A DNA stretch of 64,000 bases, taken from positions 1 through 64,000 of the IMG/VR virus record IMGVR_UViG_3300025764_000004. One strand, given 5' to 3'. The stretch's first letter is position 1. Each line of letters opens with the position of its first letter. This document shows positions 1 to 64,000 of the stretch, piece by piece. Below the pieces are notes generated by a model. That model was given only the letters and a program-made list of their open reading frames with translations. It ran no database searches and was not told where the DNA came from. The position numbers were made by a program, and so were the translations under genes. Source of the DNA: a virus.

Positions 1-492
1 TTTACGTTTACAGCTAGTTTTTTACATTTAAGCTATGCAATAGCACGCTTTAAAAATGTACGCTTAAACAAGCTTAAACAGCGTACAAATTATGTTAATA
101 TAAAATGCAGTATAGTACAGCACAATGTTATTTAACAAACTGCATTATTGCATTATGCAAAATACGCGCAAAGCAGCACACAAATACAAATACACTATTT
201 AATCCACTGTCAGTTTTTCTAATCTATCTAAAATTCTAATCTATCTGTAATTTTTTTTATTTTTAGTTTGCCAACAATCTTTCCTAAATTCAAAATACCA
301 AACCAAATAAAAAATTTATCATCAAAACTATTTTAACGTCAAGCATATAATACCTATAAATTTTACATTTTTACCTTTAATAGTTATGCAATACCGCAAC
401 ATTGCACTATTTCCATACGTTTAACAAGTATAAGCATTGCACAATTATGCAACAGCTAAAAATATTATTGTTAAATTAAAAAATTATACAGT
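1..492. other. AT-rich non-coding region with ATGCAATA motifs
   Basis: No convincing gene lies in this stretch. It is very A+T-rich and dotted with TGCA-centred words. ATGCAATA occurs at 35-42 and 386-393 and inverted at 146-153, with shorter TATGCAA copies near 155 and 446. Such spaced direct and inverted motifs would fit a protein-binding array, for example an origin or promoter region before the first + strand genes. No function can be assigned from sequence alone. Confidence 0.5.
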
Positions 493-786
493 ATGCAAAC
501 TTTAACAACAGCACAAACAACAGTAACAAGCTATAATAAATTAGCTTATATTAATATGTTGATAAGCAAAAGTATTATGGAACAAAAAATTTGCATTGCA
601 AACATTACAAACGCATACGCAAAAATAAATAAAGGTAATGTAATTGCAAACAGTAATATAATGGATAAAGTTTGCAGTACTGGGCAATGGGAAAATAAAT
701 GTGTTAAATGTATTGCAAACAGCACATGTTACAGCACAAATAATAAAAATAGGTTAATTAGTTTAGGTATTAGTAACAAACTTTAA
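493..786 (+). CDS. hypothetical protein, doubtful
   Basis: An open frame of 97 codons, rich in Asn, Ile and Thr, with a Cys cluster around residues 61-78. I do not recognise it. Its base composition and GCA/TGC word usage continue those of the non-coding region upstream, so it may be a chance open frame. In its favour, it starts with ATG, and the next convincing gene follows 11 nt after its stop. Confidence 0.35.
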   Translation: MQTLTTAQTTVTSYNKLAYINMLISKSIMEQKICIANITNAYAKINKGNVIANSNIMDKVCSTGQWENKCVKCIANSTCYSTNNKNRLISLGISNKL

Positions 787-797
787 AAACAAACAAA

Positions 798-1247
798 ATG
801 AAAACTAAAAAGGACATCGAAGACGTATTAAACATGACTTATTTAGCTGAGGACATGTTAAAAAGACATTTAGGCAATGTGCAAATGTACGTTGACATAA
901 ATGCAGGAATTGACTGTGACAAAAGAGCACTTGTATTAGAAAGTGCAATTGTTGATATTGACAAACAAACTGCTGAAGCTAAGGAAAGAGAAAGTTTTAC
1001 AATTAGTTTAGAACCAATGGGAATTGATGAAGACTATGTAATGACATGCAGTATTTGGTTGTGTAAATGCAACAACGAAAACAAAACAAAACAAAAAGAA
1101 TTACTAAAAGAGTTGCTAGAAGAGTTTCCAAGATTGAATGTATTTATGGACGATGAAAGTTGTAATTGGAATCCAGAAGGAGATATGGTTGGAGATGACG
1201 AATACGGCTATAAATTTGGAACTTTAAAACATGTTTTTAACGCTTAA
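798..1247 (+). CDS. hypothetical protein, 149 aa
   Basis: Acidic soluble protein with no signal peptide or membrane segment. The N-terminal third is helical and charged. A Cys/Asn/Lys-rich stretch lies near residues 88-100. The C-terminus is Asp/Glu-rich with tryptophan. I do not recognise a family. The start follows an A-rich leader with no Shine-Dalgarno, like most genes of this block. A conserved AAAACTTACAAA leader begins at its stop and leads into the next small ORF. Confidence 0.7.
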   Translation: MKTKKDIEDVLNMTYLAEDMLKRHLGNVQMYVDINAGIDCDKRALVLESAIVDIDKQTAEAKERESFTISLEPMGIDEDYVMTCSIWLCKCNNENKTKQKELLKELLEEFPRLNVFMDDESCNWNPEGDMVGDDEYGYKFGTLKHVFNA

Positions 1248-1260
1248 AACTTACAAACAA

Positions 1261-1353
1261 TGAAAACTGAATTAGAATTACAAAAAGAGAAATTGCTTCT
1301 GATTATACAAATTGCAATACGCGAAGATGAATCTATTCTGTACACAAATTGAC
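1261..1353 (+). CDS. small hypothetical protein, 30 aa
   Basis: A 30-codon ORF (begins MKTELELQKEK, a predicted amphipathic helix). It starts 4 nt after a copy of the AAAACTTACAAA leader found before several genes here, and this leader is the main reason to call it. Its function is unknown. A remnant or leader peptide is equally possible. Confidence 0.4.
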
Positions 1354-1428
1354 AATGTCGCTCAGAAAAGAATTTATCTATGCTGTCAAAGGTATTTTTA
1401 TGTGAAGGTAAAAATAAAGCTGATACCA

Positions 1429-1460
1429 TTTGCATATTAAATTTCGTCAGCTTACATTTG
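1429..1460 (+). promoter_or_regulatory. Bacteroidota-type promoter
   Basis: TTTG at 1429-1432 and TACATTTG at 1453-1460 are separated by 20 nt. This matches the Bacteroidota primary sigma-factor pattern (-33 TTG, -7 TAnnTTTG). A start near 1467 would give a leader of about 34 nt before the ATG at 1501. Confidence 0.55.
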
Positions 1461-1500
1461 TACATTACTTTAACACACATACACGAATATCAATATATCA

Positions 1501-1664
1501 TGAAAAACGAACCAGAAAAGGAAATGACATTAGATGAGCAGACAACTGCAATAATTAGATTATTACATGCTGCTGAAGAGAAAAGAGAATTGCTAGATGA
1601 ATCTAAAAGAATTACAAAAGGTTTGTCTGAAAAGGTTATTGCAAAAAGTAAAAACGAAAATTAA
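1501..1664 (+). CDS. small hypothetical protein, 54 aa
   Basis: Charged, largely helical 54-aa protein. The open frame extends upstream, but the ATG at 1501 is preferred. It follows the promoter-like site at 1429-1460, and the upstream extension is hydrophobic and unlike the rest. No recognised family. The gene is followed directly by the tRNA-minihelix-like sequence at 1666-1713. Confidence 0.55.
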
Positions 1665-1665
1665 C

Positions 1666-1713
1666 TCTAGAACGGTTCTACTTAGTGCAGGTTCGATTCT
1701 TGCATCTAGAACA
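1666..1713 (+). ncRNA. tRNA acceptor/T-arm minihelix-like element
   Basis: TCTAGA (1666-1671) can pair with TCTAGA (1705-1710) as an acceptor-like stem. Between them lies a canonical T arm: GCAGG (1687-1691), seven-base loop TTCGATT, CTTGC (1699-1703), all five pairs formed. It is followed by ACA. Only about 15 nt stand where D and anticodon arms would be. It may be a degenerate tRNA, an armless tRNA-like RNA, or an attachment-site relic of a tRNA 3' end. TCTAGA is self-complementary, so part of the pairing could be chance. Confidence 0.35.
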
Positions 1714-1746
1714 ATGGAAATGTTTCCATTATAAAAACTTACTAAA

Positions 1747-2385
1747 ATGTCAAAAAGTAAAAGAACTCAGAAAAAAGTAGCTGCAATGGCTGCTAATGTT
1801 AGTGAAGAACAAAGAGAAATCGAAGCTGCTGTTGAACAAGAAATTGCTGCTGCTCCTGTGAAAAGAACAATTGTGCTTCCAGAAGGTGTTACAGGTGCTC
1901 AACGCAGAGTTGTACTTCCACAGACTTCAGAGAAAGCTGCTAAATTGATTCCAGCTTTACAAACAAAAGTGGATGAGGCTAAAGAAGCTGCCAAGAAGGA
2001 CATTAAAGAGGCAAGCGGTATAGTTGCAAAGGCTAAAGCTGCAAAGGCTGAGAAAACTGGTAAAGTTGCAAAGACAGCAACGACAAAATCTGTAAAGGGT
2101 GTAGGCAAATACGAAAACAACATCACAAGTATGGAAAAACTTGGAGACTGGTGTTTGACACAGAAGTTTACTCCAGAAGAAGTTGAAAAAGTGTTTGTTG
2201 CAGGTTATGCTTTGAAGGGTGTTACAGACATGAATTTTATTAAACCACGTATTGCAATTTACATGAACATTGCACGGAAACGCAATTTAAAACTGAACCC
2301 TGCTGCTGAGGTTGCAGAAGCAAAGAAAGAAGAAGTTGCTGCTCCTGAAAAGACTGTAAGGAAAGTGATTGTTGCTAAGAAGTAA
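1747..2385 (+). CDS. Ala/Lys-rich basic protein with shared C-terminal domain
   Basis: A 212-aa protein. Residues 1-115 are Ala/Lys/Glu-rich and low-complexity, like bacterial histone-H1-type proteins. A more ordered domain lies at about 118-180, and the tail is again Ala/Lys-rich. The ordered domain resembles the C-terminus of the protein at 15324-16058: both end in a pattern FIKpRxxIYMxIA / YIKGRADIYMKIA. This suggests paralogous nucleic-acid-binding proteins, perhaps abundant nucleoid or DNA-condensing factors. The gene has a CTTACTAAA leader and its own terminator at 2409-2436, so it is probably a single-gene transcript. No family assignment is certain. Confidence 0.75.
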   Translation: MSKSKRTQKKVAAMAANVSEEQREIEAAVEQEIAAAPVKRTIVLPEGVTGAQRRVVLPQTSEKAAKLIPALQTKVDEAKEAAKKDIKEASGIVAKAKAAKAEKTGKVAKTATTKSVKGVGKYENNITSMEKLGDWCLTQKFTPEEVEKVFVAGYALKGVTDMNFIKPRIAIYMNIARKRNLKLNPAAEVAEAKKEEVAAPEKTVRKVIVAKK

Positions 2386-2408
2386 TTGATCCTGTTGATT
2401 GATATAAG

Positions 2409-2436
2409 CCTCGTACTGGAAACGGTACGGGGTTTT
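2409..2436 (+). terminator. rho-independent terminator
   Basis: CCTCGTAC (2409-2416) pairs with GTACGGGG (2425-2432), one G-T wobble, followed by TTTT. It closes the transcript of the basic protein gene upstream. Confidence 0.75.
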
Positions 2437-2474
2437 GTCGGTATAAAAATGAACATAAAAAAAACTTACAAATT

Positions 2475-2639
2475 ATGAAAACCTCTATTGCTGACAAAAT
2501 TGCAAAGAAAATTTGCATTTACAACCTACAAGAAGGTACTCAAAAAGAAATTGATCAGGTTAAGAAAGAGTTCTTAAGAAATATTGAATTAATGAAACAC
2601 TATTGTAAATCAATGAACATAAAACTTACAGAATTATGA
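2475..2639 (+). CDS. small hypothetical protein, 54 aa
   Basis: Lys-rich helical 54-aa protein. It starts 4-5 nt after a perfect AAAACTTACAAA leader. Its last codons contain a second copy of the leader (ATAAAACTTACAGAATT), which serves the next gene at 2636, so the two genes overlap by ATGA. No recognised family. Confidence 0.55.
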   Translation: MKTSIADKIAKKICIYNLQEGTQKEIDQVKKEFLRNIELMKHYCKSMNIKLTEL

Positions 2640-2836
2640 AAAAGAACAAAGATCAACTCACAATTGACATGCCTAAACGATCTTTATTATCTGATGAGGA
2701 ACGTGCGGCAGTGATTAATGTACTGAACCGAGAAGTAGAAAAAATTACATCAATGAATCAATTTTACGATCATTTGCACCCGTCGTTTCTAGAAAGAAAA
2801 GAAATCTATCTGAAAATTCTATCTAAATTAAATTGA
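2636..2836 (+). CDS. hypothetical protein, 66 aa
   Basis: Small charged protein with a predicted helical body; no recognised family. The start overlaps the previous stop (ATGA), and the AAAACTTACA leader lies inside the upstream gene. It is followed after 1 nt by a small membrane-protein ORF. Confidence 0.6.
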   Translation: MKKNKDQLTIDMPKRSLLSDEERAAVINVLNREVEKITSMNQFYDHLHPSFLERKEIYLKILSKLN

Positions 2837-2837
2837 T

Positions 2838-2939
2838 ATGAAAATTCCTACAAATCACCTGACTCCATCAAGACTTAGATGTCTTTTGTTTTTATTTGTT
2901 GTTTTATTTTGGACAATGATTTATATTACGATATCATGA
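2838..2939 (+). CDS. small single-TM protein, 33 aa
   Basis: 33 codons with one hydrophobic segment (about residues 15-32) after a short basic N-terminus. It sits between two genes, one nucleotide after the first and ATGA-overlapping the next. That tight packing supports translation. Function unknown. Confidence 0.45.
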   Translation: MKIPTNHLTPSRLRCLLFLFVVLFWTMIYITIS

Positions 2940-3319
2940 AAAAACAAACATTTTATGGAACGGATGTTTCTTTAGAAATTAGTTTGTTAGAATACGGACT
3001 GATTGTAAGCAACGAAGAACACGAAGACGGTTCTGGCACACACTTTTGTATTTATAGACAAAATGATTTATTTGGATGCGGTCATATGAGTGAAGAAGTT
3101 GTTAATGGATTTATAGAAGGAAGAGAATTTCCTGACGCTAAAGACATTGTTAGTTTTCTAAACTGGTGTGGAACAACTGCTTCTATATGGCTAGAATGTA
3201 ATATGGCTATAAAACTGCAAGACTTACTCAACTATTGGGGTTCCGAAAACATATTCGGAACTGACTACTCTCCAATGACGGAAGAAGAAGTTAAAGAACG
3301 TTGGTTAAACAATAATTAA
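2936..3319 (+). CDS. hypothetical protein, 127 aa
   Basis: Acidic soluble protein beginning MKKQTFYGTDVS. The open frame extends to 2879, but the extension overlaps the small membrane ORF in another frame, and the ATG at 2936 forms the ATGA junction typical of this block. The product contains several Trp/Tyr and two His residues. No family recognised. Confidence 0.65.
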   Translation: MKKQTFYGTDVSLEISLLEYGLIVSNEEHEDGSGTHFCIYRQNDLFGCGHMSEEVVNGFIEGREFPDAKDIVSFLNWCGTTASIWLECNMAIKLQDLLNYWGSENIFGTDYSPMTEEEVKERWLNNN

Positions 3320-3321
3320 TC

Positions 3322-3489
3322 ATGAAAGGAAAATATTTTATTGTGGAATTTATAACAGGAAAGCCTCGTATTATGAGATTGCCTGGTGAAGGAATTACTT
3401 GGTTCGAAACTAAAGAAGATGCAAAATTAACAGGATGTGATCTCTGCGGTACTCTGAACGAGGATTATATAATCTGTCAAAAACCTTAA
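3322..3489 (+). CDS. small hypothetical protein, 55 aa
   Basis: 55-aa protein (starts MKGKYFIVEF) with a CDLC pair near residues 39-42. It starts 2 nt after the previous stop and ends 6 nt before the next gene. Its position in the operon supports it. Function unknown. Confidence 0.55.
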   Translation: MKGKYFIVEFITGKPRIMRLPGEGITWFETKEDAKLTGCDLCGTLNEDYIICQKP

Positions 3490-3495
3490 ACTATT

Positions 3496-3756
3496 ATGGC
3501 AAACATCGACCCTATAAGAAAACAAATCGAATTGATTCTTGAACAATCGTTCGGAACACAATACGTAGAAAAATGTGCAACAAAAGAATACCCCGAAAGG
3601 TATAAGGTTATACTGACTCCTCTTTTAGAAGATCTAAACAGAACACAAATGAGAATGATTAAAGACCTACCTCACGTACTGAATATAAGATCTCTTCCAA
3701 ATAAAACTGATACGACCATTTACTTTGATTGTAACCCTAAATTGATACAAATATGA
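3496..3756 (+). CDS. hypothetical protein, 86 aa
   Basis: Soluble 86-aa protein with alternating charged and hydrophobic residues and no recognised motif. Its stop overlaps the next start (ATGA at 3753-3756), indicating translational coupling. Confidence 0.6.
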   Translation: MANIDPIRKQIELILEQSFGTQYVEKCATKEYPERYKVILTPLLEDLNRTQMRMIKDLPHVLNIRSLPNKTDTTIYFDCNPKLIQI

Positions 3757-3971
3757 AATCATTTATTGTAATAATTGAGTCTGAAGGAAGAATGGGATAT
3801 TGCAGAGACGATTCTTTCTTAATGACAGACAAAGAAGGAAATACAAGAATATTTTCTTCAGAAGAATCTGCATATAATGAAGCAGAAAAAAGATATCCTG
3901 AACGAGGCTTGCCTTTAGAACTGAAATTAGATCCTACAAAATATCAGAAAATTAGAAAATCTAAATCATGA
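3753..3971 (+). CDS. hypothetical protein, 72 aa
   Basis: 72-aa protein, probably a small alpha/beta domain (begins MKSFIVIIESEGRMGY). It is ATGA-coupled to both neighbours. No recognised family. Confidence 0.6.
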   Translation: MKSFIVIIESEGRMGYCRDDSFLMTDKEGNTRIFSSEESAYNEAEKRYPERGLPLELKLDPTKYQKIRKSKS

Positions 3972-4318
3972 ACAGAAAAACAAATGTAGAACGACCTGAA
4001 CACTTTACCCAGGTATGTGTCTGGGAAAACTGTGAAATAGGCAAAGGTAGTATTCAAGACTTTGAAGATCAGATTGCTCAAACATTCAAAGATGTCAGAG
4101 TCAAATTCTTAGAAGAAATTATTACTCTACCTGGACACAACGGTAAAGGAGGAAGAACAGATTTATTCTTTTGTGTACATGAAGACGATATCGGAAAATT
4201 TGCAGTTCCCCGCTTAATGGCAGGAATACGCTGGATAGAGGATGTTATTGACAATGCAGACAGACGATACGGGTGTTTAATTCATCCAGAACGAATACGA
4301 GAATATAGAACCTGGTAG
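3968..4318 (+). CDS. hypothetical protein, 116 aa
   Basis: Soluble protein with a conserved-looking core (LPGHNGKGGRTDLFF, residues 55-69) and a Trp-containing C-terminal helix. It resembles conserved unknown proteins of Bacteroidota phages, but I cannot name a family. It is the last gene before the terminator at 4348-4381. Confidence 0.65.
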   Translation: MNRKTNVERPEHFTQVCVWENCEIGKGSIQDFEDQIAQTFKDVRVKFLEEIITLPGHNGKGGRTDLFFCVHEDDIGKFAVPRLMAGIRWIEDVIDNADRRYGCLIHPERIREYRTW

Positions 4319-4347
4319 TTTTCCTGTAAGTTTTCTGTTAGGTACGG

Positions 4348-4381
4348 CCTCCTACTGCTATTTACTGCGGTAGGGGGTTTT
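4348..4381 (+). terminator. rho-independent terminator
   Basis: CCTCCTACTGC (4348-4358) pairs with GCGGTAGGGGG (4367-4377) through G-T wobbles, then TTTT. It ends the 2475-4318 gene string. Confidence 0.8.
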
Positions 4382-4421
4382 CCTGTCGAGAAACGAATAT
4401 AAATTTAAAACTTACAAAAAA

Positions 4422-4739
4422 ATGGAAACAACGAAAAAATTTAAATCAACAGGCTTAGTTTACGGTAGGTATTGGGGTGGAGGGGAAGGGAGTTACCCGG
4501 CAAGAAAGATATCTGCCGACACTAAAGAAGACCTAATTAAACAAGCAATTGAAGGATTAAATGGTTCTTTAGATTCTGGAATGGGTTATGAATGTCTGTT
4601 AGGTGCTTCGCTTAATATTACAGAAATTACAACTGTAGAAATTGAAGGGAAATTATTTACTAATGAAGAAACAGAAATGGAATTTATTGGTGATCTTACA
4701 GAGGAGCAACAAGAATTTCTAATTGATAATAACTTCTAA
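4422..4739 (+). CDS. hypothetical protein, 105 aa
   Basis: Acidic 105-aa protein with a Gly/Tyr-rich N-terminus (YGRYWGGGEGSYPARKISA) and Glu-rich C-terminus. It starts 6 nt after a perfect AAAACTTACAAA leader downstream of a terminator, so the leader probably lies near the 5' end of a transcript. No family recognised. Confidence 0.65.
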   Translation: METTKKFKSTGLVYGRYWGGGEGSYPARKISADTKEDLIKQAIEGLNGSLDSGMGYECLLGASLNITEITTVEIEGKLFTNEETEMEFIGDLTEEQQEFLIDNNF

Positions 4740-4740
4740 T

Positions 4741-4866
4741 ATGAAAGCAGAATCTAAATTAGCACTAAAATACATCGGAATATTTATTCTGGCTGTATTT
4801 GTACTCTTCTTTATTATGGCAGGGGAATCTATTATTGATTTTTTAATTAGATTTTACTTTGGTTAA
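4741..4866 (+). CDS. small membrane protein, 41 aa
   Basis: 41 codons with one strong hydrophobic segment (about residues 10-28) and a second weakly hydrophobic stretch. It starts immediately after the previous stop. Probably a small inner-membrane protein of unknown role. Confidence 0.5.
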   Translation: MKAESKLALKYIGIFILAVFVLFFIMAGESIIDFLIRFYFG

Positions 4867-4887
4867 AAACCATTAACTGAAAACCTG

Positions 4888-4927
4888 TTGTTAAATATCT
4901 TGCATAGTAATTTTATTCTATGCTTAT
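4888..4927 (+). promoter_or_regulatory. possible promoter/hairpin before 4955 gene
   Basis: The 88-nt gap holds TGTTG (4886-4890) and TAATTTTA (4908-4915), a weak fit to a Bacteroidota promoter with a short 17-nt spacer. It also holds a perfect GCATAG/CTATGC hairpin (4902-4907, 4918-4923). Either a promoter or a weak terminator is possible. Confidence 0.3.
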
Positions 4928-4954
4928 TTACAGCACTACAAAAACTTACAAAAA

Positions 4955-5158
4955 ATGAAAATCTCAGAAATTAAAAACAAACTAGACAAAGGCAAAACCC
5001 TGTTGTCTGAGTATTCGATGTTGGATGCAATGGTTAAAAGTATGTTAAGGACAAAAAAAGAACATCCTGAAGAATTAAACTTTGAAGAATGGTACTTTCA
5101 AAATGTCACAAGCCGTATGATATTTATCAAAAATGAACTGAATAAGTTATTCAGATAA
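4955..5158 (+). CDS. hypothetical protein, 67 aa
   Basis: Helical, Lys/Glu-rich 67-aa protein beginning MKISEIKNKLDKGK, preceded by the AAAACTTACAAA leader 4 nt from the ATG. No recognised family. Confidence 0.6.
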   Translation: MKISEIKNKLDKGKTLLSEYSMLDAMVKSMLRTKKEHPEELNFEEWYFQNVTSRMIFIKNELNKLFR

Positions 5159-5178
5159 ATATAAAAGTATTCCTAATC

Positions 5179-7146
5179 ATGGAAAAAGAAACACATCAAT
5201 ACATTATTAGTGAGTCATTTGCAAGTAAAATGAAAATACCTGCAATGTTCACTGCCGTGATTTTGCGGGAATCTCGTCTTGCTGTTTATATCTACGGTCA
5301 CGGATTGATGTTACATTCAGATGTTCAAATAGATTCGTGGATGCCTAAAGCTGTTATCAAACAAACATTAATGACATCAGAACAAATTGTAGTTCCTGAA
5401 TCTCATAAAATGTTACAGCAAAGTACAGATGCTTTAGATGCTTTTAAATCAGCAATGAATACCAACGAAAATCAAACAAATACTTTAAATACAACTGTTA
5501 GTATGCCTCAAAAAGTTAAGGCTGAAAAAACAGTGATTCTTGCTGAAACAAAAGACAGTACTCCTGTATGCTTGATTAAGTTTCCATATAACATGGAGGA
5601 CTTAGATAGGATTCGTAGTCTAAAAGACAGAAAATTTAATCCTGATGGCAAATGGTGGACTTCACCTGTTACAGTAGATAATCTACAACATCTGTCAGAT
5701 TGGGGGTTTATCCTAGACAACGAACTCAAATCTATCTTAAACAGATCAAAAGTAACGGTTGAACAATTATCTGTTTTACCAGAAGAGTTAAATATTCCTG
5801 GATTAAAAATGGAATTATTTCCATTCCAGAAAATAGGTGTTCGTTTTATTGAAGCAAAAGGAGGAAGAGCTTTAATTGCAGATGAGATGGGACTCGGAAA
5901 AACGATTCAGGCATTAGCCTATTTACAATTACACCCAGAACTTCGTCCTGCTGTTATTGTGGTTCCAGCATCATTAAAACTAAATTGGTTGAAAGAAGCA
6001 AATATGTGGATGCCTAATCCGAATGCAGATGTTGTGTCTTCAACCACACCTTATGTTGTTGACGGAGATATTGTTATTATTAATTATGATGTACTTTCCT
6101 ATTGGGTTCCGACTTTAATCTCTTGGAAACCTCAAGTGCTTATAATGGATGAAATACACTCTATCAAGAACAATGCTGCAAAAAGAACAAAAGCTGTCAA
6201 ATCACTTGCAAAAACTATATCACACATTATCGGACTATCTGGCACACCTATTATCAACCGTCCAGTAGAAGCTTACAATGCAATATCACTGATAGATCCT
6301 ACTATATTTGGTTCTTATTGGAGTTATGTTCACAGATATTGTGGAGCAAAGAGAGGACGTTTCGGTATGGAAGTCAATGGTGCAACAAATCTACCAGAAT
6401 TACATCAAAAGCTGACAGATAGTATTATGCTTAGACGTCTAAAGAAAGATGTTCTAAAAGATCTGCCAGACAAGATGTACTCATATGTTCCAATCGAATT
6501 AGACAATCGTCAAGAATATCTATCTGCCCAACGAGATTTCATTCAATTTGTTTTATCTACAAAAGGACAGGCTGCTGCGGTAAAAGCATCAAATGCCCGA
6601 GTACTTGCAGAAATAGAAGGTCTCAAACAATTGTCTGTAAAAGGGAAAATGGCAGAAGTGCTTACATGGATTGAAGACTTTTTAGAAGCAGATGGTAAAT
6701 TGGTTGTGTTTGCCGTTCATAAATTTGTGATAGAAGCATTAACAGAACGATTTAGAACCATTTGTGTTAAGATTGACGGTAGTGTATCGCAGCAAGACAG
6801 ACAATTAGCTGTTGATAGATTTCAAGAAGACAAGAACATTAGATTGTTTATAGGTAATATACAAGCGGCTGGAGTTGGTTTGACTCTAACGGCAGCGAGT
6901 TCTGTTGCATTTATTGAATTGCCTTGGACACCGGGTCAACTGGCTCAAGCTGCGGACAGAGTACATAGAATAGGTCAAAAAAATGCCGTGACAGTTTATT
7001 ACCTATTAGGCACAAATACAATTGAAGAAAAGATTGCCAAATTACTTGACAGCAAACAGATTGTTCTAGATGCTGTCTTAGATGGACAAGAAACAGCACC
7101 TAGCTCATTGCTTAGTGCTTTAATTAGTGAATATACAGAAACTTAA
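5179..7146 (+). CDS. SNF2/DEAD-like superfamily 2 helicase
   Basis: 655-aa SNF2-family ATPase. A HARP-like segment (about 130-180, KFNPDGKWW) precedes the two RecA-like lobes. Visible motifs are ADEMGLGKT (234-242, Walker A), DEIH (324-327, Walker B), the SGTP motif (about 355) and QAADRVHRIGQ (590-600, motif VI arginine finger). The layout resembles SMARCAL1-type annealing helicases and the SNF2 helicases common in phage replication modules. It probably remodels DNA or displaces proteins at forks. The first 125 residues are unassigned. Confidence 0.92.
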   Translation: MEKETHQYIISESFASKMKIPAMFTAVILRESRLAVYIYGHGLMLHSDVQIDSWMPKAVIKQTLMTSEQIVVPESHKMLQQSTDALDAFKSAMNTNENQTNTLNTTVSMPQKVKAEKTVILAETKDSTPVCLIKFPYNMEDLDRIRSLKDRKFNPDGKWWTSPVTVDNLQHLSDWGFILDNELKSILNRSKVTVEQLSVLPEELNIPGLKMELFPFQKIGVRFIEAKGGRALIADEMGLGKTIQALAYLQLHPELRPAVIVVPASLKLNWLKEANMWMPNPNADVVSSTTPYVVDGDIVIINYDVLSYWVPTLISWKPQVLIMDEIHSIKNNAAKRTKAVKSLAKTISHIIGLSGTPIINRPVEAYNAISLIDPTIFGSYWSYVHRYCGAKRGRFGMEVNGATNLPELHQKLTDSIMLRRLKKDVLKDLPDKMYSYVPIELDNRQEYLSAQRDFIQFVLSTKGQAAAVKASNARVLAEIEGLKQLSVKGKMAEVLTWIEDFLEADGKLVVFAVHKFVIEALTERFRTICVKIDGSVSQQDRQLAVDRFQEDKNIRLFIGNIQAAGVGLTLTAASSVAFIELPWTPGQLAQAADRVHRIGQKNAVTVYYLLGTNTIEEKIAKLLDSKQIVLDAVLDGQETAPSSLLSALISEYTET

Positions 7147-7159
7147 AAACTTGCAAATC

Positions 7160-7369
7160 ATGGAAAAAGAAAAAGAATTGTACCCAGTAAGAAAAGAAAT
7201 CATTAATCATGTCCACAGTATTAATGGTCCTTTGAGTATTGAATATTTGAACACACAACCACACAACATCTTGTTGGCAAATTGTCATCCTTCAGAACGT
7301 AAGGATTATATTTACAGATTAGGGAAGGAAATAGATCCTATCCTTTTAAAAACAGAAACAGATGACTAA
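7160..7369 (+). CDS. hypothetical protein, 69 aa
   Basis: Charged 69-aa protein. The frame extends to 7127 inside the helicase gene, but the ATG at 7160 follows a variant AAAACTTGCAAATC leader and is preferred. No recognised family. It overlaps the next gene by 8 nt. Confidence 0.6.
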   Translation: MEKEKELYPVRKEIINHVHSINGPLSIEYLNTQPHNILLANCHPSERKDYIYRLGKEIDPILLKTETDD

Positions 7370-7715
7370 AGCAAATGATAGACTCTTTGAAGCATTAATG
7401 ATTCGTAAGGCTGCTGAAAAAGATAAAATCAGAAAGGCAAAACTGATCATTAAACACAAAGAAAAGAAGCACATGGTGAGGCCTCGTGTTGCTTTGACAA
7501 AAGGTGTAGCTCACGGAGAGAAAATAATCATTGATCTTAGCGGACCTGATAGTGATGCATTCTACCTTCTTAAATTTGCTAAGAAGTATGCTCTGCAATT
7601 CCAGTTAAATTGGAATGCTATTCATGATGAAATGACATCAGGAGATTATGATAACCTTGTAAAGGTATTTGAAAAACATTTCGGGGAATTTGTTACACTT
7701 ATAAAATTCAAATAA
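7362..7715 (+). CDS. hypothetical protein, 117 aa
   Basis: Basic N-terminus (Lys/Arg-rich up to residue 45) followed by a more acidic, hydrophobic C-terminal part. It could bind nucleic acid, but no known motif is visible. Genes on either side are tightly packed. Confidence 0.6.
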   Translation: MTKANDRLFEALMIRKAAEKDKIRKAKLIIKHKEKKHMVRPRVALTKGVAHGEKIIIDLSGPDSDAFYLLKFAKKYALQFQLNWNAIHDEMTSGDYDNLVKVFEKHFGEFVTLIKFK

Positions 7716-7717
7716 TC

Positions 7718-7888
7718 ATGGACGATCTTAAAACTGTTATGATGAGACGAGACGGATTAACTTCCGAGGAAGTCGATAAAATGATTGAAATAGCCAGAGA
7801 ACGAATTCTTAATGATGGGGATAATCTTGAAGATGTTCTCATGGAGGAATTTGGACTAGAACCTGATTACATTTTTGACATACTTTAA
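7718..7888 (+). CDS. small acidic hypothetical protein, 56 aa
   Basis: 56-aa helical protein (starts MDDLKTVMMRRDG) with an acidic C-terminus. It starts 2 nt after the previous stop and ends 2 nt before the sigma-like gene. Such position just upstream of a sigma-like factor would fit an accessory or anti-factor, but that is only inference. Confidence 0.5.
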   Translation: MDDLKTVMMRRDGLTSEEVDKMIEIARERILNDGDNLEDVLMEEFGLEPDYIFDIL

Positions 7889-7890
7889 AG

Positions 7891-8361
7891 ATGGAAAAAA
7901 GACAATTATCCATTTCAGACATAGGATTGATTCGAAAGATTGCCTGGGGATTTTGCAAGACTTCAAGATTAGATTTTAATGATCTATTTCAAGAAGCTTG
8001 TCTTGCATACCTCAAATCGTTAGAATCATATAATCCTGAAAAAGGAGCATTGAGTACCTATATGTGGAGATGTATCTCTAATCATTTGACAAATTATCTC
8101 AAATTAGAACAGAAACAACCTTTTGGAACTCCAATTGAGGAATTTACAGAAGAGTTGACATCTTCCTCTTCTAATTATTTTGAAAAGCTTCCAGAGGATG
8201 CTCTTGCAATTGCTAAAGTGGTAATTCGTACACCTAAGATTTTTGCAACTCGTACTCATAACGATGTTGTTTCTTTATTGAAAAATGTCATGGAACAACA
8301 AGGATGGCCTAGGTCTAAGACCGTTGCTGCTATTAATGTTCTACATGCAATTTACTCTTAA
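7891..8361 (+). CDS. sigma-70 region 2-like factor
   Basis: 156-aa protein. Residues 10-72 have the pattern of sigma region 2: IRKIAWGFC, then DLFQEACLAYLKSLESYNPE, then a GALSTYMWRCISN helix, the equivalent of the core-binding and -10-recognition helices. The remainder may form a degenerate region 4. Family knowledge says such proteins redirect host RNA polymerase to phage promoters. The AAAACTTACAAA leader and TTGTATAATAAC motifs in this window are candidate targets, but that link is speculative. Confidence 0.75.
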   Translation: MEKRQLSISDIGLIRKIAWGFCKTSRLDFNDLFQEACLAYLKSLESYNPEKGALSTYMWRCISNHLTNYLKLEQKQPFGTPIEEFTEELTSSSSNYFEKLPEDALAIAKVVIRTPKIFATRTHNDVVSLLKNVMEQQGWPRSKTVAAINVLHAIYS

Positions 8362-8387
8362 AACAAAATCGCTTGAATTCAGTACTG

Positions 8388-8419
8388 TATTTTACAGGCA
8401 TAGCTTTGTATTACTTTTG
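8388..8419 (+). promoter_or_regulatory. candidate promoter, weak -33
   Basis: TACTTTTG at 8412-8419 matches the Bacteroidota -7 element TAnnTTTG. The expected -33 position carries ATTTTAC rather than TTG. It lies in the 122-nt gap before the 8484 gene. Confidence 0.35.
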
Positions 8420-8483
8420 CAAAATAACGCTGAATTCAAGCTAATTTTACGCTAAATTTTTAGACAAACTTAAAACAATAACA

Positions 8484-8654
8484 ATGAAAAAGCATAAGCC
8501 TAAAATGCCAATAAAGATTCCTAATCAAGAGTTTTATAATCAACAGTCTGGATGGAGAGCTAATGATACTACTGCTCAAAGAAAAGAAGAAGACAAAGAA
8601 CACCATAATCAGAAAATGTTATCATTAAAACCAAATTTAAAACCAAAAAAGTAA
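8484..8654 (+). CDS. small basic hypothetical protein, 56 aa
   Basis: Lys/Gln/Asn-rich 56-aa protein with basic ends (MKKHKPKMP, NLKPKK), probably nucleic-acid-binding or disordered. It starts 6-7 nt after AACTTAAAACAATAAC, a relaxed version of the common leader. Confidence 0.5.
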   Translation: MKKHKPKMPIKIPNQEFYNQQSGWRANDTTAQRKEEDKEHHNQKMLSLKPNLKPKK

Positions 8655-8655
8655 A

Positions 8656-9018
8656 ATGGAAACACCAAATGTGAATTTATTAGAAGATGCAAGATTTGTA
8701 TCATTTTGCCGTACCGTAATTGCAGAAATTGTAGAAAGTAGAAGAGGAAAAAAGAATCTTCTTCGCACTCCTCTTGAAACTTTAAATGACGAAGGAAAAC
8801 TAACTCCTGATTGGCTAAGAAATGAATACAGATTGCTCTCATTGAAGCAGTCTACAGAACCAAAGTCGGTTCGAGATTATATCAAAGCTGTTGTTGAAAC
8901 TGCAATGTACAATTTGGCAAAGTTTGATCAGCAACAGGCAGATAAACTTGCAAATCAAGCAAAGGCTGACGGAAATAACAAACTAACACGTAAACCTCGT
9001 CAAAAGAAAATATCATGA
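8656..9018 (+). CDS. hypothetical protein, 120 aa
   Basis: Helical, soluble 120-aa protein with a basic C-terminal tail (KLTRKPRQKK). Its place directly before the primase suggests a role in replication. No recognised motif. ATGA overlap with the following lipoprotein gene. Confidence 0.65.
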   Translation: METPNVNLLEDARFVSFCRTVIAEIVESRRGKKNLLRTPLETLNDEGKLTPDWLRNEYRLLSLKQSTEPKSVRDYIKAVVETAMYNLAKFDQQQADKLANQAKADGNNKLTRKPRQKKIS

Positions 9019-9203
9019 AAAAATCATTATTTGTATTGTTAATCTGTTTATTCAGTTTAACTGGATGTCAAGGCTTGAAGTATCAGGTAAGAGAAACTAC
9101 AATTTCCATTCAAAGGAAAATAGTACATCACCAACGATCTGTTGCACAACATAAAAGAGAACGTGCTATGGAAAAACAAAAAAGAAATGAGCTTAGACAT
9201 TGA
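9015..9203 (+). CDS. small lipoprotein, 62 aa
   Basis: Lys-containing N-terminus, hydrophobic core and lipobox LTGC (Cys18) define a type II signal peptide. The mature part is short, basic and helical. Its 3' end overlaps the start of the primase gene. Possible roles include superinfection exclusion at the envelope, inferred only from small size and lipidation. Confidence 0.65.
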   Translation: MKKSLFVLLICLFSLTGCQGLKYQVRETTISIQRKIVHHQRSVAQHKRERAMEKQKRNELRH

Positions 9204-10113
9204 GCAACTTTATCGTGATCGTAATGTAGATTACCGTACTGAAGGGCATAAACACACAAGGCCTGGATGGGTGAATACAGAATGCCCTTGGTGCACAACA
9301 GACAATCCAGGATATCATTTAGGCTTTAACATTGACGGTAATTTCTACGTGTGCTGGAAATGCGGTTGGCACCCGATCGGACCTACAATTGCCAGATTGT
9401 TACATTTGCCTGAATCTGAAGTAAGAGGTATCATAAAGCAATATGGCATCTTAATCCCATCGCTCAAAAAAGAATCTATCAAGGTAGGAAGAAAACCAAT
9501 GCACCTTCCTTCGGAAACAGGCCCTTTAGGAATGAACCACAAAAAATATCTAATTAAACGAGGATTTGATCCTGAACAATTAGAGCATGACTGGGGTATT
9601 GTAGGAACTGGACCGTACAGTAAACTTGACAATATGGATTATAAACACAGAATTGTCATTCCTTTTATTTGGGATACGGTACAAGTTTCTTTCGATAGCC
9701 GAGACATTACAGGAAAGCATCCTTACAAGTACATGGCTTGCCCTGCTGAGCGAGAAAGGATCTCTCACAAAGACATTTTATATGGCAGACAATCAGAATG
9801 GATTGATACAGGTATTTGTGTGGAAGGTCCTACAGACGTTTGGCGATTTGGTGTTCATGCCTTTGCAACATCTGGTATCAAATATACACCAAAGCAGGTT
9901 CGAGTCATTGCTAAGAACTTTAAGAAAGTCTGGGTCGTGTTTGATAGTAATGAAAGCCAGGCTTTAATACAAGCAAAACAACTGGTTGCAGATTTGAAAT
10001 TTAGAGGGGTTAAAGCTGCTGCTTCATTTGTTTCTTATGGGGATCCTGGAAATTGTCCACAGGATTATGCTGACGGATTTGTCAGAGGTTTATTAACATC
10101 TAATTGGTTGTAA
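9187..10113 (+). CDS. DnaG-type primase (Zn ribbon + TOPRIM)
   Basis: 308-aa primase. An N-terminal zinc ribbon has Cys33, Cys36, Cys56 and Cys59 (CPWC...CWKC). A TOPRIM core has VEGPTD (212-217, catalytic Glu213) and VVFDSNE (250-256, Asp253). It is short compared with bacterial DnaG (about 600 aa) and lacks a helicase domain, so it must act with a separate helicase; the ATPase at 11588 is the candidate. The start at ATG 9187 is chosen because the longer frame from 9142 lies within the lipoprotein gene. Confidence 0.88.
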   Translation: MSLDIEQLYRDRNVDYRTEGHKHTRPGWVNTECPWCTTDNPGYHLGFNIDGNFYVCWKCGWHPIGPTIARLLHLPESEVRGIIKQYGILIPSLKKESIKVGRKPMHLPSETGPLGMNHKKYLIKRGFDPEQLEHDWGIVGTGPYSKLDNMDYKHRIVIPFIWDTVQVSFDSRDITGKHPYKYMACPAERERISHKDILYGRQSEWIDTGICVEGPTDVWRFGVHAFATSGIKYTPKQVRVIAKNFKKVWVVFDSNESQALIQAKQLVADLKFRGVKAAASFVSYGDPGNCPQDYADGFVRGLLTSNWL

Positions 10114-10115
10114 TT

Positions 10116-10322
10116 ATGAAAAAGTACATAGGCAAGAAAATTCTTATTGTAGGAAAATCTCATCCTCATTTCGGAGAAAAAGCTTTCGGCATTGAAACTG
10201 TAATGTATAATGAAAATGAAGAAGCTTTGATCTGTAAAAATCACCTAAACAAGACTTTTTATGTCTTTGATGAAGATGACTTAACCGATATCTTTGGGGA
10301 AAACAAGTTACATAATATCTAA
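10116..10322 (+). CDS. hypothetical protein, 68 aa
   Basis: Small mixed alpha/beta protein (MKKYIGKKILIVGKSHP) resembling an SH3-like or KOW-like barrel by residue pattern. The ATG at 10116 is preferred to an upstream TTG at 10104. Function unknown. Confidence 0.6.
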   Translation: MKKYIGKKILIVGKSHPHFGEKAFGIETVMYNENEEALICKNHLNKTFYVFDEDDLTDIFGENKLHNI

Positions 10323-10334
10323 AACCTATTCAAA

Positions 10335-10544
10335 ATGATAAATCTATCAATTATCTGGTGGTTAAAAGTCAGTGTCGTATTAGTACTTGCTGGAGTTGCA
10401 CTTCTAACTATTTTCGTAATTTTCATTATTATTCTTTGTATTTTATTTCCGCCTAAAACCTGGGACGGTTCTGATCCTATTGTAAATCCTTATGATATAG
10501 AAGAGGAAGAAGATGAATCAGAGTACTGGAGTAATTTACAATGA
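10335..10544 (+). CDS. single-TM protein with acidic tail, 69 aa
   Basis: Residues 5-38 are strongly hydrophobic, followed by a Pro-rich link and an acidic tail (IEEEEDESEYW). Probably an inner-membrane protein with its tail in the cytoplasm or periplasm. Function unknown. Confidence 0.6.
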   Translation: MINLSIIWWLKVSVVLVLAGVALLTIFVIFIIILCILFPPKTWDGSDPIVNPYDIEEEEDESEYWSNLQ

Positions 10545-10588
10545 AAAATAATTAATTGTGATTATGTTGTTAAACATTTAATCAGGCA

Positions 10589-10619
10589 TTGCAAATCTAA
10601 TTTATATTTTATTACTTTG
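10589..10619 (+). promoter_or_regulatory. Bacteroidota-type promoter
   Basis: TTG (10589-10591), a 20-nt spacer, then TTACTTTG (10612-10619): one mismatch to TAnnTTTG. A start near 10625 would produce a leader of about 155 nt before the replication gene, including the attenuator-like hairpin. Confidence 0.5.
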
Positions 10620-10639
10620 TACTCAATGTTGTTTTAAAT

Positions 10640-10750
10640 AGCCATCACAATGAAAACTGAATTAAACATTCTGATTTTAAAATATTGCCTCAATTGGCAT
10701 AAATTATACTCCTTAGGTTTTCGTGATGGCTTTCCTATAGGAGTATTTTT
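10640..10750 (+). promoter_or_regulatory. attenuator-like leader RNA
   Basis: A 12-bp hairpin (10706-10717 with 10734-10746, one bulge) is followed by TTTTT and forms a textbook intrinsic terminator 32 nt before the next start codon. Its loop contains GTGATGGCT (10723-10731), exactly complementary to AGCCATCAC (10640-10648) 74 nt upstream. The upstream strand could pair with the terminator loop (pseudoknot) or compete with it. A 34-codon ORF runs through the region. It looks like transcription attenuation of the replication genes, though a plain terminator is possible. Confidence 0.5.
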
Positions 10751-10754
10751 ATGA
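10650..10754 (+). CDS. 34-codon leader ORF
   Basis: Begins MKTELNILILKYCLNW and ends inside the T-run of the hairpin at 10706-10750. Position and size fit a leader peptide whose translation could affect terminator folding. No clear codon bias (such as a run of one amino acid) is seen, apart from a high Leu content. Confidence 0.35.
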   Translation: MKTELNILILKYCLNWHKLYSLGFRDGFPIGVFL

Positions 10755-10782
10755 CTGGTTGGGGCATTTTAACTTTTTAGCT

Positions 10783-11586
10783 ATGGGACGAAATGATCAA
10801 CTCAAAACACTTTCTAGAAGAGCATATTCTGGAAATGGATTTTTAATGGTTAGTAAAGTTTTGATAAAATCATTAGGCTTGGTAGAAGCTGCTGTTTTGG
10901 CAAATTATATAGATAAAGATTCTTACTGGGCACAAAAAGATGAAAAATATAATGATTGGTTTTATTTAAAGAATGCTGATCAAATAAATGCTTTAAACCT
11001 TAGTGAAAATTCCATTAAATTGACAAAAAGAAAATTAATGGAATTAAATATTTTAGCATCAAAAATGAATGGAATTCCTGCTTTAGAGTATTTTAATATT
11101 GATTATGACCAATTAAATACACTATTAGAAAATAATCTCCCAGGCAACGAGGTTCTTAGTCGGCTAGGAAACGAGATTCTTAGTCACCTAAATATAAATA
11201 ACAAAGTAAAAAAATTAATAAAAAAAGATTTTCCATTCATAGATATGTTTCCCAAGGAATGGCAAAACAACCTAACTTTCCAAAATACAGTAGAGGATTT
11301 CCTTCAACATAGAAAAGAAATACACAAACGTCCAACTCAACTAGCCATGGAAAAGTTAGCTATGAAATTAAAAGTACACCAAATGCAAACGGTCATTGAA
11401 GCATTTAATACTTCCATAGAAAGTGGATGGGCTGGTGTTTTTCCAGAAGCAATAAAAAACAATAATGAGGAATTCAAAGTAAGTAAATACCGGCCTGAGT
11501 TCAAATATGATGGAAGTATCAAATATACACTTAATCCTAAAAACGGGGAATACTACCATGCAAATGGTAATAAATACATAGATTAA
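10783..11586 (+). CDS. DnaD/replication-initiation-like protein
   Basis: 267-aa protein. The N-terminal half has the layout of a winged-helix domain (VEAAVLANYI, then NLSENSIKLTKRKLMELNIL as wing and recognition helix). This is typical of phage replication proteins of the DnaD/Rep-organiser type. The C-terminal part is basic and Asn-rich and may bind DNA or the helicase. It lies immediately upstream of the RecA-fold ATPase, as usual for initiator-loader pairs. The ATG at 10783 is used; the longer frame would need a TTG at 10759. Confidence 0.65.
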   Translation: MGRNDQLKTLSRRAYSGNGFLMVSKVLIKSLGLVEAAVLANYIDKDSYWAQKDEKYNDWFYLKNADQINALNLSENSIKLTKRKLMELNILASKMNGIPALEYFNIDYDQLNTLLENNLPGNEVLSRLGNEILSHLNINNKVKKLIKKDFPFIDMFPKEWQNNLTFQNTVEDFLQHRKEIHKRPTQLAMEKLAMKLKVHQMQTVIEAFNTSIESGWAGVFPEAIKNNNEEFKVSKYRPEFKYDGSIKYTLNPKNGEYYHANGNKYID

Positions 11587-11587
11587 A

Positions 11588-12829
11588 ATGATTGAGCGTA
11601 AAATATTGATTGGTATTGTTACCAGTACAGAGTACTGCAACCAGATTAAAGACATATTTGATTTAACCTTAATTGAGTCTGCGGCTGCGAAAAGAATGAT
11701 GTCGTGGATGTGGGATTTTTATAAAGAGAACAATGAAGCACCTAAACACGATGCAGTATTCTTATTCTGGAAACATGCAAAGCAATTGCCAAAAGATGTT
11801 GCTGAGGAGATTGAAGAAGAAATATTACCGTCTTTAGAAACAGAAAACGAAGCAGAGCCGTTCAATGTGTCTGCAATGGTTAAAGAAACCGAGAAATATT
11901 TCCAACAAAGAAAATTATCAGTATTAAGTGATAACATAAAAATATTAATTGAAAAAGATCAAGTAGAAGAAGCAGAAAAATTAGCCACAACATACAAGCC
12001 TTTTGAAACTGTTTCAAATAAAATAGATATTCACATTTTAAGTGCAACAGAGATAAGAGAACAAGAAATTGTAAAACCAATAACATTAATGTCACCGTGG
12101 TTGAAAGAAGGTCAAATGACAATCATTTATGGAAACTTTGGTAGTGGAAAATCATTATTGACAATTTTAGTTGCATACGTGTTAGGCTTAAGGGAGTATG
12201 ATGGAAAAGATTGTGAGATCAATAAATGGCAAGTGAAAACTCCAACAGGAACGCTTTACATTGATGGTGAAATAGGACAGCAAGAAATGGAAGAACGTAT
12301 AAAACAATTTGAATGGTTAGGCAGACAGTCTGTCAAACATCAAATGAAAGTTCTATCTATACCAGAATACCAATTAGAGACACAAGACACGTTTAATATG
12401 GTACTAAGAATAAATCAACTTAAAATAATTCAATGGCTAAAATCGCATCAGGAATACAAATTAGTTGTATTAGATTCTGTTAGTACGTTGTTTGGATTAG
12501 TTGAGGAGAATGATAACAGCGAATGGAACAACAAAATCAATCCATTCTTAAAGGATTTAAGAGCGTTAGGTGTAGCCTGCTTACTTTTACATCATGCCGG
12601 TAAGGATGGGAAACGTGGCTTGAGAGGAGCGAGTGCAATGGGAGCAATGGCACACAACATCTTTAGATTATCGGATCATAGTAAAAAAGAAAAAGACGAT
12701 GGCGAAGCTTGGTTCATTTTAAGCAAAGATAAACAGAGGCAAGCTGGATTTGGTTTTCGTTCTTTTGGAATTCATTATATGCAGAATAAAGATAAAACAA
12801 AAACGTTCTGGGAAATAACAGATTATTAA
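11588..12829 (+). CDS. RepA/DnaB-like RecA-fold ATPase
   Basis: 413 aa. The N-terminal 145 residues are helical, as in DnaB N-domains. The RecA core begins near 160 with Walker A YGNFGSGKS (181-189), Walker B LVVLD (292-296), and a LLLHHAGKDGKRGLRGASA motif (about 336-354) typical of AAA_25/RepA-type proteins. It is most likely the replicative helicase or its loader. It starts 2 nt after the initiator gene and is the last protein gene before the RNA locus. Confidence 0.82.
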   Translation: MIERKILIGIVTSTEYCNQIKDIFDLTLIESAAAKRMMSWMWDFYKENNEAPKHDAVFLFWKHAKQLPKDVAEEIEEEILPSLETENEAEPFNVSAMVKETEKYFQQRKLSVLSDNIKILIEKDQVEEAEKLATTYKPFETVSNKIDIHILSATEIREQEIVKPITLMSPWLKEGQMTIIYGNFGSGKSLLTILVAYVLGLREYDGKDCEINKWQVKTPTGTLYIDGEIGQQEMEERIKQFEWLGRQSVKHQMKVLSIPEYQLETQDTFNMVLRINQLKIIQWLKSHQEYKLVVLDSVSTLFGLVEENDNSEWNNKINPFLKDLRALGVACLLLHHAGKDGKRGLRGASAMGAMAHNIFRLSDHSKKEKDDGEAWFILSKDKQRQAGFGFRSFGIHYMQNKDKTKTFWEITDY

Positions 12830-12833
12830 AAAT

Positions 12834-12924
12834 GCTGAGTTATCCTTATGTGGTAGAGGAATAGATCGTTGGAGTGTTTTCCCAAAGTGATCGAATGGGA
12901 TGGGTTCGAACCCCATACTCAGCT
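12834..12924 (+). tRNA. tRNA-like gene with enlarged anticodon arm
   Basis: Acceptor stem GCTGAGT (12834-12840) pairs perfectly with ACTCAGC (12917-12923). The D arm is TCCT/AGGA with a TGGTAG loop. The T arm is ATGGG-TTCGAAC-CCCAT. The central part is abnormal. GATCG (12864-12868) pairs with TGATC (12888-12892), leaving a 19-nt loop that itself contains TTGG/CCAA (12869-12872, 12882-12885). No ordinary seven-base anticodon loop can be read, so I give no amino acid. It may carry a small insertion, be a decoy, or be decaying. No CCA is encoded beyond T-CA. Confidence 0.6.
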
Positions 12925-12985
12925 CAAGTTCATTCTAATTACGGAGTCTATTGTTTGGACAGGGGTTCGATTCCCCTCAGCTCCA

Positions 12986-13116
12986 CTCTTTCGCCAAGGA
13001 AGATGCTGTTGGATAGCTCCCAACTGATTTTAGGAGATTACGGGGTAGCCTAAAAAAGAATGACAAAAGTATTTGCAGGAGTTGCATTGACGTTTGTACT
13101 GCATTTGCCCGTCCAC
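12986..13116 (+). other. intervening segment of permuted tmRNA
   Basis: 131 nt between the acceptor and coding pieces. It contains hairpins GTTGG/CCAAC (around 13008-13024) and TTTTAGG/CCTAAAA (13028-13034, 13049-13055). CCCG-TCCA-CGGG straddles the mature 5' end at 13117. These may position cleavage by RNase P and other processing enzymes. The RNA ends are inferred, not observed. Confidence 0.6.
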
Positions 13117-13191
13117 GGGGCTGACTGGTTTTGACAACAATAAGGTGAGTAATTAGTGATTTAATTCACAAAGAATGTTCTGCCTACAACA

Positions 13192-13224
13192 GGCAATGAT
13201 TATCAAATGAAAATGGCTGCCTAA
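13192..13224 (+). other. tmRNA tag reading frame
   Basis: GGC AAT GAT TAT CAA ATG AAA ATG GCT GCC TAA reads GNDYQMKMAA-stop. An Ala-Ala end is the degradation signal of nearly all tmRNA tags. The resume codon cannot be proved; GGC is chosen because Bacteroidota tags begin with Gly. The GGC lies in a small hairpin TGCCT/AGGCA (13181-13195), so resumption one codon later is possible. Confidence 0.7.
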
Positions 13225-13244
13225 GAGGTTGTCAAATTCGAGCG

Positions 13245-13269
13245 TGGGCTGCTTTAAAAGCCCATTTTT
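13245..13269 (+). terminator. terminator of tmRNA transcript
   Basis: TGGGCT (13245-13250) and AGCCCA (13259-13264) form a perfect stem followed by TTTTT. It marks the 3' end of the tmRNA transcript. Confidence 0.8.
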
Positions 13270-13276
13270 AAAAAGT

Positions 13277-13429
13277 ATGCAAAAGAAAAATCAATATACT
13301 GATCTAGAAATACAATATGAATTATATCCATGTTTGTATTATTATTTCAACTTCACTACTAACTGGTTAATGAGTTATAGAGTTGCCATGAAGATTGAAT
13401 TAAACACAAACTTGATTTACTTGAATTAA
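13277..13429 (+). CDS. hypothetical protein, 50 aa, doubtful
   Basis: Tyr-rich 50-aa ORF from ATG 13277, just after the tmRNA terminator. The open frame extends into the tmRNA, which is not coding. No leader motif precedes it. Function unknown; it may be a chance frame. Confidence 0.35.
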   Translation: MQKKNQYTDLEIQYELYPCLYYYFNFTTNWLMSYRVAMKIELNTNLIYLN

Positions 13430-13467
13430 TGTTACACAACAGGAACCAAAAGGATTAAAAAGTAAAA

Positions 13468-13479
13468 TTGTATAATAAC
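13468..13479 (+). promoter_or_regulatory. TTGTATAATAAC motif upstream of queD
   Basis: The 12-mer TTGTATAATAAC lies 14 nt before the queD start. An identical 12-mer is at 27523-27534 before the UvsY-like gene. The first ten bases also occur at 15255-15264 before the 15324 gene. It contains TATAAT and is followed by an A-rich leader and AAATTATG. It could be a promoter -10 or a leader element. Confidence 0.35.
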
Positions 13480-13493
13480 TAAAAAGCAAAATT

Positions 13494-13883
13494 ATGTATG
13501 TCATAAGGAAAGAATTTCAAGCTAGTTGTATGCACCATTTATTAGGATTGCCTGAGGATCACCCGTGCGGACGAGTTCATGGGCATAACTATGTTATAGT
13601 GGTTGAGTTAAGATCAGAGACTTTAAACAAAATTGGATTTGTCAAAGATTATGGGGAACTTAACGTTATCAAAGAGTGGATTGACAAAACAATGGATCAT
13701 AGAGCTTTAAATGATGTATTCTCATTCAATCCAACAGCGGAAAATCTTGCAAAGCATTTATATGAAAGATTTGTAATGTTACTCGGGACTGATGGTATGT
13801 TTTTAAATGCTGTTGAAGTATCAGAGACACCCAAAACAAATTCACGTTTTTATAAAACATATAATGAGCACACAACTGATTAA
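13494..13883 (+). CDS. queD: 6-carboxytetrahydropterin synthase QueD
   Basis: 129-aa QueD (E. coli about 121 aa). It converts 7,8-dihydroneopterin triphosphate to 6-carboxy-tetrahydropterin in 7-deazaguanine synthesis. The Zn ligands His15, His29 and His31 (HGHNY) and catalytic Cys25 (HPCGRVHGH) are present. DHRALND (about 70-76), PTAENLA and VEVSETP near the end complete the active site. The gene overlaps queE by 20 nt. Its product feeds QueE and, with FolE at 16133, completes a path from GTP to CDG. Confidence 0.93.
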   Translation: MYVIRKEFQASCMHHLLGLPEDHPCGRVHGHNYVIVVELRSETLNKIGFVKDYGELNVIKEWIDKTMDHRALNDVFSFNPTAENLAKHLYERFVMLLGTDGMFLNAVEVSETPKTNSRFYKTYNEHTTD

Positions 13884-14619
13884 AGCATTTCCTGACTTTG
13901 TAAAAGAGGAGCCTTCAGATAGCTTTTTAAGAGTGTCTGAGTTCTTTTGCGACACAATTCAAGGGGAAGGAATACATATAGGACACCCGGCTACTTTCCT
14001 ACGTTTTCAGGGCTGTGAATTATATTGTATCTATTGTGACACTAAAGAAGTTTGGAGGCAAGGCAACCCGTATTCATTCGATGAATTGTACACAATTATG
14101 TCTTCTGAAGGGTTGCCTAATAAATTACTTCATGGACAACATTTAGTCATAACAGGAGGGAGTCCTTTGTTGCAACAAAATAGTCTGTATTGGTTCTTGA
14201 CAGGATTTATAGCAAAGTTTGGATTTAAACCTTATATTGAAGTAGAAAACGAATGTGTAATCCCACCTAATTTAGGCCTGCAAGGTTTAGTAGATTGCTG
14301 GAACAACTCTCCAAAATTAGCATCAAGCGGTGTTTCCTCTTTTATCAGAATTAAAAATGAAGTTCTGTATAAAATGTCAAATCTGCAAAATAGTTGGTTC
14401 AAGTTTGTTATAGGAAAAGATGACTGTTGGTGTGAGATAAACGATTTAATTGAAGCTGGATTGATTCGTAAAGAACAGGTTATACTTATGCCGGAAGGAG
14501 CTACTCGAGAAGAAATTGCAGAGCATAAAGAAGCGGTGTTAAATATGGCTATACAACATGGTGTAAGATATTCGGATCGTTTACATATTCAATTTTGGAA
14601 CAGAGAAATAGGTGTTTGA
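13864..14619 (+). CDS. queE: 7-carboxy-7-deazaguanine synthase QueE
   Basis: 251-aa radical-SAM enzyme converting 6-carboxy-tetrahydropterin to 7-carboxy-7-deazaguanine (CDG). It has QGEG (33-36) and the QueE cluster motif C51-x3-C55-x2-C58 (CELYCIYC), followed by VITGGSPLLQ, the glycine-rich SAM motif. The ATG at 13864 lies inside queD and gives the standard N-terminus; the longer frame is out of family. Followed by a hairpin and terminator, so queD-queE form one unit. Confidence 0.92.
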   Translation: MSTQLIKAFPDFVKEEPSDSFLRVSEFFCDTIQGEGIHIGHPATFLRFQGCELYCIYCDTKEVWRQGNPYSFDELYTIMSSEGLPNKLLHGQHLVITGGSPLLQQNSLYWFLTGFIAKFGFKPYIEVENECVIPPNLGLQGLVDCWNNSPKLASSGVSSFIRIKNEVLYKMSNLQNSWFKFVIGKDDCWCEINDLIEAGLIRKEQVILMPEGATREEIAEHKEAVLNMAIQHGVRYSDRLHIQFWNREIGV

Positions 14620-14650
14620 AAAAGATGTGTATTAGTTGGTTTAGTTAGAT

Positions 14651-14672
14651 CAAGAAACCTGGAAGTTTCTTG
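14651..14672 (+). promoter_or_regulatory. 3' UTR stem-loop after queE
   Basis: CAAGAAAC (14651-14658) pairs perfectly with GTTTCTTG (14665-14672), loop CTGGAA. No T-run follows, so it is not the terminator itself. It may stabilise the mRNA. Confidence 0.4.
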
Positions 14673-14690
14673 TGAGTTCTTTCAGGCTTA

Positions 14691-14717
14691 CCTCCTGTCC
14701 TTCGGGCAGGGGGTTTT
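14691..14717 (+). terminator. rho-independent terminator
   Basis: CCTCCTGTCC, a TTCG tetraloop, GGCAGGGGG and TTTT. Strong stem with one bulge; ends the queD-queE transcript. Confidence 0.82.
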
Positions 14718-14737
14718 GGCATCAAAAGAGATAGGTT

Positions 14738-14812
14738 ATGAAAGATATAGATTTTGAACCATTTGATCTTATATGTTATCCCGAAGTAGTACCAGAATCA
14801 GAAAGAGAATAA
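14738..14812 (+). CDS. acidic micro-ORF, 24 aa
   Basis: MKDIDFEPFDLICYPE..., 24 codons, acidic. It sits between a terminator and the next gene and ends 3 nt before that gene's ATG. Its tight spacing is the only support. Confidence 0.3.
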   Translation: MKDIDFEPFDLICYPEVVPESERE

Positions 14813-14815
14813 GTT

Positions 14816-15022
14816 ATGAAAAAACAAAAAAGATTTGAAATTGGGGATTTTTTAAAAACAAGAATAACCGGCATGCACCCTGAAATTATAATTTCAGATG
14901 CACCTCCAACTAAATGGCAGATATTTTTCTACAAAGTAAATCCATTTAAAAGATTTTTCAATAATAAAGAACGAGAAAGAGTTTATAAATGGTATTTATC
15001 ATCAAAAGAAGGTCGTTTATGA
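14816..15022 (+). CDS. basic hypothetical protein, 68 aa
   Basis: Lys/Arg/Phe-rich 68-aa protein. No known motif. ATGA-coupled to the next gene at 15019. Confidence 0.55.
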   Translation: MKKQKRFEIGDFLKTRITGMHPEIIISDAPPTKWQIFFYKVNPFKRFFNNKERERVYKWYLSSKEGRL

Positions 15023-15291
15023 ATCAAAAACAAAAAGATCAGTTAAGACTGGCAGCTTTACTCATACACGAAGCTGAAAGTATTATAAAAGATGTTAAAT
15101 CAGAAGAACAAAAATCTATTAACGATCTAAAAATAAATAAGGCTGTTGATTTAAACAGAACATCTGAAGAGGTAATAGCTGCTCTAGAAGATGCGGAATA
15201 CTCATTAAAAGATGTAACTTCCAACCTTTCTACGACACTTGTAGAAGATTTTATTTGTATAATAGGTGTAAGAAATGTTTTTTACAATTAA
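15019..15291 (+). CDS. helical hypothetical protein, 90 aa
   Basis: Predicted coiled-coil or helical-bundle protein: Lys/Glu-rich with heptad-like Leu/Ile spacing over residues 8-70. The ATG at 15019 forms the ATGA junction; an upstream ATG at 14989 would overlap the preceding gene. Confidence 0.55.
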   Translation: MNQKQKDQLRLAALLIHEAESIIKDVKSEEQKSINDLKINKAVDLNRTSEEVIAALEDAEYSLKDVTSNLSTTLVEDFICIIGVRNVFYN

Positions 15292-15323
15292 GAATTAATT
15301 CATTAATCATTAAAATTGTTATT

Positions 15324-16058
15324 ATGAAAGCAAAATTGAAAGACTTGCAAGTCGCTGCACAAGAATTGAATGCAATCGGGATCGACCCGGAAATTGATGC
15401 TGCATCTACGGATGTAGAAGTATTGTTTGCTGGAATCAAAGATTCTTTGAGTGTTATTGAAGACACAGACGAGTTCACAACAAAGACTCAATCTGTTATT
15501 GACGAGGTTACAGAAATTGTTGAAGCCGACAAAGTTCCTGAAGAAAAACCAAAACGTCAGGTGAAACCTGTTGCTGCTCCGGTTGTTGCTAAAAAAGAAG
15601 TGGTAGAAGAGGATGCAGAAACAACTCTTTATGACAAAGTAAAAGCTACCGCAAAGGTTGCTGATTTGAAAGCTATTGTTGAAGAAGAAGATGACTTCAA
15701 AAAGATCCGGAAAGCAATCGACACGTTCAAAAATCCATTTATCCTGAAACGTGCAATGTTGGACATTCTGGAAGAATCTGATCCGAAACTTGCTACAGGT
15801 GCTGCTGAAAAGAAAGCTGCAAAAACAGCAAAGAAAGAAGTAGATCCAAACGCTCCAAAGAAAAAGAATCCTTTTGTAAAGGTTGCCGGACAATTGTCTA
15901 ATCTGGAAGTTGCTGAGAAGCTGTTATCAGAAAAAGCTGATCCGAAAACCATCTATGCTACATTTACCAAAGTGTATGAAGGCAAAGCTGGAGCAGACGA
16001 AAAGTACATTAAAGGCCGAGCAGACATTTACATGAAAATTGCTGCAAAAGGTAAGTAA
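15324..16058 (+). CDS. Ala/Lys-rich protein, paralogue of 1747 gene product
   Basis: 244-aa protein. Helical N-terminus (1-80), Ala/Lys/Glu-rich linker (80-110 and 160-185) and an ordered C-terminal domain (about 190-244) ending YIKGRADIYMKIAAKGK. That domain matches the end of the 1747-2385 product. Charged repeats and abundant Lys suggest nucleic-acid binding. It has its own strong terminator at 16084-16120 and a TTGTATAATA motif upstream, so it is probably highly expressed alone. A virion-internal or DNA-condensing role is possible. Confidence 0.75.
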   Translation: MKAKLKDLQVAAQELNAIGIDPEIDAASTDVEVLFAGIKDSLSVIEDTDEFTTKTQSVIDEVTEIVEADKVPEEKPKRQVKPVAAPVVAKKEVVEEDAETTLYDKVKATAKVADLKAIVEEEDDFKKIRKAIDTFKNPFILKRAMLDILEESDPKLATGAAEKKAAKTAKKEVDPNAPKKKNPFVKVAGQLSNLEVAEKLLSEKADPKTIYATFTKVYEGKAGADEKYIKGRADIYMKIAAKGK

Positions 16059-16083
16059 CTAAGTATTGATTTAAGTATTTATG

Positions 16084-16120
16084 AAGCCCAGAGTTTAATT
16101 GATTACTCTGGGCTTCTTTT
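16084..16120 (+). terminator. rho-independent terminator
   Basis: AAGCCCAGAGT (16084-16094) pairs perfectly over 11 bp with ACTCTGGGCTT (16105-16115), then CTTTT. It lies 13 nt before folE and separates the two transcripts. Confidence 0.85.
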
Positions 16121-16132
16121 AAACTTTTTATA

Positions 16133-16675
16133 ATGACACCAGAAGTACTAATTTATAAAATGCTCTTAGAAATTGGAGAGGATCCTGACAGAGAAGGATT
16201 GCTAGAAACTCCAAAACGAATTGTAAAATCCTGGAAAGAACTTTACGCAGGGTATAATCAAAATCCTGCAGACTTGTTTACTGTATTTGAAGCAGGAACA
16301 TACAATCAGATTGTACTTCTTAAGGATATTGAAGTTTATAGTCTTTGTGAACACCACGGTCTGCCGTTCTTTGGAAAAGCTCATGTTGCATACATACCAA
16401 ATGAAAAAGTTATAGGTATTTCCAAATTAGCACGTCTAGTAGATGTGTTTGCAAGGAGAATGCAAATTCAAGAACGAATCGGAGAACAAGTTACTTCTGC
16501 ATTAATGGAATATCTCCAACCAAAAGGTGCCGCTTGTATTATCCAAGCCTGTCATATGTGTATGAGAATGCGAGGAGTCAACAAACAACAATCTACAATG
16601 ATCACCTCTTCGATGAAAGGGGAATTTTTGACAAATTTATCAGCTAAACAAGAATTAATGTCAATAATAAAATGA
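16133..16675 (+). CDS. folE: GTP cyclohydrolase I (FolE)
   Basis: 180-aa FolE, which converts GTP to 7,8-dihydroneopterin triphosphate, the first step of 7-deazaguanine and folate synthesis. It shows PDREGLLETPKR near the N-terminus, LCEHHGLP (Cys72, His75 zinc ligands), VIGISKLARLVDVFARRMQIQER, and CHMCMRMRGV (Cys140-Cys143, third ligand). The length is slightly below the E. coli enzyme (222 aa), as in other phage and short bacterial forms. It overlaps the next gene (ATGA) in an operon leading to dpdA. Confidence 0.94.
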   Translation: MTPEVLIYKMLLEIGEDPDREGLLETPKRIVKSWKELYAGYNQNPADLFTVFEAGTYNQIVLLKDIEVYSLCEHHGLPFFGKAHVAYIPNEKVIGISKLARLVDVFARRMQIQERIGEQVTSALMEYLQPKGAACIIQACHMCMRMRGVNKQQSTMITSSMKGEFLTNLSAKQELMSIIK

Positions 16676-17001
16676 AAAAATTTGTAACTATACGAACACA
16701 GTTTCCGGCCGTACATTGTTGGCCTGATTGTAATATCCCATCAGTAGGGTATCTTGTATTTCCACATCGTCATTTATTTGTTATAAAAATGAGTTGGGAA
16801 GTGTCAGATAATAATCGCCAAATAGAATTTATTTCTAAAAAACAAGATGTGAACAAATACATTGCAAAACATTTTTATGATAAAGATTTGCGTTCTATGT
16901 CTTGCGAAGACATTGCAGAAAAACTGCTAAACAGATTCAATGCTGACTCTATATCTGTATTTGAGGACGGGGAGAATGGTTGTGAGATATTTAAAGACTA
17001 A
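16672..17001 (+). CDS. QueD/PTPS-fold paralogue without catalytic Cys
   Basis: 109 aa. The pattern F-x-A-V-H15 ... P-H32-R-H34-L-F matches the three zinc histidines of the 6-pyruvoyl-tetrahydropterin synthase/QueD fold. IEFISKKQDVNKYI stands where QueD has FVKDYGELN, and MSCEDIAEKLLNRF where QueD has PTAENLAKHLYERF. The catalytic Cys (four residues before the first His of HxH) is replaced by Leu28; Cys16 and Cys20 lie elsewhere. This assignment is my alignment by eye. It may be a pterin- or deazaguanine-binding enzyme of altered chemistry. It sits between folE and the radical-SAM gene. Confidence 0.6.
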   Translation: MKKFVTIRTQFPAVHCWPDCNIPSVGYLVFPHRHLFVIKMSWEVSDNNRQIEFISKKQDVNKYIAKHFYDKDLRSMSCEDIAEKLLNRFNADSISVFEDGENGCEIFKD

Positions 17002-17003
17002 GA

Positions 17004-18353
17004 ATGAAAAAATCAATCAATATTATCGACCCGTGCTCCACTGAGCAAAATCGAGGTAGTTTCTGTTATTCACCATATTTGTGTTATAATGGAATGGCTT
17101 TCACTCTTGATGCTAATTTAATCGAATCATTCCAACCAGAAGATTTAGACAGTATTCCTGATGCGGACATACAACTTGTTTGTCTGTGGTCCTATCCTCA
17201 AATAGAATCTTCGATGATGTTAGCTATGTCACTTCCGTTTATGTACGGTAAAGACAATGTCTATTTTGTTGGGTATTCACCATTAATCAAACAATTAGGT
17301 TTACATCATATTGAAGAAAAGTTAGGATTTGATCCATTACAAGATGAAGCATTCCTTGTTCATGCAATGAGTCGATACCCTGTAAATTATCACAAGTTTA
17401 AACGTTTGTTATTATCCGATTGTGATATGCATCTACGTCATTTAGATGCAGGAGAAAAGGTTTATCCACTGTTCACTTCATACGGTTGTGACCAAGGATG
17501 TTCATTTTGCCCAAGTACAACTAATTGCGGACGTAGGAGAATTGAAGTTCCTTTGTCTAAAGTTTGTACAATGTTAGATCAGTGTATCAAACAAGGCATA
17601 AAATCTATTCATTTTACAGATGAAGATTTCTTTTACGACATCAACCGGGCATTTAAAATCTTGTTAATGTTACAAGGAAAAGGAATGCATCTGATTGCAT
17701 TAGGATCTGCTGAAGCTGTTTCTTACTTTATTGCTAAATATGGTGTTGACCCAATTAAAAATGCAGGTTTAGAAGTGATTGAGATTGGATTTGAATCAGG
17801 GGATGCAGAAGTGTCTAAGAAAATGGGACATGGTAAAAGTTTGTCTGCTTGCGAAGAACTTGCACAGATGCAAGATTGGATTCCATTTCGTATATTCTGG
17901 TTAGTACTTACCTTCTTTCCAGGTGAGACAATTCATAGTTTAAATGAGACAGGACGCTTCATGTTAAAGTACGGATTTGAACAAGAAGAGGTGATGGGGA
18001 GGCTTCGTACAAATGGAACAAAGATTGGCCTTGGGCAATTTATGCAATGGTATGATGGTATAGCTATGGCTAAATCTTTAGAAAAAAATGGAATAAAATT
18101 AACGCAAAGGCCTGTAAGATTGATTCCTTCGTATGTTCCAAATTCGTTTTTGGAAAGTATAATTACTGAAATACACGAAGAAGCTATTGAAAAAACAATA
18201 CCTTATTTAGAGCTATACAATACTGCTTTGCCTAATAAACCTCTTGAAATCGGCAGAAAAATAAGCTATTATTTAGAAGATATGCCTATATACGGTTACA
18301 TACGCACATTAACTGCCTTAGCAATATTAGCCAGAGGAGGAGTCATACGATGA
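17004..18353 (+). CDS. radical SAM enzyme of unknown substrate
   Basis: 449-aa protein. The radical-SAM cluster motif is C162-x3-C166-x2-C169 (CDQGCSFC). HFTDEDFF, IALGSAEA and EIGFESG follow as barrel strands, as in B12-binding-type radical-SAM proteins. The N-terminal 150 residues have alternating beta/alpha pattern resembling the fold of that group, but the cobalamin DxHxxG signature is not seen. It is co-transcribed with folE and dpdA. Probably it acts on the deazaguanine base or nucleotide; the substrate is unknown. Confidence 0.75.
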   Translation: MKKSINIIDPCSTEQNRGSFCYSPYLCYNGMAFTLDANLIESFQPEDLDSIPDADIQLVCLWSYPQIESSMMLAMSLPFMYGKDNVYFVGYSPLIKQLGLHHIEEKLGFDPLQDEAFLVHAMSRYPVNYHKFKRLLLSDCDMHLRHLDAGEKVYPLFTSYGCDQGCSFCPSTTNCGRRRIEVPLSKVCTMLDQCIKQGIKSIHFTDEDFFYDINRAFKILLMLQGKGMHLIALGSAEAVSYFIAKYGVDPIKNAGLEVIEIGFESGDAEVSKKMGHGKSLSACEELAQMQDWIPFRIFWLVLTFFPGETIHSLNETGRFMLKYGFEQEEVMGRLRTNGTKIGLGQFMQWYDGIAMAKSLEKNGIKLTQRPVRLIPSYVPNSFLESIITEIHEEAIEKTIPYLELYNTALPNKPLEIGRKISYYLEDMPIYGYIRTLTALAILARGGVIR

Positions 18354-18655
18354 ACGCTAAACTCAAATCTTTTGCATCGAATCTGATGCTAATAACAGGT
18401 ATCATTACAAGTATTGCCGGGGTTATTGAAACTATCGGTAAACTGGTATTGTCTTTCCGCACCAAGAATATCCCAGAGGTTAAATCAATCAGTAAGTCAA
18501 TAATCCCGGAGTATGGCGACTTGCCCTCGGCTCCTCCTACTATTGAACAGGTAAGTTTCTTTGCTGAGTATCGAGGAATAATATTGATAGTTACCGGAAT
18601 ATTGGTTATTGCATTTTCATTGTGGATTATCAAACGGTTAAAAACTAGAATATGA
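18350..18655 (+). CDS. membrane protein with two TM segments, 101 aa
   Basis: Hydrophobic segments at about residues 12-34 and 74-94, separated by a Pro/Ser-rich loop. ATGA-overlaps both the radical-SAM and glycosyltransferase genes. The reason for a membrane protein inside this operon is unclear. A holin-like or envelope role is possible. Confidence 0.6.
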   Translation: MNAKLKSFASNLMLITGIITSIAGVIETIGKLVLSFRTKNIPEVKSISKSIIPEYGDLPSAPPTIEQVSFFAEYRGIILIVTGILVIAFSLWIIKRLKTRI

Positions 18656-19677
18656 GAACAGTAATATTAAACATTCCAATAGAACCTATTGAAGATAGAT
18701 ATAGTGTACAATGGGATAAATGGTTTCAGAGTGCTTTTCATGAGAATCCTGATTTAGAACTTATTAGTGTGCATGGAGGAGTTACTTCAGGAAGTATCAG
18801 ACAAGGTAGTTTTTTAGATGTCATAGAAACGAATCTATATAAAAATAAACAGTTAGACAAGATTCTGCATTATCTAAACACTTATAAAGATGATCATAAA
18901 CTCATTTTATTTTTCCATGATTTGTGGAATCCTGCACTTACATCAATAGCGTACGTTCGGGATGGGATGGGTTGGAAAAATCTACGTATATGCGGATGTC
19001 TTCATTCAGGAAGTTATGACAAGTTTGATTTTTTAAACAAACAAGGAATGACTAAGTGGGCAGCTAGAATAGAAGAAGGATGGTGTAAGATTGTAGATAA
19101 AATATTTGTAGCTACTCATTATCATGATATTTTACTACGCTCAAAAAGAGTATTATTAGATGATTGGGATAAAATTGTTGTAACAGGATTCCCTCTTTAT
19201 GACGATTTTCAACAACCTCATAATATAATGGATGACGAAAGTATTCCTATTATAGTATTTCCTCATCGTTTAGACAGTGAAAAGAATCCTCAAATGTTTG
19301 ATGAATTAAAAAGCAGACTACCAAGTTATAGATTCATCAAAACAAAAGAAAACTGCAAGACTAAAGAATCATATTATCGTTTATTAAAATCTTCTGATGT
19401 TGCTGTTAGTTTTGCAGATCAAGAAACCTGGGGTATAGCAATGCAAGAAGCAGTTATTTGCGGAGCTCTTCCGATGTGTCCTAATCGTTTGTCTTATACT
19501 GAAATGTACCCATCTGCTTTTTTATTTGAGAATTTTGAAGAGTGTGTCAACAAAATAAAATGGTTATTAGCACATGAGAATCAAGCTAATGAATTTCTAC
19601 AAAATACCAAAAATACAATTCTCCGTAAAGGCAGAGAAGCAATTCCAAATATGATTAAAGAAATTGAAAAACTATGA
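18652..19677 (+). CDS. GT-B glycosyltransferase (GT4-like)
   Basis: 341 aa. The C-terminal half has the GT4 layout: VFPHRLDSEKNP (about 201-212, nucleotide-binding loop), then SSDVAVSFADQETWGIAMQEAV with the conserved E-x7-E type motif. The N-terminal half is a Rossmann-like acceptor domain. Family knowledge: retaining glycosyl transfer from a nucleotide-sugar. Its place in the folE-dpdA operon, rather than in the virion glycan cassette, suggests that it glycosylates modified DNA. That is inference. Confidence 0.75.
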   Translation: MRTVILNIPIEPIEDRYSVQWDKWFQSAFHENPDLELISVHGGVTSGSIRQGSFLDVIETNLYKNKQLDKILHYLNTYKDDHKLILFFHDLWNPALTSIAYVRDGMGWKNLRICGCLHSGSYDKFDFLNKQGMTKWAARIEEGWCKIVDKIFVATHYHDILLRSKRVLLDDWDKIVVTGFPLYDDFQQPHNIMDDESIPIIVFPHRLDSEKNPQMFDELKSRLPSYRFIKTKENCKTKESYYRLLKSSDVAVSFADQETWGIAMQEAVICGALPMCPNRLSYTEMYPSAFLFENFEECVNKIKWLLAHENQANEFLQNTKNTILRKGREAIPNMIKEIEKL

Positions 19678-19811
19678 AAACAGACATATATCCAGATGAT
19701 GAAGATTATGAAGAAATAATCAAAGATGATTATGAAGATGATAGTGAATGGGAGGAAGAAGATGAAGATAAAGAAGATGGCTATGGTATAACTTCAGATG
19801 ATGAATTATGA
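19674..19811 (+). CDS. highly acidic 45-aa protein
   Basis: 24 of 45 residues are Asp or Glu (13 D, 11 E) and only three are Lys. It is coupled by ATGA overlaps to the glycosyltransferase upstream and dpdA downstream, so it is very likely translated. Such extreme acidity is seen in DNA-mimic inhibitors and chaperone-like partners of DNA-binding enzymes. No family is recognised. Confidence 0.55.
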   Translation: MKTDIYPDDEDYEEIIKDDYEDDSEWEEEDEDKEDGYGITSDDEL

Positions 19812-20887
19812 AAAAGAATATTTTTGATTTCAAAGTGTTTATAGATTGTGGGGCTCCTTCGCTCTACAATAAACTGTCTCGAAATGATTTATCTGGTGGG
19901 CGAGGAGTGATGGGCACAAAGATGTCGGAACGTAAATTTGATGATTACTCCTATGTAGACAAACCAGAATATGCTACTTATCGAGAAGCTTATATTGAAT
20001 TTATGTTAAAGCATAAGGATGAAGTTGATGTTTATTCAAACTTAGATGTTATCAACAATCCTAAACTGACATACAGAAATCAAAAGATAATCGAAGAAGC
20101 AGGGTTACATCCAATTCCAGTTTGGCACTTAGGCAATGATCCGAAATGGTTAGAAAGGTATGTTAAAGAATACGATTATATTGCTATCGGAGGACTTGTA
20201 CCTAACCCGACATCTGTACTGATTCCTTTATTAGATGCCTTATTTAAAGAACACTTGCTAGACAGCAAAGGGTACCCGAAAGTTAAGCTTCACGGCTTTG
20301 CCTGCACTTCATTGCCACTGATGGAACGCTTCCCATGGTTTTCAGTCGACTCGGCTACTTGTAGAAAACTTGCAAACTTCGGAAGTATTGTTTTGCCAGA
20401 TTACGGTAAACAGAATCCTGTTAGTACATTTCAAGTGTCTTCTCGTACAAAAAGAATACCAGAAGAAAAAGTAGGAATGTTTAATCTTGAGGATGCTCCT
20501 GCATCAGACTGGTTAACAGATATGTCAAGTCAAGTTAGGAAAGCATTTGATTTAAGATTAGATAAATACGGAATGACTATACAACAATTAGGGGACAGTA
20601 TTATTCACAGAGTTGTCTGGAATTATTTAATCTTCTCTGAAGTAATACAAAAGACTGTTCCTGCATGGCCGTGGAGTATGCAGACTAGACAATGTAAATA
20701 TGAGTCTGCATATTGTGAGGAAGATCTCGGTTACATGACTTTCTATTTTGCCGGAATACTTAGCAAAAGTGAAGAGAATACATTCTGGAAAGGTGTATCC
20801 CATCCTATTACTGAACGATTAAAAGGTTCACTTCGATCCTTTTTCTATGCACAGAACGCTGAATATGTACTTAGTTTAAAAAAGTAA
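19808..20887 (+). CDS. dpdA: DpdA, DNA 7-deazaguanine transglycosylase
   Basis: 359-aa TGT-like enzyme that exchanges guanine in DNA for a 7-deazaguanine. Landmarks: FIDCGAPSLY (11-20, Asp13), YSNLDV (76-81), PVWHLGNDPKWLERYV (104-119), YIAIGGLVPNP (124-134) and KLHGFACTSLPLM (159-171) followed by FSVDSATCRK with Asp181. These are the layout and motifs of phage DpdA rather than of tRNA TGT, which has a different length and Zn site. Phages with DpdA resist many restriction enzymes. It is the last enzyme of the operon beginning at folE. Confidence 0.87.
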   Translation: MKKNIFDFKVFIDCGAPSLYNKLSRNDLSGGRGVMGTKMSERKFDDYSYVDKPEYATYREAYIEFMLKHKDEVDVYSNLDVINNPKLTYRNQKIIEEAGLHPIPVWHLGNDPKWLERYVKEYDYIAIGGLVPNPTSVLIPLLDALFKEHLLDSKGYPKVKLHGFACTSLPLMERFPWFSVDSATCRKLANFGSIVLPDYGKQNPVSTFQVSSRTKRIPEEKVGMFNLEDAPASDWLTDMSSQVRKAFDLRLDKYGMTIQQLGDSIIHRVVWNYLIFSEVIQKTVPAWPWSMQTRQCKYESAYCEEDLGYMTFYFAGILSKSEENTFWKGVSHPITERLKGSLRSFFYAQNAEYVLSLKK

Positions 20888-20893
20888 AAGATT

Positions 20894-21436
20894 ATGTTTT
20901 TTAACGAAGAACCAAAAGATCAGAAAGGGTACAAAGGAGGCTCAGATAAGAATCTGTCTGATATAGATCGTTATGTCAAGCCTTTATTAAATTCCCTTGG
21001 ATTTGATTGTAAGAAAGCTAAAGAAGATAATACTAGCAATAAACAGGTTCTGTATAAAAAAGGGGAGTTTGATCCAAAAGATGATTCCACCTATGTACTT
21101 GCCCAGATTATTATTGTTGAAGATTTGCATAGTATTGACACACGTGCAAACAGTAATATTCCTGAAGAAGTAGTTAATAATACAACAGAAGAAAATAGAG
21201 TAAAAACTTGGTGGAATTTCTTAGGATTACACAATACTTATTTGTTTTTGTATGTCAAGCGTGGTAATTGGTTTATACTTGTGCCTTATGCAGACATTCC
21301 CGAAGATCATTATCAATTGACTTATCGCGGACGTCCTGATAGGAAAAACCGTATGTGGGTGCCTACAGAATACCTACCAAAGTTTAAAAAGAGTTCCCAC
21401 TTAGAAGAAGATCTAAAATCAATATTAAATTGTTAA
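20894..21436 (+). CDS. hypothetical protein, 180 aa
   Basis: Soluble 180-aa protein with a charged N-terminus and an aromatic core (TYLFLYVKRGNWFILVPYADIP, near residues 113-134, is strongly beta). Six nt after dpdA, so possibly part of the DNA-modification operon. No known catalytic motif is visible. Confidence 0.65.
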   Translation: MFFNEEPKDQKGYKGGSDKNLSDIDRYVKPLLNSLGFDCKKAKEDNTSNKQVLYKKGEFDPKDDSTYVLAQIIIVEDLHSIDTRANSNIPEEVVNNTTEENRVKTWWNFLGLHNTYLFLYVKRGNWFILVPYADIPEDHYQLTYRGRPDRKNRMWVPTEYLPKFKKSSHLEEDLKSILNC

Positions 21437-21439
21437 GAT

Positions 21440-21664
21440 ATGGATACAAATAAATTAGGACAAGAACCGGCATTTCCAATTGACAATACAGCAAATTATG
21501 GCAACAACGAACCGGGAATATCAAAGCGTTTTTACGCTGCCTGTGCTGCAATGCAAGGACTATTATCTAATAGCAACGAAAACATGGTTACATTAAACGC
21601 TGAACAGCTTGTGTTTATAGCTTTTGAACATGCAGACGAACTTTTAAGACAAAAAAATATATAA
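21440..21664 (+). CDS. small conserved phage protein, 74 aa
   Basis: The layout, GISKRFYAACAAMQGLLSN then IAFEHADELL, matches a small conserved family found in many phages (pattern G-m-t-l-r-d-y-f-A-a-x-A-m-x-G-l-l ... A-d-A-m-L). Function unknown in all. Starts 4 nt after the previous stop. Confidence 0.6.
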   Translation: MDTNKLGQEPAFPIDNTANYGNNEPGISKRFYAACAAMQGLLSNSNENMVTLNAEQLVFIAFEHADELLRQKNI

Positions 21665-21667
21665 AAA

Positions 21668-22681
21668 ATGGAAATCAGTAAATCACAACTACTAGCTGCC
21701 TTAGAAATTGTAAAACCAGGCTTGGCAAACAAAGAACTCATTGAACAATCAACCTCATTTGCATTTATGGGGGATAGAGTTGTCACCTACAATGATGACA
21801 TATCAATGTCTCATCCTATTACAGGACTTGAGTTGACAGGTGCAGTAACCGCAGAATTACTTTATAAGCTTCTCGGAAAGTTAAAAGACGATGCAATCAA
21901 TATCGAGTTAAAAGAAGGTGAAATCTTGTTTAAATCAGGACGTGCAAAAGCCGGATTAAACATTCAACAAGAAATCAAACTTCCACTTGACGAGGAAATT
22001 GCATATAAAGAGAAGTGGAAAGCATTACCTGACACATTTATAGCAGGTGTTGATTTCAGTGTAGGTAGTTGCAGTAGAGATATGTCTAGGCCTGTTCTTA
22101 CCTGTGTTCATGTTATACAAGAAGGGTTTGTCGAAGCGTCAGACTCCCATCGTATTATGAGATATACTTTAGCAGGAGAGATGCCTATTGAGGATTTTTT
22201 ATTGCCTTCATCTGCTGCCATGACTATGTGCAAACTTAAACCAACACATATTGCAAAGGGACGAGGATGGGTTCACTTTAAAAATGCAAAAGAAACAATT
22301 TTGTCTTGTCGTATATTTGAAGATAAGTTTCCTGACACATCTGTTATTTTAGATGTAAAAGGTAAGCCTATTGAATTGCCTAAAGAAATTTCTGTAATTC
22401 TGGATCGTGCTGCGGTGTTTGCAAAGCGAGATCACCAAATGGATGAAAGTGTTCAAATTACATTAGAGCCTGGACGTCTAAAAATAAGAGGACAGGCAGA
22501 AAGCGGATGGTTTGAAGAATCCTGTCGTATGACTTATGAAGGAGAAAATTTAACATTCAATGTTACTCCTTATTTGTTAAAAGGAATATTGACACAGACT
22601 TCTTCTGGCATATTAGGCGAGCATCTTTTAAAGTTTGAAGGTGCAAATTGGATTTATGTAACAGCATTAAGAGAGGTATAA
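21668..22681 (+). CDS. DNA polymerase sliding clamp (DnaN-like)
   Basis: 337 aa, close to bacterial beta clamp length (about 366). It shows EASDSHRIMRYTL (about 157-169), the DnaN domain-2 signature, plus three repeats of similar alpha/beta layout. The C-terminus ends in an alpha/beta strand rather than the usual MPMR motif. It would encircle DNA and tether the family A polymerase at 24993, loaded by the 26599 product. Family A polymerases rarely use a beta clamp, which is notable. Confidence 0.85.
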   Translation: MEISKSQLLAALEIVKPGLANKELIEQSTSFAFMGDRVVTYNDDISMSHPITGLELTGAVTAELLYKLLGKLKDDAINIELKEGEILFKSGRAKAGLNIQQEIKLPLDEEIAYKEKWKALPDTFIAGVDFSVGSCSRDMSRPVLTCVHVIQEGFVEASDSHRIMRYTLAGEMPIEDFLLPSSAAMTMCKLKPTHIAKGRGWVHFKNAKETILSCRIFEDKFPDTSVILDVKGKPIELPKEISVILDRAAVFAKRDHQMDESVQITLEPGRLKIRGQAESGWFEESCRMTYEGENLTFNVTPYLLKGILTQTSSGILGEHLLKFEGANWIYVTALREV

Positions 22682-22684
22682 ATT

Positions 22685-23002
22685 ATGAAAAAAGTACCAC
22701 AATTTAACGAAGTAACATTCAATCTCTATAAAGATTTTGAAATATGGCTAAATAAAAATACATGTAAGAAAATTCTTTTAGATGATCGTGGCCAAGATAT
22801 ACAAATGATTTGGGTTCATGAAACAGGAGAGATTTTAAATTGTGATTTTCATGCAAGTATGTACAATGGTAGATTTGTCGGTTTAAATCATTTAAAATGC
22901 GGATTACCAATTTATTTATTTAATCCTGAAACAGAAACGTTTCAACCACTTAATGGATTAATTGTTAATGAAATTATAGAATGCGACGAACAATCACATT
23001 AG
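22685..23002 (+). CDS. hypothetical protein, 105 aa
   Basis: Soluble protein with mixed alpha/beta pattern (starts MKKVPQFNEVTFN). No recognised family. Overlaps the next gene by 22 nt. Confidence 0.6.
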   Translation: MKKVPQFNEVTFNLYKDFEIWLNKNTCKKILLDDRGQDIQMIWVHETGEILNCDFHASMYNGRFVGLNHLKCGLPIYLFNPETETFQPLNGLIVNEIIECDEQSH

Positions 23003-23304
23003 ATGATAAAATCAACATGGTACTTCGTTACCTTGTTGCAAAAATAGACCCTACCACAAACGGTTCACATTTAGTGTATTATGAAGAAGCATATGGCAAG
23101 AAACGGACTCCGCATCCTGTCACTTATCTTGATTGCAAAGGAAATACAGATGCCGTGCCAGAGGAATTACCGTTGCCTTTTGATGACATTGTAGTTTACG
23201 TAGACAAGAAACGGATCATTATTTGTGGAAATGATTTCTATTACAAATTTTCACCACATTTTATATTAACATTACAAGAACGATTTAAAACTTTTACAAA
23301 GTAA
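22981..23304 (+). CDS. hypothetical protein, 107 aa
   Basis: Soluble 107-aa protein with a helical N-terminus and beta-rich middle. No recognised family. Its last base is shared with the next start (TAATG). Confidence 0.6.
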   Translation: MRRTITLDDKINMVLRYLVAKIDPTTNGSHLVYYEEAYGKKRTPHPVTYLDCKGNTDAVPEELPLPFDDIVVYVDKKRIIICGNDFYYKFSPHFILTLQERFKTFTK

Positions 23305-23513
23305 TGACAAAGAAACAATTCGACATACAACAATGGGAATATACCTCAGCCTACTATGGGGTGCATGAAATAGCTGTACGGAATTTTCCTGATTACTTAA
23401 ATCAACAAGGCCAATTAGGATGGGAACTAATTCAAATAATTATTGAGAGAATGAGAAATGATCCTAATGAACATGCAAACTATACATTTCTATTTAAAAG
23501 AAAAATAAACTAA
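23304..23513 (+). CDS. DUF4177-like protein, 69 aa
   Basis: QQWEYTSAYY, then LNQQGQLGWELIQIII and YTFLFKRK: the beta-helix-beta layout and GWEL motif of the small DUF4177 family. Function unknown; common in phages. Confidence 0.65.
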   Translation: MTKKQFDIQQWEYTSAYYGVHEIAVRNFPDYLNQQGQLGWELIQIIIERMRNDPNEHANYTFLFKRKIN

Positions 23514-24733
23514 TGTCTGGATTTTTCACTATAAAAGAAACAGAATCAAAAGATCGTCCAGGAGGCAAGAAATTCACTTGCATAGCCTGTGGAGCTTATC
23601 GAAACTGCACATCACCTAGAATGGAACCATACGGCGAGTTTCGTAAAAAGATTCTCATTATAGGTAGTGGTTTAGAAAAAGTGGATGATTCAGCAGGTGT
23701 TCCTTTTCAAAGTAGATACGGTAAATTCTTAGAAAAAACATTGCAAAGTTTAGGTATTGATTTATTTGAGGATTGCTTGACAATGAATTCAGTCCATTGC
23801 TGTATAAAAGATGAGGATGAGGATTTAATAGCACCAACTTCGTACAACATAGAATGCTGCCGAAAATCAACACTTCAAACAATAGAGCAGTACAAGCCTC
23901 ACTTAATAATCCTCCTCGGGAATTCAGCGTTATTCAGCCTCATAGGACACCGTTGGAAAAAAGATCTAGGAACCATAGATAAGTGGAGAGGATGGGCAAT
24001 CCCAGACCAAGACTTTAAATCGTGGATATGCCCGACATACGATCCTAAGCAAGTGATGAACAGCAAAGGAGACATTATGTTTACGATATGGAAACTTGAC
24101 TTAGAACTAGCCTTATCTAAGCTTCAAGAATCTATCTATCTGAATGCGGAGCCTAACATTATGACACTTGAGGAAAAGGACTTGCCTGTACTTAGTACAA
24201 TCAAAAACGGAAATATTGCGTTTGACTATGAGACTACTGGCCTAAAATGTCATGCTGCTGGACACCGAATTGTTTCTTGTTCCGTAGCATACGATGAAAA
24301 TAATGTCTATGTCTTTATGATGCCTGAAACAAACAAAGGAAGACGTCCATTTTTAGAGTTGCTTGCGGATCCTATGGTTGGTAAAATAGCTCAAAATATG
24401 AAGTTTGAACATACCTGGTCTTGTGTTCGTTTAAGACAGCCTGTCGTTAATTGGGTTCATGACACTATGTTAATGACACATTTATTTGATAATCGTCCAG
24501 GTGTATCTGGTTTAAAATTTCAAACTTATGTGCAATTTGGTGTCGTAGATTATGACAGTGAAGTCTCTCCTTATTTAAAATCTGTAGAAGAAAAGAATGC
24601 TAATGCTTTAAATCGAATCATGGAATTAGTTGCAAAGCCTGGAGGAAAAGAATTGTTACTGAAATATAACGCTTATGATTCGATTTACGAATACCGTTTA
24701 TCTGAAATACAAAATAAAATTATAGAACAATGA
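23513..24733 (+). CDS. UDG-like / DnaQ-like 3'-5' exonuclease fusion
   Basis: 406 aa with two domains. Residues 20-220 resemble Fe-S uracil-DNA glycosylases: CIACGAYRNC (Cys23, 26, 32), KKILIIGSGLEK, GVPFQSRYGKFLEKTLQSLGI and IILLGNSALFSLI. Residues 230-406 are a DnaQ/Pol I-type 3'-5' exonuclease: DYETTGL (Asp238, Glu240), QNMKFEHTW and YNAYDSIYEYRL. The glycosylase is distant from bona fide type 4 enzymes, and the activity is unproven. The polymerase core is a separate gene 260 nt downstream, so this is the split proofreading half. Confidence 0.8.
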   Translation: MSGFFTIKETESKDRPGGKKFTCIACGAYRNCTSPRMEPYGEFRKKILIIGSGLEKVDDSAGVPFQSRYGKFLEKTLQSLGIDLFEDCLTMNSVHCCIKDEDEDLIAPTSYNIECCRKSTLQTIEQYKPHLIILLGNSALFSLIGHRWKKDLGTIDKWRGWAIPDQDFKSWICPTYDPKQVMNSKGDIMFTIWKLDLELALSKLQESIYLNAEPNIMTLEEKDLPVLSTIKNGNIAFDYETTGLKCHAAGHRIVSCSVAYDENNVYVFMMPETNKGRRPFLELLADPMVGKIAQNMKFEHTWSCVRLRQPVVNWVHDTMLMTHLFDNRPGVSGLKFQTYVQFGVVDYDSEVSPYLKSVEEKNANALNRIMELVAKPGGKELLLKYNAYDSIYEYRLSEIQNKIIEQ

Positions 24734-24993
24734 CAGCAAAAATTTGGTTGACTGAATGGGATGTAACTCATTTAAAATTTCGTTGGTTTTTCTTAGAATA
24801 TGGTTTTACTAAAGAGTGGTTTAAATTACTGACTACTCGTAAAAATGAAAAAGATGCTTTTTCTGAAACACAACAGGCATACATAATGAAAGAAATTCTA
24901 AATGATGTGTGGTTTAAACTTCCAAGTAATGTGTTTAATATTAAAGTAAATCCAAAAGGTTGGAACGAGTTTTTATTTTTAGTTGAAGAATAA
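24730..24993 (+). CDS. hypothetical protein, 87 aa
   Basis: Trp/Phe-rich 87-aa protein inserted between the exonuclease and polymerase genes and overlapping both by 1-4 nt. It could be a subunit bridging the split polymerase, but no motif proves it. Confidence 0.6.
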   Translation: MTAKIWLTEWDVTHLKFRWFFLEYGFTKEWFKLLTTRKNEKDAFSETQQAYIMKEILNDVWFKLPSNVFNIKVNPKGWNEFLFLVEE

Positions 24994-26378
24994 TGAATAT
25001 AAATCCTAAAACACCAGAAGCTTATCAGTTATTGCATAATGGGACTTTGGCTTTATCCCGAGCAGAACAGCAAGGATTGAGAATTGATATGGATTACATA
25101 GAGGAGCAGAAAGAATTTGTTACTAAGAAAATTGCACAAATAGAACAAGAATTTAAAGAGACTGAGTTTTATGCAAACTGGGAAAAGTCTTCTAAAAATC
25201 CTGTTAATATTAATTCCAGTACTCAATTAGAGAAGTATTTGTACGAAGTTCTAGGTCTACGGATTGATAAAGAAACAAAAACAGGCAAAGGCTCCACTGA
25301 TGATGAAGCATTAAAACAATTAAATATACCTGAGTTAAATGATCTTTTAAAAGCTAAAAAATTAAAGAAAGTCAGGGATACTTATTTAGATGGGATAGGA
25401 AGAGAAACTGTCAACGGTGTATTACATCCATTTTTTGACTTAGGACAGGCCGTAACCTACAGATCTTCAAGTAATTCTCCGAATTTCCAGAACATGCCTA
25501 TCAGGGATGAGGAATCTATGACAATTGTTCGAGGTGCAATCAAGCCTCGTCCAGGGCACATGTTAATGGAGGCTGACTTTAGCGGAATTGAAGTACGAGT
25601 AAACGCTTGTATAAATAAAGACAAAAACTTAATAAAGTACATTAAAGATCCTACAAGCGACATGCACGCAGACATGGCGACTCAGCTATTTTCTCTAAGT
25701 AAGTTTAACAAAGCTATTGCAGGACACGGAACTTTAAGACAGGCTGCGAAAAACGCTTTCGTGTTTCCAGAGTTTTACGGAAGTTATTATAAAAATTGTG
25801 TCAAAGGATTAGTTTGTTCTTGGGGAAAGTTATCAAAAGGAACTTGGAAGCCTGGGCAAGGTATTGCTCTTGGGAATAAATATTTATCTGATCATTTAAT
25901 TTCTCAAGGCATTAAATCATTTGATGCAATGACAGAGCATGTAAGATTGATTGAGGAAGATTTCTGGGGCAATAGATTTAAAGAGTATGCAAGATGGAAA
26001 GACTTATGGTGGGATCAATATCAGAAAACAGGATATATTGACATGCCTACAGGGTTTCGCTGTAATGGCTTAATGGACAAGAAACAAGTTTGTAACTACC
26101 CTGGACAAGGCTCTGCTTTCCATTGCCTACTTTGGTCCCTTATAAATGTAGATAAGGTAATGGTAGAAGAAGAATGGGATACACGTATTGTAGGACAGAT
26201 ACACGATTCTATCTTATTTGATACTTTACCAGAAGAAAAGGAATATGTGAAAGAAGTTGTTAATGATATTTTGACACAGCAATTGCCAAAAGCGTTTTCT
26301 TTCATTTGTGTCCCAATGGAAATCGAAATAGAAGAGTATGAAGTAGACGGACCCTGGGTCAAAACTAAAAATAATTGA
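24993..26378 (+). CDS. family A DNA polymerase, polymerase domain
   Basis: 461-aa polymerase domain. Motif A is DFSGIEVR (Asp195). Motif B region is RQAAKNAFVFPEFYGS (from Arg249), where a Y/F position is preserved. Motif C is VGQIHDS (His404-Asp405). It has no exonuclease domain of its own, so proofreading must come from the product at 23513. It would be tethered by the DnaN-like clamp. Confidence 0.92.
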   Translation: MNINPKTPEAYQLLHNGTLALSRAEQQGLRIDMDYIEEQKEFVTKKIAQIEQEFKETEFYANWEKSSKNPVNINSSTQLEKYLYEVLGLRIDKETKTGKGSTDDEALKQLNIPELNDLLKAKKLKKVRDTYLDGIGRETVNGVLHPFFDLGQAVTYRSSSNSPNFQNMPIRDEESMTIVRGAIKPRPGHMLMEADFSGIEVRVNACINKDKNLIKYIKDPTSDMHADMATQLFSLSKFNKAIAGHGTLRQAAKNAFVFPEFYGSYYKNCVKGLVCSWGKLSKGTWKPGQGIALGNKYLSDHLISQGIKSFDAMTEHVRLIEEDFWGNRFKEYARWKDLWWDQYQKTGYIDMPTGFRCNGLMDKKQVCNYPGQGSAFHCLLWSLINVDKVMVEEEWDTRIVGQIHDSILFDTLPEEKEYVKEVVNDILTQQLPKAFSFICVPMEIEIEEYEVDGPWVKTKNN

Positions 26379-26380
26379 TT

Positions 26381-26602
26381 ATGACACCTGCTAAAAAAAC
26401 ACCAGATGGCAGAGAAATTCTTGTACTTTATATGCACGGATATGAATATCATATCGTAGAATCTTTACCTAGGAACCTAGGCGGTAATAAAGAATTAAAC
26501 ATGCCTCAGCCTTGTTTTATGGGGCATCATAACTTCGGATTAAGATACTGTAAAAAGATAAGTAAATATAAAAAATCACTTTTAAATTTTCAAATAACAT
26601 GA
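26381..26602 (+). CDS. hypothetical protein, 73 aa
   Basis: Basic 73-aa protein; possible metal ligands are GHHNF and a nearby Cys. ATG 26381 is chosen over a TTG at 26375. ATGA overlap with the clamp loader gene. Confidence 0.55.
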   Translation: MTPAKKTPDGREILVLYMHGYEYHIVESLPRNLGGNKELNMPQPCFMGHHNFGLRYCKKISKYKKSLLNFQIT

Positions 26603-27513
26603 GTCTATATCAAACACATCGTCCAAATGATTTTTCCTCAGTAAAAGGAAATGCAGATGTAATAAGTATCCTTGAAGGAATGTTATCCAATTTAGAGACA
26701 TTTCCACATGCCTTATTATTTTTCGGTGAAACCGGCTGTGGGAAAACAACTCTTGCTCGTATAATTGCAGCAAAATTAGGTTGTAAAGGTAGTGATCTAA
26801 AGGAAATTGATAATGCTGATTTCCGAGGAATTGATTCTGTACGAGATATAAAAATCAGTGCTCAATATGCTCCTATGGAGGGTCGTTGCAAGGTGTATAT
26901 ACTCGATGAAATCCACAAAATGACAGGGGATGCTCAGAACAGTCTGTTAAAAGAACTAGAAGAAATTCGTCCTCATGTGTATTATATCCTTTGTACGACA
27001 GAACCTCAAAAACTGTTAGCAACGATAAAAGGACGTTGCAGTCAATTCCAAGTCAAACCATTGACAGACAGTCAAATGAAAGGATTGCTTCGTGGGATTG
27101 TACGTTCAGAAAAACAAACATTAGATGATGAAGTCTATGATCAAATCATACAAGACAGTTTAGGTCATCCAAGGAATGCAATTACAATTTTAGAACAAGT
27201 ATTAAATGCAGATCCAGAACGTAGATTAGCTATTGCTCAACAAACCGCAGCACAACAATCACAAGGGATAGAATTGTGCCGTTTATTAATGAGCAAATCA
27301 ACCAAATGGGCTTCTATTGCTTCAATATTAACAGGATTAAAAGATCAAGAACCAGAAAGTATTCGTCGTATTGTATTAGGATATGCTCAAGCTGTTTTGT
27401 TAAAATCTGATAATCCTAGATGTGGGTTAATCCTTGAGTGCTTCATGGATCCTAATTTCACTAACGGCGGACCACAGCTCGTTCAAAGCTGTTATATGGT
27501 TTACAAAGGTTAA
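26599..27513 (+). CDS. clamp-loader ATPase (DnaX/RFC small subunit-like)
   Basis: 304-aa AAA+ protein: YQTHRPNDFSSVKGN near the N-terminus, Walker A GETGCGKT (43-50), DEIHK (from Asp103), the sensor-1 region YILCTTEP, and the arginine-finger region KGRCSQFQVKPL. Family clamp loaders open sliding clamps. It appears to be the only clamp-loader gene in the window, so it may form a homo-oligomer as in phage T4 gp44, with host subunits replaced. Confidence 0.88.
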   Translation: MSLYQTHRPNDFSSVKGNADVISILEGMLSNLETFPHALLFFGETGCGKTTLARIIAAKLGCKGSDLKEIDNADFRGIDSVRDIKISAQYAPMEGRCKVYILDEIHKMTGDAQNSLLKELEEIRPHVYYILCTTEPQKLLATIKGRCSQFQVKPLTDSQMKGLLRGIVRSEKQTLDDEVYDQIIQDSLGHPRNAITILEQVLNADPERRLAIAQQTAAQQSQGIELCRLLMSKSTKWASIASILTGLKDQEPESIRRIVLGYAQAVLLKSDNPRCGLILECFMDPNFTNGGPQLVQSCYMVYKG

Positions 27514-27534
27514 CTTTGCTTTTTGTATAATAAC
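27511..27534 (+). promoter_or_regulatory. promoter/leader motif before 27553 gene
   Basis: TAACTTTG (27511-27518) fits the -7 pattern TAnnTTTG. It is directly followed by TTGTATAATAAC (27523-27534), the same 12-mer as before queD. No clear -33 is seen. Confidence 0.35.
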
Positions 27535-27552
27535 AATAAAAACTATAAAATT

Positions 27553-28059
27553 ATGGCAATAAATTACGAAAAAGACATCGAGATTGATGGAGAAGCATTA
27601 GATCAAGAATGGCTCAGACAAGCTTCATTAATGATGAAGTACTGTCATATTTCTGCACAAACACAAATGGAATTAGATTCCGCAAAAGAAATGTTAGATG
27701 TTGTTAAAGCAGGATTAGACAAAGCTATTCGAGAAAATCCTGAACAATATGACATTGTTAAGGTGACAGAAGTAGTAATTTCAAATACAATAATTGTCCA
27801 AGGAAGTTATACAGAAGCCTACGGTCATTATCTTCAAGTAAAATATGAAGCAGATATGGCAAAAGGAGCTGTTCGTGCTATTGAACAACGTAAAGATGCC
27901 TTAGAAAATTTAGTTCGTTTATATAACGGGCAGTATTTTGCAGGACCTAAAGTCCCTTTAAATATCAACAGAGAATGGGTTGAAAAAGAAAAAGAAACTC
28001 GTGTTAATGCAGGTGTTGCACAAGGATTAAGAAGAAGGAGAATTGTAGATGAAGAATAA
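27553..28059 (+). CDS. UvsY-like recombination mediator candidate
   Basis: 168-aa helical protein with a WLRQASLMMKYCHISAQTQMEL opening and a KAGLDKAIRENPEQYDIVKVTE segment. This pattern is shared with phage UvsY-like and other RecA-loading proteins (helical protomer with a conserved N-P-E-x-Y-x-I/V). The position supports this: it is followed closely by SSB (28510) and RecA (30172). I hold this as a family-level inference. ATG 27553 is used. Confidence 0.55.
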   Translation: MAINYEKDIEIDGEALDQEWLRQASLMMKYCHISAQTQMELDSAKEMLDVVKAGLDKAIRENPEQYDIVKVTEVVISNTIIVQGSYTEAYGHYLQVKYEADMAKGAVRAIEQRKDALENLVRLYNGQYFAGPKVPLNINREWVEKEKETRVNAGVAQGLRRRRIVDEE

Positions 28060-28351
28060 CGAAGATCAAGTCTGGGTTACCATTAGTAGAACTATTAATT
28101 TAGGAAACTATAATAGTGTTAAAATTGAAGCAGGCTTATCTCAAACTATAGGCGAAAACGACCCTAAAGATTTATTAGATGCAATTTGTGACAATGTATT
28201 TGAGCTTATCAAAGTAAAAAGCAAAAAGTACAAAAAAGAATTGAAAGAAAAGCCTGATACAACTTCAAAAAGAATCAAGAAACCTTGGGTGAAAAATAAA
28301 TTCCCAGACGAAGAGTACGGTCCAGATGCTGGTGATAATCCTAACGACTAA
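28049..28351 (+). CDS. hypothetical protein, 100 aa
   Basis: Mixed alpha/beta N-terminus (VWVTISRTINLGNYNSVKIE) with basic C-terminus. The N-terminal beta pattern recalls small phage ssDNA-annealing or hub proteins. No secure family. Overlaps the previous gene by 11 nt. Confidence 0.6.
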   Translation: MKNNEDQVWVTISRTINLGNYNSVKIEAGLSQTIGENDPKDLLDAICDNVFELIKVKSKKYKKELKEKPDTTSKRIKKPWVKNKFPDEEYGPDAGDNPND

Positions 28352-28355
28352 AATT

Positions 28356-28529
28356 ATGGAAGCACTTCAAATTATAGGTAGCATATTAGTCTTTCTTTGT
28401 GCTTTTATATTTCTATTCTACTTGCTAAGTAGAATGCAAATGAAAGCCTGGTTACAAGAAATAGATAGTTTTTTCGAAGATAAATTAAATACACTTAAAA
28501 AAGAAGAACATGGCAAAGAAGAAAAGTAG
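28356..28529 (+). CDS. single-TM protein, 57 aa
   Basis: MEALQIIGSILVFLCAFIFLFYLL begins an N-terminal TM segment, followed by a charged helix. The ATG at 28356 follows a normal A-rich leader. It overlaps the SSB gene by 20 nt. Function unknown. Confidence 0.5.
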   Translation: MEALQIIGSILVFLCAFIFLFYLLSRMQMKAWLQEIDSFFEDKLNTLKKEEHGKEEK

Positions 28530-29814
28530 TTTTCGAGGCAAAGTACATTCTGACGCACAACGTCAAGAATCCTCGAAGTTCGGGTACTTAAATGTATCTA
28601 AAGATCAGCAATTTTCCCCGGAAGTAGACACTAAAGTAATGCTTGATTTTATGCCTTACGAAGTGACAGACATACATCATTCTGATAGAAACGAAAAAGA
28701 TGAAGTTGCTCTTGTTGGAGATCTTTGGTACAAACGTTCATTTAAAGTTCATAGAAATGTAGGTTCATCAAATGATGCTGTTGTTTGTTTAACCTCATTT
28801 GGTAAGAAATGTCCAATTTGCGAGTACCGTGCAAAACGAGTAAAAGAAGGTGCAGACAAAGATGAGTTAGATGCATTAAAAACATCAGACAGGAACTTGT
28901 ATGTTGTTATACCGCTTGATTCTAAAAAGCATAAAGTTCAGCCTTATGTGATGGACATTAGTCAGGCAATGTTTGGCAAACTGTTGAAAAAAGAATTAGA
29001 TGATAATCCTGACTGCGAAGTATTTCCAGATCTTGAAGAAGGGATGACTTTAAAAGTTCGTTTTGACGGAAAGACAATGGGCACCAGTAAGCCTTTTCCT
29101 GAAGCAACTCGTATTGATTTTTATGATCGTAAAAAACCGTATCCAGAATCAATATTGGAAGAAATTCCAAACTTAGACAAGGTTTTGCGTCAATTAACCT
29201 ATGCAGAATTGGAAGCTAAGTTCTTCGAAATTGATAATGAGGATGCTGCTGAAGATTTAAAAGAATCAAAAGGTAAAAAAGAGGAAGAGGAAGCTCCTCG
29301 GAAACGCAAGACTGTTAAAGAGGAAGAAGAGGAACCTCCTGTTCGTAAACGTAAAACAGTAGAACCTGAACCAGAAGAAGCTCCTCGTAAACGTCGTGCG
29401 GTAAAAGAAGAACCGGAACCTGAACCTGAGCCAGAAGAAGTGGAAATTACTTGGGAAGATTTGCAAGCAATGAAACCTTCTGTACTGAAACAACTTTGTG
29501 AAGAAAATGGGTTAGAAACAAATCCAAATGACTTCGATGATGATCCGAGTGCTTTCCGTCGGGCTATTGCAAAAGAAATAGGGATTGAGTATCCAAAGAA
29601 AGCTCTTGCTCGTCCTTCTACAAAAGAGGAAGAAGAAGATGAGGAACCTGCGCCGAAGATGACCTCCCGTTCTAAACCTGTAAAAGAAGAAGAGCCTACA
29701 GGCACGTGTCCATTTAAACACAAATTTGGTGTTGATGGAAACAAATTTGATGACTGTGACGATTGTAAAGTTTGGGATGATTGCTTAGATGCAAAAGAAA
29801 AGAAAACCAAATGA
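28510..29814 (+). CDS. T4 gp32-like single-stranded DNA-binding protein
   Basis: 434 aa. The OB core region (about 30-235) has a zinc loop: Cys93, Cys101, Cys104 (CLTSFGKKCPICEY), as in the T4 gp32 family. It is followed by an RIDFYDRK strand. A Glu/Lys/Arg-rich, repetitive acidic linker (240-310) follows. Then comes a small SAP-like helical domain (about 318-365), and finally a Cys-rich C-terminus (CPFKHKFG...CDDCKVWDDC) that may bind a second metal. The core binds ssDNA; acidic tails usually recruit partners. Confidence 0.8.
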   Translation: MAKKKSSFRGKVHSDAQRQESSKFGYLNVSKDQQFSPEVDTKVMLDFMPYEVTDIHHSDRNEKDEVALVGDLWYKRSFKVHRNVGSSNDAVVCLTSFGKKCPICEYRAKRVKEGADKDELDALKTSDRNLYVVIPLDSKKHKVQPYVMDISQAMFGKLLKKELDDNPDCEVFPDLEEGMTLKVRFDGKTMGTSKPFPEATRIDFYDRKKPYPESILEEIPNLDKVLRQLTYAELEAKFFEIDNEDAAEDLKESKGKKEEEEAPRKRKTVKEEEEEPPVRKRKTVEPEPEEAPRKRRAVKEEPEPEPEPEEVEITWEDLQAMKPSVLKQLCEENGLETNPNDFDDDPSAFRRAIAKEIGIEYPKKALARPSTKEEEEDEEPAPKMTSRSKPVKEEEPTGTCPFKHKFGVDGNKFDDCDDCKVWDDCLDAKEKKTK

Positions 29815-30185
29815 CACTCCTAAAAATTAAAAATGAAAAGCATTTAGAAGATCAGAGTGAAGATAGGCACGTTGGGATAATTCTGCCCCAACGTGTTCAT
29901 TCTTATCTAACTTTATACACGTATGCAAATTCTGTGGCAAAAACAATAGTTATAAAAGAGCTGTTACAGAATTGGATGGACTCTGAAGGAAATACATCAG
30001 AAGAAGAGCTCATTAAAAAAATTGTAGTCAGAACAATTACTATTTGGAAACGTAAACGTGCAAAAGATGAAACCTGTTCTCTCAATCAATTTAAAAAACA
30101 ATTAATAGCAGAATTTCAATGGAGAGGATTACCCATAGAAATAATCAAAAAAATCTTAACTGGATTTAACGATGGAACGAACTAG
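29811..30185 (+). CDS. hypothetical protein, 124 aa
   Basis: Basic, helical 124-aa protein with an N-terminal charged part. ATG 29811 overlaps the SSB stop (ATGA). Its 3' end overlaps the recA start by 14 nt. Possibly another recombination accessory factor; no motif. Confidence 0.6.
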   Translation: MTLLKIKNEKHLEDQSEDRHVGIILPQRVHSYLTLYTYANSVAKTIVIKELLQNWMDSEGNTSEEELIKKIVVRTITIWKRKRAKDETCSLNQFKKQLIAEFQWRGLPIEIIKKILTGFNDGTN

Positions 30186-31233
30186 AAGAAAGCCAGATGA
30201 ATCTCTAAGCACTCAAATGGTTAGACGAACAAACAAGCCTGCAATCGAAAAGAAAGAATATGACGGGGATTTTGGGACTGTAATTAGCACAGGCAGCACC
30301 TTGCTTGATTTAGCCATATCAGGCGGAAGAATACACGGCGGAGGCTTGCCCGGAGGTATATTAGTAGAGTGCTTTGGGCCTAGCGGATCGGGCAAGACAG
30401 TGCTACTGTCAGAGATTGCCGGTTGTGTACAACGTAAAGGTGGAGATATAATGTTTGCTGATCCAGAAGCTCGCCTTAACAAACAATTTGCAGCAATGTT
30501 TGGTCTTGACTTACCTGAAGATAGTTATACACGTCCAGACACGGTTATTGAATTATTTAAATCTGCAAACGACTGGGAGCCTACAACATTCAAACGTAAA
30601 ACCATAAATGGTATATTTGCTGACTCACTTGCTGCCCTTTCTACTGACATGGAAATGACAAAAGAGGAAGGCGATAAGATGGGAATGAAACGTGCAAAAG
30701 ACTTTTCAGAACAACTTAGGAAATTCTGTCGCGTTATTGCAGAAAAGAATTATTTGATGGTCTGCTCTAATCAGGTTCGTGTAAATGCAGATGCAGGACT
30801 TTACGGAGAGAAATATACCACTCCAGGAGGAGTTTCTATTGGCTTTTATAGTAGCCTGAGATTAAAATTTACTAAGCCTGCAAAGATTAAAGACAAACAA
30901 AAAGTCGTTGGTAAGGATGTTACACGTGTTATAGGTGTAGAAGTAGAAATCGAAGTGTACAAATCGTCTATCTGGAAGCCTTATCATACTGCCCCTGTTT
31001 ACATTCTATTTGATTATGGGGTAGATGACATTCGTGCGAATCTGCAATATGTCAAAGACTTTACCAAAAATACAGCATACACCTGTGGTGGTGAGAAACT
31101 TGATACCAGTTTAGAAGGGTCCATTAAAGCTATAGAATCTGCTGGACTAGAGGAAGATCTTCGTGAAGAAGTTATTGCATTGTGGGAACAAATTGAACGT
31201 AAATTCGAAAATGAAAGAAAACCAAAACGATGA
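30172..31233 (+). CDS. RecA/UvsX recombinase
   Basis: 353-aa strand-exchange ATPase. Walker A is FGPSGSGKT (68-76). A Glu-containing motif PEARL (107-111) and a Walker B-like TINGIFADSLAAL region follow. VCSNQVRVN carries L1-equivalent residues and TTPGG the L2 region. The basic N-terminus and acidic/basic C-terminal tail are typical of phage RecA. It would form filaments on ssDNA coated by the gp32-like protein. Confidence 0.9.
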   Translation: MERTRRKPDESLSTQMVRRTNKPAIEKKEYDGDFGTVISTGSTLLDLAISGGRIHGGGLPGGILVECFGPSGSGKTVLLSEIAGCVQRKGGDIMFADPEARLNKQFAAMFGLDLPEDSYTRPDTVIELFKSANDWEPTTFKRKTINGIFADSLAALSTDMEMTKEEGDKMGMKRAKDFSEQLRKFCRVIAEKNYLMVCSNQVRVNADAGLYGEKYTTPGGVSIGFYSSLRLKFTKPAKIKDKQKVVGKDVTRVIGVEVEIEVYKSSIWKPYHTAPVYILFDYGVDDIRANLQYVKDFTKNTAYTCGGEKLDTSLEGSIKAIESAGLEEDLREEVIALWEQIERKFENERKPKR

Positions 31234-31421
31234 TAACTGATGAATCATTAATGCCGTGGGGCAAGTACAAAGGGGATAAAATGATTAATGTCCCTGCTTC
31301 TTATTTACTTTGGTTATATGACATGGAGAAAGTTTACGGTGAGGTAAAAGAATACATCAAAGATAATTTAGAGGTATTGCAATTTCAAGTTAAACAAAAT
31401 CAAAATGATTACAAGGGATAA
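31230..31421 (+). CDS. DUF3820-like protein, 63 aa
   Basis: MPWGKYKGDKMINVPASYLLWL is the DUF3820 signature (M-p-f-G-k-y-k-G-x-x-l-x-x-v-P-x-x-Y-L). Function is unknown in general; often linked with replication and repair genes. ATGA overlap with RecA. Confidence 0.75.
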   Translation: MITDESLMPWGKYKGDKMINVPASYLLWLYDMEKVYGEVKEYIKDNLEVLQFQVKQNQNDYKG

Positions 31422-31671
31422 TTATAGTTGGTTTGTTGGTTATTTAATTCAATTTAATGATCCTGTAATAAGATACGGTCCTTTTGAGACTTTAGAAAGC
31501 ATTTTAATGGACAGTTCATTAACTCCTCAATCCGATGATTATATTATCAGAGTATCTAGAACCGGTCGTTTCTTTCTTAGATTTTTATATTCTAAATATC
31601 GTTGGAGAGACATGGATACAATAGAATACATTCCGTCAGAGTCAAATATAAAATTAATATATCTAAAATGA
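31405..31671 (+). CDS. hypothetical protein, 88 aa
   Basis: Aromatic, basic 88-aa protein with no recognised motif (starts MITRDNYSWFVG). It overlaps both neighbours. Confidence 0.55.
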   Translation: MITRDNYSWFVGYLIQFNDPVIRYGPFETLESILMDSSLTPQSDDYIIRVSRTGRFFLRFLYSKYRWRDMDTIEYIPSESNIKLIYLK

Positions 31672-32159
31672 TAAGAATAAAAAAACCTATTGCAAAAGCA
31701 CCAGAACAATCGCTTAAAATCCTAGCTTTAGATGTAGCAACACATTGTGGTTGGGCAATTTCCCATTCTGTGTACGGTGTGTGGGACCTGACTCCTAAAC
31801 GAGACGAGTCCATCGGGATGAGACTTATTCGTTTACGTTCAAAATTAAACGACATTATTGATTGTGAGCACATCAATCTTGTTGTATTTGAGCGTCCGGG
31901 AGGTGCTTTTAAAGGTGCTATTATTGTTCAATCAGAATTACAAGGACAAATTAAGGTTGTGTGTGAAGACAAATCTATTCCTTACCGTGCTTATAGTTCT
32001 CAAGAAATCAAAAAGTTTGCAACAGGTAAAGGTAATGCTGGAAAACCTGCTATGATTGCTGCTGCAAAACTTAAATTAGATTATCCTGAGGAACGTAATA
32101 ATGATGATGAATGCGATGCTTTGTGGATGTTGGAACTTGCTAATTCTGAATACAAATGA
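31668..32159 (+). CDS. RuvC-like Holliday-junction nuclease
   Basis: 163-aa RNase H-fold protein: ILALDVATHCGWA (Asp22 at the end of strand 1), VVFERPGG (about residue 80, acidic Glu), and NNDDECDALWML (about 146-157, with the C-terminal Asp pair). This is the RuvC/YqgF pattern. Probably it resolves recombination intermediates or nicks DNA. ATG 31668 is chosen because upstream residues belong to the preceding gene. Confidence 0.8.
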   Translation: MIRIKKPIAKAPEQSLKILALDVATHCGWAISHSVYGVWDLTPKRDESIGMRLIRLRSKLNDIIDCEHINLVVFERPGGAFKGAIIVQSELQGQIKVVCEDKSIPYRAYSSQEIKKFATGKGNAGKPAMIAAAKLKLDYPEERNNDDECDALWMLELANSEYK

Positions 32160-33256
32160 TCAACTCGCTACAAATCAAAAACTTTCAATCACATAAAAAT
32201 ACCAAATTAGAATTTTCTGAAGGTGTTAATGTGATTCTAGGCCCGTCAGATAGTGGAAAATCCGCTGTTATGAAAGCCTTAAAATGGGCTATAAATAACA
32301 GACCTTCAGGGGATAAAATATGTTCTTGGTGGGGCGGAGAAACTGAAGTTAAAATTTTGACAGATGAAGGAATAATTACTAGAAAAAAAGACAAATCTGA
32401 TGAATATCGTTTAGGGGATCCTCTCGGAGAATATAAAGACCTGATTTTTAAAGCATTTGGCTTAACTGTCCCAGAAGAAATTAGTTCTACTTTGAACATA
32501 TCTGAAGTAAACATTCAAAATCAAGCAGATGCTCATTTCCTAATAAGTAAAACTCCCGGAGAGGTTGCAGCTCATTTCAATAAAGTTGCACGTTTAGATA
32601 AAATTGATATTGCTACCAATAATGTAAACAGTTGGCTGAGTCATTTAAGAAATGATATCGGTTCTGTTGCTGTCAAAGGAAGAGCTTCGTTTGGTTTAGT
32701 CAAGCAATTAGCTGATGCTAAAGAAGGTTTAGAAAAGTTTGCATACTTGCAAAAGATGGAAATAGATCTTGAGGTATTAGAAGAATTAGCTAATCAATTA
32801 AAAAGTATTGGATTAAAAGTTCCTATACTTACCAGCTTATTAAAAAACATTGCAGCAACAGGGGAAAGCATTAAAGAAAAATCAACATTATTAAAACTTG
32901 AACAACCATTAACAGACGTTTTATCCAAAATCATATTAAGAAGAGAATTAGGGGATAATGGAAATAAATTGTTTAAATTAATCAAGGAAATAAAAAGTAC
33001 CAAGCAAGATTTAGATGATGCTGAAAGTATATTAATATTAGAAGCCCCTGTTGCCGTTTTGTTGCAATTGTATAAAAGTAAAGAAGTATTGAATCAGCAA
33101 CTAAATCAGCTAAATCGTGCCGTTTTAAATGCTCGTAATACAAACACACAACTAAAACAAAAAGAGGCAGAATTCGAGAGAATTCAAAAGACTTTTTCAG
33201 ATAACTTCCCAGAAGTTTGTCCCCTCTGCGGTATGCAACAAATTCATAAACATTAA
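32156..33256 (+). CDS. Rad50/SbcC N-terminal half, ends at the zinc hook
   Basis: 366 aa. The N-terminal ATPase lobe has Walker A GPSDSGKS (29-36) and a Q-loop-like VNIQNQAD near 118-125. A long Leu/Lys/Glu-rich coiled coil follows (about 165-340). The last residues contain CPLC (Cys355, Cys358), the Rad50 zinc hook. The protein stops 8 residues after the hook. It lacks the signature and Walker B lobes, which lie in the separate protein at 36059. Together with Mre11-like 34243 it is an end-processing complex split at the hook apex. Confidence 0.85.
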   Translation: MINSLQIKNFQSHKNTKLEFSEGVNVILGPSDSGKSAVMKALKWAINNRPSGDKICSWWGGETEVKILTDEGIITRKKDKSDEYRLGDPLGEYKDLIFKAFGLTVPEEISSTLNISEVNIQNQADAHFLISKTPGEVAAHFNKVARLDKIDIATNNVNSWLSHLRNDIGSVAVKGRASFGLVKQLADAKEGLEKFAYLQKMEIDLEVLEELANQLKSIGLKVPILTSLLKNIAATGESIKEKSTLLKLEQPLTDVLSKIILRRELGDNGNKLFKLIKEIKSTKQDLDDAESILILEAPVAVLLQLYKSKEVLNQQLNQLNRAVLNARNTNTQLKQKEAEFERIQKTFSDNFPEVCPLCGMQQIHKH

Positions 33257-33263
33257 AATAAAA

Positions 33264-33419
33264 ATGAGTAATCTAATAGTGAACATTAGGTTTTTTTATT
33301 GGCATTTACAAATAGGCAAAGGACTTAGAACCTTTAAAATATTAAGGAATGAATCAATTACCAGCTTAAAAGGAATGCCAAAAATTAAAGTATTTGAGTT
33401 TTTTAATCTCATAAACTGA
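33264..33419 (+). CDS. small hypothetical protein, 51 aa
   Basis: Basic, aromatic 51-aa protein (starts MSNLIVNIRFFYWH). It lies between the Rad50 half and the next gene, which begins 3 nt after its stop. Function unknown. Confidence 0.4.
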   Translation: MSNLIVNIRFFYWHLQIGKGLRTFKILRNESITSLKGMPKIKVFEFFNLIN

Positions 33420-33422
33420 AAA

Positions 33423-33689
33423 ATGGATAAAAGTATTATTGTAAAAGGGAAAGAGAACGACGTTGTTTTTAGATTATTCGAAAACAACAATTCTATTAAT
33501 GAAATTCACATTCAAATAGAAGGTGAAAAGTCATGGATTGTTATTGGATACGGAGACCTGAAAATGGCTATTGAAAAGGCAGAAAATGAATTTAATATCA
33601 AAAAATTAGAAGATAGTGAATTGATAAAAATTGCCGATATAACTTACAACATGGAAGAAAGAACAGAAACAATTAAAAGACTGATTTAA
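33423..33689 (+). CDS. hypothetical protein, 88 aa
   Basis: Charged soluble protein with alpha/beta character (GEKSWIVIGYGDLKMAIEK). No recognised family. The final base of its stop is the first base of the next gene (TAATG). Confidence 0.6.
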   Translation: MDKSIIVKGKENDVVFRLFENNNSINEIHIQIEGEKSWIVIGYGDLKMAIEKAENEFNIKKLEDSELIKIADITYNMEERTETIKRLI

Positions 33690-34030
33690 TGAAAAATTTA
33701 CTATTAATTATCACAGTTTTTTTATCGGTTAACTGCCTCGCTCAAAACCGATTTGAAAAAGTATTTGCAAGGGCCGATAGTGCTTTTTCTCAACTGGTTG
33801 ATTCTGTAAAGTTCAATCAAGTTATCAAAGAAATTGAAGCTGACACGGATAAAATAACCTTGACAACCGAACAATGTTTGCTTCTGTATTTTAACGGATA
33901 TATTAATGGATCGTTGAGATTTAAGCAAAAGGGAAGTTTTGATTTTGATGGCCTACTTAGAGAAATCAAGGAAAATAAACAATCAATTATCAGTTACAGA
34001 AGGTGTTACCGTCTGATTTTACATCACTAG
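33689..34030 (+). CDS. secreted/periplasmic protein, 113 aa
   Basis: Sec signal peptide: MKN, then LLLIITVFLSVNCLAQ, a hydrophobic core and an AQ-type cleavage site. The presence of Cys16 would also allow a weak lipobox. The mature part is helical and charged, with several Asp/Glu. Function unknown. Confidence 0.65.
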   Translation: MKNLLLIITVFLSVNCLAQNRFEKVFARADSAFSQLVDSVKFNQVIKEIEADTDKITLTTEQCLLLYFNGYINGSLRFKQKGSFDFDGLLREIKENKQSIISYRRCYRLILHH

Positions 34031-34049
34031 ATAAAAATAAAGAAATAAT

Positions 34050-34238
34050 ATGCCTTTAATAATAGATAATAATGAAGGTGAAAGTTATTGTTATGATGAA
34101 ACACACCCTATGATATTCGAAGATGAAGCGTCTGCAATACATTATCTTCAAGAACACGAAAACCTTTTTAAAAATAAACCAGAGTGGTTCGTAAAAGAAC
34201 AAATAAATTTAAACCAATCGGGGACTCAAAATAATTAA
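34050..34238 (+). CDS. hypothetical protein, 62 aa
   Basis: Acidic 62-aa protein (starts MPLIIDNNEGE) with Asn/Glu/Tyr. No known motif; Mre11-like gene starts 4 nt downstream. Confidence 0.55.
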   Translation: MPLIIDNNEGESYCYDETHPMIFEDEASAIHYLQEHENLFKNKPEWFVKEQINLNQSGTQNN

Positions 34239-34242
34239 CATC

Positions 34243-35172
34243 ATGATAAGGAAAGAACCAAGATACACAAACAGAATGCCAGATCGTATTCCTGATGCAA
34301 TTCTTTGTGCCGATATACATTTGGTAGAACGGGATTACCAGGCTCCATGTCGTACAGATTCTCTTTGGGAAAAGCAATGGATTAAAATGGACTTTATTTC
34401 TGCGTTACAAAAGAAATTTAGCTGTCCGGTTTTGTGTGCAGGTGATTTATTTGACTTTTGGAAACCTAGCCCAGATTTGCTTTCTGAGACAGCACGACAT
34501 ATCCCTAAAGAATTTTATACCATATATGGACAGCATGATGTTCCTCAGCATAGTTTAGATTTGTCTTACAAAAGTGGAATTCATAACTTGATTGTTAATG
34601 GTAAAGTAGATATATTAGACGACAAACATAACCCATCTGACATAGCTGAAGGGTGCTCATGGGGAATGAAGCCTACTGGGGAAACCGTAGGTAATCCGTT
34701 TAAAATACTTGTTTGGCATACAACCACCTATCAAGGAAAAGAACTTTGGCCTGGAGCAGAAATTCCAATGGCTGCAACATTATTAAGAAAATATCCACAA
34801 TATAATTTGATTGTGACAGGAGATAATCACAAACCTTTTACAGAATCATATCAAGGACGTTGGTTAGTTAATCCAGGTTCTATGATGCGATTAACTGCTG
34901 ATCAAGCAGATCACAAACCAAGAGTATATCTTTGGTATGCAGAAGATAATTCTATCAATATGGTTTATCTTCCTATTGAGTTAAATGTAATTACACGAGA
35001 ACATTTAGATATCAAAGAACAAAGAGATGCTCGTATAGATGCTTTTATTACACGTTTAAACGGGGAATATGAAGCAGGTCTGTCTTTTGAAGAGAACTTA
35101 GAACGGTTTTATGCAACAAACCAAATTCGCGAAAGTGTCAAAAATATAGTATATAAATCTTTAGAATCATGA
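34243..35172 (+). CDS. Mre11/SbcD-like nuclease
   Basis: 309-aa calcineurin-like metallophosphoesterase. Motifs: ADIH (Asp24, His26), AGDLFDFW (Asp68, Asp71), GQHD (96-99), a His near LVWHTTT, and GDNHK (193-197). These are the metal-binding residues of the Mre11 family. C-terminal residues form a helical capping region. It would pair with the two Rad50 halves encoded on either side (32156 and 36059) to process DNA ends. Confidence 0.87.
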   Translation: MIRKEPRYTNRMPDRIPDAILCADIHLVERDYQAPCRTDSLWEKQWIKMDFISALQKKFSCPVLCAGDLFDFWKPSPDLLSETARHIPKEFYTIYGQHDVPQHSLDLSYKSGIHNLIVNGKVDILDDKHNPSDIAEGCSWGMKPTGETVGNPFKILVWHTTTYQGKELWPGAEIPMAATLLRKYPQYNLIVTGDNHKPFTESYQGRWLVNPGSMMRLTADQADHKPRVYLWYAEDNSINMVYLPIELNVITREHLDIKEQRDARIDAFITRLNGEYEAGLSFEENLERFYATNQIRESVKNIVYKSLES

Positions 35173-35450
35173 AAAAGAAAGAATTAAAATCTACAGTCAT
35201 TGCATTGAATAATAGGGTCCATGATTTAGAGGATCAAAAAGAAAGTAATGAATGGAAAGTAAAACTATATCAAGATTTGGCCGACTCAAATTTACAACTT
35301 TTAGGTTATGAGTTTGAGGCAGAACCGCCAATCGACGTAACTTGTAATATTGATCCATATACTCAATATTATCAGACAGGTAATTTTACAGTTACTCTGC
35401 ATCTTCATAGACCTATTAAAAAAGAAAGTCATGATACCAACTCCGCTTGA
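35169..35450 (+). CDS. hypothetical protein, 93 aa
   Basis: Coiled-coil-like N-terminus (charged helix 1-45), then a beta-rich C-terminus. ATGA overlap with SbcD-like gene. Possibly an accessory factor for the end-processing complex. Confidence 0.6.
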   Translation: MKKKELKSTVIALNNRVHDLEDQKESNEWKVKLYQDLADSNLQLLGYEFEAEPPIDVTCNIDPYTQYYQTGNFTVTLHLHRPIKKESHDTNSA

Positions 35451-35655
35451 ATTACTTCAAAAACAATTAACAGATTTAGAACGTAATTTAGAGAAATCAG
35501 AAGAAATGCACCTAAATGATGAAATTGATTTTTATCTCAGACAAACACATGTAAGAAATCTAGCACCTAAAATTAGAAAATATCAACAAGCCATAAAAAT
35601 ATTAACTAATCATGATGAACGAAACACAATTACTCAAGCTAAAGAAAGAAGTTGA
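35431..35655 (+). CDS. coiled-coil protein, 74 aa
   Basis: Leu/Glu/Lys heptads typical of a coiled coil. ATG 35431 chosen: the frame extends upstream, but those residues overlap the preceding gene. Small helical partners of Rad50-like ATPases are plausible here. Confidence 0.55.
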   Translation: MIPTPLELLQKQLTDLERNLEKSEEMHLNDEIDFYLRQTHVRNLAPKIRKYQQAIKILTNHDERNTITQAKERS

Positions 35656-35848
35656 AGAAGCAAAACAAGAAGTGTCTGAACTTAAAGGACATTTGACTGC
35701 TCAAACAAAACAACTCAAAGAAGAATGGAAATGTACTTCTGTTGAAGAAGGTGAAGCCAAAATTGCTAATATGAAAAAAGAAATTAGCAAAATAGATGAA
35801 CAAATTGAAGAAGGGTCAAACAAAATAGAGGAAATGTACAATGCTTAA
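35612..35848 (+). CDS. coiled-coil protein, 78 aa
   Basis: Glu/Lys-rich coiled coil (EVEEAKQEVSELKGH). ATG at 35612 overlaps the previous gene by 44 nt; a second ATG at 35615 is also possible. The composition echoes the Rad50 coiled coil, so it may be a fragment or partner of it. Confidence 0.55.
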   Translation: MMNETQLLKLKKEVEEAKQEVSELKGHLTAQTKQLKEEWKCTSVEEGEAKIANMKKEISKIDEQIEEGSNKIEEMYNA

Positions 35849-36056
35849 AAAAGGTGATAGAATTATATTTTTAAAGGATATTACAGAAAATGCCACTGGG
35901 GATCATCCAGAATATCAACTAGCCATAAAAGGGCAAAAAGGTACTATTAATGAAAAATTAATACCTGAAGAAAGTGATTGGTTTAGTGTTTATTGGGACG
36001 GTTGGACTTCTGCTTCTTTTTCCGCAGAATTGAATGTAGATTTTAAAATTATTTAA
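35841..36056 (+). CDS. SH3-like small protein, 71 aa
   Basis: MLKKGDRIIFLKDI...GTINEKLIP...WFSVYWDGW shows the strand pattern of a small SH3-like beta-barrel. Unknown role. Overlaps the previous stop by 8 nt. Confidence 0.55.
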   Translation: MLKKGDRIIFLKDITENATGDHPEYQLAIKGQKGTINEKLIPEESDWFSVYWDGWTSASFSAELNVDFKII

Positions 36057-36058
36057 TT

Positions 36059-36685
36059 ATGTATGATCTGAAACAAATACGGTCAAGATTGGAGCAGCAA
36101 AAAGGAAGAAAATTCCAGTTAGAGCAAACTGTTATACTTTTGACTGAAGAAATAAAAGAGAAGAACAGGGATTTGCAACGTCATGAAGAAGCAAAAGAAA
36201 TTATACGAACTGTCGGATTAACTACTCAACAACAATTGCAATATAATATCAGCAATATAACTTCGCTTGCTATGGAAGCTGTTTTTACTGATCCTTATGA
36301 ATTGAAAGTAGAATTCATTCAACGTAGAAATAAAACAGAGTGTGATTTGTTATTTGTAAGAGATGAACAAGAAGTGAACCCTCTAGATGCTTCTGGCCTA
36401 GGTGCTGTAGATGTTGCTTCATTTGCTTTGAGAATTGCATCGTGGTCGATGTCCCAGCCTCATACAAGAAATGTGTTATTATTAGACGAGCCGTTTAAAC
36501 ATCTACGAGGAGAAGAAGAGAATGCAAGAGTGCTGCAAATGTTAAAAACAATCTCAAAGACATTACACGTTCAGATTATAATGATAGGGGATGTCAAAGT
36601 GCCTAAAGAAGTAATTGCAGAATATGCGGACCGTGTATTTGAAACAAGAATTAAAGGACGTGTTACAAAAATCTTACAATCATGA
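36059..36685 (+). CDS. Rad50/SbcC C-terminal half
   Basis: 208 aa. An N-terminal coiled coil (about 1-55, Lys/Glu/Gln-rich) is followed by the C-terminal ATPase lobe: signature-like region ASGLGAVDVASFALRIASW (about 111-129, degenerate LSGGE), Walker B VLLLDEPF (139-146) and a D-loop-like FKHLRGEEE. No Walker A and no CxxC. It completes the 32156 protein. The two halves are separated by the Mre11-like gene and small coiled-coil genes. Confidence 0.82.
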   Translation: MYDLKQIRSRLEQQKGRKFQLEQTVILLTEEIKEKNRDLQRHEEAKEIIRTVGLTTQQQLQYNISNITSLAMEAVFTDPYELKVEFIQRRNKTECDLLFVRDEQEVNPLDASGLGAVDVASFALRIASWSMSQPHTRNVLLLDEPFKHLRGEEENARVLQMLKTISKTLHVQIIMIGDVKVPKEVIAEYADRVFETRIKGRVTKILQS

Positions 36686-36801
36686 CTGTCCTTTATTTAA
36701 TTATAGACATTTTTTGTATTTCTATTTTTGTTTGGGTTTTGTGGCCTAACAAAAGAGATTTTCGTATATTTAAGATTTGGTATAAAAGAAACTTTAAATA
36801 A
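36682..36801 (+). CDS. small single-TM protein, 39 aa
   Basis: Residues 3-22 form a hydrophobic segment (VLYLIIDIFCISIFVWVL), followed by a basic tail. ATGA overlap with the Rad50 half. Last + strand gene before the terminator. Confidence 0.45.
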   Translation: MTVLYLIIDIFCISIFVWVLWPNKRDFRIFKIWYKRNFK

Positions 36802-36851
36802 ACCTGATTTAAGCTATTTACTCAGCCTACAAACAATTGAATTACAAAAAT

Positions 36852-36884
36852 AAGCCCCTTATATGCTTTAAATATAAGGGGCTT
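36852..36884. terminator. bidirectional terminator between blocks
   Basis: AAGCCCCTTATAT (36852-36864) pairs perfectly with ATATAAGGGGCTT (36872-36884), a 13-bp stem, with T-runs reading both ways. A second small stem GCCT/AGGC (36891-36904) lies beside it for the - strand. It separates convergent transcription of the two gene blocks. Confidence 0.88.
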
Positions 36885-36914
36885 TAAAATGCCTGAAAAT
36901 AGGCTTATTTAAAA

Positions 36915-37430
36915 CTATGCTATTCGAACCGGATTTACAAACCCTGTCAAATTTAGACCATTTGGATTAAACGGCAAATTTAACTTCCTGTATTTTTCAA
37001 GAACCGTAGTCCCCTCCCTACTTCCTGCCTTAGATGTATTCCCAGAAACAAAGTTAAATCCAACATCATCAAAAGTAGTAACAATTCCTTCATGCCCAGA
37101 TGATGAGTTCCCTTCTCTGAAGATAACTAATGCACCGACTACCGGATTTGTTTGTACATGAAACTCTTTGCTTTTCTGAAAATTAAAATAGGTATTTAAA
37201 GAACTTCCGTTTGCATATTTAAGAATCAATTTTGCTCCAACAGGATCACTACTTAAAAAAGCATCGTACCAAACAGCCTTTGCGAAGTATGCACACCAAG
37301 ATTGATTCTTTAGCCATCCTATTTTGATCATCCAGTTTTGAAACCAAGAATTTCGGAACCCTGAATTATTTGGTAATTCTTCTTGCCCTATATATTTTCT
37401 TGCAACTTCTACAATCAATTCACCTTTCAT
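36915..37430 (-). CDS. CHAP-type endolysin
   Basis: 171-aa peptidoglycan hydrolase. The catalytic triad of the CHAP fold is visible: Cys46 (SWCAYF), His113 (SSGHEGIV) and Asn131 (SGNTS). There is no signal peptide, so release would need a holin (37741 is the candidate). It is the last gene of the late - strand operon. Confidence 0.85.
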   Translation of the reverse strand: MKGELIVEVARKYIGQEELPNNSGFRNSWFQNWMIKIGWLKNQSWCAYFAKAVWYDAFLSSDPVGAKLILKYANGSSLNTYFNFQKSKEFHVQTNPVVGALVIFREGNSSSGHEGIVTTFDDVGFNFVSGNTSKAGSREGTTVLEKYRKLNLPFNPNGLNLTGFVNPVRIA

Positions 37431-37444
37431 AACTTCTGATTATT

Positions 37445-37475
37445 AAAATCCGGCCATATTTCAGACCGGATTTTT
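37445..37475 (-). terminator. terminator between endolysin and upstream gene
   Basis: AAAATCCGG (37445-37453) pairs with CCGGATTTTT (37466-37475). A T-run on the - strand follows. It would limit or attenuate read-through into the endolysin, or give it a separate level of expression. Confidence 0.65.
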
Positions 37476-37479
37476 GTTT

Positions 37480-37710
37480 TTAGGCTTTTGCTTCTGCAAC
37501 AGCAACAAGCGAATTGAATATTTCATCAATCACTTCGTAAACTACTGGCAAAGTTTCAGCCGGAATTTTTGCTTTCAATTTTTCCAGTAATAAGTTATCA
37601 ACTAACCTGATTGCCGGTCCGTCCAATGCTTCTGAAATACCTTTCAAGACGATTAAATCGTCAACCTTTTTCTCTTGTTCCTCGGTGAGGAATCCTTTAC
37701 GATCATCCAT
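37480..37710 (-). CDS. hypothetical protein, 76 aa
   Basis: Acidic helical 76-aa protein (MDDRKGFLTEEQEKKVDDL). No TM segment. Located in the lysis region between the candidate holin and the endolysin. Function unknown. Confidence 0.6.
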   Translation of the reverse strand: MDDRKGFLTEEQEKKVDDLIVLKGISEALDGPAIRLVDNLLLEKLKAKIPAETLPVVYEVIDEIFNSLVAVAEAKA

Positions 37711-37740
37711 GATTTTAATTTTAAATTGTTAAGAAACTAT

Positions 37741-38091
37741 TTATTTTTGCACAACCTCATTTGACGGTCGTGCTAGGATTTCTTTATTTGCTGTGGTCAT
37801 ATTTGCCACTTTCGCAGCACCGACACCAACACCTGCACCTAACACACCAAGTCCTGATAGAACACTCATTCCAATAGTTACCCAAAGCGGAACAGCTATG
37901 CCGCCAGATGCAATACTCGTTACCACAACCACTCCGACGCTACCAATGCCCCCGCAAATCCATGCTGCCACTTTTGCCCAGCCTTTGATACGTTCAAAGA
38001 ATGGCGGAGTTGTGGTTTGACCTCTATCCTTTGCATCATTAATAACCTCTTTTACGGTTACTATGTTCCCCTCAATTGTTTCTGTTGCCAT
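37741..38091 (-). CDS. candidate holin, 2 TM
   Basis: 116 aa with two hydrophobic segments (about 43-62 and 66-96), rich in Gly, Val and Ala, with charged ends. This is the shape of a class II-like holin. The Gly-rich second segment (SGLGVLGAGVGVGAA) is unusual. Proximity to the endolysin supports the assignment. Confidence 0.55.
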   Translation of the reverse strand: MATETIEGNIVTVKEVINDAKDRGQTTTPPFFERIKGWAKVAAWICGGIGSVGVVVVTSIASGGIAVPLWVTIGMSVLSGLGVLGAGVGVGAAKVANMTTANKEILARPSNEVVQK

Positions 38092-38094
38092 GAT

Positions 38095-38220
38095 TTATAA
38101 TTTTAAAAATTTACGAATTTTTTGATATTGTTCAAATAATTTATATCTGCCTTTCATTGTTGTTAGTTTCAGCAAAAAAGGAGCTATGTTTAATTTCAAT
38201 GTGTATTTAGATAGATTCAT
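38095..38220 (-). CDS. small basic protein, 41 aa
   Basis: Lys-rich 41-aa ORF in the 140-nt gap (starts MNLSKYTLKLNIAPF). Tightly packed: ends 3 nt before the next start at 38091. Amphipathic and basic, it could be a lysis-related peptide, but that is a guess. Confidence 0.35.
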   Translation of the reverse strand: MNLSKYTLKLNIAPFLLKLTTMKGRYKLFEQYQKIRKFLKL

Positions 38221-38231
38221 TTTTTAATGTG

Positions 38232-38417
38232 CTATGCTTCAAAAAATACCGGCTCTGAATGTTGGTGCAAATCCCTGCCTATCAGTAATTTTATCATTCC
38301 TTTTTTCAGGGGAATGAAATTATATTTTACAGAACAGGCATGAGGACAATGAACCCGGCCAACATCCTGTTCGTAAATCCATTCATTGCCTTTTTTATCA
38401 ATTGCTAGATATGGCAT
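38232..38417 (-). CDS. hypothetical protein, 61 aa
   Basis: Contains HCPHAC and other His residues (MPYLAIDKKGNEWIYEQ start), possibly metal-binding. No recognised family. Overlaps the preceding gene by 20 nt. Confidence 0.5.
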   Translation of the reverse strand: MPYLAIDKKGNEWIYEQDVGRVHCPHACSVKYNFIPLKKGMIKLLIGRDLHQHSEPVFFEA

Positions 38418-38802
38418 TTTGTATCTTTCCGGTTTTCCAATTTGAGTAAAAATCAGGGATTGAAGGATACCTTCTCCATGCCTGTATTTTCAGTTCAACG
38501 GATACACATTTTTCATTCGGTTCAACTGTAATACTGTTCTTTCCTTCAGGTGTAGTTGTGCCTCCCGACCATGTTATTTTAATTGGATTTACTGCCACAT
38601 AATTACCAAGCGAATCGGTATATTGACCATTTATCTTCATCACCTTGTACTTTCCGTGCTGATACACTGTTTTCATAGTTTTCACTTTACACCAAGTTTC
38701 ATATTTGGCATATTCAGCCTTATCGGCCACTTTAAGGTAGCTTTGTGCTGAAGATGAACATACTAACAACAAGTAGAAAAAAATCAGAATTAGTGCTTTC
38801 AT
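38398..38802 (-). CDS. secreted protein with Sec signal, 134 aa
   Basis: MKALILIFFYLLLVCSSSAQ is a clear N-terminal signal (cleavage after SSSAQ). The remaining part is beta-rich with aromatic residues. It overlaps the lipoprotein gene upstream, so the pair has the arrangement of a two-component spanin or other envelope-acting lysis pair, but no coiled coil typical of spanins is visible. Confidence 0.6.
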   Translation of the reverse strand: MKALILIFFYLLLVCSSSAQSYLKVADKAEYAKYETWCKVKTMKTVYQHGKYKVMKINGQYTDSLGNYVAVNPIKITWSGGTTTPEGKNSITVEPNEKCVSVELKIQAWRRYPSIPDFYSNWKTGKIQNAISSN

Positions 38803-39194
38803 TTTGTTTCTTTTTTAATAAATACCATTGTCTCTTCGCCTAGCTTGTAAGCATTTTCAAAATACAATCGAACAGTATCAGTTTTCCAGATACATCGAAC
38901 TTCATGTTCATTGATAATTTTCAATATATATGGCCTGTCGAATGTTTGATCTGTAACAGGTAAGATGTAATCGGCTACAGAATTAAAATCCTTATCCGGA
39001 AGAAACCACGTACTGTAAATATTTGGAGCTGACCGTATATATTTATCATTGTACACCACAGAATATGAAACTCCATTGGAATAAACTGCACCGACAAGTT
39101 TATACCCAACCAGAACGCTATCTCTATCAGCTGTTTGATAAGTTGTCTTACAACCAAAAACCAAAATACATAATATAAACACTAATATTTTCAT
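38799..39194 (-). CDS. lipoprotein, 131 aa
   Basis: MKILVFILCILVFGC shows a lipobox (VFGC, Cys15). The mature domain is beta-rich with several Tyr. ATGA overlap with the 38398 gene. Possible o-spanin-like or receptor-blocking (superinfection exclusion) role; no family proven. Confidence 0.6.
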   Translation of the reverse strand: MKILVFILCILVFGCKTTYQTADRDSVLVGYKLVGAVYSNGVSYSVVYNDKYIRSAPNIYSTWFLPDKDFNSVADYILPVTDQTFDRPYILKIINEHEVRCIWKTDTVRLYFENAYKLGEETMVFIKKETK

Positions 39195-39201
39195 AATCTA
39201 T

Positions 39202-39612
39202 TTATTTTCCTAAAATATGAAATAACATAATCGAAATGAGTATTGCTATCAAACTTGAACCAATTGTTATCAATACTGTTTGACCATTCTTTGTTTTTTC
39301 AATAGAACTTATTCGTTTTTCGTGATCTTCAAGTCTAATAGATACGTTGTCTCGCAAATCCTTAATATCATCTTTTAAACCTTCCATTCGAGTTTTAAGT
39401 TCAATAAGAAGATCGTGATCGTCGGCATTTTTAATACTTAAAACCTTAACGGATACCGCAGCCGCTTCTGCAACTACTTTTGATGCCTGAGCAGCCGCTT
39501 CTGCAATAAGTTTGACAGCATCTGCCGCGGACTCTTTTATATCTTCTTTATGCTTCCCAAAACGGGCTAGTTCTTCTTCCCGTATCGCTTGTTGAGCTGT
39601 TTTTACTGCCAT
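39202..39612 (-). CDS. XhlA-like coiled-coil protein with C-terminal TM
   Basis: 136 aa. Ala/Lys-rich N-terminus, a Leu/Glu/Lys coiled coil (LLIELKTRMEGLKDDIKDL, about 70-100) and one TM segment at the very C-terminus (VLITIGSSLIAILISIMLF). This matches the layout of XhlA-type holin-associated proteins and some i-spanins. Its position with lysis genes supports this. Confidence 0.6.
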   Translation of the reverse strand: MAVKTAQQAIREEELARFGKHKEDIKESAADAVKLIAEAAAQASKVVAEAAAVSVKVLSIKNADDHDLLIELKTRMEGLKDDIKDLRDNVSIRLEDHEKRISSIEKTKNGQTVLITIGSSLIAILISIMLFHILGK

Positions 39613-39651
39613 AATTTTAAAGAGTTAAGTTCCTGTTCTTATGCAGGATAG

Positions 39652-40407
39652 TTAATTTTCATAAACTTTTACAGACTTGATAATGAACTCTGTATTTTTA
39701 CTATTCTCTGGATGTGCTGCATTATTCAATAATAAATAATTTGGATATGTTGTAACAAATTCTGGATCTTTAGAAATAAAGTTTGCTGTTTTGATGTCAT
39801 CTACATAAAAGTTGTACCCGTTTGGAAGTAACTCGACGGCAAATTCATGCCAGTCATTATCACATTTGAAAATGTTCTTACCTATGCCAAACTTCCGGTA
39901 TATTAATTCTGCATAACCGTAATGAACTGTATGTCGGACTACATTTTTATTTCCCAGCAACATTACTTCCATAATATCAATCTCAGGAGTAATTTGCCCG
40001 CGAGTGTAACCCGGTTCATTCCGATCCTTTTTCAATAACCATATAGCAGGCCACGAATCACATATTTTTGCCGTGATTACCCAGATACCCATCGGATATA
40101 AAAATTTATCATAACTGTTAATCATACCCGTAGTCCAGTTGGTTGTACGTTTGCCTTGATAGGTTTCTCTTGTAGCAATATCTTTATAGCACACAATTTT
40201 GACACCTTCAGATGTAAGAGAGACAGCATCTTTGGAAAAATACACATCATTGTCATTATAAAATTCACCATCCTTAACATTGAAATTGTCAAGAGTTTTA
40301 AAATCATCTGAAAACACCAACTTGCGTGTACTGAAATCGACTCTTTTACAGTACTTTTTAAACAGCCAAAACCTGACTGAATAAAAAAGGTTTTGAATAA
40401 TTTCCAT
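39652..40407 (-). CDS. GH16 glycoside hydrolase
   Basis: 251-aa beta-jelly-roll enzyme of family GH16 (laminarinase, agarase, beta-glucanase types). The active-site motif EIDIMEV (Glu142, Asp144, Glu147) and aromatic WPAIWLLKK strand are typical. No signal peptide. It follows tail genes and precedes the lysis genes, so it could be a tail-associated depolymerase opening a beta-glucan or agar-like capsule. The substrate is not predictable from the sequence. Confidence 0.87.
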   Translation of the reverse strand: MEIIQNLFYSVRFWLFKKYCKRVDFSTRKLVFSDDFKTLDNFNVKDGEFYNDNDVYFSKDAVSLTSEGVKIVCYKDIATRETYQGKRTTNWTTGMINSYDKFLYPMGIWVITAKICDSWPAIWLLKKDRNEPGYTRGQITPEIDIMEVMLLGNKNVVRHTVHYGYAELIYRKFGIGKNIFKCDNDWHEFAVELLPNGYNFYVDDIKTANFISKDPEFVTTYPNYLLLNNAAHPENSKNTEFIIKSVKVYEN

Positions 40408-40411
40408 CTTG

Positions 40412-41131
40412 TTAAGGAATTAATGATGTAGTTAAAAATGACGGTATCTGTGATGCACCGTTGATTGAATGTGATGCCATGTTTATTAATGTTAGATTGT
40501 AAGGGGAATGAATGTCAATATTATAAATTGATCCATCTGGTTGTGCTATAAATATTTGATCGTTGTATTGATATATTCCGTATGGCGAAGGACATTGTGC
40601 TGTAATATCAATATCAAGTTCCAAAGCACCGTCTGGATAACTGAATTGACTTATCCAACTTTGTGTGTAATCATCTTTCGTAAATGTTACAATAACTTTG
40701 TTGTTTGTAGTTAATATTATATCCCCGGCAATATGTCTTCCTGCCATTCCAGAACTAAAAGTTGCGGATATGGTTGCCAAAATTGTGGTTATGTCGTATT
40801 CAAGATAAGCCCCGCTAATAATTTTAGTGTCATTTTTTGCACCTAACCCAGCCGTAGGATAAACACCAGTTATTGATCTATTAAAAACAGCAGTAAATGG
40901 GTTGAATGTAATATTCCACTCACCTATACCTCCAGATGTATATAACCATAATTTATTGGCTGTGTGAGCAATATCAGAACTCAACCCAGTTATGCCTGGA
41001 ATTGATAAAAGTGTGGATATGTTAGTATCGTGATCATACAAATACACTTTGGCCGGATTTGAAGCATCGACAAGCAAAATACTTGATGCAGAAAGCATTG
41101 TCTGTTTTTTTGGTATAAATAGTATTTTCAT
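40412..41131 (-). CDS. beta-propeller-like tail protein, 239 aa
   Basis: Contains repeating strand patterns (KVYLYDHDTNISTLLSIPGI, IWLYTSGGIGEWN-like segments) suggesting a partial beta-propeller. Likely a tail tip or receptor-binding accessory. Overlaps the next gene (ATGA) in a tail gene string. Confidence 0.5.
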   Translation of the reverse strand: MKILFIPKKQTMLSASSILLVDASNPAKVYLYDHDTNISTLLSIPGITGLSSDIAHTANKLWLYTSGGIGEWNITFNPFTAVFNRSITGVYPTAGLGAKNDTKIISGAYLEYDITTILATISATFSSGMAGRHIAGDIILTTNNKVIVTFTKDDYTQSWISQFSYPDGALELDIDITAQCPSPYGIYQYNDQIFIAQPDGSIYNIDIHSPYNLTLINMASHSINGASQIPSFLTTSLIP

Positions 41132-42099
41132 GTCCGTTGTATTCTTAATTTACCTCTAATCAATGTTGGTGCACCTGAAGAACCCGTAGTCACACAAAGC
41201 CAAACACGGTCGTCGGCAACTACCGTATTGGCTCCCGTGGCTGTATTTGTTGTATTGGTTGTGTCAACTGTTACTGATGAAACAGAAGTCAAGGCAGTTG
41301 AACCAATCTTGATAGCTACTCCCGTTAATGTGCCCGTATCAGTTTCTAATATTGCTGAAATAATAGTATAAGGGAATGTTGCTTTTGGGTCAAGCAGATA
41401 GTCTTTTGCCGTTCCTGCAACCACGTCCTGATAATCAAAAGTTATGTCTTCTGTCCAGTCGCCAATAGCTAGGCCAGCACTACCACCGCGCCACAACCCT
41501 GCAAAATCAGAAGCAATAGGTGTATCTATCTTTGTAGGGGATTTCAAAATAGCCATAAAAGCTAAATCCTCGTCATTAGTCGTTGTGAAATCTGTTCCTG
41601 TGTCGTCTGAGGCATAGGCGATGTAAATGTAAGGGGCTTGTTTTACTTCAATGTATTGTATGAAATTAGGCTCTCTATTTACTGCATTTCCACTATACTG
41701 CATGGTTCCTGTCAACAATATACAACCAAGTGTGGCAGGCGATATGGTAATTTCATCCCATTGTGATAAAAAGTCACCTAATACATATTCATCTACCCCA
41801 ACAAACAAAACAGCATCTACATCAAATTCAGACAACTGTTCATATATGGTTAAATTATCAGGACATTTATATGCAAATGGAATAAGATCAATAAAATTTA
41901 AAAAAATAGCAAAAGGCACATGATAAGTAATAAGAGCATCACTTGCAGGAATGTTATTTATTATTGTAGTATTTTTTATTACATTTGTAGCATTGTCAAC
42001 ATTAGAGATAGTACTCCCTCTTTGATAGTTATATGAAGATACAATATTCCCTTTTGGATCCTTCTTACCTTTATATTGCCTAGTTACTGTTACATTCAT
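41128..42099 (-). CDS. tail-tip protein, 323 aa
   Basis: Thr/Asn-rich, beta-rich 323-aa protein with no known motif. The composition resembles phage tail and appendage proteins. Located between the lectin-type tail protein and the beta-propeller-like protein. Confidence 0.55.
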   Translation of the reverse strand: MNVTVTRQYKGKKDPKGNIVSSYNYQRGSTISNVDNATNVIKNTTIINNIPASDALITYHVPFAIFLNFIDLIPFAYKCPDNLTIYEQLSEFDVDAVLFVGVDEYVLGDFLSQWDEITISPATLGCILLTGTMQYSGNAVNREPNFIQYIEVKQAPYIYIAYASDDTGTDFTTTNDEDLAFMAILKSPTKIDTPIASDFAGLWRGGSAGLAIGDWTEDITFDYQDVVAGTAKDYLLDPKATFPYTIISAILETDTGTLTGVAIKIGSTALTSVSSVTVDTTNTTNTATGANTVVADDRVWLCVTTGSSGAPTLIRGKLRIQRT

Positions 42100-42103
42100 T
42101 TTA

Positions 42104-42445
42104 TTAACTTTCTACTAAGGTGATATCTGTTACATTATCATATTCACTCAATTTAACTGTATATAAATCATTACAAACGTCCCAACTATACCCAACTGAA
42201 TAAAAAGGTTTATCTGACTGTTTGTCATTTGTAAACATGGCAAACGGTTTTAATGGTATTATACGTTTCACATCTGCCACAAGCTGTTGCCTTGTTTGAT
42301 TATATAATTGGAACTTCTGTTTCATCAAATGATCTACAATAGGGATGTAATCTCCTACTCCATCTTCTTCCTCTTTAGTGACTTCCCCGCCTGTAATAGC
42401 TGAGTTAAGTCTTATGCTTGTCGCCGTTGTTGTTGTTACTATCAT
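42104..42445 (-). CDS. hypothetical virion protein, 113 aa
   Basis: Small protein with a Thr-rich start (MIVTTTTATSIRLNS) and an acidic middle. Probably a structural tail component by location; no family recognised. Confidence 0.5.
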   Translation of the reverse strand: MIVTTTTATSIRLNSAITGGEVTKEEEDGVGDYIPIVDHLMKQKFQLYNQTRQQLVADVKRIIPLKPFAMFTNDKQSDKPFYSVGYSWDVCNDLYTVKLSEYDNVTDITLVES

Positions 42446-42457
42446 AGTTCCTAAAGT

Positions 42458-44917
42458 TTAAAAGTATCTACAAGCCCGAACACTCATATAGTTATTTATT
42501 CCCCAACGATCCACAAATTTACGATCTGTTGTCATGTCTGTTCTCCAATCAACAACCACCTCATGTTGAAAATTTACAGCCCAAGCCGTACCTACAACAT
42601 ATTCGGAAGAGGACCAGTACCAAAATTCACCTAAATCACGGAAATACAACACATATTTGTTATCATGAAAACTAGCTAATTCATCCCTACTAGGTAAAAA
42701 CCAATCGTGGTATTCTGTGTTTTCATTTGTAGGATCATTTAAAGCCATGATTGCACTTATGGCAAATTGGTTTTGATAGGTATTTGCAATCATAAGGGCT
42801 GTATTAGCTGCACCATCCCCAATGCCTTCCCCTCTACCTGTTGTACCTATTGGTGAACCTCCTGTTTTCCTGCCCCAAACAACTCCGGCCATTTCATCTC
42901 TATCTCGTACTATAATACCATGTATTTCACCAGAAACATACCCATCATCCCCTGATTCAAATATATACCCGATAAGACCTCCTTGCCAGTATGTTCCTAC
43001 TGTTAAATCAATTGTAGTTAAGGTTTTTACATCTCCATACACGGTTGTTCCTAAAGCATCCGTTGCATAAGCCCGATAATAATAAGAAGTTCCTTTTGTT
43101 AAATTTATCATTTGACTTGTAAACACACCATAGCCTGTGCCGTCTTCTGTGTATGAATCTGACAAAGTTGGTGTAGAAGAACTAGGACTCCAACAAATCC
43201 CCTTTGCAACTATTTCAGTTGCTCCTCCTGTTGTTCCCCAGCGTTCTGTTCTTTTTTGCATAACAGAACCCCGTAAAATGGCATTTTTATAATCTAATGT
43301 TTCTACATCATATAAGTCTAAACTAATATCAAGTTTATCCAAATATTTTGTATTTGTTACACCAGTTATTACATTTGGTTGATCTGTTCCTGTTACAGTA
43401 ACTACTATATCTCCAAACCAAGCATCATTAAAATGATCACCAACACCAATAGCATATCCTGTTTCATGGCCTATAAACAACACAAAAGACTGGTCGCCAA
43501 ATAAACCTTCTTTTACATCAGCTGTTCTCATATCTATCAAAACACCTATTGGTATGTCTATACTAACTTCGACTGATTTTGTAGCTTTGTCAAATGAAGA
43601 TCCGCTTATTTTAGTTGACTGATATCTTACACCGCTTATTGAACAATCATTAAGACTTGTAACATCTGTTCCTTGTTGTATGAAATCTTCATTTGGTAAT
43701 ACTTGTAAATACCATGTAAAATAAACATCAATGTCTTTTAAACCTGTGTACCCCGCACCACCATAACAGCATTTGAATTTAATATTTATCTGATCTTCTG
43801 CCGATATTATTGTTGTTTTAAATGAAAAATATAAACCACATTCAATAGGAACTTCTGCTCCGGTTTCTCTATTCCTGTGTATTGAATTTACAATATCACT
43901 TTTAGGCTTTCCTGCACTTATCCATGTTATAAAACTTGTTTGCAGAAACAGTATGTCCCTAAAATTAGGTACAGGAAATGTTGTGCCAGTATAATGTGAC
44001 ATTTCTAATGCACCATTAATTAAATTTAAAAACCTTTGATCATTTAACGTTATCTTAACAGTATTCATCCCCGGTTCAGCCCTCAACGTTTGTGTGCGTT
44101 CAGTAAATGCCGAATCATTAAGGTCTTCTACTGTGAATGTTTTATTTATAACTGTGCCTGCATCACTGGGGGTATATGTTGTGGCTGAATTGTACTCCAC
44201 ATAATCAATAGATTCGTTCCAAAGATCTTCATACCGTTCAATATACCAATAGCCTTGCCACCAATATATGTAACAGTTAAAAGTTTTCAGTATGCTGGTA
44301 AGTATTTCTAAACTTGTATTACGTTCAACATTGTCTGTCCAAAAGACTTCCGTAAAAAAGCCGTTCATGTTAAACAATGTCTGGTCAGCATCAGGTGTAT
44401 CCCCTTCAGCATGGATTACACAATTAACACGTATGTTGAACGTACTACCTGTTGAAAGTAGTATTTCATTTATAACGTTTATGAATGTACGGTTTTGTAA
44501 CGTGTCTATGCTTACAGGATGAATATTGTCAAGTTTCATCAAAAAATTACTTGCAACAAAATTAATGATTTGTCGGTGCAAATATTTCTGTGAAACAGGT
44601 TCACAATTCAAATACCCCTCAAAAGCTGTATAAGCAATAGGTGAGGAAAGTACAACCCTGATTTTATATTCGCGTTCCTCTGCCATCATTAAAGGCAGTA
44701 GTTCAAAGTAATCGGTTTTTTCATTAACCAATGAAAATTCACATTGCAAAGGTATAATAGGGTTTTCCCAACTGTCAAATTTATAGGAGATCTTCAAACT
44801 ATCCTTTATCATCTTCAGTTTAGAAGCTGATCCTGAATAATCTAATTTGTCAATGTATAGTGTACCTTTAACACCTAATGATTGAAACCCTAAATAATAT
44901 ATATTACCGTATGCCAT
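42458..44917 (-). CDS. tail/baseplate protein with C-lectin domain
   Basis: 819 aa, directly downstream of the tape measure gene as distal-tail or tip proteins are. The N-terminal 550 residues are beta-rich. A fibronectin-III-like segment lies at about 570-640 (YYYRAYATDALG). The C-terminus has the DUF1566/fibrobacter-major-domain signature: DWFLPSRDELASF, FWYWSSSEY, AWAVNF and ending VRACRY. This C-type-lectin-like fold mediates receptor or glycan binding. No reverse transcriptase is in the window, so diversity generation cannot be claimed. Confidence 0.72.
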   Translation of the reverse strand: MAYGNIYYLGFQSLGVKGTLYIDKLDYSGSASKLKMIKDSLKISYKFDSWENPIIPLQCEFSLVNEKTDYFELLPLMMAEEREYKIRVVLSSPIAYTAFEGYLNCEPVSQKYLHRQIINFVASNFLMKLDNIHPVSIDTLQNRTFINVINEILLSTGSTFNIRVNCVIHAEGDTPDADQTLFNMNGFFTEVFWTDNVERNTSLEILTSILKTFNCYIYWWQGYWYIERYEDLWNESIDYVEYNSATTYTPSDAGTVINKTFTVEDLNDSAFTERTQTLRAEPGMNTVKITLNDQRFLNLINGALEMSHYTGTTFPVPNFRDILFLQTSFITWISAGKPKSDIVNSIHRNRETGAEVPIECGLYFSFKTTIISAEDQINIKFKCCYGGAGYTGLKDIDVYFTWYLQVLPNEDFIQQGTDVTSLNDCSISGVRYQSTKISGSSFDKATKSVEVSIDIPIGVLIDMRTADVKEGLFGDQSFVLFIGHETGYAIGVGDHFNDAWFGDIVVTVTGTDQPNVITGVTNTKYLDKLDISLDLYDVETLDYKNAILRGSVMQKRTERWGTTGGATEIVAKGICWSPSSSTPTLSDSYTEDGTGYGVFTSQMINLTKGTSYYYRAYATDALGTTVYGDVKTLTTIDLTVGTYWQGGLIGYIFESGDDGYVSGEIHGIIVRDRDEMAGVVWGRKTGGSPIGTTGRGEGIGDGAANTALMIANTYQNQFAISAIMALNDPTNENTEYHDWFLPSRDELASFHDNKYVLYFRDLGEFWYWSSSEYVVGTAWAVNFQHEVVVDWRTDMTTDRKFVDRWGINNYMSVRACRYF

Positions 44918-44920
44918 AAT

Positions 44921-47900
44921 TTAATATGATTGTTGTAATTTGCCCATGCTTTGTAATATACCTACTAACTCACGTCCTTCTATGCGGAATTTCACTGTTG
45001 TCGTGCCGGATGTATTACTAAGCATACTAAAGGACTTCCCAGCCGGGATCACCGTTTCTCCAGAGGATAATAAAGCTGGATAAGTATCATTTGGGTAACC
45101 ACCTGGAACAACTCCTCCTTTTGCCAATAACAAAGGTAAGACAGTTGTAACTATTGGAATAATTGAAGCAAGCCAATCACCACTACCTCCGCTGCTGGAT
45201 GATTTTTTACCATTTCCACTAACAGCATTTGTGATATCTCCAATATCTTTGATTATTGCTAAAACTTGTGTTATTCCTGTAATGATTTCACTAATTATAG
45301 AAAATACTCTTTGAAAAGAATCCCCCATATATTTTCCAATTGTATTACCTAATCTGCCTATGTCATTAAGTAAATTCCTCCATGCTCGCAATTCTCTTGT
45401 ATTAACTTTTGTTATTTCTTCTATCTGAGACAAACTGGCTATTAATTTTGTATGAGCATCAATCCATTTAGGGGAATTTTCTTCTGTTTGATTCATTACC
45501 TGTAAATACCCATCTGCCGCAGTTTTCAATGCACTTGTTTTTTCCTCAGTTCCTTTAAAAGAATCTCCTACATACTTCTGTTTTAAGGCTATAAATGTAA
45601 GAGTATTTGTAAGTTCTTTTCCTATTGCATCAATATCATCAAAACCCTTTTTATAAATGCCATTTAAACCTATTTGTTTATTTAAATCACCTGAATTAAT
45701 TAATTTATTCAACTCCTCTTGATCTTTTTTAATTTCATCAGCTGTTTTGAATGTTTGAAAAGCAGTTCTTCCTTCCGTAATCATATTATTATTAAACCAA
45801 GAAGATGTTACATTTTGAGCTTTTCCTGGAAGTGGTTTAATTGGGGTGGTATCAAATTGAGCTTTAGTCATATTTATTAATTCTTCTTGTGTCTTTTTAA
45901 TCTTCTCTAAAGCAACCCATTCTTTCATTAATTGATCAAGACGTTTCCCAGAAGCAGTCTGAGCAAGTTCCATCAACTCCTTCATACGATCTTTCTCTTT
46001 TTCAGGTAAATAAGATTCAGGAGTAGTTATTTCTGTATTATTTTTAAGAACATGACCAAGAGCTTCCTCACCTTTTATTCTTAATTTTGTAGTGTCAATA
46101 AGATTTTCTAAAAAAGACTTTTGTTTACTATATTGTATTTCTGCATTATTGGCATTAGTCATTTGATAATAGCCTACAGATTTAAGATCATCAAAATATG
46201 CCCCAAATGGAGACACACCTAATGCTCGCATAATACCTTGACTATTAACAGACTGTCCAAAAGTCATTTTTTTGTCCGCTCCTGACATAACATCAGAAAG
46301 ACGTTTCTTTTCTACATCAACAAGTAAATCACTGGCAGCTTGTAATGTAGCTTTTTCTTTTAATTTTGATATATACTCATTTATTGCTGTTGTTGCTCTT
46401 CCTGTCTTAATAGCTTCCTCATCTATACCTCCAAGGTATGCAGGTAAAATCCCATTGATTTCTGCAATAGCACTTGCCTTCATTTCTTTTGAGGCATACT
46501 CACTTTTAGCAAGTCTCAATAACGACTCTAAACGAACACTTTCTTGAACTACAGATTGTTGTGCAATTGTGTTTAAGTCATTTAATGTTCTTTGGGCTAC
46601 CGATAACTGATTTGCTGCCTGAGCTGCCTGAATAAAATAAGTAGCTAATAAAGCAACACCTACGGCTGCAGCCATCCAAGGATTAGCCATAATTGCCAAT
46701 GTAACGGTCCTTATAGCTCCTCCTACCCAAACTAAGGCTACATATAATCCTGAAAATATCTTTATATAAGCTGCCACAGCAAGTCCAACAGGACCTAAAA
46801 TAGCTAAAAATCCTCCTAATTCTATAATCATTGTTTGTACGGAAGGAGACAGCCTACTAAACCATGAAGCAAGTGAATTTAATGTTTCACTAAGTGATTT
46901 TAATATTGGTATTAAAGACCTCTGTATAGCCGCTCCTAAAGCAAGTAAATTATTTTGAAATGATATTTTTACCAATTTTAATTGCTGTTCCGTTGTCAAT
47001 GACATTACTGCAAAGGCGTCATTCATTGCACCTATACTGTTTGTAACCCTATTTTGAATACCAATATTGTTTTCTAAATTTTTCCCCATTAAGGACAATA
47101 CACCAGTCAATGCTCTAACATTTGGGAATACCTTTGCTACAATATCTTCTCCAAATCGTTTTGTCATTGTATCAACCTTCATTAAAGCACCTAATAATCC
47201 ATCCTCTCGGAGGGTTTTACGAAGTCCTTCAATAGTATAACTAGTATCCCCCATTTTTACAGCCATAGCAGCCAATGCTTCTCGTGCCTCATGTGTAGGC
47301 TTCAACATACTAGCTAATATCTGCCTTAAACTTGTTGCAGCCATAGAAGCATTGAATCCTGTACGTGTCATGGCTGCCAATGCTCCTCCTATTTGCTCGA
47401 ATGGAACACCCATTGCTGATGCAACTGGCAAAACCATACCAAATGCTGAAGCAAGTGTTTCAGCAGCGACCTTACCTTCTCGTACAGAAGCAACTAAAAT
47501 ATCTGTCGCTCTAGCGGCTGTTATATTTGCCTTACCATAATTGTTTAAAGCATAACCTACCAAGCGTGCAATAACATCAGTCTCTCCTAAACCAGAAGCA
47601 GCAGCTTTGGCTGAATATTCAACAACATCTAAAGCTTCTTTGCCTCTGATACCTGACGAAGCTACATAGTATAAAGCATCCGCAAGTTCTTTAGAAGATC
47701 TGGCTGTCACATTACTAATTCTAGCAATACCTACTTTCCAAGCATCCACTTGACTTTGAGAAACTCCGGCCAATGCTACAATCTTTTGAGAAGCATATTC
47801 AAAATCAGCAGCCATTTTCACAGCACCTCCTCCTATGAGTAATAAAGGCATGGTTAGATAACGACTGGCAGCACTACCAAATCTTTGAAATTGATTAGAC

Positions 47901-48034
47901 GTTCTTTCTAATGAAGCAGAAATAGATTGCATACTTGTTTCGGCCTTTGTCTGAAAGCTTTTTAATCCATCTTCCCCTTGCTTCAATCCAGAAGCATCGA
48001 CACCTAACGTTACCCAAAGTTCCCCTATATTCAT
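44921..48034 (-). CDS. tail tape measure protein
   Basis: 1037 aa. The N-terminal region matches phage_TMP (TIGR01760) patterns: FEYASQKIVALAG, then ATDILVASVREGK and MAATSLRQILASMLKP. A hydrophobic segment (about 415-485) follows. The C-terminal part is helical, and a Gly/Ser-rich segment lies near 970. Length predicts a siphovirus tail of moderate length. It is transcribed after the tail chaperones, as expected. Confidence 0.92.
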   Translation of the reverse strand: MNIGELWVTLGVDASGLKQGEDGLKSFQTKAETSMQSISASLERTSNQFQRFGSAASRYLTMPLLLIGGGAVKMAADFEYASQKIVALAGVSQSQVDAWKVGIARISNVTARSSKELADALYYVASSGIRGKEALDVVEYSAKAAASGLGETDVIARLVGYALNNYGKANITAARATDILVASVREGKVAAETLASAFGMVLPVASAMGVPFEQIGGALAAMTRTGFNASMAATSLRQILASMLKPTHEAREALAAMAVKMGDTSYTIEGLRKTLREDGLLGALMKVDTMTKRFGEDIVAKVFPNVRALTGVLSLMGKNLENNIGIQNRVTNSIGAMNDAFAVMSLTTEQQLKLVKISFQNNLLALGAAIQRSLIPILKSLSETLNSLASWFSRLSPSVQTMIIELGGFLAILGPVGLAVAAYIKIFSGLYVALVWVGGAIRTVTLAIMANPWMAAAVGVALLATYFIQAAQAANQLSVAQRTLNDLNTIAQQSVVQESVRLESLLRLAKSEYASKEMKASAIAEINGILPAYLGGIDEEAIKTGRATTAINEYISKLKEKATLQAASDLLVDVEKKRLSDVMSGADKKMTFGQSVNSQGIMRALGVSPFGAYFDDLKSVGYYQMTNANNAEIQYSKQKSFLENLIDTTKLRIKGEEALGHVLKNNTEITTPESYLPEKEKDRMKELMELAQTASGKRLDQLMKEWVALEKIKKTQEELINMTKAQFDTTPIKPLPGKAQNVTSSWFNNNMITEGRTAFQTFKTADEIKKDQEELNKLINSGDLNKQIGLNGIYKKGFDDIDAIGKELTNTLTFIALKQKYVGDSFKGTEEKTSALKTAADGYLQVMNQTEENSPKWIDAHTKLIASLSQIEEITKVNTRELRAWRNLLNDIGRLGNTIGKYMGDSFQRVFSIISEIITGITQVLAIIKDIGDITNAVSGNGKKSSSSGGSGDWLASIIPIVTTVLPLLLAKGGVVPGGYPNDTYPALLSSGETVIPAGKSFSMLSNTSGTTTVKFRIEGRELVGILQSMGKLQQSY

Positions 48035-48458
48035 TTCTTTTGTAGTTTTAATGGAGGACTGATTCTTGCTTTGTTACCACTCAATTGTTTGTTATGTATT
48101 TCTGCAAATGTTGATAATAATTGTTCCATCTCATCTGCTGATTGCTTTTCTATTACTTTATTCTTCCTTGCTTCTCGATCCCAAACAGGCATAAAGTCTG
48201 CTGGTGTTGATAAATCCGATTCTTGTATTTCTGGCTTTTGGGGATCATGATAAATAGATTTCACAAAATTACTAATCAAACTTGCTAAATGTGCTTCTCT
48301 AAAATCATCCCTCCAAGTGCCTATCGGGTCTAATCTATCGTACGCTTCCCATTCACTTAATTGAGTAGAGGTTAACTGATCCAGCAATTGATCTGGATGT
48401 GCAAACCCTAATTCTCTACAGAGTCTGAATTGGAACTGCCGTCCTGGACGGCTTCGGA
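48031..48458 (-). CDS. tail assembly chaperone, -1 frame extension (gpT-like)
   Basis: Reading frame joined to the 48408-48836 gene by -1 frameshifting. The region from 48458 is open and encodes a FQFRLCRELGFAHP-containing linker, then TQLSEWEAYDRLDPIG, the DUF4035 tail-chaperone signature. An isolated ORF could start at a TTG at 48385, which is unlikely. The fusion product would be about 268 aa. In lambda-like phages gpG and gpG-T control tape-measure assembly; this pair fits. Confidence 0.85.
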
Positions 48459-48836
48459 GTTTTTTACTAAAGCCTCCTTATCCTCTTCAGTGATATTATT
48501 CAACTTTTGTGCAACATTGACAATCTTCTCCAACCGCTTTGCAGACATGTGTTGAGAAAGAATTGGGTAGTCCTCTGGTTTGAGTAAAGCTACTCCTTTG
48601 TCATCGCATACAGTAACAACTGCTAACTTTGCACGAAAGTCTTCAACAGAACGATCATACCCTGTTATTGCACCTAATTCATTTTTAGTTTCTTTAAGAA
48701 GAGATTGTTCAAATAAATCCCTTTCTCGTCCTGTCATTTGACGGACAAATACATACTCATCTTTACCAAGATCAACTCTTTTGACCTCTAGATTTTCTTT
48801 TTTCAATAATGAGTTTCGATTTAATAAAATAGACAT
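48408..48836 (-). CDS. tail assembly chaperone (gpG-like)
   Basis: 142-aa acidic-to-neutral helical protein between the tail tube and tape-measure genes, the place of the gpG-type chaperone. It contains the slippery heptamer A AAA AAC (residues Val124-Lys125-Asn126) from which the gpG-T-type fusion is made. Its own stop is at 48408-48410. Only a fraction of ribosomes is expected to shift. Confidence 0.82.
   Translation of the reverse strand: MSILLNRNSLLKKENLEVKRVDLGKDEYVFVRQMTGRERDLFEQSLLKETKNELGAITGYDRSVEDFRAKLAVVTVCDDKGVALLKPEDYPILSQHMSAKRLEKIVNVAQKLNNITEEDKEALVKNSEAVQDGSSNSDSVEN
48459..48465 (-). promoter_or_regulatory. programmed -1 frameshift slippery site
   Basis: A AAA AAC read on the - strand, in the correct frame (first A is a third codon position; AAA and AAC are codons 125 and 126). 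The -1 frame stays open until 48031. A downstream hairpin has not been resolved by eye. Confidence 0.85.
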
Positions 48837-48877
48837 GATGAATGATTTTAAATGATTAGTATTACTTTGTAAAAAAT

Positions 48878-48890
48878 GACATGATTAGTC
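48878..48890 (-). terminator. attenuator-like element after tail tube gene
   Basis: 13-mer GACATGATTAGTC (on +), identical to 55608-55620. On the - strand it gives GAC-TAATCAT-GTC followed by a T-run; AAAAA/TTTTTT can extend the stem around one mismatch. It is the second copy of an element found after the two most highly expressed virion genes. Weak terminator or processing site. Confidence 0.45.
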
Positions 48891-48899
48891 CTTTTTAAA

Positions 48900-49346
48900 T
48901 TAAAAATTAGACGATGGTGAACCACTATCTTCGCCGGTATGTTTTAAGACCTCACCTGTAACCTGAATGGTCACATCGAGTGTCACGGCATTTTTTGCAT
49001 CAATCGTAAGAGGAAGCTCAGTTACAAATCCTTCAAATTCGAATGAGGTATGCATAGCATTCCCCAATACAACTTGATAGTATTGATTTTCATAAGCTTC
49101 AAAATCAGCTTTGAGTGCATCGTATCCATCACTGGTAAAGTTCATAGTCAGAGAAATTGTCCCTGCCTCCTTAAACCCGGCGATGAATTCTTTGTACCCT
49201 CCAGTGCTATCCATAGAGGTGACTTCAATAATCTCCTTTTTGAACCCTGGTCCTTTGATGGAAGTTATTTCTGCAATGGCAACCCAATCTGAGTCATCCC
49301 ATTTATAGAACTTCGTTCCTACACCACTAAATGCCTTACTTGCCAT
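48900..49346 (-). CDS. major tail tube protein
   Basis: 148 aa; pattern IKGPGFKKEIIEVTSMDSTGG and FTSDGYDALKADFEA, typical of the lambda gpV/SPP1-like tail tube families. The gene has an AGGAG sequence 7-8 nt before its ATG, unusual in this window and fitting high expression. It is followed by the 13-mer terminator-like element. Confidence 0.85.
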   Translation of the reverse strand: MASKAFSGVGTKFYKWDDSDWVAIAEITSIKGPGFKKEIIEVTSMDSTGGYKEFIAGFKEAGTISLTMNFTSDGYDALKADFEAYENQYYQVVLGNAMHTSFEFEGFVTELPLTIDAKNAVTLDVTIQVTGEVLKHTGEDSGSPSSNF

Positions 49347-49357
49347 AAAAATTTCTC

Positions 49358-49750
49358 CTATCTTCTTTGAATATTAAAATTGATAGTAAAGCGTGCCCGA
49401 CTATTCTCATCCCAATCAAGCAGAGCCGGTCCACTGATACAGTATATAACAGAATAATACGTAGAATTCCATGTCTCATTTGCCCGGCCATGTAATGCTG
49501 TCTTAATCTGTTCACATAGAGCACTTCCTGTCTGATAATCTCGAGCGCGAACTCGCATATTAACAGAAGGATATTCATATCCTTGATCTGTCAAATTCAA
49601 TTGAGGAGGCATCCCTGCATAATCAAATACAGTTACACAAACATCTGGTTTAGTAGGTTCACGACCTACAAACAAGTTTTCTGCAAAAGTCAGTCCTAGA
49701 CTACTTTCTGCCTCTAATATATCTACAATGTCGATTGACGAAGCGTTCAT
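49358..49750 (-). CDS. tail completion/terminator protein, 130 aa
   Basis: Located between the gp10-like gene and the tube gene, the position of tail terminator or tail-to-head joining proteins. The sequence (SLGLTFAENLFVGREPTKPD then VNMRVRARDY) resembles minor-tail/neck proteins (Minor_capsid_3/DUF3168-type). Family level only. Confidence 0.6.
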   Translation of the reverse strand: MNASSIDIVDILEAESSLGLTFAENLFVGREPTKPDVCVTVFDYAGMPPQLNLTDQGYEYPSVNMRVRARDYQTGSALCEQIKTALHGRANETWNSTYYSVIYCISGPALLDWDENSRARFTINFNIQRR

Positions 49751-49752
49751 TT

Positions 49753-50259
49753 TTATGCTTTTTTACTTGCACCATCTGCAATTATCTGCAATATGGTATC
49801 ATGATTTCTATTTATTGAAGATTCTAGCCACTTAGCCCCTGCACCTGCTCTAGGTATGTATTCTCGTCTTCTTCCCTTACCTGGACCATATCGTATTCTT
49901 GGAGAAGTGAAATCTGCATCGACCATTTCGTGAACCCAAAGAGCATAATTAACAGGATACCCAAATTGTATTCCGTAATTCTGATATCTGTTACCTGTTC
50001 TAGATCCTACATTAGCTTTTGCCTCTCCATGTGTATCTTTAACAGTGAATGAACTTCTTAATGTATTTGTATCGACAGGAGTTAATGGTGGAACTGATTC
50101 TACATCTCTTTGAATAAATCTTGCAGCTCTATTCATTCCTGCACGACTTCCATTGGAGATTAATAGTACCTCTTTATTCAGATTTGCAATCACTTGCTCC
50201 CATCCTCTGATGCTGCCGTAATCTATTCCTCCGTGTCCGCCTGTATGAGATATTGCCAT
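49753..50259 (-). CDS. HK97 gp10-like protein
   Basis: 168 aa. PVDTNTLRSSF, YALWVHEM and AGAKWLESSI are the hallmarks of the HK97 gp10 (neck/tail completion) family. Located between connectors and the tail terminator, as normal. Confidence 0.8.
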   Translation of the reverse strand: MAISHTGGHGGIDYGSIRGWEQVIANLNKEVLLISNGSRAGMNRAARFIQRDVESVPPLTPVDTNTLRSSFTVKDTHGEAKANVGSRTGNRYQNYGIQFGYPVNYALWVHEMVDADFTSPRIRYGPGKGRRREYIPRAGAGAKWLESSINRNHDTILQIIADGASKKA

Positions 50260-50269
50260 TTCTTTACTT

Positions 50270-50662
50270 TTATACTGTTCCGAATCCTAGATACGCTGTA
50301 TGTACAAACTTTGTAGTAGAAAAGATTTCTGGTACTTTGTCAAATCCTATAATTTGATAAGCTCCATTCACTTCTTTAGGTGAAATAGGATCACCACTAC
50401 TTTCTCCAAAATCTAGAACATCATCTAAGGCTCCTAAATATAACCATCCTTGGACTTTTAAATCCTGAGTCACTAAGACTTCTGCTTTTTGATGAATTTC
50501 TATACCATCGTTACTTGTAAATATACGTTCTTTATCAGTCCAACGACAGGCTATTTCTATCGGATAATTAAACGTCATCCCTCCAAACCCATCATTTTGA
50601 GGATTCCCCCAATACACGGCTGTCTGTTTACAAACTCTTTTTATGAATCCTTGAATACTCAT
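50270..50662 (-). CDS. head closure protein (stopper)
   Basis: 130-aa beta-rich protein in the position of head-closure/stopper proteins. The FGGMTFNYPIEIACRW and GWLYLGALDDVLDFG segments are consistent with a small beta-barrel. Family assignment is by position plus fold pattern. Confidence 0.6.
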   Translation of the reverse strand: MSIQGFIKRVCKQTAVYWGNPQNDGFGGMTFNYPIEIACRWTDKERIFTSNDGIEIHQKAEVLVTQDLKVQGWLYLGALDDVLDFGESSGDPISPKEVNGAYQIIGFDKVPEIFSTTKFVHTAYLGFGTV

Positions 50663-51030
50663 TAGTCAAAAGATTTAATTGCATAAATTTTTACAGTTTT
50701 TCCTGATAATGAAGCCATTAAACCTGTTGCATCTAACGTTAGAACCATTTGTCCATATGGAGTAGAAGAAAGCCCTGCACCAAACACACCTTCATATTCT
50801 ATTTTAGCCCCTCCTGCTTCTTCTTTCTTAGCAATACGTTCCTGAGTACTTTTAATCATGTGTGCTGTGAGCCAACGTTCTATCTCTTTTAAAAGATCAG
50901 TTGTACCTGTGCCTAATACAGAATTTACCAATGTATTTGCTCCTGTAATATATGTTTCTACAACAAGGTCAGTTAATTCTGTATCCTCTAATATTGCTTT
51001 AACTTCCGCTGCCGTTACTCTTACTGCCAT
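50662..51030 (-). CDS. head-tail adaptor
   Basis: 122-aa helical protein (AAEVKAILEDTELTDLVVE ... LTAHMIKSTQERIAKKEEAGG), the pattern of gp6/gp15-like connector adaptors. It has an AAAGGAG sequence about 8 nt before ATG, one of only four strong SD-like sites here. Confidence 0.72.
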   Translation of the reverse strand: MAVRVTAAEVKAILEDTELTDLVVETYITGANTLVNSVLGTGTTDLLKEIERWLTAHMIKSTQERIAKKEEAGGAKIEYEGVFGAGLSSTPYGQMVLTLDATGLMASLSGKTVKIYAIKSFD

Positions 51031-51031
51031 G

Positions 51032-51487
51032 CTATGTGCTCCTTTCTTTTTGTTTGCTATTCTTTAACAATCCTTGAACCATATTGGTAACTTTATCATT
51101 CCATTCTAAACCTAACCACTCTATAGTTTCTTTCATTTGCTCAAAATCACCCATTGCCATTCTTTCTGGCCAAAGTTCTTTATAATCTAACCCAGCTCCA
51201 ATCATCTCTACAAACCTCTTTTCATGCTCGTGTACCCACCAAAGCCATCCGTCAGCCTCATCTTTAACATTTATCTCTTGACGATTGCCTTCATTCTTAA
51301 AAGCAGTCATAAAGCCTGTTTTTAAACAACTTTGGATGATATCCCCTGTTCTGCGCCTAACTATAATCCACTTTGCATTTGGATAAAATGTGTCCCACAA
51401 AGTCCAGGTTTGTCCAATTCTTGCACTCTTATACATCCAAGGCTGATCTTCTTTATACCCACCGTTTGCTAAAATCAATTCAATCAC
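51032..51487 (-). CDS. sulfotransferase C-terminal part
   Basis: 151 aa. WIIVRRRTGDIIQSCL (about 40-55) is the 3'-phosphate-binding motif of PAPS-dependent sulfotransferases (Arg and Ser ligands). It begins with GTG overlapping the stop of the N-terminal part (GTGA; frame -1 relative to the 81-aa ORF). A TAA precedes the GTG in its own frame, so the two parts are separate translation units or a frameshifted single gene. Confidence 0.72.
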   Translation of the reverse strand: MIELILANGGYKEDQPWMYKSARIGQTWTLWDTFYPNAKWIIVRRRTGDIIQSCLKTGFMTAFKNEGNRQEINVKDEADGWLWWVHEHEKRFVEMIGAGLDYKELWPERMAMGDFEQMKETIEWLGLEWNDKVTNMVQGLLKNSKQKERST

Positions 51488-51729
51488 TTATTCCAATGAT
51501 GAGGAGCATTTATCCGATCCAAATTAGGTAAAGGGTACTGCCCTCTTGCATCAGCACTATTTGATTCATATAATCCATTTACCAGTCGTTTTATAGCTAT
51601 ATTTTCAAGCATCTCAGTAGTTTGCCCAGTCCAAACACCACAAGATTGAATAATCTTTGCTACTATGGTGCTTCCTGAACGTTCTATTCCGGTTACAAAA
51701 ATTGGACTATATGATGTTTTTGATGCCAT
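51484..51729 (-). CDS. sulfotransferase N-terminal part
   Basis: 81 aa with the 5'-phosphosulfate-binding loop FVTGIERSGSTIV (residues 11-23). It ends in AATAAGTGA, where the second part starts. Complete sulfotransferases have both halves in one chain, so this is either a split enzyme with translational coupling or a recent frameshift. Confidence 0.72.
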   Translation of the reverse strand: MASKTSYSPIFVTGIERSGSTIVAKIIQSCGVWTGQTTEMLENIAIKRLVNGLYESNSADARGQYPLPNLDRINAPHHWNK

Positions 51730-53120
51730 ACTCTGTATTTATTTGCAATTTTATTACTGGTTGCCTGTAATTGTGAATTCAATTTAAAAGATTGTTGTTC
51801 ATCATGCCTTCGATAAACTGCAAGAACCGAATCACAGTATGCTAATTTTAATCCTGCATGAAGGCATCTTAAATTAAATTCATATTCTTCACTATCTGGT
51901 AATGTTTCATCAAAACTACCTACTTTTTCAAATACTGATTTACGATACATTGTGGTAGCTGAATGAATGAAATTTGCTTTCAATAAATCAGATAAACTAC
52001 CATCTTTAACAATTGGTTTATATAAACAAATACTGTTATCTTTAACTTTTAATTCTGAAGCCATACCATGAATAAAATCAGCTCCTGTACTTTCTAACGT
52101 GCTAACAGAATCTTCAATACAATTTGGAGTCAACATATCATCGTCATGTAAATATTTGATGTATTCCCCTTCTGCTTGATCTAATACTTTATTGAAATTC
52201 TCAGCCCACATACCTGGTCCTTCTGATACCAATAATTGACAATTTTTAGGAACACTATTAATAGCATCTTGTAACCAAGTTCTTTTTGGATTTTCTTTGT
52301 ATGGTATAATCACTGTCACTAATGCTTTTTGTTTCGGAAAACACTCATTAATGTAATCGCATACCCAGTTCCTATATTGAGCAGCGGACCACATTTTTGG
52401 AAGTCCGTGTAAACAAATAATAGAAAAATGATCAGGTTCTCTTCTTATATACTCAAACCATCTCTGTTTTCCATCTTGCCCAGCAATACGTTCTCCTTCT
52501 TTTGGTTTGAAAGTTCCTACTTTATTGGTTATTTGCTGCCACCAAACATCTGGTCGTTTTACGGTGGTTTTAATAAATTCCTGATCCCCACTTTTACAAG
52601 AATTCATCCACTCCTCAGGATCGGTTAACCATTTTTCCCAGATTTGAGTTATTTTTTCATTATTTGCAGGGATCCACATGATACCCGAATATAAAGTAGC
52701 TTCAACACTATTTATTGAATGTACTTTTTTATCCTCAGTAAATGGACCTAAAGCAATGAATTTATTAATGTGCTCCTCTGCTGGAGGAAGAATTCCTGTT
52801 AAATTACCAACTACTAAAGTATCCAAATCAATGAATAAAAACGGTCTATATTGTTCCATTTCTGGAGAAAATATATTCATCTTTGCCCACCACTTCGACC
52901 AGTGAGTTTGCATTGGGATGACTTTCACATTCACTAAATCGAACGGTTGTGTTATCTTGTCCCACAAACAAATAACTTCTACATCAGAACATTGTTTGTG
53001 TAAATGATATGCTATCAATTCCACATCGGAGAAAGAATAAGAACCTCCTCCTTTGTGAGTAAAGGCTTCTTTTGGACTACTCCTCAAGACTAACACCACC
53101 CGATTAATCAACTTTTGCAT
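51693..53120 (-). CDS. double-domain glycosyltransferase (GT8-like + GT2)
   Basis: 475 aa. Residues 1-260: GT-A domain with FIDLDT (Asp98, Asp100, DxD). Residues 266-475: a second GT-A domain of GT2 type, VTVIIPYKENP at the start, and YLHDDD (Asp326-328), with an SVFEKVGSFDETLPDSEEYE region. It would transfer two sugars in sequence. It belongs to the glycan cassette and overlaps the sulfotransferase gene by 37 nt. Confidence 0.85.
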   Translation of the reverse strand: MQKLINRVVLVLRSSPKEAFTHKGGGSYSFSDVELIAYHLHKQCSDVEVICLWDKITQPFDLVNVKVIPMQTHWSKWWAKMNIFSPEMEQYRPFLFIDLDTLVVGNLTGILPPAEEHINKFIALGPFTEDKKVHSINSVEATLYSGIMWIPANNEKITQIWEKWLTDPEEWMNSCKSGDQEFIKTTVKRPDVWWQQITNKVGTFKPKEGERIAGQDGKQRWFEYIRREPDHFSIICLHGLPKMWSAAQYRNWVCDYINECFPKQKALVTVIIPYKENPKRTWLQDAINSVPKNCQLLVSEGPGMWAENFNKVLDQAEGEYIKYLHDDDMLTPNCIEDSVSTLESTGADFIHGMASELKVKDNSICLYKPIVKDGSLSDLLKANFIHSATTMYRKSVFEKVGSFDETLPDSEEYEFNLRCLHAGLKLAYCDSVLAVYRRHDEQQSFKLNSQLQATSNKIANKYRVWHQKHHIVQFL

Positions 53121-53121
53121 A

Positions 53122-53754
53122 TCAACTATTTTTCAAATATAAAGCGTCACCCCAACTCTGACAAGCCATTTGAGTCAATACTCTTTTAAATCCAAATTGA
53201 CTTAAAAACAAGTCTAACTCCTCTACATGAACACATTTTTTGTACACATCTTCCGTATTGATTTCTGTGTATACAATATCAATTGATTTTAATGTTTGAA
53301 CACTTCCTTTTAATACTTCCAATTCAAATCCTTGAACATCCATGCAAATCATGTTATAACTAATTCTTGGAAATTTAATATTGTCAAGTTTCCTCACCTG
53401 AATTGTTTCTTTTGTAAGAAATTCTATGTTTGGGTATGTTTGTAAATGTGTTCCGGGTTCAAGTAGAGAACTACTCATTCCCTGATTAGCAGTTTCAATC
53501 CACATTTCTCTTTCCCCTGTTTCATTACCAAGAGCAACATTGTATGTTAATACTTTTGAAGCCTCACCGATTGTTTTTAATAGTTTTTGATATGTATCTT
53601 TTACTGGTTCAAAGAAAATCATATTTTTTATTCCCTGATGAACATAAGCTGGGTACTCTTGACCCACATGAGCTCCAACATGCAAAACTCCTTTAATCTG
53701 AAGTTTGTAATCTGCCGCTATTTTATTCAATGATATGATCATATCAGTATCCAA
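53122..53754 (-). CDS. FkbM-family methyltransferase
   Basis: 210-aa SAM-dependent O-methyltransferase of the FkbM type: GVLHVGAHVGQEYPAY (SAM-binding loop), FFEPV and NMICMDVQGFELEVLKG. FkbM enzymes methylate sugar hydroxyls. It lies between a fucosyltransferase and a glycosyltransferase, so a methylated sugar is likely. Confidence 0.85.
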   Translation of the reverse strand: MDTDMIISLNKIAADYKLQIKGVLHVGAHVGQEYPAYVHQGIKNMIFFEPVKDTYQKLLKTIGEASKVLTYNVALGNETGEREMWIETANQGMSSSLLEPGTHLQTYPNIEFLTKETIQVRKLDNIKFPRISYNMICMDVQGFELEVLKGSVQTLKSIDIVYTEINTEDVYKKCVHVEELDLFLSQFGFKRVLTQMACQSWGDALYLKNS

Positions 53755-54515
53755 TCTTTTGGTAAGTATTTCTTCTTTTCTCTTTCTTGTACAGACTCAA
53801 TACAAACATCTTTTGAACCTACTACAATTTTATTTTGAGTAGTACTCAAATATGCAGCAAGTGTAGAAAATGTACTGTTTGAAATAATAAAATTAGAACA
53901 TCGTGTCATTAAATCAAACGATAAATAATCTGGTAATTCTACAAATGTTAATTTTCTACTAAAAAACTCTTCTTTAAACTTTTCTTTACACCACTGAATA
54001 TCGTCGCTAAAAATAAAAAGATCCCCTTTAACTAAATGCAGAGCATGATAATAATAACTTAAAGAAAGTACCTTAAATCCTTTTGTTGTTACATAATCGC
54101 CTCGCCTAATGTGCATTGCTACGATTTCACTATTTTCAGCCTGTTTTCTCAGCATTTTATACTTCTGAGTATAATAGATATCCTTTACTTTTAATTCTGC
54201 TTGTAAATGGCTTAGAATGCCTTCATAATATCTTAAATACTGCCAATATCCCCAAAAATTACAATCTCGAAGATTTGTCAATGCTTCATCATACCCTGCT
54301 TCTTGAATGGTTAATTGATTTCCTATAAATGAATGAATTGGAATCTCTAATTTAAATTTATCAAGTAAATAAGGGCGAGGAGTGTCTTTATGATTTTTAT
54401 CAGAAAACCAAGAACTATCATAGGTAACTTTAATTCCATTAGCAGCCTGAACTTGTCCAAAAGCATACTGGAATATTTGATTTCCTAAACCTCCCATTAA
54501 CTTGATTACATTCAT
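53739..54515 (-). CDS. GT11 alpha-1,2-fucosyltransferase-like
   Basis: 258 aa. GGLGNQIFQYAF (8-19) is the GT11 motif. HIRRGDYV (135-142) is the GDP-fucose-binding motif, and NFIISNSTFSTLAAYL fits the third motif. Predicted to add fucose (or a related GDP-sugar) to a glycan. It overlaps FkbM by 16 nt. Confidence 0.88.
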   Translation of the reverse strand: MNVIKLMGGLGNQIFQYAFGQVQAANGIKVTYDSSWFSDKNHKDTPRPYLLDKFKLEIPIHSFIGNQLTIQEAGYDEALTNLRDCNFWGYWQYLRYYEGILSHLQAELKVKDIYYTQKYKMLRKQAENSEIVAMHIRRGDYVTTKGFKVLSLSYYYHALHLVKGDLFIFSDDIQWCKEKFKEEFFSRKLTFVELPDYLSFDLMTRCSNFIISNSTFSTLAAYLSTTQNKIVVGSKDVCIESVQEREKKKYLPKDWILI

Positions 54516-55207
54516 AATACAATGTCTTTAAAATTCATTCTTGGAAACTCTTCGATCTTTGAATCTGGATTTGCATTAATACATTCAATACCTAAACGTT
54601 TTAAATCTGCAGCCATGTCTAAAAATCCTTTCATGTGGTTCTTCATTGTACTTTTCACTGTTTGCAATGGACTGGTATAGTATTTATGCCAATGTTGATT
54701 ATTGCCTCCATCTAATGTCATATCAAAACCTAATAATATAATCCGCTTTGCACCTAAATGTACTGCAAAATTGATTGCAGCAGATCCTGAATTATTATTC
54801 CAACATACCATTGATTCTTTTGTACAAATGCCTTTTATGTGCTCCGGATTATTTGGAGTAATTTGTTTCACATACTTAATCCTCATGTCCTGATCATCCC
54901 CATTTGCACACGATACTCTTAATCCTTTGAACTGTAATAAATCTACTTTATGAGCTTTCCAAAAGCCTGTGTCCCCAAAAAATACAATATCAATCCAATC
55001 GCCTAATTTAAAAGCCATATTGACTGCAATGACATGCTGATTGTGAAGCGGTTTTAAATAGGGAGAATACACATTCGGCTGATCTCTACCTTTATACACC
55101 CTATTGACAAGTTCCTGAGGAATATCAAATTGTTTCAGTATAGAAGGCCCTCCTCCTATTATAATCACCGTTCCGCCATCCCAGACTTTTGGAATTTTCC
55201 ACATCAT
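54512..55207 (-). CDS. MptE/DUF115-like protein
   Basis: 231 aa. VIIIGGGPSILKQFDI (Rossmann-like glycine loop) and RIILLGFDMTLDGGNNQHWHKYY are typical of DUF115/MptE-like proteins, which occur with glycosyltransferases and motility-glycan genes. Probable glycan assembly or sugar-nucleotide handling; ATGA-coupled to the fucosyltransferase. Confidence 0.7.
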   Translation of the reverse strand: MMWKIPKVWDGGTVIIIGGGPSILKQFDIPQELVNRVYKGRDQPNVYSPYLKPLHNQHVIAVNMAFKLGDWIDIVFFGDTGFWKAHKVDLLQFKGLRVSCANGDDQDMRIKYVKQITPNNPEHIKGICTKESMVCWNNNSGSAAINFAVHLGAKRIILLGFDMTLDGGNNQHWHKYYTSPLQTVKSTMKNHMKGFLDMAADLKRLGIECINANPDSKIEEFPRMNFKDIVL

Positions 55208-55579
55208 TTAAGCTTCTAAGGCAGCCTTTAATTCATTTGCAGCATCCTCTGTCAATGGAACTTCATTAATGACTTTCCCACTTAAATTAGCAACATTGAA
55301 CAGCCCTTTCCCGGCTTTCTTTAATTTATACAAAACTTCCGGTGTTTGTGTTTCTTTTTTTACCTGAGTTTGAATAGCCTCTAACTTAGAATCTTCCAAA
55401 CAAATCAACCGATCCCGAAATGATTTTGGAATTTCTTCTAAAGTGGCCCAAAAAGTTTGATTAGGTTTAATAATCTGATTCTTTAATCTTAAAGAACCTC
55501 CCCCTATTTTTTTCCAATGAAGTTGAACTGAGTCGACAATAACAGGTTCTGGATTTGGTGATTTTCTTATACGTTCCAT
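55208..55579 (-). CDS. hypothetical protein, 123 aa
   Basis: Lys/Glu-rich protein with no known motif. Between the capsid gene and the glycan cassette. Might be a virion protein or cassette partner. Confidence 0.55.
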   Translation of the reverse strand: MERIRKSPNPEPVIVDSVQLHWKKIGGGSLRLKNQIIKPNQTFWATLEEIPKSFRDRLICLEDSKLEAIQTQVKKETQTPEVLYKLKKAGKGLFNVANLSGKVINEVPLTEDAANELKAALEA

Positions 55580-55607
55580 AATAAAATTTATTTAAATAAT
55601 AAAAAAG

Positions 55608-55620
55608 ACATGATTAGTCT
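55608..55620 (-). terminator. attenuator-like element after capsid gene
   Basis: On the - strand AAGAC-TAATCAT-GTCTT followed by TTTTTT: a 5-bp hairpin with a T-run, 8 nt after the capsid stop. The core 13-mer is identical to 48878-48890. It should lower transcription from the capsid gene into the glycan cassette. Confidence 0.5.
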
Positions 55621-55628
55621 TGATTCAA

Positions 55629-56714
55629 TTAAGTGGTGAATGTTGCATGAACAATCCCACTATTTCCTTCTTGGTCTGCCCGTATTTGCGGAACCTGAAT
55701 AGTCAACACTTTAAATTTGGTTACAAAGTTACCTTCTTCACCCCATTGAATGTTCTGGATACCCATACCACGTACAAGACGAACAACATCAGAAGTCATT
55801 TGTACTAAAAGTACGGTGTTGGCAGCAAGTGTGTCAACAACTTTGATACCTTTAATACCTGCAATCTGAAGAATACGTTCGCGAACGGTGCTATTTCCTT
55901 TTGCAGAGGAATAATCTGCATCAAGCAAAATCTCATAGGTAGACGGAATGTACATCATCCAAGGTCCGTAATGCTTTGCAGCAATACTGGTTTGTTTCAG
56001 TATCATCACATCAGTTACAATTTGGGCACCGGTTGTTCCTGAATTAGTCCATTCAGAATCCAATACAACCTGATTTCTGTCAGATGCATTGACATAAGAC
56101 TGAATAGTTCCTCCGCCAAAACTGTAAGAAGTATCTGTAAACAGAAGTTTCTCAAGTTTTTCAGCAACTCTACGAGCAGCACTTTCTGCATCAGTAGTAT
56201 CAATTGGGTTCCCCATATTACGACTGATTGCTAACTCACGTGCTCCGATTTCGTAATCCACATGGATAATCGGAATTGGTAAATAGTGATGAGTATAGTT
56301 CGGACGATCCCCAGGGCTACGAGTGATTCCGTCCATTGTCATAATTGCTTCCAGTCCATCAGAAATATCATGGTACTCCAACACCGTTGTTCCCATTGCA
56401 TTTCCAAGGTTATAGACCAACCCATTGTCGATCAAATCCTGAACACCGATTAATCGGGTACGGGAAATCGGAAGTATTGCAGCATCTAATGCCACCCACT
56501 CATTATGTCTTAATGAGGCATTGGCCACAAACGTGGTTTTATAATTTTCTGGCTTTTTTGCATCACCACCTAAAAAATTGGTAACACAAGCCTGACCATT
56601 GGTATTAATCCAAGGCCTCATTTGACCTGGATCCAACTTACTTTTGGCTAAAAAATTAGCAACTTCGCCACTTCCACCAGAAATTCCCATTAAATCAACA
56701 TTAGCTTCATTCAT
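55629..56714 (-). CDS. major capsid protein (HK97 fold)
   Basis: 361 aa, with the layout of encapsulin-like/phage capsid families: N-terminal arm, IGVQDLIDNGLVYNLGN (about 88-104), ELAISRNMG, and a C-terminal GIQNIQWGEEGNFVTKF. No delta-domain is obvious, so the scaffold is probably the 57252 product. Its ATG is preceded by AAAGGAGG seven nt upstream, the strongest SD-like site in the window. Confidence 0.88.
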   Translation of the reverse strand: MNEANVDLMGISGGSGEVANFLAKSKLDPGQMRPWINTNGQACVTNFLGGDAKKPENYKTTFVANASLRHNEWVALDAAILPISRTRLIGVQDLIDNGLVYNLGNAMGTTVLEYHDISDGLEAIMTMDGITRSPGDRPNYTHHYLPIPIIHVDYEIGARELAISRNMGNPIDTTDAESAARRVAEKLEKLLFTDTSYSFGGGTIQSYVNASDRNQVVLDSEWTNSGTTGAQIVTDVMILKQTSIAAKHYGPWMMYIPSTYEILLDADYSSAKGNSTVRERILQIAGIKGIKVVDTLAANTVLLVQMTSDVVRLVRGMGIQNIQWGEEGNFVTKFKVLTIQVPQIRADQEGNSGIVHATFTT

Positions 56715-56741
56715 ATCATTTCCTCCTTTCGTTTCTTTAAA

Positions 56742-57221
56742 TTAAACAACCATAATTTTAATACGTCCATTAGGATCTGCTCCAGAAGAACCAGACATGT
56801 CCACATTTTCCAATGCAACACCTACAATCTGCAACGGAAGAACCGTTCCAGTGTTATGAGAAGTCCAAGCATCATTTGCATGTTTCTGTAGTTCTCCACC
56901 TCCAGCAGATTCCAAAAGATCACCTTTGGCAATATTTTGACCATTAGCCAAAATTGCATACACTTCTTCGCCAGGTGCAGTCATCCAAACCATAACCGGA
57001 TCAGTAGCCTCATAAGCATCAGCGATGCCTTTTCCTTGAAGGACATCTTCCAATGCAAACCATTTATAGGCGTTTCCGCCAGCAACGGAATGTTCTTGGA
57101 CTGTTCCAGCAGCAATCAACTCCACCAGTGATCCTGGTACAATTGCAGATGCAGCAACAAATTCATTAAATACGTTAAGGTAGTTTTTCAACTTAACGGT
57201 TCTTTTAATCTCGTTTGCCAT
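56742..57221 (-). CDS. capsid decoration/head stabilisation protein, 159 aa
   Basis: Beta-rich protein (VKLKNYLNVFNEFVAASAIVPG, then QIVGVALENVDMSGSSG) immediately upstream of the capsid gene, as for decoration/stabiliser proteins. An AAAGGAG precedes its ATG by about 10 nt. Confidence 0.65.
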   Translation of the reverse strand: MANEIKRTVKLKNYLNVFNEFVAASAIVPGSLVELIAAGTVQEHSVAGGNAYKWFALEDVLQGKGIADAYEATDPVMVWMTAPGEEVYAILANGQNIAKGDLLESAGGGELQKHANDAWTSHNTGTVLPLQIVGVALENVDMSGSSGADPNGRIKIMVV

Positions 57222-57251
57222 AATTATATTTCTCCTTTCTAAATTATTTTA

Positions 57252-58658
57252 TTATTCTACTCCCGGAGGTAAAAGTTTTTCTTCTGTATCAGAACGATTT
57301 GTCTGAAAAGAACGGTTGTTACCGTTTAAAGAATAATCCACCTCTTCTGGTTTCTCAACAGACTTAAATACTCTTTCAAGCATTTCTTCGTCCATAGCAT
57401 TTAGAACCTCAATAGACCAGATGTCTTTTGTGTTCTTTTGAATTGCTCCAGCCATGTCAGCTTTTTTCTTTGCTAACATTTTTTTGCCGAAATCTAATGC
57501 GGCTTGATCTTCTGGTGTGAGTTTATTTACCTCAACCATTTTTTCAACTTCAACGGTTGTTGGAACCATTTTATCAAGAATTACTTCTGATAATGTTTCC
57601 AACATTTCCCGATCAGTTTCTGCATAGCCTGCTGCCGTATTGGCAATCAAAGCATCTACTTTCTTTTTTACGCACGGAGTGCATACATCGGCCATAATGT
57701 TTATTTTTAAATTGTTATTAATGTTATTTACAATCACATAATTGACTTGTCTTTCGACTTCAACGGGATCCCCTACTAATTCAGCTTCACCAGAAGTTAC
57801 ATTGAATTGATAGTTCTGTTTATAATACTTACAACCGTCTTTTGATTCATTTTCATAAATCAAATAATTGTCATAAGCTTCTACCAGATAATTGTAATCA
57901 TTACTGATAGCAATACCTCCAGACAAATCTGGATTCTTAGTTCTTACAAGATCACGAAGTTCATTTAATTTCTCTTCTAATCCTGTCTCGGAATTGTCTA
58001 CAATGGTCAGAACTGAGAATCCTAATTCTTTCAGATCCTGGATTTGTTTAACAATGTCCACGGTTTGTTCCCCTTCCTTTTCTTTATTAACACCTAGTCC
58101 ACAACCGTCCTCCAAAGAACAAGCTCCAATGGCTCCGGGCAGGAGCGCCAAATGATCTGGTCTATGGTTTCTAGCTATTGCACTATATTTTACATCTTCA
58201 TATACACCTGGAGTTTCTTCCTCCTCTGTGAATACACCGATACTGACTTCTACTGGTTTTCTGGCGTTTACGGCACTTAAAACATCTGCGGATACTTTGC
58301 CCAGCTTTTCCTCTTCAAGCCAGACTTCAGCCATTAAACGCTTTGAATTAATGTGACTGTTATATACACGTCCTACTGTTATTGCATCAATCACTTCAGG
58401 ACTGTTTGCTGATATGGATAATCCATCTTTTGCTGGATGATTAATAACAACTGGTATCCCATTCCAGCTTTCAGGAAATTTACCAAACTCTTCAGCTAAA
58501 TGTAAAAGAGGTCCGTGGCTGCCATTTAATACACCTTCCACAATCATGACAACAGGTACAACTAAATGTTTTTTATCCTGATGAGTTTTAATCTGAACCT
58601 CATATTCAGTAATTTTTTGATTACTTTGTATTTCAAGATATTTTTTCCTTGTTTTCAT
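57252..58658 (-). CDS. DUF2213 prohead protease/scaffold
   Basis: 468 aa. The N-terminal domain (about 1-190) matches DUF2213 protease-like proteins: VVINHPAK, then VSIGVFTEEEE and NHRPDHLALLPGAIGACS. The C-terminal half is helical, Lys/Glu-rich, as in scaffolds, with a CTPCVKKK segment. It would shape the prohead and mature it. Confidence 0.8.
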   Translation of the reverse strand: MKTRKKYLEIQSNQKITEYEVQIKTHQDKKHLVVPVVMIVEGVLNGSHGPLLHLAEEFGKFPESWNGIPVVINHPAKDGLSISANSPEVIDAITVGRVYNSHINSKRLMAEVWLEEEKLGKVSADVLSAVNARKPVEVSIGVFTEEEETPGVYEDVKYSAIARNHRPDHLALLPGAIGACSLEDGCGLGVNKEKEGEQTVDIVKQIQDLKELGFSVLTIVDNSETGLEEKLNELRDLVRTKNPDLSGGIAISNDYNYLVEAYDNYLIYENESKDGCKYYKQNYQFNVTSGEAELVGDPVEVERQVNYVIVNNINNNLKINIMADVCTPCVKKKVDALIANTAAGYAETDREMLETLSEVILDKMVPTTVEVEKMVEVNKLTPEDQAALDFGKKMLAKKKADMAGAIQKNTKDIWSIEVLNAMDEEMLERVFKSVEKPEEVDYSLNGNNRSFQTNRSDTEEKLLPPGVE

Positions 58659-58661
58659 AAT

Positions 58662-59633
58662 CTATCTTTTTATTAATTTATCTACACCTACTTCAAATGG
58701 TAGAGCAATACATCTACATTGTGGATGTACAGGTATCAGATTTTCTGCCTCATCCAATGTATAAGGACTATTCCCTGCAATCCCGTCACAAACACCGCAA
58801 ACTCTATCGTCACCAGCTGTCACAACTTCTGCCTGTATAACAACACCTTCTAAAGCCCAATTCCTATATTCTTGAATCATTCCTTGGTGATGTGCTCTGA
58901 TGATTTCAGTACGAGCTAAAATTTCTGCTCGACGCATTGCTGGAATGAAACGGCCGAGTGTATCTTTTATTCCTAAATCACCTAACCCCGTTCCATTAAT
59001 TGCACTTACCATTTTCTTAGCAAGTAAAATAGGACCATCACCGTCAGCCATCCCTTGAGCAAGAATTCTGCTAATCTGAGCATCCATTGCCGTCGTTATT
59101 CCTTTTAAATCAGAATAAACTCTTGTATAAAGTAATCCCACACGGTCCATATGAAGAGGGACAAACATTGACATTCCGATACCTCCTGTAGCATCTATGC
59201 TCGGGACATTGTAGCCCGCTTTTTGAAGTTCGTATCGTGCCCGAATGACACCCCTCTTATATGAATCTGTGATATACATATTAGTCCAAGCAGACTCAAT
59301 AGCCGAGCCGAACTGATTGTATTCTTTTACCGTTAAAATTCCTTCATCTACCTGTGTTCTCAACCATTGCATAAAAGCATCCACTTTTTCTGCACTTCTT
59401 GGAAATGCAAATACAGCACGACTGACAGTATTGCTTGCAAAAGTATTTATACTTGCAAATGTCTTTATTTCTGAACCAAAACAATCTTCTGTAACAACTT
59501 TTTGATAAATTGCATGACACAAATTCACAAAACGGCTTCTTAGATCTTTCACAAACTGATTTCTTAAAGAAGTAGTTCTAGTCGGATCGTATGCCGAATA
59601 AACAGAAAAATTATATGTATTTGTTTCGTTCAT
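58662..59633 (-). CDS. MuF-like minor head protein
   Basis: 323 aa of Phage_Mu_F type: ARTEIIRAHHQGMIQEYRNW, TAGDDRVCGVCDGI and NLIPVHPQCRC (Cys/His pattern). The gene lies directly downstream of the portal gene, as in SPP1 gp7 and Mu gpF. It binds the portal in the head. Confidence 0.88.
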   Translation of the reverse strand: MNETNTYNFSVYSAYDPTRTTSLRNQFVKDLRSRFVNLCHAIYQKVVTEDCFGSEIKTFASINTFASNTVSRAVFAFPRSAEKVDAFMQWLRTQVDEGILTVKEYNQFGSAIESAWTNMYITDSYKRGVIRARYELQKAGYNVPSIDATGGIGMSMFVPLHMDRVGLLYTRVYSDLKGITTAMDAQISRILAQGMADGDGPILLAKKMVSAINGTGLGDLGIKDTLGRFIPAMRRAEILARTEIIRAHHQGMIQEYRNWALEGVVIQAEVVTAGDDRVCGVCDGIAGNSPYTLDEAENLIPVHPQCRCIALPFEVGVDKLIKR

Positions 59634-61162
59634 TATTTTGCAATTGGCTTTCTTGTTCTGGTTACTGGCTGAACACCTATAGGCTGTACTTTTGGTTGTG
59701 TTTTAGCTTTAAGGTCCGCTGCGGCTGATTTCTCTGTTGGAAACAGCCCGATTAATTGTTGTTCTTTTAATATCTCAGAATTTGCAGCTTTTTTGATTAT
59801 TGCAATTTGATTATCGTCAAAACCCATACAATATTGTAAAAATCCTTCAGGGGACACAACTGCTTCAGCCATTGGTGAAGATGTATAGTTCTTCAATGCC
59901 GTTGAACGATCTAATCCAATTTTAACCGACTCCGCTTCTGACATTGCATACAAATCAGACCAGGAGACTTTATAGGAATCACCAATTAATGCTGGCAATA
60001 TACCTAATTCAATACAACGATCAACAAACGGTCTAACAATATGTGGTTCTGCATGATCCAATCTTCTTCCTCCTACATAAGATCTCCATTCTGAAGCATC
60101 CTGATTTGAACTCAATTCTCCTCGTTCAGTTCCTGTTAAAATACGTTTTGGAATGCCTGTGACTGTTGATATCATTTGTATTTGAATATCAACATGTTGT
60201 GTAGGATCTGCAATTTGTTGAGCTAAGGCTTCATAACTGACACCTTCGTTTACTAACATTCTCCGAAGATTATGCTCATATTCGTCTATCTGCTCTTTTA
60301 AATCAGATTTCATTTGATCCGTAAGCTGATATTCTTTATCAACTTTACCTTGGAATCCAGGACGGGCACCTCTCCAAAACATCTCAGCATCACCGCCAAC
60401 AATCTTCTCTAAATCCATCAAACGGTTAAATACAACCTCAAGTTTCGGGGAACCTACCACTTCATTTTCTAAAACATCATCAATAATGTGAATTACTCGT
60501 GTATAATGAACAAATGCCTTTTCTTGTGTTGGTTGGGAGTTCATAGAACTACCAGTTGTTCCACTTTTTGTATCTGTTACTGCAATTTGGTAAATAAGAG
60601 GAAGCCCGTATCTCGGGTTCTTCGTGTTCATTTCATATTCAACAATACTGCAAGAAGCCTCCCCATAAGGTTTGACATATAATAACTTTCTCTTTCCTAC
60701 TGCCACAGGGTTCTTAAAATCTTCAGCTTTTTTAGTGTCGTCTAATCCTAGCAATAAAATACCAAACCCACCAATTCCTGAAAGACGATCTACACGTTGA
60801 AAACGTGTTTTCAATCCTAATCTATTATCAAGTTCTTTCCAAGACTTTTCTAAAGCTGTTTCTTCAGCCTCACCACTTTCCTCAAGTAATAAAGGTCCTT
60901 GCCATGTAGCTTTTGCAGGACGGTCGATTATTGCTTTGGCTATATCTTGACGAAAATAACGATCCTCATAATCTTTATATAAAAGGTTTGTTTTATAACC
61001 TAGAGCTTGATAAATATCTCGATTACCTCCATAGGATTGAGATCCCATGCCTGCAGCCAATTGAGCTCGTGCAACGATGGCAGAACTTAATGTTCTGACT
61101 TGCCGATCTACTAACGATTTTTCATTAGTTGTTAAACGTCTTACTGGAATATTTTGTTCCAT
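59633..61162 (-). CDS. portal protein (DUF1073-like)
   Basis: 509-aa portal: RAQLAAGMGSQSYGGNRDIYQ and DYEDRYFRQDIAKAIIDRPAKA (DUF1073 signature), IGGFGILLLG, and TGIPKRILTGTERGELSS near 340. It shares its stop with MuF in the typical ATGA-like overlap. It forms the dodecameric DNA-entry ring. Confidence 0.88.
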   Translation of the reverse strand: MEQNIPVRRLTTNEKSLVDRQVRTLSSAIVARAQLAAGMGSQSYGGNRDIYQALGYKTNLLYKDYEDRYFRQDIAKAIIDRPAKATWQGPLLLEESGEAEETALEKSWKELDNRLGLKTRFQRVDRLSGIGGFGILLLGLDDTKKAEDFKNPVAVGKRKLLYVKPYGEASCSIVEYEMNTKNPRYGLPLIYQIAVTDTKSGTTGSSMNSQPTQEKAFVHYTRVIHIIDDVLENEVVGSPKLEVVFNRLMDLEKIVGGDAEMFWRGARPGFQGKVDKEYQLTDQMKSDLKEQIDEYEHNLRRMLVNEGVSYEALAQQIADPTQHVDIQIQMISTVTGIPKRILTGTERGELSSNQDASEWRSYVGGRRLDHAEPHIVRPFVDRCIELGILPALIGDSYKVSWSDLYAMSEAESVKIGLDRSTALKNYTSSPMAEAVVSPEGFLQYCMGFDDNQIAIIKKAANSEILKEQQLIGLFPTEKSAAADLKAKTQPKVQPIGVQPVTRTRKPIAK

Positions 61163-61199
61163 ATCTTAATCTTTAACAATTTTTCTAATTCTATGACCA

Positions 61200-62828
61200 C
61201 TAAAATCCATAAGGAACCTCATCTTTTCCCCAGCATTTCCCTCCACCTGCTGATATTCCTTTTTTAATATAAGTTCCATATTCATAGGTTCCTATATCAG
61301 AAACACCAACCAAATGATACCCTCGATAATCAGTAGTCAAACCAACATTTACACCTGCATTAATACAGGGTGATCCTGATTGTAAATGAAAATCAGATGT
61401 AGATACAAATAAAGGATCAGTCGTAATATTATTTTGATTAGTAACATTAGTTGGCGTAATGGTTGTAAAATTAGGTGTATCCCCGTATCCATTATAATCA
61501 TATCCATTACCATAAAAATCATTGTTCTCTATTGAAACTATATCTATTGTTGATCCTGCTTTTGCTAATTCTGATTGAATAGAAGCTCTGGGAAAACCAT
61601 AAATAATATTATTCTTTATCGAAAAGTTAGTTGTAGTCCCACAACCAGGTATTACTATACCGTCTCTGTTACTTGTTGCTGTAGATGAATAATAAAGCGT
61701 ATTGTTCCAAATATTCCAATTGCTGTATATTCCGCTATTGTCTGCTGATCCAAAATGAGTAAATCTAATTCCTTTAAGGATATTATTATAAATATTAATA
61801 TTATTAAACACCTTTCCACCTGCGTGTGCATAGGTATAAATTGCGAATACATTTTGGAAATAATTATTTCTAATGACAACATCATAGCAACCTGCTTCTA
61901 ATGCAATGCCATTTTCAAAATACGCCTGTTCTGTCACAGGGCCAATATTGTTATTATGGAAATCTACGCTGTAAGCGTAAGTACCCTTTGAAAGTATGTT
62001 TAAATCAGTGTTACCAATTATTGTATTGTTAAACATTTCAAGTCCCTGCACATTCCATAATTCCACTGCAAAATCGTATGTTACATTATCATAAGGTTCT
62101 TTTGTGATTGTATTGTTGTAAATTTTACATCCTTTTAAGTAACCATTCGACCAGTATTTTATAACGTATCCATTAGTCCCCGTCGTCCTTCCAACTTGAC
62201 CCATTATATTATCGTGAATAAGCATACTGTCCTGACCGCCTATTTGTAGTTCACCACGGCCATAAGTAGCATACTTGGAGCAATTAGTTACCGTATTATT
62301 ATAAAATTCATTACCCGTAGCATAGATTGTAGGTGCCGCATTGGTTTCATCAATCCTCCCATTAAATGTCACACCCCAATCTGAAAAATCAATAAATGTA
62401 CAACCATGAATTTTGACATTGCTTCTTGCAACTATATATATACAATTAAGTCCAGTCAAATTATCGCCGTCAAACTTAAGATTTGAAATAGTTTGATTGC
62501 CATTCGTACCCTCAGATCCGGAAGTTAAACTTAATAGTGGGGCAGCTGCGTAACCTGCTTTAATAATTGTAGTTATTCCTGCACCAATAATACTGACGCC
62601 CGCAGCAAGATTACTCACGGCTGTCTCCGTAAGTGTTCCCGCACCAACATTAATAGTATGACTTCCCGATGGAACCTGTGAACAGGCATAAGCCAGAGTT
62701 AACCATGATCCTCCTGACGTGTTGGCAAGTCCATTATGTGCATTACTCCCATCTGTGCGAACATAGTAATTTGTAGCACTTGCAATAAGCGAAACAAATA
62801 AGAATAGAATTGTAAGTAATTTTTTCAT
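61200..62828 (-). CDS. right-handed beta-helix protein with Sec signal
   Basis: 542 aa. A Sec signal MKKLLTILFLFVSLIASA is followed by about 20 short repeats (N-x-F-x-N-N patterns, e.g. NNTVTNCSKYATYG) typical of right-handed parallel beta-helices. The C-terminus carries Gly/Asp. It could be a polysaccharide lyase/epimerase-like tailspike or a host-derived extracellular protein. A signal peptide is unusual in a virion protein. Confidence 0.72.
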   Translation of the reverse strand: MKKLLTILFLFVSLIASATNYYVRTDGSNAHNGLANTSGGSWLTLAYACSQVPSGSHTINVGAGTLTETAVSNLAAGVSIIGAGITTIIKAGYAAAPLLSLTSGSEGTNGNQTISNLKFDGDNLTGLNCIYIVARSNVKIHGCTFIDFSDWGVTFNGRIDETNAAPTIYATGNEFYNNTVTNCSKYATYGRGELQIGGQDSMLIHDNIMGQVGRTTGTNGYVIKYWSNGYLKGCKIYNNTITKEPYDNVTYDFAVELWNVQGLEMFNNTIIGNTDLNILSKGTYAYSVDFHNNNIGPVTEQAYFENGIALEAGCYDVVIRNNYFQNVFAIYTYAHAGGKVFNNINIYNNILKGIRFTHFGSADNSGIYSNWNIWNNTLYYSSTATSNRDGIVIPGCGTTTNFSIKNNIIYGFPRASIQSELAKAGSTIDIVSIENNDFYGNGYDYNGYGDTPNFTTITPTNVTNQNNITTDPLFVSTSDFHLQSGSPCINAGVNVGLTTDYRGYHLVGVSDIGTYEYGTYIKKGISAGGGKCWGKDEVPYGF

Positions 62829-62829
62829 A

Positions 62830-63408
62830 TTAATAGATATTAGAACCTTTTGGATTAACTACAAACATATTACCAGCTGATGTTGCAATTTTTAAATATA
62901 ATGTTGCCGATGACGTTGTGGTAAATGCAGAAATAACTGTCCATACGCCTGCTCTATAATACTCCCCTGTAATTGTGGTTCCAGTTCTTTTTAATCTCAT
63001 TTTATCTCCTACCTGTGCTGTAATTCCACTCCACTCATAAGCACCAATATTTGTACCGGTATAAGTACCATAAATATACATAGTGTACTGCCAATCACGG
63101 CCATTGAGTGTGTTGTTAAGGGATAATCCAATTACAGAATATAGGTTAGCGATAGATGATACTTCTGCTTCAATCCACCCATCCCCAGATAGCGATTTTG
63201 TTGCAACTGCGTATCCACCATACGCTGCTGATCCCCATGTTCCTGTTGGGCTTTCAATAACCCCATAAGAAACATTTGTAAAATTCAATGCCTCTAAGAC
63301 AGGTGTAGATACAGTTGCATTTTTAGCAAGCATTCGCATTGGTGTTTGTCCCTGTGAGACAAACCCAGCAAACAATAATATGATTAGAAAGTATTTGCGC
63401 ATATCCAT
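62830..63408 (-). CDS. secreted beta-sandwich-like protein, 192 aa
   Basis: Signal peptide MRKYFLIILLFAGFVSQGQ (after a possible second ATG at 63402). The mature part is Gly/Tyr/Thr-rich beta structure, reminiscent of concanavalin-like or fibre-tip domains. It overlaps the 3' end of the fibre gene. Function unknown. Confidence 0.6.
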   Translation of the reverse strand: MDMRKYFLIILLFAGFVSQGQTPMRMLAKNATVSTPVLEALNFTNVSYGVIESPTGTWGSAAYGGYAVATKSLSGDGWIEAEVSSIANLYSVIGLSLNNTLNGRDWQYTMYIYGTYTGTNIGAYEWSGITAQVGDKMRLKRTGTTITGEYYRAGVWTVISAFTTTSSATLYLKIATSAGNMFVVNPKGSNIY

Positions 63409-64000
63409 TTATTATTACCGTAAGACGAAGTTGTAGAGTATTGAAATACAACACTTAATGTTGCCGTTGTGACCGTAGTTGTAGGTAAAGCAACAGTACT
63501 CGCCACAAAAGATGTTCCCCATGTAATTGCTCTTGCTGCCGTCCCGGTTATCTCTATCTTAATAATATCTCCATCGACAGGAGTTCCAGTTAAGTTGGTC
63601 GTAAAACTTGAAATGCCCCCTGCCTGAGCAGTCAATTTATAAATATCGTAGTTGTCTGTATTGATAGTAGGAGTTGCAGATGTTGTTGTATTTCCAACCC
63701 TTGCAGTCCATCGTTTGTTTGTGAAAGTTGTTGTGGCTGTTGGTAAGCCAATTGCCGCAAACGTTGCGTTTTCCTGGGCTTTTGTACGTCGTGCCAATAA
63801 ACTATCCGGTAATGCAGTAATTGTTGATTGTGCCTGATTGTGAGCCGAAGGCGTCCTTGCATCAGACAATCTTGAATCATTACCTTGTGTAAATGTATTT
63901 GCACCTGCTCCAAATGCTCCGGCTGCTAGTACTCCTCCGGTAGTTGTAATCAACGGTAGATTAGCAGTTGTTCCTATTGCCGGGGGTACAAGATCGGCTG
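63384..64000 (-). CDS. tail fibre protein, partial
   Basis: C-terminal part of a tail fibre, open to the window edge. FTQGNDSRLSDARTPSAHN is the repeat motif common at fibre and collar regions (short SDARTP repeats), followed by Thr/Ala-rich beta structure. The start lies beyond 64000. Confidence 0.72.
   Translation of the reverse strand, partial: ADLVPPAIGTTANLPLITTTGGVLAAGAFGAGANTFTQGNDSRLSDARTPSAHNQAQSTITALPDSLLARRTKAQENATFAAIGLPTATTTFTNKRWTARVGNTTTSATPTINTDNYDIYKLTAQAGGISSFTTNLTGTPVDGDIIKIEITGTAARAITWGTSFVASTVALPTTTVTTATLSVVFQYSTTSSYGNNKWICANTF

What the first reader, a model, noticed from the sequence alone, without database searches (positions are those of the whole stretch)
12927..13269. 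Phage-encoded circularly permuted (two-piece) tmRNA
A complete tmRNA 3' end (T arm plus CAGCTCC-A at 12978-12985) precedes a complete 5' end (GGGGCTGACTGG at 13117). The ends pair into the 7-bp tRNA-like acceptor stem. Two P2 segments, 7 bp and 8 bp, pair between the pieces: 13136-13142 with 12949-12955, and 13149-13156 with 12935-12942. A tag reading frame GNDYQMKMAA ends in TAA, and a terminator follows. Phage tmRNA genes are known, but I know of no permuted one in a Bacteroidota phage. Bacteroidota host tmRNAs are one-piece, so this may be acquired or evolved in the phage. It may rescue stalled ribosomes or tag host proteins with a phage-specific sequence.
Basis: partly seen in the sequence, partly recalled or inferred. 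Interest (0 to 1): 0.95.

Follow-up and report, generated by a model that had tools for sequence, protein, structure and literature searches.

The report
Phage two-piece tmRNA of Bacteroidota type
This phage carries the gene for a ribosome-rescue RNA (tmRNA) in swapped, two-piece order; it belongs to a scattered family of such genes in Bacteroidota-type phages, while the Bacteroidota bacteria sampled keep the normal one-piece gene, which suggests that phages rearranged this RNA on their own.

Summary
Window 12925-13269 encodes a circularly permuted (two-piece) tmRNA: Rfam RF04321 74.3 bits against a cut-off of 47, E 2e-12; ARAGORN gives the same call and tag, GNDYQMKMAA. The acceptor stem (G3.U70 kept), T arm and both P2 helices are present and covary across homologues. 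It is not unique. I found 16 further permuted tmRNAs of the same type, plus one candidate: crAss-like phages of five genera (most listed plainly as 'SsrA' in GenBank), the isolate Chryseobacterium phage MA9V-3, IMG/VR contigs, and a prophage in a Bacteroidota chromosome that also has a normal one-piece tmRNA. Of 61 sampled Bacteroidota-phylum genomes, 60 carry a one-piece tmRNA; of 395, one has a permuted gene, and that one is the prophage. [quoted passage not shown] I read this as a fourth, phage-borne permuted lineage derived from Bacteroidota one-piece tmRNA. Independent origin is favoured, not proven: the clade test gave p 0.012, then 0.096 with more rows. No RNA or tag has been seen experimentally.

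The parts
12834..12925 (+). tRNA-like element immediately upstream of the acceptor piece (7-bp acceptor GCTGAGT/ACTCAGC, T arm, enlarged anticodon arm)
   Evidence: fold -26.5 kcal/mol, z -1.46; ARAGORN calls it only at relaxed settings and with an ambiguous anticodon; not called by default
12935..12985 (+). acceptor (3') piece of the tmRNA: distal P2 3' strand 12935-12942, proximal P2 3' strand 12949-12955, T arm 12961-12977, acceptor 3' strand CAGCTCC 12978-12984, discriminator A 12985; CCA not encoded; the mature 5' end is unknown, probably 12925-12935
   Evidence: RF04321 hit; covariation; distal helix permutation test
12986..13116 (+). intervening sequence (131 nt) expected to be removed from the precursor
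   Evidence: insert in the RF04321 alignment; 41-214 nt in the homologues measured; folds no better than shuffles, z 0.16
13117..13135 (+). 5' end of the coding piece: acceptor 5' strand GGGGCTG and D-loop-like segment ACTGGTTTTGAC
13136..13142 (+). proximal P2 5' strand (pairs with 12949-12955)
13149..13156 (+). distal P2 5' strand (pairs with 12935-12942)
13192..13224 (+). tag reading frame GNDYQMKMAA plus TAA; resume codon GGC
   Evidence: pre-tag and tag DNA resembles a Bacteroidales one-piece tmRNA (L072)
13245..13269 (+). intrinsic terminator just after the tag frame
   Evidence: read from sequence; fold; several homologues have terminator-like hairpins at the same place

Best explanation
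The locus is a working phage tmRNA gene in permuted order, derived from a Bacteroidota (Bacteroidia-type) one-piece tmRNA. It is one member of a phage-borne lineage of permuted tmRNAs separate from the alpha-, beta- and cyanobacterial ones. Shown: gene order, reconstituted tRNA-like domain, P2, tag frame, terminator, family membership, no phage SmpB. Inferred: one transcript, made with the upstream replication genes and tRNA-like element, is cut by tRNA enzymes (RNase P at 13117; RNase Z or exonucleases plus CCA addition at 12985), and the 131-nt spacer is discarded. The two pieces anneal through the acceptor stem and P2. Host AlaRS (via G3.U70) charges the RNA and host SmpB delivers it to ribosomes stalled on truncated mRNA. 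The ribosome switches to the tag frame, adds Ala-GNDYQMKMAA, stops at TAA and is freed. The tag's hydrophobic-Ala-Ala end marks the product for a ClpXP-type protease. The likely benefit is ribosome recycling during infection, when mRNA is being broken and the host tmRNA gene may be lost.
For: RF04321 74.3 bits, ARAGORN same tag. Covariation in acceptor, T and P2 across 10 phage homologues and own-pair distal helix p 0.0002. Same architecture in crAss-like phages cr125_1, cr114_1, cr10_1, cr50_1, cr60_1, cr53_1, in Chryseobacterium phage MA9V-3 and in IMG/VR contigs, and in a prophage of a Bacteroidota genome that has its own one-piece tmRNA. Bacteroidia-type characters: the 22-nt 5' motif was found only in Bacteroidota-titled genomes plus one Chlorobiota MAG; 19-nt 5' arm in 16 of 17 and G-first tag in 16 of 17 phage rows, against 20-21 nt and A-first tags in the cyano, alpha and beta permuted references. 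In the 60-gene one-piece sample the combination of 19 nt, TTTTGAC and G occurs in 9. One-piece tmRNA over cut-off in 60 of 61 Bacteroidota-phylum genomes. First clade test rejected one clade for all permuted genes, p 0.012. No SmpB in nine phage records.
Against: No RNA, processing or tagging data exist for any member. The clade test weakens to p 0.096 with more rows, and the phage genes themselves are not shown to be one clade (p 0.111 then 0.048): 98 columns resolve little. Nearest-identity comparisons favour one-piece partly because 130 such rows were available against 7 known permuted ones, and the beta-type phage gene L226 is itself 78% identical to a Bacteroidales one-piece row. Tag codons show only a weak excess of synonymous change (6 of 12, p 0.07). 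No promoter matched upstream. The window phage's host is not directly known; no relative of its portal protein was found in 395 Bacteroidota genomes.
Confidence: 0.75

Rival explanations
1. The phage lineage inherited an already permuted gene from one of the known permuted lineages (alpha, beta or cyano), and its sequence then came to resemble Bacteroidota tmRNA by recombination with, or adaptation to, the host's SmpB and alanyl-tRNA synthetase.
For: Permuted tmRNAs are common in other phages (PMC9004378) and phages exchange tRNA-type genes. The best older Rfam clan model on the window is beta_tmRNA, 38.7 bits, far below its cut-off of 84. The one-clade test with 154 rows does not reject it at 0.05 (p 0.096).
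Against: 5' arm length, TTTTGAC, glycine resume codon and pre-tag motif match Bacteroidia one-piece genes rather than any permuted reference; p 0.012 against one clade in the first test. The structured segment that follows the tag in the cyano permuted genes is absent here.
Confidence: 0.2
2. It is made but does not tag: the tRNA-like domain sequesters host SmpB or alanyl-tRNA synthetase and so inhibits host trans-translation, like the TLD-only tmRNA of mycobacteriophage DS6A.
For: A DS6A-like molecule inhibits E. coli tmRNA when expressed (PMC11915505 and PMC4131195). The phage RNA has no detectable PK1 and no downstream pseudoknot region.
Against: All 17 phage rows keep a short tag frame ending in A before a stop, with the resume motif. 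Two-piece tmRNA of Caulobacter tags although it has fewer pseudoknots (PMC3985003).
Confidence: 0.1
3. It is a decaying or passenger copy (pseudogene) of a tmRNA taken up by chance, for example through integration at ssrA, without current function.
For: Its distribution is patchy: phages with the same flanking genes lack it.
Against: Compensatory changes keep every helix across highly divergent members; G3.U70 is invariant; the tag frame is intact. In this window the gene lies between a replication ATPase and QueD, with no integrase named nearby.
Confidence: 0.05
4. Artefact: chance juxtaposition of tRNA fragments or misassembly.
For: The window is part of a virus record from IMG/VR.
Against: E 2e-12; a separate contig (L008, 4,487 bp) gives the same permuted gene and tag; the same architecture occurs in unrelated phages including an isolate.
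Confidence: 0.01

Closest known systems
Circularly permuted two-piece tmRNA of Alphaproteobacteria, Betaproteobacteria and Cyanobacteria (Rfam RF01849, RF01850, RF01851; merged RF04321)
   Same: Gene order 3' piece - spacer - 5' piece; acceptor stem and P2 formed between the pieces; T arm; tag frame in the 5' piece; RF04321 74.3 bits here
   Different: Bacteroidia-type TLD (19-nt 5' arm, TTTTGAC), G-first tag, no PK1 found, little but a terminator after the tag; RF01850 38.7 bits, below its cut-off of 84. A review describes two-piece coding pieces as typically having PK1 and PK2 (PMC3985003)
Phage-encoded permuted tmRNAs of marine phages (Methylophilales phage Melnitz, pelagimyophages, cyanophages; PMC9004378)
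   Same: Permuted tmRNA carried by a phage, with an intact tag
   Different: Those are reported to follow the alpha, cyano and gamma lineages; Melnitz adds a glutamine riboswitch, while here no other Rfam family passed its cut-off in the window
SsrA genes annotated in crAss-like phages (e.g. cr125_1, cr114_1, cr10_1, cr50_1, cr60_1) and Chryseobacterium phage MA9V-3
   Same: Permuted by ARAGORN and/or RF04321, short resume spacer (59-62 nt), G-first tag, adjacent tRNAs in several
   Different: Different tags (e.g. GNFYVTDYTRIAA, GNVIDINKYVAKLEVAA); part of the crAss group has a conserved segment after the tag (ACGGCTAAGCTAATGTCGT) that the window lacks
One-piece tmRNA of Bacteroidales such as L072 (tag GNDYNFAMAA)
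   Same: 5' arm, pre-tag motif GCC-ACAAC-GGCAA-GATTA, 78% identity over the compared columns, first four tag residues GNDY
   Different: One piece, tag starting at 95 nt instead of 75, PK1-like pseudoknot present, about 240 nt between tag and 3' end

Membership tests
permuted (two-piece) tmRNA | 3' tRNA-like half precedes 5' half in the gene, with a tag frame in the second part | tested here: met
permuted (two-piece) tmRNA | score over the curated cut-off of the family model RF04321 | tested here: met
   74.3 bits against 47
permuted (two-piece) tmRNA | acceptor stem and P2 pair between the two pieces, with covariation | tested here: met
   acceptor 100%, T 98%, proximal P2 87% of cells paired; 9 pairs with double changes; distal P2 p 0.0002
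permuted (two-piece) tmRNA | alanine identity G3.U70 and T-loop GGTTCGANTCC | tested here: met
   invariant GU at pair 3 in 10 of 10; T-loop conserved in the alignment
permuted (two-piece) tmRNA | transcript cleaved into two stable RNAs | not testable with these tools
   needs RNA-seq or Northern
permuted (two-piece) tmRNA | tagging activity with host SmpB | not testable with these tools
   no SmpB in the phage records, so host SmpB would be required
alpha/beta/cyano permuted lineages | lineage model (RF01849, RF01850 or RF01851) over its cut-off | tested here: not met
   only RF01850 is listed, 38.7 bits against 84; diagnostic characters differ
alpha/beta/cyano permuted lineages | one clade with the known permuted genes | tested here: inconclusive
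   AU p 0.012, 0.096 with more rows
Bacteroidota-type tmRNA | 19-nt 5' arm ending TTTTGAC and glycine resume codon | tested here: met
standard one-piece tmRNA (RF00023) | 5' half before 3' half, over the RF00023 cut-off | tested here: not met
   27.8 bits against 47

The most novel reading that the evidence does not exclude
Bacteroidota phages made, independently of the three known bacterial permutations, a fourth circular permutation of tmRNA, and stripped it to a tRNA-like domain, P2 and a tag without pseudoknots: a minimal, phage-restricted two-piece ribosome-rescue RNA in hosts that use one-piece tmRNA, with phage-specific tags.
Probability: 0.55. Interest if true: 0.8.

Novelty: new variant of a known kind. 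Interest (0 to 1): 0.62.

Why it matters
Permuted tmRNAs are described from three main bacterial clades, and those in phages have been linked to them. A separate, phage-borne Bacteroidota-type lineage would show that the permutation can arise again, outside cellular genomes, and how it happens could be studied because one-piece phage tmRNAs with the same type of ends exist. Its coding piece appears to lack PK1 and the later pseudoknots, so it is a natural test of how little a tagging tmRNA needs. The hosts keep one-piece tmRNA (both forms lie in one genome, G255), so the two RNAs and their tags can be told apart in a single cell, which makes the role of phage trans-translation directly testable.

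Tried and rejected
Pseudoknot search in the spacer between P2 and the tag: none in the 10 phage genes with stems of at least 4 bp and 2 G-C, against 101 of 106 G-tag one-piece controls; the cyano- and alpha-type phage genes tested (L003, L021, L212) also gave none, so the loss of PK1 is not claimed as unique. A 9-bp pairing TTTGACAAC/GTTGTCAAA in the MFE fold has no counterpart in most homologues and was dropped. Bacteroidota promoter consensus TTTG-N-TANNTTTG: no match near the gene and no excess in the window. Portal protein against 395 Bacteroidota genomes: nothing; ATPase: only weak matches. Tape-measure, portal and polymerase proteins against isolated phages: only distant, taxonomically mixed hits, so the host was not fixed that way. 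Three pattern scans of viral contigs were run with a mis-specified 5' motif (GGGGCNTNNTGG) and could find only the cr125-like subgroup; two were repeated correctly, the shortest spacer range was not. Synonymous-change test on crAss tags: weak, p 0.07. Nearest-identity tables were given little weight because row numbers are unequal. The supplementary tables of PMC11915505, which may list permuted Bacteroidota or phage sequences, could not be read; Sharkady and Williams 2004 is not held.

Full report
What is there. The stretch at 12925-13269 reads, in order: a tRNA-like 3' half ending CAGCTCC-A (12978-12985), 131 nt of spacer, a tRNA-like 5' half GGGGCTGACTGGTTTTGAC (13117-13135), a spacer, a ten-residue tag GNDYQMKMAA with TAA (13192-13224) and a terminator hairpin with five T (13245-13269). 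ARAGORN calls a permuted tmRNA with that tag. Rfam's permuted model RF04321 gives 74.3 bits against a cut-off of 47, E 2.2e-12 over the 64-kb window. The standard model gives only 27.8 bits, below its cut-off. The same gene with the same tag also lies on a second contig, L008.

Structure. The ends form a 7-bp acceptor stem with the alanine identity pair G3.U70. I aligned ten distinct permuted homologues without gaps and counted pairs: 94.7% of cells are standard pairs, nine pairs have changes on both sides, covariation is 0.474 against 0.165 in shuffles (0 of 500), and sliding the partner strand by 1-3 columns drops it to 0.166 or less. The last two acceptor pairs switch together (T-A and G-C to A-T and T-A) in the crAss-like subgroup. 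The distal P2 helix has a different sequence in most members, is 7-9 bp long, and is stronger within a gene than between genes (p 0.0002). The structure is therefore real and kept by compensatory change across the family.

Family. Search by pattern, similarity and covariance model brought in many relatives. They are crAss-like phages cr125_1, cr114_1, cr10_1, cr50_1, cr60_1 and cr53_1, with cr56_1 as a further candidate whose two halves are separated by an endonuclease gene; a faecal phage contig L006; Chryseobacterium phage MA9V-3, an isolate; and IMG/VR contigs L030, L031, L041, L044, L048, L049 and L050. Most of the crAss entries and MA9V-3 are annotated in GenBank simply as SsrA. A sample of 395 genomes of the Bacteroidota phylum yielded exactly one permuted hit over the cut-off. 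It sits among phage genes (rII-like proteins, primase, helicases, DNA polymerase) with an integrase about 11 kb away, inside a 1.6-Mb contig, and that genome also has an ordinary one-piece tmRNA on another contig. So one genome holds both forms. In a 61-genome sample, 60 genomes carry a one-piece tmRNA over the cut-off and none of the 60 genes read is permuted.

Origin. Several characters separate the phage genes from the permuted references I could get: cyanophages L003, L021, L032, L037; pelagiphage L212; Alcaligenes phage L226; and the Rfam beta consensus. The phage genes have a 19-nt 5' arm in 16 of 17 (references 20-21 nt), a glycine-first tag in 16 of 17 (references alanine-first), and a pre-tag motif AAC-N-GGCAA in many of them. 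The window's own gene matches this motif only through its 20th base (it reads ...GACAAC); several relatives match it fully. In the wider 60-gene sample, chosen without that motif, 19 nt + TTTTGAC + G occurs in 9 and is thus typical of part of the phylum, not all of it. The window's pre-tag and tag DNA, GCCTACAACAGGCAATGATTAT..AATGGCTGCCTAA, lines up with that of a Bacteroidales one-piece gene, GCCAACAACTGGCAACGATTAC..AATGGCCGCTTAA (L072), whose tag is GNDYNFAMAA. A likelihood test rejected one clade for all permuted genes with 147 rows (p 0.012) but not with 154 rows (p 0.096); the phage genes themselves are not shown to be one clade. With 98 usable columns I regard a separate, Bacteroidota-derived origin as likely but unproven. 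Whether it happened once or several times is open.

Context. The gene lies between a replicative ATPase gene (11588-12829) and a QueD-like gene (13494-13883), followed by a QueE-like radical-SAM gene. Thirteen loci share the ATPase: one is the second contig of the same virus, L008, and twelve are relatives at 51-61% identity. The twelve have no tmRNA by ARAGORN or Rfam, nor by RF04321 in six whole records. In L012 and L013, which keep ATPase-QueD-QueE in order, other sequence fills the place and no RNA family matches at all. The tmRNA is thus an accessory insert. A tRNA-like element ends about ten bases upstream of the acceptor piece (12834-12925), and in L181 a called tRNA-Met sits in the same position; processing of that neighbour could create the acceptor piece's 5' end (inference).

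Mechanism. The phage records carry no SmpB, so the RNA must use the host's. By established knowledge of two-piece tmRNA (PMC3985003), the precursor would be cut by RNase P and tRNase Z, the halves anneal, AlaRS charges the RNA, and a stalled ribosome switches to the tag. All 17 phage tags end in alanine, most of them in a hydrophobic residue followed by AA or VA, as proteolysis tags do. That the purpose is ribosome recycling during infection is inference; a SmpB-titrating inhibitor like the DS6A tmRNA is the main functional rival.

Minimal form. In one-piece genes with G-first tags the tag starts 89-99 nt from the 5' end and a PK1-like pseudoknot is found by simple search in 101 of 106. In the phage genes it starts at 59-63 nt (75 in the window) and the same search finds none in ten. 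In the window and several homologues the stop codon is followed closely by a terminator-like hairpin, while part of the crAss group has a conserved segment there. A review describes PK1 and PK2 in typical two-piece coding pieces. The cyano- and alpha-type phage genes I tested also lacked a detectable PK1, so this reduction may be a general phage trend.

Known or new. Two-piece tmRNA is known, phage-borne two-piece tmRNA is known (53 of 133 unique phage tmRNA structures in one survey, 50 of them aquatic; PMC9004378), and crAss-like examples are already in GenBank. What I did not find in the searchable literature is recognition of a Bacteroidota-type permuted lineage; the search covers open-licence papers only and the supplementary tables of the 2025 database paper could not be read. 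I therefore rate it a new variant of a known kind.

Noticed in passing
L039:1221-1665, L042:452-896, L046:8101-8550; also Cellulophaga phages phi38:1 and Calle_1 (L217, L218: 870-1229): One-piece phage tmRNAs whose tag frame appears far longer than the called one, e.g. resume-like AACGGAAATACAATG giving GNTMSTQETAQEVANMSVVHNILNGSDDLVAPVATVKLAMAA in L039; the tRNA-like domain is Bacteroidota-type.
   Followed up: partly
L033:2081-2483, L038:9385-9792: One-piece tmRNAs with unusual tags EYDYSPMVAVTNDEPTYAYA and EYDYSAAPISRKADVQQTYAYA as called by ARAGORN.
   Followed up: no
L225 (cr56_1):539-1203: The two tmRNA halves are separated by an annotated endonuclease gene with an in-frame TAG (read as Gln under code 15); no Pfam match; the T arm there looks altered.
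   Followed up: partly
L224 (cr114_1):1245-1317: A called tRNA-His gene lies inside the intervening sequence of the permuted tmRNA.
   Followed up: no
L002 (cr125_1):3791-3959; also L006, L222-L225: RAGATH-9, -20 or -22 RNAs lie near the crAss tmRNA genes; in cr125_1 RAGATH-9 overlaps the called tmRNA start. A Hatchet ribozyme is at L002:2432-2560.
   Followed up: no
window:12834-12925: tRNA-like element with an enlarged anticodon arm and no clear anticodon.
   Followed up: partly
window:13494-18353: QueD (PTPS), QueE-like radical SAM, FolE and a further radical-SAM gene suggest 7-deazaguanine synthesis, perhaps for DNA modification, in this phage.
   Followed up: no
L226 (Alcaligenes phage vB_Af_QDWS595):1148-1524: Unannotated beta-type permuted tmRNA (RF04321 111 bits, RF01850 93.8 bits), tag ANDNVYAAAA, in a dense tRNA cluster.
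   Followed up: no
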